From assembly GCA_025965195.1 (NCBI GenBank), contig JAOPXK010000047.1, positions 1 through 33,258 of the forward strand: 33,258 nt of DNA, written 5' to 3'. The notes below the pieces were generated by a model that was not told the DNA's origin, made no database searches, and saw only the letters and a list, made by a program, of their open reading frames with translations. This DNA comes from Marmoricola sp. GTDB lineage: Bacteria; Actinomycetota; Actinomycetes; Propionibacteriales; Nocardioidaceae. The translations under genes and the position numbers were made by a program. This document shows, piece by piece, positions 1 to 33,258 of this stretch (position 1 is its first letter; each line of letters begins with the position of its first letter).

Positions 1-1220
1 GCCGCCGCCTGTCCGGGCACGGAGACGAGCACGGTGTCGAAGAAGTCGTCGTGCACGACCTCGATCCCCTTGCTGCGCAGGGCTTCGGCGATCGCCAGGG
101 CATGCAGGTGCGCGGACCGGGCGATCGAACGAAGGCCGTCAGGGCCGTGGTAGACCGTGTACATCGCAGCGACCACGGCGAGCAGCACCTGGGCCGTGCA
201 GATGTTCGACGTCGCCTTGTCGCGGCGAATGTGCTGCTCGCGAGTCTGCAGCGAGAGCCGGTACGCCGGTCGTCCCGCCGAGTCCACGGAGACCCCGACG
301 AGCCGACCGGGTAGGTGCCGTTCGAGGCCGGCGCGAACGGACATGAAGCCGGCGTGCGGGCCACCGTAGAAGAGAGGTACGCCGAACCGCTGTGATGAGC
401 CCACCGCAACGTCGGCACCGAGCGTGCCGGGGGCCTCGAGCAGGGTGAGCGCAAGCAGGTCGGCCGCGATCACCGCGAGCGCTCCGCGCGCATGTGCCTC
501 GTCGATGACCGCACGCGGGTCGAAGATCCGCCCGGACGCACCGGGGTACTGCACCAGGACGCCGGAGAGCTCGCCATCGGGCAGTCCCGCCGTCAGGTCG
601 GCGACCACCACCGGGATCCCCATCGCGGCCGCCCGGGTGCGGACCACGTCAATCGTCTGCGGGAGCGCGTCGGAGTCGACCACGAACGGGCCTGAAGCCT
701 TGGCGTTGGCCCGGCGTACCAGCGTCATCGCCTCCGCAGCGGCCGTGCCCTCATCGAGCAGGGAGGCGTTCGCAGTCGGCAGCCCGGTGAGATCCGCGAC
801 CATCGTCTGGAAGTTGAGCAGCGCCTCGAGCCGGCCCTGGCTGATCTCCGGCTGGTAGGGCGTGTAGGCGGTGTACCAGGACGGGTCCTCGAGCACGTTG
901 CGACGGATCACGGCCGGCGTGATCGTGCCGTGGTAGCCCAGCCCGATCATCGGAGCGAGCGGGTTGTTCATCGCCGCAAGGGCGCGCAGCTCGCGTGCGG
1001 CGAGGGTCTCGGAGGCCGCGGGCGGGAGGTCGAGCGCGTCGGCGACCTTGATCCGTCCGGGGACGGCGGCCTCCATCAACGCGTCGAGCGAGTCGAAGCC
1101 AACGGCCTTGAGCATCGAGGCGACCTGGTTGTCGTCGGGCCCGATGTGGCGGTCGGTGAAGGCACGAGCCCCACCCAGGTTGGCCAGGGAAAGCGAGTCG
1201 AGCGTGACGCGGTCTGACAT
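1..1220 (-). CDS. gcvP: Glycine dehydrogenase (decarboxylating), P-protein of the glycine cleavage system; N-terminal part
   Basis: The P-protein is PLP-dependent: it decarboxylates glycine and passes the aminomethyl group to lipoyl-GcvH. The frame opens with ATG at 1220 (GGGAG four bases upstream) and runs off the left edge, leaving 406 residues of a family that is usually about 950 long. Family signatures seen include RHIGPDD near residue 24, [33 protein letters not shown] and [12 protein letters not shown]. The PLP lysine lies in the missing C-terminal half. The gene sits behind a glycine riboswitch, so glycine probably induces it. Its partner gcvH is 3 kb upstream on the same strand; gcvT is not in the window. 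The identification is secure; only completeness is unknown. Confidence 0.96.
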
Positions 1221-1236
1221 GAGGCTCCCAAATGCT

Positions 1237-1261
1237 CAGGCAACTGCCGGGGTCCCGGCAG
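1237..1261 (-). promoter_or_regulatory. Probable expression platform of the glycine riboswitch
   Basis: Between aptamer and gcvP start lies a 7-bp hairpin (arms 1244-1250 and 1255-1261, loop GGTC on the plus strand). The nine bases 1237-1245 are a perfect reverse complement of 1309-1317 inside the aptamer 3' core. The two pairings cannot coexist, so ligand binding should free this segment, which ends about 16 bases before the ATG. There is no U-tract, which suggests translational rather than terminator control. This is inference from complementarity. Confidence 0.55.
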
Positions 1262-1299
1262 CGGGTCGCCTCCCCCTCTGTTGAGCCATCGCGAGCCTG

Positions 1300-1412
1300 G
1301 CTCTCCAGAGTTGCCTGTCCCGCGCGGTCCTTGCGCCTGAGAGGTTCCGGGGAGGGGTTGCCCCTTCGGCGCTCCGCATCGACGTACGTCGCCGGAGACT
1401 CTCCCGCGCGGT
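1300..1412 (-). promoter_or_regulatory. Glycine riboswitch aptamer upstream of gcvP
   Basis: On the minus strand the leader shows the glycine-aptamer core in order: GGGAGAG at 1400-1406, GCCGAAGGGGCAA, CTCTCAGGCGCAAGGACCG, GGACAGGCAACTC and CTCTGGAGAG (1301-1310). This is one complete aptamer. No second GCCGAAGG-type core is visible before the start codon, so it looks like a singlet, perhaps with a degenerate 'ghost' stem after it. Position 5' of gcvP fits the known role of turning on glycine catabolism when glycine is high. Confidence 0.93.
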
Positions 1413-1420
1413 GTGTCAGC

Positions 1421-1426
1421 AACCTA
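1421..1426 (-). promoter_or_regulatory. Putative -10 box (TAGGTT) for the gcvP riboswitch transcript
   Basis: TAGGTT on the minus strand lies about 7 bases before the first bases of the riboswitch stem, so the transcript would begin almost at the aptamer. The same TAGGTTG string recurs before garA and gcvH. No good -35 is visible; the -35 position falls inside the upstream terminator stem. Confidence 0.45.
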
Positions 1427-1467
1427 AAAATACCAGCCCCGGTCACCGCCTGAAGCGGAGCCGGGGC
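1426..1467 (-). terminator. Rho-independent terminator after the Rv1830-type merR gene
   Basis: Just past the merR stop, the minus strand folds into a GC-rich stem (GCCCCGG/CCGGGGC, 1461-1467 with 1436-1442). An inner CCGC/GCGG stem closes a TTCAG loop. The tract TGGTATTTTT follows. It separates the merR unit from the riboswitch-controlled gcvP unit. Confidence 0.75.
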
Positions 1468-1479
1468 CGATGGCCGAAA

Positions 1480-2109
1480 TCAGCCTGCCTGGCGCGCCTT
1501 GCGACGGGCCGCGAGCTCGTCCTGCGCGTGGGTGTCGATGTCCTCTGCGGTGCGTTCGGACGGCAGCTCGGCAAGCGAGCCCTCGATCTCGCGCCAGACC
1601 CCACCGATCGCGATGCCGAAGACGCCCTGGCCACCTTGGAGCAGGTCGATGACCTCGTCGTTGCTGGTGCACTCGTAGACGCTGGCGCCGTCGCTCATCA
1701 GCGTCACCCGGGTCAGGTCGTCGGTGCCGCGGGCACGCAGGTGGGCGACCGCCGTCCGGATCTGCTGCAGCGAGATGCCGGCGTCGAGGAGTCGCTTGAT
1801 CACCTTGAGGATCAAGATGTCGCGGAAGCTGTAGAGGCGCTGGGTGCCGGAGCCGGTCGCGCCACGAACGGTCGGCTCGACGAGGCCGGTGCGTGCCCAG
1901 TAGTCGAGCTGTCGGTAGGTGATCCCAGCGGCGCTGCACGCCGTCGGTCCGCGGTAACCAGCGTCGTTGGGAAGCGTCGAGACGTCGTCATCGAAGAGCA
2001 GGCCCTGCTCGTTGGCTGCCCTCGCCGCCTCACGTGCCTGCTCGTCGTGCTCGGCCGTACTTGAAACGACACCGCCACTGCTGCCGATGTCACTGCCGTT
2101 CGTGCCCAT
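1480..2109 (-). CDS. MerR-family regulator, Rv1830/McdR type
   Basis: 209-residue MerR-type DNA-binding protein. The N-terminal 50 residues are polar and low-complexity. The winged helix-turn-helix follows with ACSAAGITYRQLDYWARTGL, then SGTQRLYSFRDIL and the GISLQQIR helix. The C-terminal part has the conserved YECTS and DLLQGGQGVFGIA strings of this subfamily. Mycobacterial Rv1830 (McdR) occupies the same place next to gcvB and is linked to cell-division control. ATG at 2109 is chosen over GTG at 2112 because GGAGG then stands five bases before the codon. The gene is preceded by two inverted repeats and ends in a strong terminator. The molecular effector is unknown. Confidence 0.88.
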   Translation of the reverse strand: MGTNGSDIGSSGGVVSSTAEHDEQAREAARAANEQGLLFDDDVSTLPNDAGYRGPTACSAAGITYRQLDYWARTGLVEPTVRGATGSGTQRLYSFRDILILKVIKRLLDAGISLQQIRTAVAHLRARGTDDLTRVTLMSDGASVYECTSNDEVIDLLQGGQGVFGIAIGGVWREIEGSLAELPSERTAEDIDTHAQDELAARRKARQAG

Positions 2110-2215
2110 CACGACCTCCGAAGTCTCTCTTCATGAATGTAACCCGGGGAAAGGACGGGTGCGACCTCTGCGAGGCACAAATCGCATCCGTGGAGTTACA
2201 ACGAAGACATGGAGA

Positions 2216-2244
2216 AGGTAAACCTCAGGTTGAGGGTCGGTCAA
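2216..2244 (-). promoter_or_regulatory. Putative MerR-type promoter: inverted repeat in the -35/-10 spacer
   Basis: On the minus strand TTGACC (2239-2244) and TTACCT (2216-2221) are 17 bases apart. The spacer contains the perfect repeat CCTCA-ACC-TGAGG (2223-2235). Operators inside the spacer are the classic MerR-family arrangement, although those usually have 19-20 bp spacers. It would drive the Rv1830-type merR gene. Confidence 0.45.
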
Positions 2245-2267
2245 AGACCACTGCGGCGTGTCGCGCA

Positions 2268-2290
2268 AACCTTCAAGTAGAACTTGAGGG
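2268..2290. promoter_or_regulatory. Inverted repeat, candidate MerR-family operator
   Basis: Nine-base arms (2270-2278 and 2282-2290) around AGA pair with one mismatch: CCTTCAAGT / ACTTGAGGG. The half-site CCTCAAGT resembles known MerR-family sites such as the SoxR box. The 10-mer AACCTTCAAG at 2268-2277 recurs exactly at 4143-4152 before garA. Confidence 0.45.
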
Positions 2291-2307
2291 TGAGGCGGGG
2301 GCGGCGG

Positions 2308-2775
2308 TCATTCTCCTTCGAAATCCTCGGGAGAGACCTGGTCGAGGAACTCGCGGAACTTCTCCACCTCGTCCTCCTGCTCATCGGGTACGGCGATGCC
2401 GTTCTCGGCAAGAAGCTGCTCACTGCAGACGATCTTGGCGCCCATCCGGAGGGCGAGGGCGATCGAGTCGGACGGACGGGCACTGATCTCGACTCCGGAC
2501 GCCAGCGCGAGCGTCGCATAGAAGACGCCGTCCTTGACCTCGGTGATCCGGATCTCGGAGATCTCGTTCCCGGTCGCCTCGAGCACATCCTTGAGCAGGT
2601 CATGGGTCAGTGGACGCGGCGGCACCACGCCCTGCTGCGCGAACGCAATGGCGGTGGCCTCGACCGCACCGATCCAGATGGGGAGATAGCGCTCCCCCAT
2701 CGACTCGCGCAGCAGCACGATGGGCTGGTTGGAGGGCATCTCGACCCTCACCCCGACTACCTCTACCTCTGGCAC
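2308..2775 (-). CDS. DUF151 / bifunctional nuclease (BFN) domain protein, Rv1829 type
   Basis: 155-residue single-domain protein. Family landmarks are VGVRVEMPSNQPIVLLRE, YLPIWIGAVEA, PPRPLTHDL, ISARPSDSIALALR and the acidic tail DEVEKFREFLDQVSPEDF. Homologues include plant BBD nucleases and TM0160; the bacterial role is unsettled. GTG at 2775 starts the protein where the family begins (PEVEVVG). The frame is open further upstream, but that extension is unlike homologues. TAGGGT at 2783-2788 stands seven bases before this GTG, so it may be transcribed leaderless. It sits between two MerR genes, as in mycobacteria. Confidence 0.88.
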   Translation of the reverse strand: MPEVEVVGVRVEMPSNQPIVLLRESMGERYLPIWIGAVEATAIAFAQQGVVPPRPLTHDLLKDVLEATGNEISEIRITEVKDGVFYATLALASGVEISARPSDSIALALRMGAKIVCSEQLLAENGIAVPDEQEDEVEKFREFLDQVSPEDFEGE

Positions 2776-2837
2776 ATCACAAACCCTACTCGGCCCTACT
2801 CCGGCCCTGCTCCAGGCAGGTGCGCCGTCCGTGCGGA

Positions 2838-3575
2838 TCAACGCAGCGAGCGCAGCCCGGACTTGACCAGGGCCGCATGCAGCCGCACCGAGAGCGCAGC
2901 CATCTCCTCGATCGCCTGGGCGGCGCGGCCTTCGGCACCGTCCTCACGACTGCGTCGGATCGGGGTCGCGATCTGTTCGATCAGCCCGACCTCCCGGTCG
3001 GCAGCCGTCTTGAACGCACGCAGATGCCGCGGCTCGAGACCGAAGGCAGCGAGGCCGCCTGCGGCCTGGGCGATGACCAGGGCGTCGCCGTCGTAGTGCC
3101 TCGCGCCGGCCCGAAGCTTGATCAGCCCGTAGGTCTCGAGCTGGTCGAGGATCTCCTCGCTGATCCCCGCGGTCTTGATCAGCTCGCGTCGGGAGATCCG
3201 CAGATCGGTGCGCTCGGAGCGGAACATCTCCGCGCCAGGTGTGCCGTCGGCGCCGAAGGCAACGCGGGGCACGGTCGGCTGGCTGTTGCTCACCGGTGGC
3301 TCGAGGCCGCGGTCGATCGCGTCGAGGTGCTCGCGAATGACCTTCAGTGGCAAGTAGTGCTCGCGCTGCATCCTGATGATGTAGCGCAGCCGCTCCATGT
3401 CGTCCACGGAGTACTTGCGGTAGCCCGACGGCGTCCGCTCCGGCTCGACGAGTCCCTCCGCTTCGAGGAAGCGGATCTTCGACTCCTTGATGTCCTCGTC
3501 GGGAAACTCCGCCTTGAGGTCGGCGAGTGCCTGCCCGATCGTCAGGCGTGCGCGGGACGCCGCTGACTGGCGCAC
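2838..3575 (-). CDS. ftsR: MerR-family regulator FtsR (Rv1828 type)
   Basis: 245-residue regulator. The N-terminal winged HTH (residues about 9-77) contains LTIGQALADLKAEF, SKIRFLEAEGLVEPERTPSG and YRKYS. The second half has a further HTH-like stretch (ISRRELIKTAGISEEILDQL) and a helical tail. Corynebacterium FtsR, the orthologue of Rv1828, is reported to activate ftsZ; that function is transferred here by orthology and synteny. GTG at 3575 follows the garA stop by one base, so translation is probably coupled. It is a candidate binder of the inverted repeats near 2280 and 4155. Confidence 0.87.
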   Translation of the reverse strand: MRQSAASRARLTIGQALADLKAEFPDEDIKESKIRFLEAEGLVEPERTPSGYRKYSVDDMERLRYIIRMQREHYLPLKVIREHLDAIDRGLEPPVSNSQPTVPRVAFGADGTPGAEMFRSERTDLRISRRELIKTAGISEEILDQLETYGLIKLRAGARHYDGDALVIAQAAGGLAAFGLEPRHLRAFKTAADREVGLIEQIATPIRRSREDGAEGRAAQAIEEMAALSVRLHAALVKSGLRSLR

Positions 3576-3576
3576 G

Positions 3577-4095
3577 TCATCGCGCCGTAGCGTCGCTTGC
3601 GAAGTACATCAGCCGGAACTTGCCGATCCGGACTTCGTCGCCGTTGGCGAGCGCGACCTCGTCGATGCGGTCGCGGTTGACGTAGGTGCCGTTGAGGCTG
3701 CCGACGTCGTGGACCGTGTAGCCGTCCGCACTGCGCCGCAGCTCGACGTGCCGGCGCGAGACCGTGATGTCGTCGAGGAAGATGTCGCTCTCCGGATGGC
3801 GCCCCGCGGTCACCACATCGGTGTCGAGCAGGAACCTGCTGCCGGCCCCGGGACCGCGTTGTACGACGAGCAGGGCGCTGCCTGACGGAAGGGCGTCAAC
3901 GGCTGCCGCGTCCGCATCGTTGAGGGCGGCACGTTCCTCGCCGTCGGCGGCCTTGGCAGGCGCACCGAAGGTGATCGTTGCCGTGGTCTCTTCGGGCTTC
4001 AGCTCGGCGGAGGCGTCGCCCAGCGGCCGACCGCAGTTCGAACAGAACCGCGCGTCATCGGCATTCTCGCTCCCGCATTGCGAGCAGTACGGCAT
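3577..4095 (-). CDS. garA: FHA-domain metabolic regulator GarA/OdhI with N-terminal zinc ribbon
   Basis: 172 residues. GarA/OdhI binds and inhibits 2-oxoglutarate dehydrogenase and glutamate dehydrogenase; phosphorylation of a threonine motif by Ser/Thr kinases makes it fold on itself and releases its targets. The FHA domain spans about 74-165, with GR at 98-99, SRRH at 113-116 and NGT at 135-137. The phospho-site is EETTAT (35-40), matching the mycobacterial ETTS motif. Unlike mycobacterial GarA, it begins with a CxxC-x11-CxxC zinc ribbon (Cys 4, 7, 18, 21). The start has GGAGG nine bases upstream. A TAGGTT promoter and a MerR-like repeat precede it. Confidence 0.9.
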   Translation of the reverse strand: MPYCSQCGSENADDARFCSNCGRPLGDASAELKPEETTATITFGAPAKAADGEERAALNDADAAAVDALPSGSALLVVQRGPGAGSRFLLDTDVVTAGRHPESDIFLDDITVSRRHVELRRSADGYTVHDVGSLNGTYVNRDRIDEVALANGDEVRIGKFRLMYFASDATAR

Positions 4096-4142
4096 GTTCG
4101 TCGACCTCCCAGGTCACCCTGTGTGGACCCCGCTCCCACAGC

Positions 4143-4166
4143 AACCTTCAAGCGTCACTGGAGGTT
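4143..4166. promoter_or_regulatory. Imperfect inverted repeat before garA, candidate MerR operator
   Basis: AACCTTCAAG (4143-4152) faces TGGAGGTT (4159-4166); outer arms AACCT/AGGTT are perfect. The first ten bases equal those at 2268-2277. It lies downstream of the putative garA -10, where a bound protein would more likely repress. Confidence 0.4.
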
Positions 4167-4181
4167 CACGGTTGTCCCGCC

Positions 4182-4209
4182 AACCTACCAGCGAAGCTCA
4201 GGCAGACAA
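4182..4209 (-). promoter_or_regulatory. Putative garA promoter
   Basis: On the minus strand TTGTCT (4204-4209) and TAGGTT (4182-4187) are separated by 16 bases. This gives a start about 80 bases before the garA ATG. The -10 is the same string as before gcvP and gcvH. Confidence 0.45.
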
Positions 4210-4262
4210 ACCGTTTCGCACCGGACACAAGGCGATTCTCAGCTGCGGACGGCACCCGGGTG

Positions 4263-4649
4263 TCAGGACGAGACGGTCGCCTCGTAGGCGGCGGCGTCCA
4301 TCATGTCCGGCGTGGCAGCACCCTCGGCCGGCACGATCTCGAGCAGCCAGCCGGCGCCGTACGGGTCGGAGTTGACCAGCTCAGGAGTGGCGTCGAGGGA
4401 GTCGTTGCGGGCAACGATCTCACCGGCGATCGGGGCGTAGACGTCGCTGACCGACTTGGTCGACTCGAGCTCGCCCACTGCGGCACCGGCCGCGACCGTC
4501 TCGCCGACGTCGGGAAGCTGCACGTAGACGATGTCGCCGAGGGCGTCCTGCGCATAGTCGGTGATGCCGATCCGCACCGAACCGGCGTGCTCTCCGGGAT
4601 CGCGGACCCACTCGTGTTCGGCGGTGTACTTCAGGTCTTCGGGAAACAC
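4263..4649 (-). CDS. gcvH: Glycine cleavage system H protein
   Basis: 128-residue lipoyl carrier that shuttles the aminomethyl intermediate from GcvP to GcvT. The family string LKYTAEHEWV is at the N-terminus. The lipoylated lysine is K65 in ELESTKSVSD, followed by GEIVARN, NSDPYGAGW and a terminal helix. GTG at 4649 is preferred to the in-frame ATG at 4673. AGGAG lies four bases before it, and the product then has the usual family length. A TAGGTT box is 45 bases upstream. The gene follows the DUF881 gene on the same strand, as Rv1826 does. Confidence 0.95.
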   Translation of the reverse strand: MFPEDLKYTAEHEWVRDPGEHAGSVRIGITDYAQDALGDIVYVQLPDVGETVAAGAAVGELESTKSVSDVYAPIAGEIVARNDSLDATPELVNSDPYGAGWLLEIVPAEGAATPDMMDAAAYEATVSS

Positions 4650-4693
4650 GGCTCTCCTGGGGCTGCTGGGCACGGGGTTCGGCTGTGCTGGTC

Positions 4694-4699
4694 AACCTA
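4694..4699 (-). promoter_or_regulatory. Putative -10 box (TAGGTT) for gcvH
   Basis: GGGTAGGTTG on the minus strand lies between the DUF881 stop and the gcvH GTG and repeats the garA and gcvP -10 strings. No clear -35 is visible, so gcvH may also be read from the upstream operon. Confidence 0.35.
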
Positions 4700-4721
4700 C
4701 CCAGCCGAGCTTCCGAGCAGA

Positions 4722-5492
4722 TTACTGGACGGTGTGGGCGTACTGCGGAGCGACCGGCGTCCGGACCACGGTGATGCCGACCTTGTCGAGGCGCTTGTCG
4801 GAGACCTTGACCCCGCCGCCGAGCGACTGGATCTCGTCGTTGAACCCCCCGGTGAAGTCCAGCGCCTTGTCCAACGTCTCGGGATCGCCGATCGCGTCGA
4901 TGCTGTACGGCGAGTTGAGCAGCTTGCCGTCGACGATGATGCCGCCGCCCGAGCCGTCCTCGAACGACGTCTGGGCGATCACCCGGACCGAGTCGTTGAT
5001 CTCCATCGCCTCGGCGCCGGCGTCGCGGAGCTCCTCGATGCCGTCGAGCAGGCTGTTGATCGTCAGCATGTGCCCGGGGTCGGTGATCGTGATCCGGATG
5101 CCCGGGCCAGTGGTCGGGATCGTGCCGGCGAGGATGCCGAGCGTGGTGACTTCCTTCTGGGCCTGCGCCAGGGCCGCCGTACGCTTCTCGGAGTTGTTCT
5201 GCAGCGAGCTCCTGGTCCGCTCGAGGCTGTTGATGTCGTTCTCGGCGCGCCGCGATGCGGCCGACAGTCCGTTCAGGGCCTGGATCAGCTCGTCCTGACG
5301 GAGGCCGGCGTAGGTGTCATCGGAACCGGTCTCGCGAGCCTGCAGAACCATCGCGAAACCCAGCACGGCAAGGAGGATCGCAACCACGGTCTGCCCACGC
5401 GAGGGCTTGAAGACGGACGCACGCAGTCTGTCCCGGCCGGTCGCCTCCGGAGGCTCAGCCGACTCGGGGTACTCGCTGTCGCGCTCGCTCAT
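4722..5492 (-). CDS. DUF881 membrane-anchored protein (Rv1825 type)
   Basis: 256 residues. A charged N-terminus precedes one transmembrane helix (about 34-51), then a heptad-like region (60-115, probable coiled coil). The extracytoplasmic DUF881 domain has TTGPGIRITITDPG, GIEELRDAGAEAMEINDSVRV and SPYSIDAIGDPETL. Its function is unknown; DUF881 proteins are found in Firmicutes and Actinobacteria near division or envelope genes. The ATG overlaps the sbp stop by 4 bases, so both are translated together. This is the second of two DUF881 paralogues flanking sbp. Confidence 0.87.
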   Translation of the reverse strand: MSERDSEYPESAEPPEATGRDRLRASVFKPSRGQTVVAILLAVLGFAMVLQARETGSDDTYAGLRQDELIQALNGLSAASRRAENDINSLERTRSSLQNNSEKRTAALAQAQKEVTTLGILAGTIPTTGPGIRITITDPGHMLTINSLLDGIEELRDAGAEAMEINDSVRVIAQTSFEDGSGGGIIVDGKLLNSPYSIDAIGDPETLDKALDFTGGFNDEIQSLGGGVKVSDKRLDKVGITVVRTPVAPQYAHTVQ

Positions 5493-5821
5493 GCGTGGAA
5501 GATGTGACGGCGGATCGCGGCCACGTTGGAGAAGATCCGGATCCCGAGCACGACCACGACGCCCGTCGACAGCTGCGCACCGACGCCGAGCTTGTCACCC
5601 ATGAACACGATCATCGCGGCGATCAGGACGTTGCTGATGAACGAGACGACGAAGACCTTGTCGTCGAAGATCCCGTCGAGGAAGGCCCGGAGCGCACCGA
5701 AGACGGCATCGAGCGCGGCGACGACCGCGATGGGGAGGTAGGGCTCCATCGAGAGGGGTACGTCGGGCTTGAAGATCAGGCCCAGCACGACTCCGACGAC
5801 GAGCCCGAGAAACGCGATCAC
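5489..5821 (-). CDS. Small basic protein Sbp, DUF1290 integral membrane protein (Rv1824 type)
   Basis: 110-residue hydrophobic protein with three predicted membrane segments: IAFLGLVVGVVLGLIF, PIAVVAALDAVFGALRAFL and VSFISNVLIAAMIVFMG plus a following hydrophobic stretch. It ends in RRHIFHA. DUF1290 proteins have no firm function. GTG at 5821 is chosen because GGAGG stands six bases upstream, it overlaps the preceding stop as GTGA, and the longer frame has a non-homologous arginine-rich lead. It is coupled on both sides to DUF881 genes by 4-base overlaps, implying a stoichiometric complex. Confidence 0.87.
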   Translation of the reverse strand: MIAFLGLVVGVVLGLIFKPDVPLSMEPYLPIAVVAALDAVFGALRAFLDGIFDDKVFVVSFISNVLIAAMIVFMGDKLGVGAQLSTGVVVVLGIRIFSNVAAIRRHIFHA

Positions 5822-6657
5822 TGAGTGCCTCCCGCGGCCTTGGCGGCGTACCGCAGGGTCACGGCGCCCGATGCCGGCAACGTCATCGACTTGTCCGTGA
5901 CCATGTTGAACTCCAGATGGATCTTCTGCTGCAGATCCAACCACGCCTGACCACTCGAGGTGTTGGAGAATCGCGCCGCGAGCGTGTTGGGATCGCCGAT
6001 CGCCATCACTGTGTAGGGCCGGCGGAGGGAGGTGAAGTTGACCGTGATCGCGTCACCCGCGTGCCTGATCGCCGACAGGTTCGTGAGCCGCTCGCCGTTG
6101 ATCGACATCGCCTCGGCACCCGCCTGCCACAGGCCGTTGGCGAGCTTCTGCAGGTCGCTGTCGAGCACTCGGTCGCGCGGGTTCTGGTCCGCGTCAGCCG
6201 CATCGTCGACCGTGACCCGGACTCCTGGACCACGCACCTTCGAGGCTCCTGCCCGGATCGAGAGCAGCTTGATCTGACTGAGCAGGCCACTGGAGCTCTT
6301 GTCGTTGTTGAGCAGAGCCGCCTCCAGTCGGTTGGTCTCCAGGGTCAGGTTCGCGACTCGTCGCTGATCGCTCGCGACACTGGCCTTGCGATTGTTGATC
6401 TGACTGACGAGGTCGTTGCGCTCCTTCTCGTCGGTGCCAGCGTTGCGTGAGGTCTGGACGGCGGCCGTGATCACCAGCAGTGCGAACGCGGCGATGATCA
6501 CGGCGCCGACGAGGCCGATGGGTTTGCGGGGAGCCGGATCCTGACCCGTCGTACGACGCTTGGCGGCGACGTGCTCGTAGTCCTCATCCAGCGTGTGGGT
6601 GGTGAGGTACGGGAGCAGGCCCATGGTGACCTGCGGCGGGAGCTGCTTATCCGCCAT
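5818..6657 (-). CDS. DUF881 membrane-anchored protein (Rv1823 type)
   Basis: 279 residues. The N-terminus is cytoplasmic (about 46 residues, with MGLLPYLTTHTLDEDY). One transmembrane helix spans 47-67, followed by a probable coiled coil (75-120) and the external DUF881 domain (RGPGVRVTVDD, NGLWQAGAEAMSINGERL, RPYTVMAIGDPNTL). The ATG lies inside the 3' end of the phosphatidyltransferase gene (11-base overlap), and its stop overlaps the sbp start. Function is unknown. It is paralogous to the DUF881 protein at 4722-5492, which suggests a heteromeric assembly. Confidence 0.87.
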   Translation of the reverse strand: MADKQLPPQVTMGLLPYLTTHTLDEDYEHVAAKRRTTGQDPAPRKPIGLVGAVIIAAFALLVITAAVQTSRNAGTDEKERNDLVSQINNRKASVASDQRRVANLTLETNRLEAALLNNDKSSSGLLSQIKLLSIRAGASKVRGPGVRVTVDDAADADQNPRDRVLDSDLQKLANGLWQAGAEAMSINGERLTNLSAIRHAGDAITVNFTSLRRPYTVMAIGDPNTLAARFSNTSSGQAWLDLQQKIHLEFNMVTDKSMTLPASGAVTLRYAAKAAGGTQ

Positions 6658-7258
6658 CGAGGGTCGGAGCCCGTCGGTCGCGGTCGGCCAGCAGCTTGCG
6701 CACCTGCCACGCGTAGAGCAGTCCCGCCCACCAGTAGAGGCCCATCCCCCAGATCGCGAAGGCCCACCCGAAGACCTTGGCCAGGGTCGCGAACGAGCCG
6801 GTGCCGTCGCCCACGAACAGCAGCGGGAACGCGTAGAGGAGGTTGGCGGTGGCCGCCTTGCCGAGGAAGTGCACCGGCAGCGCGCTGTAGCCGCGGGTGC
6901 GCAGGAACGGCACGAGACACCACAGGAAGGCGTCGCGGGCGGGCAGCACGATCGCGACCCACCACGGGATGATGTCGCGGAACGCGAGTCCGATCACCAC
7001 AGCAAGGATGTAGAGCCGATCTGCGACCGGGTCGAGGATCTCGCCCAGCTTGGACATCTGGTTGAGACGGCGGGCCAGATAGCCGTCAAGCCAGTCGGTG
7101 ACCCCCGACAGCATCAGTACGACAAGGGCGATGACGTCGGCCTCGGGGCCCAGCACCAGCCACAGGAACAGCGGGATGCCGGCCAGTCGCAACATCGAGA
7201 CCAGATTGGGCAGCGTCCAGATCGCGGAGGGCGTCGCCACTGTGCCCTCTTCGCTCAC
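6647..7258 (-). CDS. CDP-alcohol phosphatidyltransferase (PgsA-like, Rv1822 type)
   Basis: 203-residue integral membrane enzyme that joins an alcohol such as glycerol-3-phosphate or inositol phosphate to CDP-diacylglycerol. The complete family signature Dx2DGx2ARx8Gx3Dx3D runs from D55 to D80. Several hydrophobic segments surround it. GTG at 7258 follows AGAGG at six to seven bases; the open frame extends to 7306, and a start at residue 7 is also possible. Synteny with mycobacterial pgsA2 suggests phosphatidylglycerophosphate or cardiolipin synthesis, but substrate cannot be read from sequence. It heads the DUF881-sbp-DUF881 unit. Confidence 0.86.
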   Translation of the reverse strand: MSEEGTVATPSAIWTLPNLVSMLRLAGIPLFLWLVLGPEADVIALVVLMLSGVTDWLDGYLARRLNQMSKLGEILDPVADRLYILAVVIGLAFRDIIPWWVAIVLPARDAFLWCLVPFLRTRGYSALPVHFLGKAATANLLYAFPLLFVGDGTGSFATLAKVFGWAFAIWGMGLYWWAGLLYAWQVRKLLADRDRRAPTLDGG

Positions 7259-7416
7259 CGTCAACCTCTTCCGCACCCTCACTCGACTGGCCCCCACTGC
7301 GGCCACACTTTATCGGGACGATGCGCGGATTCTTCTCCCGACGCCTCAAACGGAGCCGGCGATTGTGCACTCGCGACTGCAGCCGCGGACCGTCCCCCCA
7401 GGCCGGCCCGCGGCCG

Positions 7417-7548
7417 TCAGACCTGGCAGCCGCAGCGCGGGCAGTGTTCGTGGGTCCAGACGTCGAGGACCTGACCACAGCCGCAGGTGTGTTCGGTCGA
7501 CTCGGTGGTGCTCGGCCGCTCCATCAGGGCGGCGTCGGTGCAGATCAT
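7417..7548 (-). CDS. Cys-rich small protein, 43 aa, probable metal-binding knuckle
   Basis: A short frame with an excellent ribosome site (GAGGAG, then AATCC, then ATG at 7548). Cysteines are at 3, 22, 24, 36, 39 and 41, arranged CGCG-x10-CPRCGC, with three histidines (20, 33, 35). The C-terminal half resembles a compact zinc ribbon or iron-binding knuckle. There is no signal peptide or membrane segment. The gene is divergent from the alpha/beta hydrolase at 7676 and 158 bases ahead of the phosphatidyltransferase. I do not recognise a named family; the ribosome site and Cys spacing make it credible. Confidence 0.66.
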   Translation of the reverse strand: MICTDAALMERPSTTESTEHTCGCGQVLDVWTHEHCPRCGCQV

Positions 7549-7675
7549 GGATTCTCCTCAGTCCGTATGTCCATCAGACGCCCATCCGGAGCCGGGATCA
7601 CCGCGAATCGCCCGAGATGGCCCTTTCGGGTCATCAAGTCTGACCGGACGGCTCCCCGGTGCTGCCGAGGGCGCA

Positions 7676-8479
7676 ATGATGTCGGGCATGAAGGCGTCCG
7701 GAATCTCCTATGACCGTCGAGGCAGTGGCCCTCCCGTCGTACTCGTGCACGGGATCGGCAGCCGGTGGCAGGTCTTCGAACCCGTCATCGACCTGCTCGC
7801 CGCAACCCACGACGTGATCGCGCTCGACCTTCCCGGTTTCGGCGCGTCGCCTGCCGATGCGGCCGTTGACGCATCCCCGCCGGGCTACGCACGACGACTC
7901 GTGTCGTTCTTCGAGGAGCTCGGGGTCGAGAGGCCCCACGTGGTCGGCAACTCGATGGGTGGTGGCATCGCCATCGAGCTCGGGCGGTCCGGCAACGCCA
8001 GCCAGGTAACGGCATTCTCACCCGTCGGCTTCTGGAGTACGCCGGGCCGCGTCTGGTGTCAGAGCCTGGTGACCGCGATGCGCCTGTCAGGCACGTACGC
8101 CGGTCCGGTGCTCGACAAGCTCGTCAACAGCAAGGTCGCCCGCGGGGTTCTGCTCAGCGCGTTCTACGGCCGGCCGACGTGGGTCACCCCGGCGAACGCC
8201 GTTGCCGACACCCACGGTCTCGTCGGATCGACGATGTTCCGCGAGGCACGCGACGGCTTCACCGGCTATGTCGTCGAGGGCGACCCGAGCACGCTTCTCG
8301 ACATCCCTGTGACGATCGGATGGGGCACCCGCGACGTACTCCTCACGCATCGCACCCAGAGCCGGCGTGCCCGCCAGGTGCTCCCCTTCGCCCGCCACGT
8401 CGACCTGCCCGGCTGCGGGCATCTGCCCTTCAACGACGACCCGTACCTCTGCGCGAACGTCATCCTCGGCAAGGCGTAG
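7676..8479 (+). CDS. Alpha/beta hydrolase (serine nucleophile)
   Basis: 267 residues, cytoplasmic, single alpha/beta-hydrolase fold. The oxyanion strand is VVLVHGIGSRW (21-31). The nucleophile elbow GNSMGG places Ser93. The acid is Asp220 in WGTRDVL, and the base is His249 in GCGHLPF. The cap region (about 120-200) is short. ATG at 7676 has GAGGG five bases upstream; a second ATG follows directly. Closest general resemblance is to small esterases and C-C bond hydrolases, but substrate is not predictable. A second hydrolase starts 7 bases after its stop, so the pair is probably co-transcribed. Confidence 0.85.
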   Translation: MMSGMKASGISYDRRGSGPPVVLVHGIGSRWQVFEPVIDLLAATHDVIALDLPGFGASPADAAVDASPPGYARRLVSFFEELGVERPHVVGNSMGGGIAIELGRSGNASQVTAFSPVGFWSTPGRVWCQSLVTAMRLSGTYAGPVLDKLVNSKVARGVLLSAFYGRPTWVTPANAVADTHGLVGSTMFREARDGFTGYVVEGDPSTLLDIPVTIGWGTRDVLLTHRTQSRRARQVLPFARHVDLPGCGHLPFNDDPYLCANVILGKA

Positions 8480-8486
8480 CCGGCCC

Positions 8487-9395
8487 ATGTCCGAGCCAAC
8501 CGAGATCCCAACCGAGATCACCGTCGAGCTCCCTCACCTGTCGGTGGGTGCACTGGTCTGGGGACCGCCCGACGGACCTCTTGTCCTGTGCCTGCACGGC
8601 TATCCCGACACGGCGTGGACGTGGCGTCATCTGGGGCCGGCTCTCGCAGAGCGAGGCTACCGCGTCGTCGCTCCGTTCACGCGCGGTTACGCGCCGACCT
8701 CCATCCCGACGGACCGGATCTTCCACCCAGCTGCCTTGATGGCCGATGCTCTCGACCTGCACAAGGCGTTGGGTGGTGACGACCGCGCGATCCTCGCCGG
8801 TCACGACTGGGGAGCCATCACTGCCAACGGGGTCGGGGCCCATCCCGACTCCCCGTTCCGGCGGATCGTCTCGATGGCCGTGCCCCCGCTCGAGGCCTTC
8901 GCACAGACCGGCGGGCGAACCGTGCACTGGCTCGGGCAGCTCGGCAGGCAGCTGCCGAAGAGCTGGTACATCGGGCTCAACCAGATCCCTGCGCTGCCCG
9001 AGCGTCTGCAGGGCCGGATGGTGCCGTTGTTGTGGAAGCGCTGGTCTCCCGGGTACGACGGGCGCAAGGATGTCGCTCTCGTGCTCGAGTCGCTCTCCTC
9101 GCCGGAAAGCAGGTCCGCGGCTCTGGGCTACTACCGCGACACCGTGCGACGACGCACCCTGCCCGCTTCCTACCGGGAGTCCCTGAAGCACTGGCAAGGT
9201 ACGCCGCTGGTGCCGACGCTCTACCTGCACGGTGCCGACGACGGCTGCCTGCACAAGGAATTCGCAGAGGCGGCGCGCCGGGTCCTGCCTTCGGGCAGCG
9301 AGGTCCACGTGGTCGCGGCCGCCGGACACTTCCTCCACCTCGAGCAGCCTGAAACCGCTGCCCGGCTGGTGCTCTCATTCCTGGCCCAGGCATGA
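8487..9395 (+). CDS. Alpha/beta hydrolase, epoxide-hydrolase/dehalogenase type (aspartate nucleophile)
   Basis: 302 residues. The HGYP motif (38-41) supplies the oxyanion hole and proline turn of epoxide hydrolases. GHDWGA (105-110) makes Asp107 the nucleophile instead of serine. A later acid is Asp251/252 in HGADDG, and His281 (AGHFLHLEQP) is the base. The cap region is rich in Trp/Tyr (WYIGLN about 160-165, GYY 214-216). These features fit an epoxide hydrolase or haloalkane dehalogenase, and epoxide hydrolase is the better guess. The start lies 7 bases after the upstream hydrolase stop and has no strong ribosome site, suggesting coupling. It converges on the gene at 9407. Confidence 0.85.
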   Translation: MSEPTEIPTEITVELPHLSVGALVWGPPDGPLVLCLHGYPDTAWTWRHLGPALAERGYRVVAPFTRGYAPTSIPTDRIFHPAALMADALDLHKALGGDDRAILAGHDWGAITANGVGAHPDSPFRRIVSMAVPPLEAFAQTGGRTVHWLGQLGRQLPKSWYIGLNQIPALPERLQGRMVPLLWKRWSPGYDGRKDVALVLESLSSPESRSAALGYYRDTVRRRTLPASYRESLKHWQGTPLVPTLYLHGADDGCLHKEFAEAARRVLPSGSEVHVVAAAGHFLHLEQPETAARLVLSFLAQA

Positions 9396-9406
9396 GGAAC
9401 GCCTGG

Positions 9407-10168
9407 TCAGTCCTGGTCCCGGCGCATGATCACGGCCTTGTGGTCGGAGCCATTGCTGAGCAAGGTCACCGAGGCGGCCGGTCCCGACGCATGTACGTCG
9501 TCAACCTTGCGCCGCGCTCCGAGCGTGCCTGGCTCGTCCTCCCGTCCCGACCAGCCCGAGGTCAGTCCCGCGAGTCGCAGCCCGTCGAAGTTCGAGTCGC
9601 CGACGGCGTAGACCACGTGTCCGCGGGCCTGCTGCTCCCGGACCAGACGTTCGACGTTGCGTACCTCGCGCTGATGTCGGGCCACGAGTAGCGGACGGTC
9701 CTCGCGGTACTTCCCGTCCACCTGTACCCCAGGCGTGAGGTGATAGTTCAGCAGGCTGACCGTCTGCGCGGCCTGCCGGTCTCGATAGACCGCAAGGGTG
9801 GCGAAGCGGGGTGGCTCCAGCTTCAATGGACGGTCCTCCCGCTCGCCTCGCCCGATCCAGTCGAGCATTCGCGTCGCGCTGGTGAGCAGCTCGAAACGAT
9901 CGGCGCGTGCGCCGACCGGGCAACCACCGACGACTGGAGTGCTCCAGACGTAGCTCCCTTCCCGGACGCGACCGAGCCGAATCCCGATCCTGGGCACGAT
10001 CTCCACACTGCCGGTCTCCCGTAGAAGTCGATGCCGGCGCAGGCTCCACTCCTGCAGGCCCACCAGATCCGGTGCGAGGTCGAGGACTCCGCCGAGTGCC
10101 GCACGCGCGTCGTCCACCCGAAGGGTGCGTAGCACGTTCGCGGTCGCGACATCCGTAGGAGTGGACAT
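9407..10168 (-). CDS. Endonuclease/exonuclease/phosphatase (EEP) family protein
   Basis: 253 residues. The metallophosphatase fold is marked by TANVL near the N-terminus (Asn), GLQEW (metal-binding Glu), NYHL in mid-protein, GDSNFDG (catalytic Asp/Asn) and SDHKAV near the C-terminus (Asp-His pair). There is no signal peptide, so it should be cytoplasmic. The family covers nucleases and phospholipid or sugar phosphatases; the substrate is unknown. It follows the GT4 gene by 13 bases on the same strand and is the last gene of that unit. ATG at 10168 is chosen where homology begins; the ribosome site is weak. Confidence 0.8.
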   Translation of the reverse strand: MSTPTDVATANVLRTLRVDDARAALGGVLDLAPDLVGLQEWSLRRHRLLRETGSVEIVPRIGIRLGRVREGSYVWSTPVVGGCPVGARADRFELLTSATRMLDWIGRGEREDRPLKLEPPRFATLAVYRDRQAAQTVSLLNYHLTPGVQVDGKYREDRPLLVARHQREVRNVERLVREQQARGHVVYAVGDSNFDGLRLAGLTSGWSGREDEPGTLGARRKVDDVHASGPAASVTLLSNGSDHKAVIMRRDQD

Positions 10169-10181
10169 GTGCCCAGTCTGG

Positions 10182-11339
10182 TCACCCGTTGTCGAAAACC
10201 GCTGCAGGCACCGCCAACGACGTACGCCGGGAGCGGTTGGCGAGCTGGCCGTCCGCCGCCAATGCGTAGGCGCGACTGAACCTGTCGAGCACCACGTCCC
10301 AGCCGAGGTTCGGCACGAACGCGGTGTTGCGCGCAGCCATCCCGGCCAGCGCGCCTCGTTGGGTGACCAGGTGGGCGACCGCCCGAGCCATCCCGCGGTC
10401 GTCGTCGCAGAGCAGTCCTTCGACACCGTCCTGGATGAACTCTCCGACTCCTCCGCTGCGCATCGCGAGCACGGGCAGTCCGGCAGCTCGAGCCTCGAGA
10501 GCCGCGATGCCGAACGACTCCCGGTGGGCGGGTGCCAGATAGAGGTCGGCAGTCCGGTAGCGGTCGCGAATCGCCGCCCGAGAGAGGCAGCCCGGCATGC
10601 TCACCCAGTCGGTCATCTTGAAACGCTCGATCGTCGAACGCAGCCGTCCTTCGAGCGGCCCGTCCCCGACGATCACGGCCTTCAGCGGGATCGTCTGCGG
10701 CACTGATCGCCGGACGTCGCGCAACATCCGGGCCAGGGCGAGCGGACGCTTGCGACCGGCCAGTCGCATCACGCTGATCAGAGTCACGTCCTTGCGTGCA
10801 GCCGTGATCGGCCCACGGCCGGTCTCTCGCCACCAGTCCACCTCGACAGCGTTCGGTACGACGACCACTGGCCGGGTGCGGATGACCCGGCGCATGTCGA
10901 CCGCGGCGGCTTCACTGACTGCGGTCCAGACGGCAGGCCATTGGTTCCAGCCGGCGAGCGCTCCGGCGGCGCGGACGACAGCCGTCCGTCCTCCCCACAT
11001 CGAGTGCACCGTGAGCAGGGTGGGTACGCCAGCGGTGACTGCCTCACGCGCCACGACGGTCGAGAAGGGCGACAGCACGGACAGATGGCCGTGTACGACG
11101 TCGTACTCCCCGAGAGCAACCGTCTGACGGGCCGGCAGCAGTCGAAAGGCACCTGGCCGGGCCGGCGAGGCGCGCACGACCGTGAGTGAACCGGCAACGG
11201 CCGGCTCTCGATCCTGGGTCGCGGTCAGGACGGTGACGTCGTGTCCGGCTGCGGCCTGCTGCCGAGCCAGGTCGTCGACGAAGATCTCGATGCCACCGAC
11301 CTGCGGCCGGTAGACGTCGGTGACATGGAGGATCCGCAT
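10182..11339 (-). CDS. Glycosyltransferase family 4
   Basis: 385 residues with the GT-B fold. The N-terminal Rossmann half begins RILHVTDVYRPQVGGIEIFV, with the glycine loop typical of GT4. The C-terminal nucleotide-sugar half contains VGDGPLEGRL, the HRESFGIAALEARAAG stretch (E-x7-E) and SGGVGEFI. It probably adds a sugar to a lipid or polysaccharide acceptor at the cytoplasmic face. The ATG overlaps the stop of the preceding membrane protein gene (TGATG), so the two are translationally coupled. The specific donor and acceptor cannot be read. Confidence 0.87.
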   Translation of the reverse strand: MRILHVTDVYRPQVGGIEIFVDDLARQQAAAGHDVTVLTATQDREPAVAGSLTVVRASPARPGAFRLLPARQTVALGEYDVVHGHLSVLSPFSTVVAREAVTAGVPTLLTVHSMWGGRTAVVRAAGALAGWNQWPAVWTAVSEAAAVDMRRVIRTRPVVVVPNAVEVDWWRETGRGPITAARKDVTLISVMRLAGRKRPLALARMLRDVRRSVPQTIPLKAVIVGDGPLEGRLRSTIERFKMTDWVSMPGCLSRAAIRDRYRTADLYLAPAHRESFGIAALEARAAGLPVLAMRSGGVGEFIQDGVEGLLCDDDRGMARAVAHLVTQRGALAGMAARNTAFVPNLGWDVVLDRFSRAYALAADGQLANRSRRTSLAVPAAVFDNG

Positions 11340-12430
11340 CAGAGACCTCGACCCATCGGCGTGGGTTCCCCCACGCGCCGATGCGTGAGCAGCCAGCCGG
11401 CGAGCCAGACACCGCCGACCGGGATCTCCAGGGCGAAGGTGAAGGCCCGGTAGAGCAGCACGCCAGCAGTCATCGCGCCGGGCGCGCCACCAAGGGCGAC
11501 CAGCACAGCCGTCGTGCCGGCCTCGGTGACCCCGGCGCCACCAGGCGTGAGGAACACCGTCGTGAGGACCCGGTCAACGGCGTACGCCGTCAGGACCTGG
11601 ACGACCGTGATTCGGCCGCCGACGGCGGAGAGACAGCAGAACAGCAATGTGGCCTGCAACATCGCGTAGCCGATCATGCCCGCGGAGAGCTGCAGCCAGC
11701 GCTTTCCGGCGACCGCCGCCACCCGGTCGTGGCACTCCAGGACCTGGGTCAGCAGGGCATCGGCGTCGATCGACCGCCGAAGGATCCCGCCGATCCGCAC
11801 GACGCCGGGGACCATGTACGCAGCCGCCCGCTCGGCCTTGGACCGGCTGGCGAGAGTGAGCACGAACGCGCTGACCACGAACGTCAGTGCGACGGTCGCG
11901 CCGATGGCCGTCCACCGCATCGCGTGGCTGACCGGGGTGCCACTGAGCAGCAGTGCGGTGAGAGCGACGGCCGGGAGGGTCAGCTTGAGCAGGACCACCC
12001 AGACGTTGGTCAGCAGGGTGAACGCGGCGTACCCGGCGACGCTGACCCGCCACGACCGGATCATCGCGTAGTTGAGCGCCATCCCGGCGGCGCCCCCGAA
12101 GGGCAGCACGTTGGAGACCGCGCTCCCGGTCAAATTCAGGGTGAGCGCGCGTCGTCGGCTCAGGCCCGGAAGCGCACCGGTCAGGACGAAGGAGTGCGCG
12201 ACGAGGCCGGCCGCCCAGATGAGCGTCAGGCCGATGAGGTCAGGCCCGGTGAGTGCCGACAGCGCATGGCGTACGTCGGCAAGGGTGGTGCCGGCGACCC
12301 GAGGAAGCACGAAGACGAGCAGCGCCACCGCGCTCGTGATCGACACCAGGACACGAACAACGTGCCGCCTGCGATCGGGATGCTTCAGCTCGACCACCGC
12401 TGGCTGGGAGACTGTCGTGGTGCCGTTCAC
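11339..12430 (-). CDS. Flippase-like / LPG-synthase transmembrane-domain protein (UPF0104, AglD2 type)
   Basis: 363 residues with about eight predicted membrane helices. Family landmarks are SAVSNVLPFGGAAGMALNYAM (about 102-122), WRVSVAGYAAFTLLTNVWVVLL and FLTPGGAGVTEAGTTAVLV near the C-terminus. It is only the membrane part of lysyl-phosphatidylglycerol synthase; there is no aminoacyltransferase domain. Such stand-alone proteins accompany glycosyltransferases and are suspected in lipid-linked sugar handling. The GTG at 12430 overlaps the start of the divergent deacetylase gene by 14 bases; GTG at 12397 is an alternative. It is coupled downstream to the GT4 gene. Confidence 0.82.
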   Translation of the reverse strand: MNGTTTVSQPAVVELKHPDRRRHVVRVLVSITSAVALLVFVLPRVAGTTLADVRHALSALTGPDLIGLTLIWAAGLVAHSFVLTGALPGLSRRRALTLNLTGSAVSNVLPFGGAAGMALNYAMIRSWRVSVAGYAAFTLLTNVWVVLLKLTLPAVALTALLLSGTPVSHAMRWTAIGATVALTFVVSAFVLTLASRSKAERAAAYMVPGVVRIGGILRRSIDADALLTQVLECHDRVAAVAGKRWLQLSAGMIGYAMLQATLLFCCLSAVGGRITVVQVLTAYAVDRVLTTVFLTPGGAGVTEAGTTAVLVALGGAPGAMTAGVLLYRAFTFALEIPVGGVWLAGWLLTHRRVGEPTPMGRGL

Positions 12431-13235
12431 CCTTGTCGCCTTCCACGCGCATCCCGACGACGAGTCGTTGCTGACCGGCGGAACTCTTGCCCGCGCGACT
12501 GCCGAAGGTCACCGCGTCGTGCTCGTGACGGCGACGGCGGGCGAAGCCGGACTGGCCGACGACCAGCAAGGTGGGGACGGACGACTTGCCGAGCGGCGAC
12601 TGGCAGAGCTGCATCTCGCTGCGCAAGCGCTCGGCTGCGCACGGGTCGTCGTCCTCGGCTACCCCGACTCGGGATCGGGCACACCGGACGCTGCCGACCA
12701 GGGTGAGACCCCTTTTGCGCTCCTCGACCCGGCCGGACCGGCAGCGCGGCTCGCGACGATCCTGCGTGAGGAGGACGCCGACGTCCTGACGGTGTACGAC
12801 GAACGGGGCGGCTACGGCCATCCCGATCACATCCAGGTGCACCGCGTCGGCCTGCTGGCGGCCGAGCTCGCGGGCACTCGCGTCGTACTCGAAGCGACAA
12901 TCGACAGGGACAGGCTGCAGAGGGTCGCCCGGCTGATGGCGCGACTCCCCCGGGTCTCGCTACTGATTCCTGCGGACCGCTTCTCCGGCAGCTACACCGC
13001 GCGGGCCGAGCTGACGCATCGAGTCGATGTCCGCCGGCAGCTACCGGCGAAACGAGCGGCGCTTGCTGCGCACCTGTCCCAGGCGACGGGAGGAGGCTCG
13101 GTGCGCACTCTCGCACTGCTGTTGCGGCTGCCTCGTCCGGTCCTCGGCCCGGTTCTCGGCGCCGAGTGGTACCGCGAACGCGGTCGGCCTGTCGGCAACC
13201 CTCTGGTCGACGACATCTTCGCCACGCTTCGTTGA
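12417..13235 (+). CDS. PIG-L/LmbE-family N-acetylglucosamine deacetylase-like protein
   Basis: 272 residues. The zinc site shows as AHPDDE (11-16) and GYGHPDH, the pattern of MshB, Mca and PIG-L enzymes that deacetylate GlcNAc-containing substrates. TATAGEAG follows the second strand as in the family. GTG at 12417 has GGGAG six bases upstream and begins the homologous region; the longer open frame is not supported. Given the neighbouring GT4, a sugar or glycolipid intermediate is a reasonable substrate, but a mycothiol-pathway role cannot be excluded. It diverges from the membrane protein gene with overlapping starts. Confidence 0.85.
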   Translation: MVPFTLVAFHAHPDDESLLTGGTLARATAEGHRVVLVTATAGEAGLADDQQGGDGRLAERRLAELHLAAQALGCARVVVLGYPDSGSGTPDAADQGETPFALLDPAGPAARLATILREEDADVLTVYDERGGYGHPDHIQVHRVGLLAAELAGTRVVLEATIDRDRLQRVARLMARLPRVSLLIPADRFSGSYTARAELTHRVDVRRQLPAKRAALAAHLSQATGGGSVRTLALLLRLPRPVLGPVLGAEWYRERGRPVGNPLVDDIFATLR

Positions 13236-13248
13236 CGTGCACCTCCGC

Positions 13249-13265
13249 ACCTCCTCATAGGAGGT
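13249..13265. terminator. Hairpin between convergent genes
   Basis: ACCTCCT-CAT-AGGAGGT is a perfect 7-bp stem with a 3-base loop. It lies between the deacetylase stop (13235) and the ZIP gene stop (13305). There is no T-tract; it may still act as a bidirectional terminator. Confidence 0.4.
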
Positions 13266-13304
13266 TCGCGCGAAGTGCCTGAACGCTGCCTGAACGCGTT
13301 CGGA

Positions 13305-14186
13305 TCAGGCGCCGGCAGCGGTGACGATCGCGTCGGTGAGGAAGCCGGCGACCAGGCCGATCAGGATGCCGTAGGCAAGGATGTCGGCCTTCTTCGCACG
13401 TGAGGCAACTCCGATGAGCTGGGTGATCACGTAGAGGATCGACCCTGCGGCCAGTGACAGGAACACCACACTGACCGGCTCGCTGGTGAAGCCGTGGCCG
13501 ATGATCGTGCCGAGGAAGGTCGGCCCTCCTCCGATCGCGCCGAGGGCAAGCAGGAAGCCCCAGCTCGGCCGACGCGCTGCGCCGTCACCGTCCAGGTCTC
13601 CGGCAAGTGGCGCGACGATCCCGAATCCTTCGGTGGCATTGTGCAGCCCGAAGCCGATGACCAGCATCACGGCGAGCCCGATCTCACCGCTCGCGGCGGA
13701 CTGGCCGATGGCGAGGCCCTCCGCGAAGTTGTGCAGCCCGATGCCGACGGCGATCATCAGCGCCAGGCGGCGGGCGGCCGACCAGGACTTGATGCCCCTG
13801 GACAGTTCGGGATCTCCGATCACGACGGAGCCGGGACCCTGCCGCCCGGCCACGTCGGCCGGCTTCCGGACCTGGCTGCCCATCCAGCGCTCGTACCAGA
13901 CCAGCGAGAGCAGTCCGACAGCAAGGCCGGCGAACATCAGCGAGCCGTAGCCGACCGCGGATCCGATCTGGTGGTCTCCCCCGTGCGTCGCGGCCAGCGC
14001 GCCGTCGATGGGCTCCCAGGCGGCCGAGAGCACGTCCCAGACAAGGAACAGCAGCACCCCGATGGCGATCGCGTTGAGCAGTTGGCGCAGCGTCGGAGCG
14101 GCACCGCGGAGCCGGCCGACCGGCAGGCCCAGCACGATGGTGCCGCCCGCGATCAGACCCAGGAGCAGGGTCGTTGACAGGCTCAC
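13305..14186 (-). CDS. ZIP-family divalent metal transporter
   Basis: 293-residue polytopic membrane protein. The paired metal-site helices are LHNFAEGLAIG and LHNATEGFGI (HNxxEG motif twice), the core of the ZIP transport channel. A long loop between the third and fourth helices is polar. GTG at 14186 is chosen because GGAGG is five bases upstream; the open frame reaches 14210. A DtxR/IdeR-like box lies 38 bases before this start, overlapping a TAGGTT -10. Expression is therefore predicted to be iron-repressed, pointing to ferrous iron, or iron plus manganese, rather than zinc. The gene follows GtrA on the same strand but is likely transcribed on its own. Confidence 0.87.
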   Translation of the reverse strand: MSLSTTLLLGLIAGGTIVLGLPVGRLRGAAPTLRQLLNAIAIGVLLFLVWDVLSAAWEPIDGALAATHGGDHQIGSAVGYGSLMFAGLAVGLLSLVWYERWMGSQVRKPADVAGRQGPGSVVIGDPELSRGIKSWSAARRLALMIAVGIGLHNFAEGLAIGQSAASGEIGLAVMLVIGFGLHNATEGFGIVAPLAGDLDGDGAARRPSWGFLLALGAIGGGPTFLGTIIGHGFTSEPVSVVFLSLAAGSILYVITQLIGVASRAKKADILAYGILIGLVAGFLTDAIVTAAGA

Positions 14187-14223
14187 GGCTACCTCCACGG
14201 GCGATCGCACGCACCCTGCGCGC

Positions 14224-14242
14224 AGAGGTAAGGCTAACCTAA
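14224..14242. promoter_or_regulatory. DtxR/IdeR-like iron box upstream of the ZIP transporter
   Basis: The 19-mer agrees with the palindromic DtxR/IdeR consensus TTAGGTTAGGCTAACCTAA at 16 of 19 positions; the right half, GGCTAACCTAA, is perfect. On the minus strand TAGGTT (14236-14241) inside it can serve as the -10 of the ZIP gene, so a bound repressor would block polymerase. Confidence 0.72.
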
Positions 14243-14243
14243 A

Positions 14244-14741
14244 TCAGGCGGAGGTTGCCACCCGCGGCGGACGCACATCTCCGACAGCCGTCCCGGATCC
14301 CACGCCTGGGTCCGCGCCGAAGACGAACCTCTTGTAGGTGAGGTAGCGAAAGACGGTGCCGAGCAGCAGCCCGATCACGTTCGCGGAGACGTTGTCCGCG
14401 AGTCGGCTGGTCAGGCCGAGCAGATCGTGCGAGATCGCCAGCGTGACCACCGAGAAGCCGAGCCCGATCACGTTGAACAGCACGAACAGCCCCACCTCCC
14501 GCCGTCGGCTTCCATCGGTGTGCGCGCGCCAGGTGAAGGTCCGGTTGCCGAAGTACGTCACGCACATCGCCACCGCGACCGCGACCGTGCGAGCGATCGT
14601 CGGGTCGAGGGCCTGGAACGGTGCGATCGACCTCAGGTAGTTGAACGCACCGACGTCCACGACGTACCCCGCGCCACCGACCATCAAGAAGGTGAGGACA
14701 TCGCCCGTCAGCAGCCGCCGAGCCAGGTCACGCAGCCACAT
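14244..14741 (-). CDS. GtrA-family membrane protein
   Basis: 165 residues with four predicted membrane helices. GtrA signatures are FLMVGGAGYVVDVGAFNYL at the N-terminus, ARTVAVAVAMCVTYFGNRTFTW, FVLFNVIGL, and the terminal FRYLTYKRFVF. GtrA proteins are thought to help move lipid-linked sugars across the membrane for glycosylation of envelope polymers. The ATG lies inside the 3' end of the PAP2 gene (GTG at 14747 is an alternative), so expression is coupled to the phosphatase. That pairing fits recycling or flipping of an undecaprenyl-type carrier. Confidence 0.86.
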   Translation of the reverse strand: MWLRDLARRLLTGDVLTFLMVGGAGYVVDVGAFNYLRSIAPFQALDPTIARTVAVAVAMCVTYFGNRTFTWRAHTDGSRRREVGLFVLFNVIGLGFSVVTLAISHDLLGLTSRLADNVSANVIGLLLGTVFRYLTYKRFVFGADPGVGSGTAVGDVRPPRVATSA

Positions 14742-15348
14742 GTGCACCCGCCAGGAACAGCGGCCGCAGCCGGGTGCGGCTCAGCCTGGTCACGACGGCG
14801 ACCAACGGTGCCCGCAGCACGAGATGGCCGAGGATGGTGACCGTTGCGCCGAGCACCAGTCCCGCGACGACATCGAGCGGGAAGTGCACGCCGACGTAGA
14901 CCCTCGCGAAGGCGATGAGCACCGCCGCGACCGCGACGACCAGGCCGAGCCTCCGGTTGGCCAGGAGTACGCCGGCCGCAACCGCTCCGGCCATCACCCC
15001 GTGGTCGCTCGGAAAGGAGGCGTCCTGGCTGCGGGCCACGAGCACCAGCGCATGCGGGAAGACGATGAACGGCCGGGCTTCCCCGACGCTGTGCACGATC
15101 GGCTGGTTCAGCCCCACCGCGACCAGTGTCGCCACCGGTGCCCACAATGCCGCCGCGATCCGTCGCGGGCTCTGGGCGCGTCGCGCCAGCCACCACGAAA
15201 GGAGTAGGAACGCCGCGAAGAGGACGATGCCGTACTCGGCGTACAACCGCATCGGGGTGTGCAGCCAGACCGTGTTTCGCGCGAACTCGTTGACGTGCAG
15301 GAACCATTGCTGCTGGACGTGCTGCACGTTCAGCGGTCGGGCGATCAT
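14728..15348 (-). CDS. PAP2-superfamily membrane phosphatase (undecaprenyl-diphosphatase-like)
   Basis: 206 residues with about five to six membrane segments. Motif 1 is reduced to EARPF: the usual leading lysine of Kx6RP is replaced by valine. Motif 2 is PSDHG, the BcrC-like variant of PSGH. Motif 3 is ARVYVGVHFPLDV with the catalytic His and Asp. It probably hydrolyses a polyprenyl or lipid (pyro)phosphate outside the membrane. TACGTT (15355-15360) lies six bases before the ATG and there is no ribosome site, so a leaderless transcript is plausible. It overlaps the GtrA gene. Confidence 0.84.
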   Translation of the reverse strand: MIARPLNVQHVQQQWFLHVNEFARNTVWLHTPMRLYAEYGIVLFAAFLLLSWWLARRAQSPRRIAAALWAPVATLVAVGLNQPIVHSVGEARPFIVFPHALVLVARSQDASFPSDHGVMAGAVAAGVLLANRRLGLVVAVAAVLIAFARVYVGVHFPLDVVAGLVLGATVTILGHLVLRAPLVAVVTRLSRTRLRPLFLAGAHVAA

Positions 15349-15411
15349 GGCCGAAACGTAGCCCGGAGAACATGGACAGAACCTGACGGCTTGTTCGTCC
15401 GGGCTGAGGTC

Positions 15412-16341
15412 CTAGCGCTTGGCCACCGGCACGTGGAACGCGTTCGTCATCGAGTGCGCGGTGCGTGCTCCGAGCAGGTAGCCGACCCCCAGGACATCGT
15501 CGTACAGCCTCGTCAGCGACAGATGGTTCAGGGGTGCGGTCACCACGTGCGGCGTCTGGTGCGGTCGCACGACGGTGGTCAGGATCGTGTTGCCCTGCGT
15601 GCGGTCGTCCTCGTCCGCGGTGATCACGATGGCGAGCCGCCCGGCCTTCCAATCGGGACCGGTGACGAGCTTGGTGACCCACTTCTTGATGAATGCATCG
15701 GCGTTTGCCAGCGGGCAGTCGTGCGCATCGTGGCAGAGGTTGGGCACGATCATCCCGGCGTTCGGCAGCCGCCCGTGAGCGATGTCGCCCGTGAGCGCAG
15801 CCAGCGGGACGTCGTGTTTCTTGCACTGCGTGCGCTCACCGACGAAGTACGTCCACGGGTTGTGGCGTACGGCGTACCCGGTACCGCCGTTGTGCAACGC
15901 GCAGTTGGTCGGCATGCCGTCGGCGTACACCTTGGCTGTCTTGCCGGCCTTGATGGCCTGCCCGAACACCGTTGCCGACTTGAGCTTGTGGCTGACCGGG
16001 TCGCTGTCGTCACGGATCCCGTGGGTGCTCCCGCTGGCAATGCCGAGATAGTTCGGCAGTGACGGGTGCGCAAGAGCCTTGTAGTGGTTCGCGTAGCCGT
16101 AGCGGTTGCTGAGCGCCGCGAGGTACGGCATGTCGGCACGCATCTCGCTGAGCGAGTGGTTCTCGACGACCAGCACCATCAGCTTGGTGATCGGCTTCAC
16201 GCTCGCACGTGCAGGCCCCGAGGCGAGGTTGGCGGACGGCGTCGACTCGCCGCTGCCGGACCCGCAGCCCGCAAGGGCCATCGCGGTCACCAGCGCACCT
16301 GCCGGCCAGAGCATCCACTTCGAGCGTTTCAGTATCCGCAT
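15412..16341 (-). CDS. Lipoprotein of the phosphoesterase (PF04185/acid phosphatase-like) family
   Basis: 309 residues. A basic N-terminus and hydrophobic stretch end in a lipobox LAGC (23-26), so Cys26 should be lipidated and the protein held outside the membrane. Catalytic-family strings are VVENHSLSEM (about 58-67), HPSLPNYLGIASGSTHGI, PNLCHDAHDC, and ITADEDDRTQGN. The final HLSLTRLYDDVLG carries the late histidine. Relatives include phospholipase C-like and acid phosphatases; the substrate is unknown. Start chosen at 16341, where the signal peptide begins. It lies between DUF347 and PAP2 genes, suggesting extracellular phosphate-ester or lipid turnover. Confidence 0.83.
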   Translation of the reverse strand: MRILKRSKWMLWPAGALVTAMALAGCGSGSGESTPSANLASGPARASVKPITKLMVLVVENHSLSEMRADMPYLAALSNRYGYANHYKALAHPSLPNYLGIASGSTHGIRDDSDPVSHKLKSATVFGQAIKAGKTAKVYADGMPTNCALHNGGTGYAVRHNPWTYFVGERTQCKKHDVPLAALTGDIAHGRLPNAGMIVPNLCHDAHDCPLANADAFIKKWVTKLVTGPDWKAGRLAIVITADEDDRTQGNTILTTVVRPHQTPHVVTAPLNHLSLTRLYDDVLGVGYLLGARTAHSMTNAFHVPVAKR

Positions 16342-16396
16342 CCCAGCACTACCCTCCGGTCGGAGCGAAACCCGGCAGGCTGCCGAGTGCTCCCAC

Positions 16397-17233
16397 CTAA
16401 TCACTTGTTCCGAACTCGGACACGTCAACGAGCTCTGTCCGGTCCTTCTGGGTCTTGGTGAGGTACACCACGACAGCGAAGATCGTGCCGAGGAACAGCA
16501 CGCTCGTTCCGAGGGTGCCGAGCCCGAGCCCGCCGTCGGCGTGGTTCGAGGCGAGGTAGTCGCCGATGTTGGCACCCAGAGGCCGGGTGAGGATGTAGGC
16601 GAGCCAGAAGGTCAGCACCGGACCGGCCCCGACCTTCCAGGCGGCGAACACCGCGACGATCAGGCCAGCGGGCAGCAGGATCGACGTGCCGGGCGACCAG
16701 CCGGTGAGCTCCAGGGTCCAGTCGCCGACGGCGGTGCCGAGAGCGAACGTCACCAGCACCGTGAGCCAGTAGAAGGACTCCCGCGGAGTCGTCACGATCG
16801 AGTGGATGGACAGGGTGCGCTCGCGGGTGTACCAGACGCCGAACACGGCGGCGAGGAGGAGGCCGAAGACCGTGGTGCTGATCCAGAGCGGCACGTTGTG
16901 ACCATCGGTGAGGTTGTCGGTCAGCAGGGTTCCGACCACGCTGATCAGGACGACCGCGAGCCAGTAGACGCCGGGCACGTACAGGCGCAGCCTGAACTGG
17001 GCGACGAGCACGGCGACCAGCGCGGCCGAGAACACCAGGGTGGTGTTGGTCAGGCCGAAGCCCAGGGTTTCGTTGATGTAGTCGGCGAAGCTCTCTCCGA
17101 CCGTGGTGCAGAGGATCTTGATCACCCAGAAGTAGATCGTCACCTCGGGGACCTTGTTCAACATCTCTCGGCGGCGGCTTGCTGCTTGCGTTGTCGTCGT
17201 CATTGGCTGAGCCTGATCGGTCGGCCCTGACAT
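16397..17233 (-). CDS. DUF347 repeat membrane protein (COG4705-like)
   Basis: 278 residues made of four repeats of two membrane helices each. The repeat signatures are visible as KVPEVTIYFWVIKILCTTVGESFADY, RLYVPGVYWLAVVLISVVGTLLTDNL, ESFYWLTVLVTFALGTAVGDWTLEL and a more degenerate fourth with LAYILTRPLGANIGDYL. Each repeat has a (T/G)-x-(G)-(E/D) type turn and a conserved aromatic residue. The function is unknown; a transport role is only a guess. ATG at 17233 overlaps the upstream stop as TAATG, so it is coupled to the GT-C gene. An ATG at 17203 is an alternative start. Confidence 0.75.
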   Translation of the reverse strand: MSGPTDQAQPMTTTTQAASRRREMLNKVPEVTIYFWVIKILCTTVGESFADYINETLGFGLTNTTLVFSAALVAVLVAQFRLRLYVPGVYWLAVVLISVVGTLLTDNLTDGHNVPLWISTTVFGLLLAAVFGVWYTRERTLSIHSIVTTPRESFYWLTVLVTFALGTAVGDWTLELTGWSPGTSILLPAGLIVAVFAAWKVGAGPVLTFWLAYILTRPLGANIGDYLASNHADGGLGLGTLGTSVLFLGTIFAVVVYLTKTQKDRTELVDVSEFGTSD

Positions 17234-18717
17234 TAACCTGACCAGATCCTGAGAACGGATGGCTCCACGCACGGTTTCCCCTGCCGCGGCAGCGGCCGGT
17301 CGATGCCGTCACGGAGGTAGATGGATCGTCCGCAGATCTCGGCGACCGCCCGGTAGCGGGAGTGAACCGTCGCGACCAGCTGCTCGAGCCGCCGTCGGGG
17401 AAACGATGGCCGATCCCAGGACACGAACCACGTCGGGGCGTTCGGCCCGTGCAGGGTTCGCTCGAGAACCGTGAGCCGAGGATCCAGCGTCTGCGCGGGG
17501 AGGGTCCACAGGTAGGGGTACGGCGAGGAGAGGCCGGACGAGCTCACTGTCTCGGCGTCCCCGAAGGCGCTGATGATGCTGTCACCCGGTTGCGCCGCCT
17601 GTCCGATCGCGCCACCGATCGTCGTGCCCGGCTGCCGGGAATGCAAGGTCAGCCCGATGCCCCACCCGACGACCGCAACGGCCACGATGACGACACCGGC
17701 CGGACGGACCAGGCGGAGTTCGGCACCGATCAGCAGGCCGACCGCGATGGACACCGGGACAACCGCCTCGACCAGGTAGTGGGTCCAGAAACCACCGCCG
17801 GCGAGCATCGAGGTCGTCGAGTAGGCGATCGTGGCGAGCACACCCCAGGCCGCGGCGCCACGGATCCGCCTTCTGAGCAGCGCCCAGGCGAGGGCGAGGA
17901 GCACGACGGGTGCTCCGCTGAGCGCCCAGGTCACCAACAGGGCGTGAAGCCGCCTGGCGTCGGCAGCGCCGCTGTGCTCGGCGATCACCTGGGCCGCCTT
18001 GATCCGGAACGGATAGGTCGCGTCGTACACGCCCGCCAGCGACGATCCGTGCAGGACGGTCCAGCCGCCGACCACCAACAGGGACGCGAGAGCTCCTGCG
18101 GCCGCCGAGACGAACAGGGTCGGCCGCCGCCGGCCGCTCACCAGCCAGCTGACGAGTGCGAACACGAACACCTCGGCCATGTTCTGCTTGACGAGCAACG
18201 CAGCGACCGCACAGGCACCCGTTCCGAACGCGCACCATCGGGCCCGACCCGCTCCCAGTGCGTGACAGGCCGCGATCGCCGCCGCAATTCCTGCGGCGAT
18301 GAAGGGCGCCGCGAGCAGTTCGCCGTTGACCTGAACCGTGCCCAGCAGCGGACAGGCGAGCAGGACGCCGGTAACGACAGCCGTCCAGCCGGCTGCGCGA
18401 GCGCCTGCGACCTGGCGCACAGCCGACGCGGCACCGACGACGGCGAGAGCTGCGGCCACGGCTCCGATAACTCGAAGACCCGGCAGGCCGCCCAGCGCGG
18501 AGGCGAGCTGGAAGATCGCGATCAGCAAGGGCGGCCGGTCGACCCAGTAGTGGCTGTAGAGCGAGGGCCCGCCGGCATGCCATTGCTGCGCGACCGCCAG
18601 GTAGCCACCCTCGTCGGAACCCTCGGACGTGCCCACGAACGGAAGCCGGAGGATCATCACCAGGAGGGCAGCGAGCAGTACGACGCGCCGCTCGCCTGCG
18701 ACTCGAAGGCCTGTCAC
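17233..18717 (-). CDS. GT-C-fold membrane glycosyltransferase (ArnT/PMT-like, family 39/83 type)
   Basis: 494 residues with roughly ten to twelve hydrophobic segments. The first external loop carries SDEGGY (34-39), the acidic motif of polyprenyl-phosphate-dependent glycosyltransferases. YWVDRPPLL (57-65) follows, matching the ArnT/PMT_2 'DRPPL' pattern. The C-terminal 110 residues are soluble and external. It should transfer a sugar from a polyprenyl-phosphate donor to an unknown acceptor outside the cell. GTG at 18717 follows the histidine kinase stop by 30 bases, and its stop overlaps the DUF347 start. Control by the upstream two-component system is likely. Confidence 0.8.
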   Translation of the reverse strand: MTGLRVAGERRVVLLAALLVMILRLPFVGTSEGSDEGGYLAVAQQWHAGGPSLYSHYWVDRPPLLIAIFQLASALGGLPGLRVIGAVAAALAVVGAASAVRQVAGARAAGWTAVVTGVLLACPLLGTVQVNGELLAAPFIAAGIAAAIAACHALGAGRARWCAFGTGACAVAALLVKQNMAEVFVFALVSWLVSGRRRPTLFVSAAAGALASLLVVGGWTVLHGSSLAGVYDATYPFRIKAAQVIAEHSGAADARRLHALLVTWALSGAPVVLLALAWALLRRRIRGAAAWGVLATIAYSTTSMLAGGGFWTHYLVEAVVPVSIAVGLLIGAELRLVRPAGVVIVAVAVVGWGIGLTLHSRQPGTTIGGAIGQAAQPGDSIISAFGDAETVSSSGLSSPYPYLWTLPAQTLDPRLTVLERTLHGPNAPTWFVSWDRPSFPRRRLEQLVATVHSRYRAVAEICGRSIYLRDGIDRPLPRQGKPCVEPSVLRIWSG

Positions 18718-18747
18718 ACCTTCACTCTCGGGCGATCCCCCTGACCC

Positions 18748-20142
18748 TCACCTGAACGCGTTGGAACTCGTGTCGCCGGTCATCGGGGTGGGTCGGGCTG
18801 GATCGGGCAGAGCCACCTCGACCCGGAGCCCGTCATACGGCGAGCGGGTCAGCCGGACCTCGCCGCCGCGTCGCCGGATCAGCTCGCTGACGATGGCAAG
18901 TCCGAGCCCGCTGCCGCCCGCGTCGCGGTCCCGGGCTTCGTCGAGCCGGCTGAAGCGTTCGAGGACCCGCTCGCGGTCGGCCGGCTGCACACCAGGCCCG
19001 TCATCGTCCACGCGGATGACGACCTGCCCGCCGATCCGGGCGGCCGAGAGGACGATCCGGCTCGTCGCGAAGCGCAGGGCGTTCTCGACGAGATTGCCCA
19101 GCACCCTGACGAGCTCCTCGCTGTCGGCTTCGGCGAGCAGGGCCGGGTCGGAGTCCCCCAGGGTGACCTGGACCCGTTGTCCGGCGTACTTCGTCGCGAC
19201 CGTGCCGAGGAGGTCCTGCACGTTCAGGGACGTGGACGGATGGAGGGGAACCGCATCGGCGTCCAGCCTGGCCAGCGTCAGCAGGTCCTCGACGAGAGCG
19301 GACATCCGCATCACGTCGAGGTGCAGGTCATCGACCAGCTCTCCGCCCTCACCGAGGCGTTCGGCGACCTCGAGCTGGGTCCGCATCGAGGCCAACGGAC
19401 TCCGCAGCTCGTGGGCAACATCGGCGACGAACGACCGCTGCCGTTCCCGTGAGTCCGAAAGCCTGTCCAGCATGGAGTTCAACGTCAGGGCCAGGGCGTG
19501 CACCTCGTCACCGGAACCCGTGACCGGGAGCCGTTCGTCGCGGCCCGACCCGGAGATCCGTTCGGCGCCGGACCGCAGCTCCTCGACCGGGCGAAGCGTG
19601 GCGCCGATGACCCGCCACGCGATCAGGCCGAGCGCGATCAACAACGCGGGGAAGGTCAGCAGCAACGCGCGGCGAAGCACCTTGGCGCTTCGCTGGATCT
19701 CGTCGAGCTGCTGCGCAACCACCACGGTCCGTGAGGTGCCCGAAGCCCGGACGGCGGTGACCCGGAGCTCGGAGCTCAGCCCGATCCGCGAACCGGAGAC
19801 CTCGACCGGCTTCGACACCGCGCGCCGCAGCTCGGCCGGGTCGAGCAGTGTCGTCAGCTGGTCGGCGTTTCCCGAGGCACTGACCACCCGCCCTCGGGTG
19901 TCGACGACCTGGACGATCTGGGTGCCCGCGACCGGGATCGGATCGGGCAGCCGGTGGGTCTTCACCAGGTCCACCACCTCGGCGGCTGTCGCCGTCGAGC
20001 TCCGGTCGAGGGAGTGCAGGCCGGTGAACCAGAGCACGCCGTACAGCGCGACGCTGCCGATCCCGGTGGCCACGGCGAGGCCCACCAGACCGACGGCCAT
20101 CAGCCGAACCCGGAGCGAGAAGTGGCGGGCCCGGTTCGTCAT
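18748..20142 (-). CDS. Two-component sensor histidine kinase
   Basis: 464 residues. Two membrane helices (about 14-38 and 159-178) frame an external sensor region of about 120 residues without a recognisable ligand motif. HAMP follows (about 178-230). The phospho-acceptor is His244 in FVADVAHELRSPL. The ATPase domain has the N box NLVENAL (N354), G1 DDDGPGV (379-385) and G2 GGSGLGLAIV. ATG at 20142 overlaps the response-regulator stop as ATGA. The GT-C gene follows by 30 bases, so envelope modification may be part of its response. The signal is unknown. Confidence 0.93.
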   Translation of the reverse strand: MTNRARHFSLRVRLMAVGLVGLAVATGIGSVALYGVLWFTGLHSLDRSSTATAAEVVDLVKTHRLPDPIPVAGTQIVQVVDTRGRVVSASGNADQLTTLLDPAELRRAVSKPVEVSGSRIGLSSELRVTAVRASGTSRTVVVAQQLDEIQRSAKVLRRALLLTFPALLIALGLIAWRVIGATLRPVEELRSGAERISGSGRDERLPVTGSGDEVHALALTLNSMLDRLSDSRERQRSFVADVAHELRSPLASMRTQLEVAERLGEGGELVDDLHLDVMRMSALVEDLLTLARLDADAVPLHPSTSLNVQDLLGTVATKYAGQRVQVTLGDSDPALLAEADSEELVRVLGNLVENALRFATSRIVLSAARIGGQVVIRVDDDGPGVQPADRERVLERFSRLDEARDRDAGGSGLGLAIVSELIRRRGGEVRLTRSPYDGLRVEVALPDPARPTPMTGDTSSNAFR

Positions 20143-20795
20143 TGCACGATTCGATAGCCCGCACCACGCACGGTGAGGATCACGTCCCGGCCGAGCTTGC
20201 GGCGCAGGTAGCCGACGTAGACCTCGACGGCGTTGGGATCCACGTCCGCGTTCATGTCCCACACATTGTCGAGCAGGTCGAGCTTGGTCACCACCTGGTC
20301 GACGTGCCGCATCAGGTGCTCGAGAACCGCGTATTCGCGAGGGCTCAGCGACACCGGCTCTCCTGCGGAGGTGACCTCCCGGGTTGCCGGGTCCAGGCGC
20401 ACATCGCCGGCCGCAAGCACGACGGGCCGCGGCTCATTGCCTCGTCGCAGCAGCGCCCGCAGCCGAGCCAGCAGCACGACGTAGGAGAACGGCTTGGTGA
20501 GGTAGTCGTCGGCGCCGTAGTCGAGGCCGTCGGCCTGGTCGTGAGGGCCGTCCTTGGCGGAGAGCATCATCACCGGGACCCAGTTCTCCTCCGCGCGCAG
20601 CCGACGGACCACCTCATATCCGGAGAGCCTCGGAAGCATCACGTCGAGGAGGACCGCCGCGTAGTCGCCGTGCAGGGCAGCCTCGAGCCCGGCCTCGCCG
20701 TCGGCGGCCAGCTCGACCTGGAACCCCTCGGCGGTCAGTCCGCGCCGGAGCGCCTGACCGAGTCGGGCCTCGTCCTCCACCACGAGAAGTCGCAT
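20139..20795 (-). CDS. OmpR/PhoB-family response regulator
   Basis: 218 residues. The receiver domain (1-115) has Glu7/Asp8, phospho-acceptor Asp51 in LLDVMLP, Ser79 and Lys101 in TKPF. The winged-helix DNA-binding domain contains LSPREYAVLEHLM, VDPNAVEVYVGYLRRKLG and the closing TVRGAGYRIV. An AGGGTG ribosome site is six bases before ATG at 20795. It is divergent from the LolA-like gene, with an 80-base shared intergenic region, so it may control both directions. It is coupled to the kinase by a 4-base overlap. Confidence 0.94.
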   Translation of the reverse strand: MRLLVVEDEARLGQALRRGLTAEGFQVELAADGEAGLEAALHGDYAAVLLDVMLPRLSGYEVVRRLRAEENWVPVMMLSAKDGPHDQADGLDYGADDYLTKPFSYVVLLARLRALLRRGNEPRPVVLAAGDVRLDPATREVTSAGEPVSLSPREYAVLEHLMRHVDQVVTKLDLLDNVWDMNADVDPNAVEVYVGYLRRKLGRDVILTVRGAGYRIVQ

Positions 20796-20875
20796 GTCGT
20801 CACCCTGACACGCCAGCAGGGTCGGCGCAGGAGGCTCTCAGCGGTTTCACAGCCCACCCGGAGCAAGATCTCCCC

Positions 20876-21964
20876 ATGACCTCACTTCGTCGTCGGCCCG
20901 CGCTCCGCTGGCTGGCCCCCATCGCAACCGCCATCGTCTTCGTCGGCGCCGGCTCGTTGATCTCGGCGTTCACCAACGCCGCCCAGGCAGACCTCGCGCC
21001 CCGTTCGGCGGCGCAGCTCCTCGTCGACGTGCAGAACGCGCGGCTGGACGGACTCTCCGGCACGATCGCCCAGAGCGCCGACCTCGGCATCCCGTCACTG
21101 CCCGGCATCGGTGGCGGCAGCTCCGACCTGAGCTCTCTGGTCTCGGGCTCGCACACCTTGCGGCTCTGGTACGACGGACCTGACCACGTCCGCCTTGCCC
21201 TGCTGGGACAGTTCGGCGAGTCCGACGTGGTCCGCAACGGCGCCGACCTCTGGACCTGGTCGAGCACCGGGCACAGCGCGACCCACAGCGCGTTGCCCTC
21301 GAACAGCGCCGGCCACGACAGCAGCCCGTTGCAGGGCGAGGCGACGATGACCCCGCAGGCCGCCGCCGACGCCGCGCTGAAGGCGATCAGCCCGTCCACG
21401 TCCGTGACCACCAACGGCACCGACATCGTTGCCGGCCGGGCCGCCTACCTGCTCACCTTGCAGCCGAAGAGCTCGAACTCGCTGGTGGGATCGGTGCAGA
21501 TCGCGATCGACGGCAAGACCCATGTGCCCACGCGTGTCCAGGTCTTCGCAGTCGGCGCGAGCAAGCCCTCACTCTCTGTCGGGTTCACGTCGTTCAACCC
21601 GGGTGCTCCGTCGTCGTCGGTCTTCGGGTTCAACCCGCCTCCCGGCACCAAGGTGACCCAGGAGAAGGGCGAGCCGAGGAGCCTCACCGGCAAGAAGACC
21701 GGCAGGAGCGCTGTCGACAATGCCGATCCGAAGGTCGTCGGGTCCGGCTGGACCTCGGTGCTGGTCGCATCGGCACCCGACGTCGTGTCGGGATCAGGCT
21801 CCACCGCCACGCTGTTGCAGAAGCTGCCCGAGGTCTCCGGGACCTGGGGTTCTGGCCGGCTGCTCGAGGGCACGCTGTTCTCCGTGCTCCTCACCCAGGA
21901 CGGTCGCATCGTGGTCGGCGCCGTACCTCCGAGCGTGTTGTACGCCGCACTGGCAGCCGGATGA
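20876..21964 (+). CDS. LolA/RseB-like exported protein
   Basis: 362 residues. An N-terminal membrane anchor or signal (about 12-33) ends near NAAQADLAP; there is no lipobox. The body has a LolA-like start (SAAQLLVDVQNARLDGLSGTI) and then a beta-rich pattern: LRLWYDGPDHVRLALLG, VVRNGADLWTWSS, AAYLLTLQPKSS, SVQIAIDGKTHVPTRV. In Gram-negative bacteria LolA carries lipoproteins to the outer membrane; a single-membrane actinobacterium has none, so the role must differ. The stop overlaps the ABC ATPase ATG (ATGA), tying it to that transporter. The promoter region is shared with the response regulator. Confidence 0.76.
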   Translation: MTSLRRRPALRWLAPIATAIVFVGAGSLISAFTNAAQADLAPRSAAQLLVDVQNARLDGLSGTIAQSADLGIPSLPGIGGGSSDLSSLVSGSHTLRLWYDGPDHVRLALLGQFGESDVVRNGADLWTWSSTGHSATHSALPSNSAGHDSSPLQGEATMTPQAAADAALKAISPSTSVTTNGTDIVAGRAAYLLTLQPKSSNSLVGSVQIAIDGKTHVPTRVQVFAVGASKPSLSVGFTSFNPGAPSSSVFGFNPPPGTKVTQEKGEPRSLTGKKTGRSAVDNADPKVVGSGWTSVLVASAPDVVSGSGSTATLLQKLPEVSGTWGSGRLLEGTLFSVLLTQDGRIVVGAVPPSVLYAALAAG

Positions 21965-22890
21965 CCGGCGCTGCCGTAACGACCTCCGGGCTGACCAAGA
22001 AGTTCGGTCATCAGGTCGCCGTGGATGGAGTCGACCTCGAGGTTCCCCTCGGCTCCGTCTACGGGTTCCTCGGACCCAACGGCTCGGGCAAGACCACGAC
22101 GATCAGGATGGTGCTCGGCCTGATCGTCCCCACGGCCGGTGAAGTCCAGCTGCTCGGCAACCCGCTCGGCAGGATCGGTGAGTCGCTCCCCCGTGTCGGC
22201 GCCCTGGTCGAGGGTCCGGCCTTCCACCTCTATCTCTCGGGCCGGGACAACCTGCGACGCCTCGATGCCGCGGACCTGCGGGCGGACCCGGCAACGTCGG
22301 CGACCAGGATCGACAGTGCGCTCGACCGCGTCGGCCTGCTGGCCGCGGCCACCAAGCGCTATCGCGCCTACTCCCTCGGCATGCGCCAGCGCCTCGCGAT
22401 CGCGGCGTCATTGCTGACTCCCAAGGAGCTGCTCGTGCTCGACGAACCAACCAACGGCCTCGACCCGCAGGGCACCCGGGAGGTGCGTCATCTGGTCGCC
22501 TCACTGGCCGACGAGGGCAGCACCGTCCTCGTCTCGAGCCACCTGCTCTCGGAGATCGAGCAGGTCTGCACGCATGTCGGGGTCATGCATGTCGGCCGTC
22601 TCGTCGCCCAGGGTCCGGTCAGCGAGATCGGCGGCGACGCCCGGCCGCGAGCCCGCGTCGAGACCGACCAACCACAGGTGGCCGCCCGGATCATGACCGA
22701 GCTCGGAGTCCGTGACGTCCGGGTCGACCACGGATCCGCCGTCGGCGAACTCGACGGCACCGCGCCGGAGAAGATCGTCGCCGGCTGCGTGCAGCAGGGT
22801 CTGGCCGTCACCGGGTTCCGGGTGGAGACACCCTCGTTGGAAGACACGTTCGTGGCGCTCACCGGGGAGGGCTTTGATGTCAGCGGTTGA
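21961..22890 (+). CDS. ABC transporter ATP-binding protein
   Basis: 309 residues. Walker A is GPNGSGKT (38-45), the signature is YSLGMRQRL (137-145, SLGMR in place of LSGGQ, usual for this drug/CcmA-type group), and Walker B is LLVLDEP (157-163), followed by TNGLDPQG. The switch histidine is in SSHLLSEIEQV. The C-terminal 80 residues match the extra domain of DrrA/BcrA-like exporters. It is coupled to the LolA-like gene by a 4-base overlap and to the permease by a 14-base overlap. The substrate is unknown; export or lipid handling is likely. Confidence 0.92.
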   Translation: MTGAAVTTSGLTKKFGHQVAVDGVDLEVPLGSVYGFLGPNGSGKTTTIRMVLGLIVPTAGEVQLLGNPLGRIGESLPRVGALVEGPAFHLYLSGRDNLRRLDAADLRADPATSATRIDSALDRVGLLAAATKRYRAYSLGMRQRLAIAASLLTPKELLVLDEPTNGLDPQGTREVRHLVASLADEGSTVLVSSHLLSEIEQVCTHVGVMHVGRLVAQGPVSEIGGDARPRARVETDQPQVAARIMTELGVRDVRVDHGSAVGELDGTAPEKIVAGCVQQGLAVTGFRVETPSLEDTFVALTGEGFDVSG

Positions 22891-23740
22891 GGCCGGCGTC
22901 CGGGATGTCACGTCCCGGCCACGCCGCCTGTCCACACGCTTCCTCCGCTCGGAGCTCGGGCTGGTGTTCGGCCGGCGCCGCAACCAGGTGGGGCTCGTCG
23001 TCCTCATCGGGCCGCCGGTGCTGATCTCGATCGCGGTGAAGTCGTCCGCGTCCCGGCCGGGCCGTGGCGCACCGGACTTCTTCAGCTCGATCACCGAGAA
23101 CGGGCTCTTCGTGGCGCTCGCCGCGCTGACCATCGAGATGGCGCTGTTCTTGCCACTGGCGGTGGCAGCCGTCTCGGGTGACTCCGTTGCGGGCGAGGCG
23201 AGCACCGGCACCCTTCGGTATCTGCTCACCGTGCCGGTCGACCGGCTGCGGCTGCTGGCGGTGAAGTACGCCGGCATCGTCGCGTTCGCCTTTGCGGCGA
23301 CACTCGTCGTCACGGCAGCAGGCGTGCTGATGGGTGTGGTGCTCTTCGGCGGAGGCAACCTGACCCTGTTGTCGGGGAGCCAGATCGGCTTCGGCGCCGG
23401 CCTGCTCCGGGTGTTGGCAGCCGCTCTCTATCTCGGCTGCGGATTCGCAGCACTCGGGGCGGTCGGGCTGTTCGTGTCGACCCTCACCGAACAGCCGATC
23501 GGCGCAACGCTGGCGACGGTGATCTTCAGCGCCGCCAGCCTGATCGCCGACAGCATCCCGCAGGTGAGCTGGGTGCACCCGTATCTCATCACCCACAACT
23601 GGACAGCCTTCGGGGACCTGTTCCGCAGCCCGATCGCCTGGACCGGGATCGAGCACGGCCTCTACTCGGCTGCCGGGTACATCGTGGTCTTCTTCCTCGC
23701 CGCCTGGGCACGCTTCTCCACCAAGGACGTGACCAGCTGA
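22877..23740 (+). CDS. ABC transporter permease (ABC-2 type)
   Basis: 287 residues with six predicted membrane segments after a basic N-terminus. The conserved GEASTGTLRYLLTVPVDRLRLL region (about 114-135) is typical of ABC-2 type permeases that work with DrrA/BcrA-like ATPases. ATG at 22877 has GGAGG six bases upstream and lies inside the ATPase 3' end. The convergent small membrane gene ends 13 bases beyond its stop. Together with the LolA-like protein it makes a three-gene unit whose cargo is unknown. Confidence 0.87.
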   Translation: MSAVEAGVRDVTSRPRRLSTRFLRSELGLVFGRRRNQVGLVVLIGPPVLISIAVKSSASRPGRGAPDFFSSITENGLFVALAALTIEMALFLPLAVAAVSGDSVAGEASTGTLRYLLTVPVDRLRLLAVKYAGIVAFAFAATLVVTAAGVLMGVVLFGGGNLTLLSGSQIGFGAGLLRVLAAALYLGCGFAALGAVGLFVSTLTEQPIGATLATVIFSAASLIADSIPQVSWVHPYLITHNWTAFGDLFRSPIAWTGIEHGLYSAAGYIVVFFLAAWARFSTKDVTS

Positions 23741-23753
23741 CGCGGCCGGATGC

Positions 23754-23969
23754 TCAGCGACCTCGTCTGGTCACCCGGTAGATGCTCACCGGGAGCAGCA
23801 CCACGACGAGCGCCGGCAGCAGCCACCAGAAGGCTCCGGACGTGGAGTGGGTCAGCCAGTAGGTGCCGGCCAGGCCGAGCACGACGCCGACGGCGACCCG
23901 CCAGTCGTCACCGATGATGAAGTCATACCAGAACACGCCGAACGACTTGAACCAGCCGAGGACCTTCAT
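23754..23969 (-). CDS. Small membrane protein, 71 aa
   Basis: Two hydrophobic helices (about 24-40 and 46-64) with an aromatic N-terminus (WFKSFGVFWYDFIIGDDW) and a basic tail (RVTRRGR). The ATG overlaps the stop of the preceding ExxE membrane protein by 4 bases, so it belongs to the flavin electron-transfer operon. The family is not recognised. Small double-span proteins at the end of redox or transport operons often are accessory subunits; that is inference. Confidence 0.7.
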   Translation of the reverse strand: MKVLGWFKSFGVFWYDFIIGDDWRVAVGVVLGLAGTYWLTHSTSGAFWWLLPALVVVLLPVSIYRVTRRGR

Positions 23970-24736
23970 GCCGCACCGGCGCTCGTGCGCGACGCCGTCG
24001 GCAGGTCCGGAGCACCGTTCCTGCCGAAGACCACGACCAGGACCGCAGCGAACACGGCTACGGCCGGGACGATCGCGAGCAGGCTCGCGTCGGAGTGCGG
24101 CCAACGGGCACCCGCCCCCTCCGAGCCCCAGAACATCCCGAACGACGTGAGCATCACACCGACGACAAACTTCAGGGTGTTCTCGGGGACCCTGGCGAGT
24201 GGCGCCCGCACGACGACGCCGGCGGCCACGACGAGCAGCACCGCGACGAGGGCGGCGAGAGCAGCGAGCGGGATGTTTCCCTGGTTGCTGCCGAAGGTCA
24301 GCACGATGAAGACGACCTCGAGGCCTTCGAGGACGACGCCCTTGAACGACAGCGTGAACGAGTACCAGTCCGGCACGAACGCGCGGGCCTCCGCGCTCGC
24401 CTGCCGCGCGGCTTCGACGCTGGTCCGGAAGATCTGCTCCTCGTCATGCATGGCCTTGTGGCCGCTGGCGCGCAGGACGGCCTTGCGCAGCCACTGGAGT
24501 CCGAAGATCAGCAACAGCCCGCCGACGAAGAGCCGCAAGTCGCTGAGCGGGATCAGCCGCACGGCGGGACCGAGCACGGCCACGACGGCGGCCAGCAGCG
24601 CCAGCCCGGCGAACATGCCGATCACGGTCGAGCGCCAGTCCCGCGTCGTGCCAACGGCCAGGATGATCGTCAACGCCTCGACGGCTTCGACCAGGCACGC
24701 CAGCAACACCGCAAGGAAGAGTGCGGATCCGCTCAC
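23966..24736 (-). CDS. Duplicated polytopic membrane protein with paired ExxE motifs (COG4280-like, FTR1/TerC-reminiscent)
   Basis: 256 residues, about six to seven helices in two similar halves. Half one has CLVEAVEALTIILAVGT (E17, E20) and later LRLFVGGLLLIFGLQWLRKA. Half two has VVLEGLEVVFIVLTFGS (E137, E140) and then LKFVVGVMLTSFGMFWGSEG. The two ExxE pairs are exactly 120 residues apart. ExxE in a first helix recalls the REGLE motif of FTR1 iron permeases, but the arginine is missing. A soluble loop (about 92-122) separates the halves. GTG at 24736 has GGGAG six bases upstream and overlaps the FMN-binding protein stop (GTGA). A metal-ion permease is plausible but unproven. Confidence 0.72.
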   Translation of the reverse strand: MSGSALFLAVLLACLVEAVEALTIILAVGTTRDWRSTVIGMFAGLALLAAVVAVLGPAVRLIPLSDLRLFVGGLLLIFGLQWLRKAVLRASGHKAMHDEEQIFRTSVEAARQASAEARAFVPDWYSFTLSFKGVVLEGLEVVFIVLTFGSNQGNIPLAALAALVAVLLVVAAGVVVRAPLARVPENTLKFVVGVMLTSFGMFWGSEGAGARWPHSDASLLAIVPAVAVFAAVLVVVFGRNGAPDLPTASRTSAGAA

Positions 24737-25257
24737 GACGTACTCCCGTTGAAGTGCGCCGCGTCGAGTGCGGCCTGGAGGGACTGTCGATATCCGTCGG
24801 ACGTGTACGTCGCACCGGAGACCGTGTCGATCTTCGCGCTCTGTGCGCTCAGCGTCTCGCTGCCGAGGACCGGGAGGGCCTGGTCGTTGATCTCCTGGCT
24901 GCGTCCACCGTCCTGGGGATAGTCGAGCACCGTCGTCTTCGTGATCCGCTGAGCCTGGATCGTGACCTGGATCTGGATCGGCCCGTACGGAGTGCCGATG
25001 GACGATCCGTTGACGACGACCACGGCGGGATTCGCCGAAGGGGACGGAGCAGGAGACGTCGTTGATCGCGACGACTTCGGCGTCGCGGGTGGTCCGGACA
25101 CCACTCCCACCGGGGCCAGCGGCTGGCCGGGTGTCCGGTGCGCGGTGGACTTGTCGGTGCTCGTCGGGTACAGCATCAGCAGGCCGACCACGGCGACGCT
25201 GCCCGCGAAGACCGCGGCATTGCGCCGTCCACGCGCAGCGAGGTTTGCGGTCACCAC
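24733..25257 (-). CDS. Exported FMN-binding domain protein with covalent flavin site
   Basis: 174 residues. An N-terminal anchor (14-30) is followed by a Pro/Ser/Thr-rich linker (32-77), then an FMN-bind domain (about 78-170). DTVSGATYTS (144-153) fits the ApbE flavinylation motif, with Thr150 as the likely FMN attachment residue. It should carry covalent FMN on the outer face and receive electrons from the membrane reductase. GTG at 25257 has AGGAG eight bases upstream and lies within the reductase 3' end. Neighbouring apbE supplies the modifying enzyme. Confidence 0.88.
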   Translation of the reverse strand: MVTANLAARGRRNAAVFAGSVAVVGLLMLYPTSTDKSTAHRTPGQPLAPVGVVSGPPATPKSSRSTTSPAPSPSANPAVVVVNGSSIGTPYGPIQIQVTIQAQRITKTTVLDYPQDGGRSQEINDQALPVLGSETLSAQSAKIDTVSGATYTSDGYRQSLQAALDAAHFNGSTS

Positions 25258-26672
25258 GTGAAGCGCTCCTGGTGAACCCGGTCCCGCTGCGCCCCTGCAC
25301 GCAACGCCGCGCGGGTGGCAGCATCCATCCAGGCGTCCGGGCCGCAGATGAAGATGTCAGTCGCGCCGATGTCGGGCAGCAGCCGGAGCATGGCGACGCT
25401 GTCGCTGAGGTGGGCAGCCTGGTCGGGAAGCCAGCTGTCCCTGCCCGGGATGCGGGAGCCGGTGAGGTAGTGAACGGTGATTCCGCGGCGCCGGGCCAGC
25501 TGGTCGAGCTCGTTGCGGAAGATCAGGTCCTGTTCGCTTCGGGCCCGGTAGACCAGCGTTGCGTTGCCCGGCTCGTAGTCGAGGTCCTCCAGCAGGGCCC
25601 GCATCGGGGTGATGCCGATCCCGGACGCGAGCATCGCCACCTTGGCGCCGACCCGCTCCTGGCCGGTGAGCTTTCCGTAGGGCCCCTCGAGCAGCACCTT
25701 GGTGCCTGGCCGGAGACCGGCGAGCCGGCCACTGCCGTCACCGAGGTCCTTGGCGGTGATCTGGATCCGGTCGTAACGCGGAGCGGCCGACAACGAGTAC
25801 GGGTTGCCGCCGGACCAGCCGGGCCCGTCGAGGAAGCGGAAGATGAAGAACTGCCCGGACTGCACCGGCAGCCGGTTCAGGCCGCGGCCACCCATCCGGA
25901 CCGTGACCACGTCGTGGCTCTCGCGTACGACGTCGGTGACGCTGATGCCGTGCCGGAGCGTCCTCCAGATCGGTAGGCCCAGCCGGAAGAGCACGACGGC
26001 GCCGGCCGCGGTCGCATATGCCGACCACCAGTAGATGCGGGCGACCGGATGGGCGATGAAGTCCGCACCGGTCCAGATCTGGTGAGGAACCGCGAGTCCG
26101 ACACCGGCGTAGGCATAGAGGTGGAGCAGGTGCCACGACTCGTAGCGCAGCCGTCGGCGGGCGACCCGAACCGAGGTGACCGTCACGACCGTGAGCGCAA
26201 TGGTGCCGGCGAGGGCGATCAGCATCCCGGCGTACGACGTGAGGATCGTCCAGGTCTCGCCGAAGACATTGCGATGGTCGGCCAAGGTGTAGCCGAGCGT
26301 GATCAGGATGATGTGCAGGATGAGCAGGTTGAACGACCAGAAGCCGACGAGCCGGTGCTTGCGCGCAAGGTCGTCGTGCCCATAGCTCCGCTCGACGACG
26401 GGGACCCTGGCCATCAGGAACACCTGCACCAGCAGGAGATCCGCCGCCAGCAGCCCGCTGAGCCTGCCGAGTGACGTCAGCTGGTCGGCACGGTTGAGAG
26501 CGAGCAGCGGCAGACCGCGCCCGCTCACCCACAGCCCGACCACGATCAGGACGCTCAGCAGGGTCGTGACGGCAATGGCGTCGCGCCACCATCGCGGAAC
26601 AGGGCGCACCCGAGCGGTCTCGACCGCTACGTGGACGGGCGAGCTCCGACCGTCTTGGACCATGCCCCGCAT
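25251..26672 (-). CDS. Ferric-reductase-type transmembrane flavohaem oxidoreductase
   Basis: 473 residues. The N-terminal six-helix domain has candidate haem-ligand histidines at 106, 120, 181, 184 and 197 (RKHRLVGF, LHIIL, WHLLHLY, VPHQIW). The FAD-binding part has GNPYSLSAAP (289-298), the usual RxYS with Asn for Arg. The NAD(P)-binding part has ASGIGITPMR (349-358) and CGPDAWM near 446, with the Trp-ending tail of this group. It should move electrons from cytosolic NAD(P)H through FAD and two haems to the outside. The start is ATG 26672, with 26663 as an alternative. It lies 9 bases after apbE and overlaps the FMN-binding gene. Confidence 0.9.
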   Translation of the reverse strand: MRGMVQDGRSSPVHVAVETARVRPVPRWWRDAIAVTTLLSVLIVVGLWVSGRGLPLLALNRADQLTSLGRLSGLLAADLLLVQVFLMARVPVVERSYGHDDLARKHRLVGFWSFNLLILHIILITLGYTLADHRNVFGETWTILTSYAGMLIALAGTIALTVVTVTSVRVARRRLRYESWHLLHLYAYAGVGLAVPHQIWTGADFIAHPVARIYWWSAYATAAGAVVLFRLGLPIWRTLRHGISVTDVVRESHDVVTVRMGGRGLNRLPVQSGQFFIFRFLDGPGWSGGNPYSLSAAPRYDRIQITAKDLGDGSGRLAGLRPGTKVLLEGPYGKLTGQERVGAKVAMLASGIGITPMRALLEDLDYEPGNATLVYRARSEQDLIFRNELDQLARRRGITVHYLTGSRIPGRDSWLPDQAAHLSDSVAMLRLLPDIGATDIFICGPDAWMDAATRAALRAGAQRDRVHQERFTW

Positions 26673-26681
26673 GCCTTGACG

Positions 26682-27473
26682 CTAGTGCGGAAAACCTGAC
26701 GCTGACCTGACTGCCGTCGCCCATCCGGGCGTCGTCGCGCTGGTGCCGTCCGGAGCGATCGCCAGGCCGTCGTACCCGGGCGTCGAGGCGAGCAGTCGCA
26801 GCCAGCCGTCCCCGGCGACGAACGCGGCCGTCGCGAGCACATCGGCCAGCTCCAGGCTCGGCCCGACAACCGTGACGGACAGCCAACGGGCGGCCACCGA
26901 CGCGCCGCTCCGTGGGTCATACACGTGTGCTCCGCGAGCAGCGGTGCCGCTGGTCGCGACGGCGCCACCGAGCCTCTCGATCGCGTGCAGGACACGGGCC
27001 CCATCGCGGGGATCCTGGATGCCGACGGTGAACGGCAGCCCACTCGGTGCGAGGACCACCACGTCTCCCCCGGCGTTCAGGCACCAGTCCAGATCCGACA
27101 CGTCAGCCAGGTGACGAGACGCCCGCTCCGCCGCCCAGCCCTTCACGAGACCCGAGGGATCCCACGTCCTTCCGGGAGTGATGGGGTCGAACAGCCCGCC
27201 GGTCAGTCGCGTCGCCGAAGCGCACCGCCCCGCCACGTCACGGACATCGGGGTGACAGTCCTCGAGCGACTTCTCGCCACGCGCCAGCATCCTCACCTCA
27301 CTGCTCTCGATGTACGGCGAGAAGAGCTGGTCAACCTCTCGGAGCTCGGCGAACATCGTTGTCACGGCCCTGTCCGCTTCCTCCGACATCGCCCTGGCAC
27401 CGCGCGCGAGCACGCTGATCGGCAGGCCCATGATCTGCTCGACCCAGCTGCGACGTACTCCCTCAGTGGACAC
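26682..27473 (-). CDS. apbE: FAD:protein FMN transferase (ApbE)
   Basis: 263 residues. ApbE cleaves FAD and attaches FMN to Thr/Ser of exported proteins. Family strings are EVDQLFSPYIESSEV (46-60), LFDPITPG, DPSGLVKGWAAER (105-117), NAGGDV (133-138) and the Mg-site helix ELADVLATAAFVAG. The probable target is the FMN-binding protein at 24733-25257. No clear signal peptide is visible; a start at ATG 27431 would be shorter still. GTG 27473 begins two bases after the carboxylase stop. The gene leads the electron-transfer part of the operon. Confidence 0.92.
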   Translation of the reverse strand: MSTEGVRRSWVEQIMGLPISVLARGARAMSEEADRAVTTMFAELREVDQLFSPYIESSEVRMLARGEKSLEDCHPDVRDVAGRCASATRLTGGLFDPITPGRTWDPSGLVKGWAAERASRHLADVSDLDWCLNAGGDVVVLAPSGLPFTVGIQDPRDGARVLHAIERLGGAVATSGTAARGAHVYDPRSGASVAARWLSVTVVGPSLELADVLATAAFVAGDGWLRLLASTPGYDGLAIAPDGTSATTPGWATAVRSASGFPH

Positions 27474-27475
27474 GG

Positions 27476-30400
27476 TCAGTGCGCGCCGAGCCCTCGTTCG
27501 ATCACGGCGATGATTTCGGGCCGCAACCGCTCGGCTGCGATGACCGCGTCGACCGAGCCCACCTCGACGGCCCGGTGGATGTTGTGCACTCCGTCGAACT
27601 CTGCGGCGACCTCGCTGATCTTCTCCGCCCGGAGCATTGCCCGGAGCTCGGCCAGCTCCACGACCAGCCGGCTGCGCTCCGGTCCGGAGGCCTCGGCCAC
27701 CCGGGCCTCCAGCTCGCGAACTCCCGGATTCGCCGCCGTCCGCTTCTCGACCTCACCGGCGAACACCACAGCAGCCGCCGGTGCACCTCCGATCACGGAG
27801 GCGAACGAACCTTCGAGCGCGAGCACGGTCATGCTGGGGTTGAGCGCCTTGGAGAAGACCACGAACGCCCCACCGTGATAGCGCGAGATCACGCAGAAGA
27901 CGATGGGCCCGACGAAGTTGACGATCGCGCGACCGATCTCCGCGCCGTACTCCAGCTGGAGGTTGCGCATCGAGTCCGGCGACCCGTCGAAACCCGACAG
28001 GTTGGCCAGCACCACGAGGGGCCGGTTGCCGCTGGCGACGTTGATCGCCCGGGCTGCCTTCTTCGACGAGCGGGGGAACAGCGTCCCGGCGGTGTAGACG
28101 TCCGGTCCGTCGGTGGGCGGGAACCCCCGCCTCGGCACGGGCCGCGACTCGATGCCGAGCAGGCACACGGGATAGCCACCGAGGTGAGCATCCTGGACGA
28201 CCGCGGTCTCTGCGTCGGCCATCCCGGCCCAACGCTCGAGCGTCGGGTGGTCCTGATCGGCCAGCGCCCGCATCACCGTCCGGATGTCGAAGGCCTTCTT
28301 GCGGTCGGGGTTGGTCACTGCCGAGAAGATCTCGCCGACGGTTCGGAAGTCACTGCCGTCGATGGCGTGCGGGTAGGTCGTGATGTCGCGGTCGATCGGG
28401 TCGCTGGAGGGTTTCCGCCGCGGCCGGGACTCTCCCGGCACGACGTAGGTGTGGTCGTAGTGCGACATCAGCACGTCGAACGCGCCCGACAGATCTGGAG
28501 CCCAGTACTGCGCCTGGCCATTCGGCCCCATCACCCGGTCATAGCCGCCGATGCCGAAGTTGTCCTCCGCCGAGACGCCGCCCGAGAAGTCCAGCGACTG
28601 CTTTCCGGTGAGCACCATCGCACTGTCGGGCGTCATCACCAGGATCCCCTTGGTGTGCATCAGCATCGTCGCCTCTGCGTTCCAGTACGGCTGGGCACCG
28701 ACGTTGATGCCGGCCACCACAACGTTGATCTCGCCGCCCGCCTGGGTGAACTCGATGATGCGCCGAAGCCCGGCCGCGACCCAGTCCATGTTCTCGGTGC
28801 CGGAGTCCATCGAGATCCGGGCGCCGGCGGACAGGGCGTACCACTCCACCGGGACCTGCATCCGCTCGGCCAGGTCGATGGCGGCGATCACCCGCGAGCA
28901 CTCAGGTTCGGAGACCGCGCCCAGTGCCATCGTGGGGTCACCACACAGCACCACCCGGGTGACACCTTCGGGATAGAGCCGGGTCGGCGTCGTCACCACC
29001 GCAGCGAGGATGCCTGCCTTGTTCAGACCGCGGGGGCGGTCCACCGGGACGAGTGCGCCGGTGTCGTCCAGGTCGTGCTCGACCAGCGTGCCCCCCGGGC
29101 CGGCCAGCATGTCGGCGAGCTCATAGGGATAGACCAGGCCGCGCCGGCTCGCCCGGAGCACCTTGGCCGCATAGTCGTCGAGCGGCTTGAGCCGCTCGGT
29201 CGGCGGGGAGTCGATCGAGGACACCACGCCGGCGCCGGCTGCCTTGGAGAACCGGATCATCACGGGCACCTCGGAGCCGTCCGGACCTGCCACCCGGCCC
29301 TGAGCAACAACCTCGGCGATCCCGGCGCCGTCGGTCAGTGGCGTGATCTTCTCCTGCAGCGAGGTCAGCTGATGAACGTCGGCTTCGACCACGGGCCACA
29401 CGTGCACCCAGACATGGTTGGTGTCCAGCTTCGCGCCCGCTGCACCACGCGCCGTCCGGGTCCGCCGGATCGCCTCCAGGCAGTTCTCGACAGCGCGCTC
29501 GGCATGCGGAAGCGCGATCACCTCGCCGCGCTCGTCACGGACCACGGCGAGCTGGCGCACCTGCGCGAGAGCAACGAGTCGCCGGTCGGCCGGGTTGTCC
29601 TTCGCAACACATTCATAGAGGAGCACGTCGGCGGGAGCGTCGATCCTGGTCACGTCGAAGTCGAGGAGCCGCCACAGGTTGAGCCTTCGCGCGACCATCG
29701 GGTGCACGCCGCGGACCCGGTAGTCCTCGGCAACGGCACGGGTATCACCATCCTCCGCAGGACGGAACGTGAAGTAGCTGACGGGACGGTTCGAGCCCGG
29801 ACAGACCGCGATCGTCAACCGTCGTACGACGTGGGCGAACGCGAGTCCGTCCACCAGGTTGCGGAGCTCATCGCTCGCCTCCTGCGCCGACTCGGGAGCC
29901 TCTGGCCAGTAGAGGTAGAGATCGACCGCCGACTCGTCCCCTTCGAGACGGGCGTCGACCTGCTCGGCGACGGTGGCGCTGAGCGAGGAGTCCGGACCAG
30001 CCAGCTCAGCCACCGTGCCGATGCTGGAGACCAGCCGGGTCGGCCGGTCGTCGAGGGTGTAGTCGGCGACCACGAGGGGACGCCCCTCCGAGTCCAGGGA
30101 CCTGAGGTCGTGCAGCGCGAACTCGCGATAGTGACGCTTGACGAGCACCTCGAGCATCGGCTCACGCTTGAGCGCCTGGTCCGGGCCACTCTCCAGCCGC
30201 TCGGCGAGGAACTGGACGATCTGCTCGGGAATCGCGGCGAGCGCGTCGATCCGCGCAACCCGGTTCGGTGCGTCGGCGTCGGCCGCGAGCGCGGCCACCT
30301 CGTCACGGACCCCGGCCAGCACGCTCGACCGCTCCTGGTCGACCAGGGGCTGGTCGAACCAGCGGAACCGGACACTTCGCGCCAGGTCGCCGACGACGGG

Positions 30401-33013
30401 GAACCTGAGCTGGGTGGCCCGGACCAGGCGCTCGAGCAGGTCACGGGTGACCACCGCGAGCTGGCCCTCGGGCGGTGCCTCACCGCTCCACCGCTGGAGG
30501 AGCGCCACCACCATCTGCAGCTCGGGGGCCGAGCGCTGCTGGGCAAGGAAGATCCGGAACACCGCTTCTTCAAGTGCTGTCGAACGTTCCAGGTCGGTCA
30601 CGCCGTAGTGCGCGAGGACCGTGGCCAGCCGACTCCGGAAATGCGCGGGCAGGTCTCCACGCTCGGCGTCGAGACTCTGCAGGTAGGTGTGGAAGTGCTC
30701 CTTCGAGCTGTGCACCCGGAGCTCGGTGTTGCGCTCCTCGTTGGCCGGATGGTTGCGGCTGAGCTCCGCGAAGTCGGTGAACAAGCCGAGCAGTGCGGCT
30801 TCGTCGGCGATGACATCGACCCCTGCTGCCCGCAGTTCGTCACGAGCGGCGAGGTAGCCGGCCAGGGCCACGCCGTCCTCGTCGTGGGCGAGGTCGAAGC
30901 CGCAGAGCAGCGCGGAGAGGTCCGCACGGCGGCGCGCGGCCCGGCGCTCCGGGGACGGCTCGTTCGCCTCCGGGGGCAGGTCCAGTGCCGGACCGGCCTG
31001 GGACACGACCGGCGTCTCCTCGGCGCTGTCGTCGACCGGCTCCAGCCGGACCAGCGGCGCGCCGGTCTCCACCTGGCTTCCCGTCATCACCAGGAGCTCG
31101 CGAACCCGAGCCGTGAACGGCGCGTGGATCACGGTCTCCATCTTCATGCTCTCCAGCACGAGGATGGGTGCGCCCGCTGCGACCACGTCACCGACCGCAG
31201 TGGGAGTTGCGACGACGAGCGCCGGAGCGGGCGAACGCAGCACGCCACCCTCGTCCCGGCTGACCCGGTGAGTGACGCCGTCGACCTCCACCATGTGCGT
31301 GGGGCCGTGCGTCGCAGCGACGATGCGGTATCTCCGTCCAGCGACAACGAGCCGGGCGTGGAACTCGTCGATCCGCTCGATCACCGCGTCGACGACCTGG
31401 CTGATGTCCCCCGCGGCGACGCTCACGCGGTAGGCGTTCGGGCCGGTCTGCACCGAGGTGACCCGGTACGTCGCCCCTCGCAGCTTGAGGTCGACGGGAT
31501 TGCCGACCTTGTGCTGGACCTGGGGCCGACCACCGTGCGCGCTCTGCAGGAGCCGGGCCACCTCGACCAGCATCTCCTCCTGGTAGGCCTCGATGGCCGC
31601 CATCACCAGTGCGATCCCGGAGTGCTCCTGGGCGACCAGGCGGCCCTCCTCGCGAACCCGGTCGATCCAACCCGTGTCGGCCCAGCCGCCGGCGCCGTCG
31701 ACGACCTCGGGCTGGCTGAGCAGGTCGAGGATGAACCCCTTGTTGGTGGCACCGCCCTCGATGACCACCGTGGTCTCGGCCATCGCTCGCCTCAGCCTGG
31801 CGAGGGCCTCTTCGCGGGTCGGCGCGTAGGCGATGATCTTCGCGATCATCGAGTCGAAGTCGGCGGGGATGGTGTCGCCCTCGCCCACCCCGGTGTCCAC
31901 CCGCACGCCGGGCCCGGCTGGCAGCTCGAGCCGGAGGATGCGACCGGGCGCGGGCGCGAAGTCCCGGTCGGGGTCCTCGGCATTGAGCCGTGCCTCGATG
32001 GCATGACCCTTCTCCCCGGGCCTGTCGCCCTCGAGCCTGCCGCCCGCTGCCACCTGGACCTGGGCCTTGACCAGGTCGAAGTCGGTCGTCATCTCGGTCA
32101 CGGAGTGCTCGACCTGGAGGCGGGTGTTGACCTCGAGGAACGCGAAGGTCCCGTCGCCGGGGTGGTACAGGAACTCGACCGTGCCCGCACCCGAATAGCC
32201 CACGGCCACGGCGAGCCGCTCGGCCGCTGCCTTGAGGTCGGCCGTCTGCTCCGGGGTCAGCAGCGGAGACGCCGACTCCTCGATCACCTTCTGGTTGCGG
32301 CGCTGCACCGAGCAGTCGCGGACGCCGAGAGCCCAGGCGGTGCCATGGCTGTCGGCGATCAGCTGGACCTCGACATGGCGTGCGCCCGTGACGAGCCGCT
32401 CGAGGAAGACCACTCCGCTGCCGAAGGCACGCTCGGCCTCGTCACGCGTGCGCTGGTAGGCGTCCTCGAGGTCCCTGGCGGTGGCGACCATCCGGATGCC
32501 GCGTCCGCCACCACCGGCCGTTGCCTTGAGCATCAGTGGATACCCGACGGACTCGGCTGCGGCGAGCGCGTCCTCGAGGGTGTCGACGGCTCCCCGGCTC
32601 CATGGTGCGACGGGGACGCCGACCTCCTCGGCGATCAGCTTGGAGCCGATCTTGTCGCCCAGCTTTCGCATCGCGTCGGCACTCGGCCCGATGAAGGCAA
32701 TGCCGAGTCGGTCGCACAGGTCGACGAAGGCCGGGTCCTCGGCCACGAATCCCCAGCCCACCCAGACCGCGTCGGCCTCGGTCGCGATGAGCGCACGCTC
32801 GAGGACGGCGAGGTCGAGGTACGGTCGGGCCGCTGCCGGACCGATCGAGTAGGCCACGTCGGCCTCCCGAACGAACATCGCGTTGCGTTCTCCCTCGGTG
32901 TACAACGCGATCGTCGAGACTCCCGCGCCACCGGCGGCATTCAGCTCCCGGACGGCATGGATGAACCGCATCGCGGCCTCTCCGCGGTTCACGATGGCGA
33001 TACGAGAGAACAT
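27476..33013 (-). CDS. Single-chain multidomain acetyl/acyl-CoA carboxylase, eukaryote-type domain order
   Basis: 1845 residues. Order: biotin carboxylase (about 1-455, ATP-grasp loop KATAGGGGRG at 163-172, EVNTRLQVEH at 294-303); linker/BT region (460-560); biotinyl carrier domain with LESMKMET, biotin on K624; a central region (about 690-1270) whose later part (VARRLNLWRLLDFDV, LLYECVAKDNPADRRL) resembles the eukaryotic ACC central domain; carboxyltransferase (about 1275-1830) with RGLVYPYELADML, GARISMD and ANLSGFDGSPDSM. It makes malonyl-CoA or a related acyl product. ATG at 33013 has GGAGGG seven bases upstream. Actinobacteria usually use separate AccA/AccD subunits. apbE follows after two bases. 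Confidence 0.9.
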   Translation of the reverse strand: MFSRIAIVNRGEAAMRFIHAVRELNAAGGAGVSTIALYTEGERNAMFVREADVAYSIGPAAARPYLDLAVLERALIATEADAVWVGWGFVAEDPAFVDLCDRLGIAFIGPSADAMRKLGDKIGSKLIAEEVGVPVAPWSRGAVDTLEDALAAAESVGYPLMLKATAGGGGRGIRMVATARDLEDAYQRTRDEAERAFGSGVVFLERLVTGARHVEVQLIADSHGTAWALGVRDCSVQRRNQKVIEESASPLLTPEQTADLKAAAERLAVAVGYSGAGTVEFLYHPGDGTFAFLEVNTRLQVEHSVTEMTTDFDLVKAQVQVAAGGRLEGDRPGEKGHAIEARLNAEDPDRDFAPAPGRILRLELPAGPGVRVDTGVGEGDTIPADFDSMIAKIIAYAPTREEALARLRRAMAETTVVIEGGATNKGFILDLLSQPEVVDGAGGWADTGWIDRVREEGRLVAQEHSGIALVMAAIEAYQEEMLVEVARLLQSAHGGRPQVQHKVGNPVDLKLRGATYRVTSVQTGPNAYRVSVAAGDISQVVDAVIERIDEFHARLVVAGRRYRIVAATHGPTHMVEVDGVTHRVSRDEGGVLRSPAPALVVATPTAVGDVVAAGAPILVLESMKMETVIHAPFTARVRELLVMTGSQVETGAPLVRLEPVDDSAEETPVVSQAGPALDLPPEANEPSPERRAARRRADLSALLCGFDLAHDEDGVALAGYLAARDELRAAGVDVIADEAALLGLFTDFAELSRNHPANEERNTELRVHSSKEHFHTYLQSLDAERGDLPAHFRSRLATVLAHYGVTDLERSTALEEAVFRIFLAQQRSAPELQMVVALLQRWSGEAPPEGQLAVVTRDLLERLVRATQLRFPVVGDLARSVRFRWFDQPLVDQERSSVLAGVRDEVAALAADADAPNRVARIDALAAIPEQIVQFLAERLESGPDQALKREPMLEVLVKRHYREFALHDLRSLDSEGRPLVVADYTLDDRPTRLVSSIGTVAELAGPDSSLSATVAEQVDARLEGDESAVDLYLYWPEAPESAQEASDELRNLVDGLAFAHVVRRLTIAVCPGSNRPVSYFTFRPAEDGDTRAVAEDYRVRGVHPMVARRLNLWRLLDFDVTRIDAPADVLLYECVAKDNPADRRLVALAQVRQLAVVRDERGEVIALPHAERAVENCLEAIRRTRTARGAAGAKLDTNHVWVHVWPVVEADVHQLTSLQEKITPLTDGAGIAEVVAQGRVAGPDGSEVPVMIRFSKAAGAGVVSSIDSPPTERLKPLDDYAAKVLRASRRGLVYPYELADMLAGPGGTLVEHDLDDTGALVPVDRPRGLNKAGILAAVVTTPTRLYPEGVTRVVLCGDPTMALGAVSEPECSRVIAAIDLAERMQVPVEWYALSAGARISMDSGTENMDWVAAGLRRIIEFTQAGGEINVVVAGINVGAQPYWNAEATMLMHTKGILVMTPDSAMVLTGKQSLDFSGGVSAEDNFGIGGYDRVMGPNGQAQYWAPDLSGAFDVLMSHYDHTYVVPGESRPRRKPSSDPIDRDITTYPHAIDGSDFRTVGEIFSAVTNPDRKKAFDIRTVMRALADQDHPTLERWAGMADAETAVVQDAHLGGYPVCLLGIESRPVPRRGFPPTDGPDVYTAGTLFPRSSKKAARAINVASGNRPLVVLANLSGFDGSPDSMRNLQLEYGAEIGRAIVNFVGPIVFCVISRYHGGAFVVFSKALNPSMTVLALEGSFASVIGGAPAAAVVFAGEVEKRTAANPGVRELEARVAEASGPERSRLVVELAELRAMLRAEKISEVAAEFDGVHNIHRAVEVGSVDAVIAAERLRPEIIAVIERGLGAH

Positions 33014-33034
33014 GCGTTGACCCTCCGGGAGGCA

Positions 33035-33054
33035 CGTTCGCGTCATCGCGAACG
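33035..33054. promoter_or_regulatory. Perfect palindrome upstream of the carboxylase gene
   Basis: CGTTCGCG-TCAT-CGCGAACG has 8-base perfect arms. It is centred about 32 bases before the carboxylase ATG. The size and symmetry fit a TetR-type operator, but an RNA hairpin in the leader is equally possible. No identity of the regulator can be inferred. Confidence 0.5.
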
Positions 33055-33129
33055 GGTTCTGTTGTCGAGGCTGCCATGCCGCTTGGGTTACGGGCGAGTC
33101 ACATAGCCGTGCGGCGGGGAATCTGCCGA

Positions 33130-33258
33130 TTACAACCAGTCGGTCTTCGTGTCGAGCGTGGTCCTGTCGAGGCTCGCGAGCAGGTCGAGCTGTGGGCCGG
33201 TCTTCGGCAGCTCGTAGCGGAAGAAGTACGCCGCGGCCGCACGCTTGCCGTCGTAGAA
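33130..33258 (-). CDS. Acyl-CoA dehydrogenase, C-terminal end only
   Basis: The last 42 codons of a gene entering from the right edge, ending TAA. FYDGKRAAAAYFFRYELPKT followed by LDLLASLDRTTLD and the terminal DW-L matches the C-terminal extension of FadE5-type acyl-CoA dehydrogenases, where a helical FY-GK-AAARYF segment precedes an ELP turn and a short acidic tail. It would oxidise acyl-CoA with FAD. The gap to the carboxylase start is 116 bases, including the palindrome, so the carboxylase probably has its own control. Confidence 0.68.
   Translation of the reverse strand, partial: FYDGKRAAAAYFFRYELPKTGPQLDLLASLDRTTLDTKTDWL

Follow-up and report, generated by a model that had tools for sequence, protein, structure and literature searches.

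A Flavinylation Gene Cluster Adjoining a Candidate Two-part Metal Transporter in Marmoricola sp.

Introduction

Five genes packed head to tail on one strand of a Marmoricola sp. contig raise the question of why a predicted route for electrons to an anchored flavoprotein should run directly into two further membrane protein genes. According to Meheust et al. (2021, PMC8238504), MsrQ-like flavinylation clusters are broadly distributed in Actinobacteria and comprise a PF01794 protein, often with a C-terminal PF00175 domain, an FMN-binding gene and apbE. The same study reports the iron transporter VIT1 in 153 of 1797 MsrQ-like clusters, the basis on which iron reduction and uptake were proposed, and 260 P19/FTR1 clusters with an FMN-binding gene. 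The locus was analyzed within the window, i.e. the whole 33,258-nucleotide stretch of DNA under study, and by comparison with related loci in other genomes.

Gene Organization and the Flavin Module

All five genes lie on the minus strand, at the positions given by the first-pass annotation, and are as it described them. The first, apbE (26682..27473, minus strand), has a GTG start and encodes the 263-aa FAD:protein FMN transferase ApbE (PF02424, 1.3e-32). The second (25251..26672, minus strand) encodes a ferric-reductase/NOX-like membrane flavocytochrome with an NAD(P)H-binding domain; its stop lies at 25251, and two ATG starts are possible, at 26672 (473 aa, with a gap of 9 nt to apbE) or at 26663 (470 aa, with a gap of 18 nt). 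This gene overlaps by 7 nt with that of an N-terminally anchored FMN-binding protein (24733..25257, minus strand, GTG start; PF04205, 8.4e-11), which shares 4 nt with a gene, also GTG-initiated, for a 256-aa membrane protein with two ExxE motifs (23966..24736, minus strand). The latter shares a further 4 nt with the gene for a 71-aa protein (23754..23969, minus strand). An overlap as tight as that between the FMN-binding and ExxE genes is expected of functionally linked genes, and a join by pure chance is not certain. Upstream, the gene for a carboxylase-like protein of 1856 aa (33046-27476) ends 2 nt ahead of apbE, and the operon may therefore reach further, into this gene. The junction of the flavin genes with the last two genes is known from one 200-contig assembly; an assembly artefact was considered and is unlikely, because the genes overlap on a single contig.

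Homology bears out the earlier proposal that apbE and the two genes behind it specify a path for electrons from NAD(P)H to a flavoprotein, which is predicted to be anchored. In ApbE, residues G108, G112, G135, G136, D137, S175, G176, D211 and T215 are invariant across 37 aligned ApbE proteins from such triads. No hydrophobic stretch that could serve as an export signal precedes its MGLPIS core, which begins at residue 15, and none was seen ahead of the core in a set of 35 triad ApbEs, in two of which this part is shorter than 17 residues. The reductase matches Ferric_reduct (PF01794, 1.5e-14) and, at residues 344-449, NAD_binding_1 (PF00175, 3.7e-09); His103 and His117 are kept in 40 of 41 aligned sequences and His181 and His194 in all 41. 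The DxxSGAT site described at first pass for an exported FMN-binding protein is present as D144-xx-S-G-A-T150, with position 150 Thr in 39 and Ser in 2 of 41 aligned sequences and position 144 Asp in 40 of the 41, and a hydrophobic 19-mer from residue 14 (Kyte-Doolittle 1.84) is the predicted N-terminal anchor. Export of the pre-flavinylated protein by the Tat route was considered and not retained: RR precedes the anchor in 26 of 38 cases and RRxPhiPhi in 13 of 38, too weak a signal for a claim.

In the proposed chain, the ferric-reductase-like protein would take electrons from NAD(P)H onto a flavin in its cytosolic domain and pass them across the membrane through two haems. The electrons would arrive at an FMN that ApbE is predicted to attach covalently to Thr150 of the anchored protein, from which they could be passed to an acceptor outside. 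Alternatively, the ferric-reductase-like protein might be a bacterial NADPH oxidase acting on oxygen, with the flavoprotein and transporter as mere bystanders. Its sequence relatives in the PDB, which include FNR-type reductases and flavohaemoproteins, also comprise NOX2 (cytochrome b-245 heavy chain) and the "FAD-binding FR-type domain" proteins 8qt6 and 8qta, which represent a bacterial NOX. However, among 40 fetched flavin loci, chosen by reductase or FMN-binding matches, the reductase and FMN-binding genes occur together in 40/40 and ApbE in 36/40, as in the published clusters, and the oxidase role is thus highly improbable.

The ExxE Membrane Protein

The ExxE protein reaches 27.6 bits with OFeT_1 (PF16955; cut-off 26.9) over residues 6-206 of 256, and OFeT_1 was matched at E <= 0.1 by 15/15 aligned members of the ExxE family, which presumably corresponds to COG4280. 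Its scores for FTR1 (PF03239; 12.1 bits, cut-off 25.3) and GDT1 (PF01169; 17.7 bits, cut-off 27) fall below threshold. Comparison of the family with these two as profiles gave weak matches in both cases: one half aligned with GDT1 at E 8e-4 (probability 24), and FTR1 was aligned at E 0.013 (probability 3). The two sites, V16-E17AVE20 and L136-E137GLE140, have no preceding Arg, so neither is an REXXE, the motif of FTR1/EfeU; an FTR1 sequence from a relative has REGLE twice. Residues E17, E20, E137 and E140, together with V16 and L136, are invariant in 56 aligned ExxE proteins. The motif E-x-G-D-[KR]-[ST], given for GDT1 in the literature, was not found in the ExxE protein. Judged by sequence, the ExxE protein is neither a canonical FTR1 nor a GDT1.

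Within the ExxE family, the first half aligns with the second (hhalign probability 95.8, E 7e-9), ExxE falling on ExxE, which confirms the internal duplication noticed at first pass. An AlphaFold2 model of the protein (pLDDT 89) has seven membrane helices (3+3+1) and one loop helix, with the ExxE motifs in helices 1 and 4; FTR1/EfeU proteins likewise have two ExxE motifs in helices 1 and 4 of seven. The half alignment and the modeled helices together describe two three-helix repeats, as in the LysE/ILT fold, and the odd number of helices suggests that these are inverted in the membrane. Structure comparison named no fold: Foldseek with the ExxE model returned no PDB match at E <= 0.001, and VIA-align, applied also to a fusion model, gave middling helical-bundle matches, the best for the ExxE model (BbZIP; Z 8.9 at an rmsd of 5.5 for 110 residues) lying in the chance range for helical proteins. 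A profile search of solved structures found nothing at E <= 1. The earlier assignment as a possible metal permease stands in part: the OFeT_1 match (by 0.7 bits), the 3+3+1 helices and the ExxE motifs point to a protein that is probably a metal-type permease.

The 71-aa Partner

A survey covering part of GTDB yielded 134 distinct other ExxE loci, in which the small partner is a separate downstream gene (108 loci), is fused to the ExxE protein (14), is cut off by a contig end (3) or was undetected (9). Searches of 296 genomes of the phylum gave 12 matches to the 71-aa protein below E 1e-4, all 12 beside an ExxE-protein sequence. Pfam assigned the small protein to no family. It carries the motif FxxFWYDF[IV][VI]GDDW followed by two membrane helices, as placed by the model of a natural ExxE/small-protein fusion (pLDDT 87.9, pTM 0.80), and F17, D21, D22 and S62 are invariant in 27 aligned sequences. 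The natural fusions indicate that the 71-aa protein is a transporter component, the small subunit next to the large ExxE one; the part of it made up of the FWYDFIVGDDW helix and the two membrane helices probably begins on the cytosolic side. The ExxE and 71-aa proteins form a unit separate from the flavin chain, in keeping with the first-pass view that the last two genes stand outside that chain.

Association with Flavin Genes and Origin of the Pair

The same-strand, overlapping genes and the OFeT_1 match of the ExxE protein are consistent with reductive metal uptake as suggested at first pass, whereby FMN on Thr150 would reduce Fe(III) or another ion outside and the ExxE/71-aa transporter would import the reduced ion. 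PMC8238504 had already proposed the same logic, both where an MsrQ-like cluster contains VIT1 and where an FMN-binding gene accompanies P19/FTR1. By contrast, not one of the 134 other distinct loci has flavin genes directly next to the pair; the sequence upstream reaches 1.4 kb or more in 118 of them, and in the remaining 16 adjacency could have escaped notice. A single locus has flavin genes 9 kb off. Nor does the pair lie inside any of the 40 flavin clusters. Such rarity of the ExxE and small proteins next to these redox genes is the outcome that the first-pass annotation had itself set as refuting its reading. Among 29 other genomes of the class that bear the ExxE protein, 12 also figure among the listed genomes with P0003 matches, the two draws being different, but each match listed for these 12 lies on another contig than the ExxE protein or 1.5 and 2.4 Mb away. 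The window genome already has an FTR1 of its own; no VIT1 match was found in it. Reductive metal uptake is therefore not supported as a general system, although it may operate in the lineage of the window, where we regard it as unlikely. The window operon is the sole place found in the survey with this transporter directly behind flavin reductase genes.

The ExxE protein was found in 0/23 genomes of the same genus. In a quick tree, covering the 130 of 134 other loci with a long enough stretch and leaving 41 of 128 forks open, the window copy lies beside copies from Pseudonocardia (L073 and L087) and Mycobacterium (L109) with SH-aLRT 93, where the star of the tool stands at 95; seven other family members fall in another clade, and L275 lies elsewhere. 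Both results suggest that the pair probably came horizontally from a Pseudonocardia-like source, and, given the grouping with Pseudonocardia copies, the flavin/pair junction is probably recent.

Neighbors and Regulation of the Pair Elsewhere

In 96 loci with longer flanks, an ABC importer of Fe3+/2-aminoethylphosphonate type lies directly upstream of the pair in 21, a setting compatible with reductive uptake, and a ChrB-type gene is nearby in 33. Assignment of this importer as a ferric FbpABC system was dropped: the NCBIfam scores of its subunits, one example each from three loci, are all under the cut-offs, with 2-aminoethylphosphonate models scoring best for the binding protein and the permease, and PotA scoring best for the ATPase, and a Tyr-Tyr pair is missing in 15/18 binding proteins (one a fragment), which also speaks against reductive uptake; the Tyr-Tyr pair stands in a YHYYW context in L056 only. 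Among the PDB matches of one binding protein, many bind iron and one binds phosphonate. For IdeR-like boxes, taken in the form generally known, 93 pair loci were scanned up to 6 kb upstream and showed no excess over mononucleotide shuffles, a further point against iron uptake; the best real fit had 4 mismatches (L087), and shuffles reached 3 once in 465.

The neighbors also suggest that the pair might be a GDT1-like metal exporter or metal-stress module under ChrB-type control, placed next to the flavin genes solely for the sake of its expression. ChrB_N is the commonest neighbor overall (10/61 upstream and 21/61 downstream genes scanned, with ABC_tran at 21/61 upstream), a Mesorhizobium plasmid copy lies near chrB, chrA and crcB, most of the plasmid relatives among the matches listed are annotated by NCBI as TMEM165/GDT1 family, and the profile comparison is slightly better to GDT1 than to FTR1. 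Against this stand the missing ExGD[KR][ST] motif, the GDT1 score below cut-off and the lack of any riboswitch at gathering score, the manganese riboswitch included, in 59 of the pair loci, a set with at least one duplicate (L067 and L252 are one locus). ChrB_N was not found in the window genome either, a weak point since control genomes also gave no match. An export or stress role is accordingly doubtful.

Discussion

We consider it likely that, in this lineage, two independent modules, a flavinylation cluster and a two-part transporter, have come together in a single transcription unit. The second module would comprise a LysE/iron-lead-transporter-type protein, with a 3+3-helix repeat and one ExxE per half, and the 71-aa subunit, and would probably carry a divalent metal ion. 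Its genes trail the flavin genes by a 4-nt overlap, and both modules should therefore be made together. That the two act on one substrate, with Fe(III) reduced outside and Fe(II) carried in, is a tentative and rather unlikely extension. It is improbable that the family was recruited as the permease of the flavin reductase, giving a reductive metal-import operon without ferroxidase, P19 or VIT1.

On sequence grounds, the window triad is an MsrQ-like flavinylation cluster of Actinobacteria, as described in 2021, with a PF01794 protein, its C-terminal PF00175 domain, apbE, an FMN-binding gene and an anchor on the FMN-binding protein. The ApbE export signal is absent, and would be dispensable if the FMN-binding protein carries the signal. 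Where such clusters contain VIT1, the window has the ExxE/71-aa pair instead. P19/FTR1 systems are alike in placing an FMN-binding protein beside an iron-lead-transporter-type permease, whereas the window has no P19 (PF10634) match in its five proteins, has a permease that is not FTR1, and includes a transmembrane electron chain. FTR1/EfeU systems share the two ExxE motifs, here without the preceding Arg (VEAVE and LEGLE), but no EfeO, EfeB or ferroxidase occurs within the five genes. TMEM165/GDT1 proteins resemble the ExxE protein over one half. The match to OFeT_1 iron-lead transporters is very marginal, and the small second subunit is an addition of which no mention was found in the sources. 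In the open-licence literature, COG4280 and PF16955 were not found, nor, among the papers listed, was ChrB together with GDT1/TMEM165; judged by that literature, the two-part transporter is apparently undescribed.

The flavin half of this operon was already known. New is a transporter that occurs in several phyla and whose small partner had passed as a hypothetical protein. Because natural fusions exist, a subunit role of this partner can be put to the test, and the neighboring ChrB and ABC-importer genes offer ways to approach the ion of the transporter. The window operon itself provides a natural test bed for the question of whether flavinylated reductases can feed permeases beyond VIT1 or FTR1.

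Organization of the operon

All five genes are encoded on the minus strand, from 27473 down to 23754, and the head-to-tail layout described in the first-pass annotation was borne out: three junctions overlap, by 7, 4, and 4 nt, and apbE is separated from the second gene by 9 or 18 nt, depending on which of two ATG starts is chosen. The first four proteins were assigned by Pfam, in order, to ApbE, Ferric_reduct + NAD_binding_1, FMN_bind, and OFeT_1; no Pfam family was found for the fifth, the 71-aa membrane protein P0002 (23754–23969). The flavin site of the FMN-binding protein P0003 (24733–25257), previously recognized as DxxSGAT, is D144-T-V-S-G-A-T150. A gene for an 1856-aa carboxylase-like protein (27476–33046; biotin carboxylase N-terminal region, biotin-carrier-like stretch near residues 577–669) stops 2 nt ahead of apbE, so the transcription unit may extend past the five genes. 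A simple scan of 23600–33258 found no sigma-70-like promoter, a result that says little for a high-GC organism.

Elsewhere in the window, a ZIP-family metal transporter (PF02535) is encoded on the minus strand at 13305–14210. An IdeR/DtxR-box match with 3 mismatches to the consensus (14224–14242; expected mean 0.01; 1 of 100 shuffles matched) lies 13 nt ahead of this frame's first start codon, which suggests a further transporter under iron or manganese control. A glycine riboswitch aptamer (1315–1416, minus strand, 69.7 bits) and a GcvH-like protein named by eye (4263–4673) were also observed.

The flavin cluster

Of 196 genomes from the order, 76 (counting the window's own) had a match to the ferric-reductase-like protein P0004 (25251–26672) at E ≤ 1e-30. 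Among 40 flavin-cluster loci chosen from P0004 or P0003 matches, the reductase and FMN-binding protein were always found together, ApbE was present in 36, and a response regulator and histidine kinase sat between ApbE and the reductase in 13. The haem-type histidines were retained in nearly all of 41 aligned sequences (H103 and H117 in 40; H181 and H194 in 41), and residue 150 was Thr in 39 and Ser in 2. The triad is the MsrQ-like cluster described by Meheust et al. 2021 (PMC8238504), who already propose an iron-uptake role for such electron chains. By homology, electron flow from NAD(P)H to an outward-facing, anchored FMN is well founded, and this part of the first-pass annotation stands.

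No hydrophobic stretch precedes the core in any of 35 triad ApbE proteins examined (window 26682–27473; loci L206–L245), two of which have fewer than 17 residues ahead of the core. Actinobacterial triad ApbE thus seems to carry no export signal, even though its target protein is anchored and presumably external; either the flavin is attached before export or export is unconventional. In 13 loci of one large-genome genus (L206–L218) and in L227, the FMN-binding gene gave two tandem matches, so the FMN carrier is probably duplicated there.

P0001 and P0002 as a pair

At E ≤ 1e-10, 17 of the 296 phylum genomes searched have a relative of the ExxE membrane protein P0001 (23966–24736); at 1e-20 the count is 30 of 394 for the class and 10 of 245 for the family, the window's own genome being included each time. 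P0001 was absent from all 23 same-genus genomes searched. From at least 534 loci, the collection-wide scan retained the 80 best. Fetched loci were pooled and 12 duplicates with an identical 400-nt core dropped, leaving 134 distinct loci, window excluded.

A separate P0002-like gene lies directly 3′ of P0001 in 108 of the 134, both proteins share one open frame in 14, and the position is lost to a contig end in 3. The remaining nine gave no P0002 profile match (L049–L052, L054, L130, L143, L268, L270); of these, L049–L051 each have a small frame (68 or 82 aa) following P0001, at least one of them with a DDG stretch, L143 has a P0002 match by tblastn, and L054 carries only a fragment of P0001. 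One fusion comes from a complete genome (L075, IMCC25003); 11 fusions form a single clade, many of whose members look like freshwater actinobacteria, and L065/L082 and L114 fall elsewhere. The pair, again with a 4-nt overlap, is also carried by Rhizobium and Mesorhizobium plasmids. Across the phylum genomes sampled, each of the 12 P0002 matches below E 1e-4 adjoins P0001 sequence, as do 2 of 7 weaker ones (up to 0.01). That P0002 is a predicted subunit of P0001 is the strongest result of the analysis.

The AlphaFold2 model of P0001 (mean pLDDT 89.0, pTM 0.72) has helices at 3–31, 34–59, 64–90, 99–112 (a loop helix), 124–151, 155–180, 185–207, and 215–239, placing E17 and E20 in membrane helix 1 and E137 and E140 in membrane helix 4. 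These four residues, with R84, K85, and R89, are invariant across 56 sequences. The proposed internal duplication was confirmed, the two halves aligning at probability 95.8 (E 7e-9). In the model of a natural fusion (L077; pLDDT 87.9, pTM 0.80), the P0002 part forms a helix at 275–291 followed by helices at 295–314 and 318–340. From charge distribution we infer that the P0001 C terminus and P0002 N terminus are both cytosolic, in agreement with the existence of natural fusions. P0001 clears the PF16955 cut-off by 0.7 bits and scores below cut-off for GDT1 and FTR1; profile comparisons were all weak (GDT1, E 8e-4; FTR1, 0.013; VIT1 as control, 0.2). Both an FTR1 and a GDT1 distinct from P0001 are encoded in the window's genome, which gave no VIT1 match.

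Neighbors of the pair

Neighbors were surveyed in 96 pair loci with longer flanks, at least two of which repeat the same contig. An ABC ATPase and permease lie directly upstream in the same direction in 21, with a binding protein in 18 of these, and a ChrB_N-type gene lies within five genes in 33. A Pfam scan of 61 of 63 genes on each side gave, among the 25 commonest families, ABC_tran 21 and ChrB_N 10 upstream and ChrB_N 21 downstream. A single binding protein of the 18 (L056, 2742–3824) has a YHYYW stretch resembling ferric-binding proteins; most others lack any Tyr-Tyr, so the importers may differ in substrate. A DUF347 membrane protein is encoded in the window at 16397–17272; 10 of the 96 other loci have a DUF347-type cluster no more than five genes from the pair; in L063 (a Frankia MAG) it is directly upstream, and DUF347 was found in 2 of the 61 upstream genes. 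ChrB regulates chromate resistance; its N-terminal part has been suggested to act in DNA binding (PMC3817168) or as a kinase (PMC2751784), and non-functional partial ChrB proteins are reported in one of these papers.

Relation of the two modules

The flavin genes and the pair rarely meet in the loci examined. Neither P0001 nor P0002 gave a tblastn match (E ≤ 1e-3) in the 40 flavin loci. Profiles of the three flavin proteins matched 1 of 134 pair loci, L063, where FMN-binding and reductase genes lie 9.1–9.7 kb from the pair with other genes between; the expected recurrence of the pair beside ApbE, FMN-binding, and ferric-reductase genes was thus not found. Given that at least 1.4 kb of upstream sequence was present in 118 loci, adjacency would have shown there, and could be missed in the other 16. 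Of 29 class genomes with P0001 besides the window's, 12 were also among those with a P0003 match; in none of these do the matches listed place the two close together.

A quick tree of 131 sequences places the window's P0001 with Pseudonocardia L073 and L087, the latter with an ABC importer upstream of the pair, and Mycobacterium L109 (support 93). Among nine other family genomes with P0001, seven (L271, L276–L281) fall in a different clade and L275 elsewhere; the ninth, L282, was not included in the tree. This placement and the absence from 23 genus members suggest that P0001 was gained horizontally and later joined to the flavin genes. Given the 4-nt overlap, co-expression is very likely, but one junction is not enough to demonstrate a functional link.

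Family resemblance and neighbors make a divalent metal the likely substrate of the pair. The earlier proposal of reductive metal uptake is not supported as a general scheme by these counts; from what is available, coupling of the modules is possible at most as an invention local to this lineage. Given the ChrB neighbors and GDT1 resemblance, a role in export or metal tolerance is just as possible. The unexpected gain beyond the first-pass annotation is a putative two-subunit transporter.
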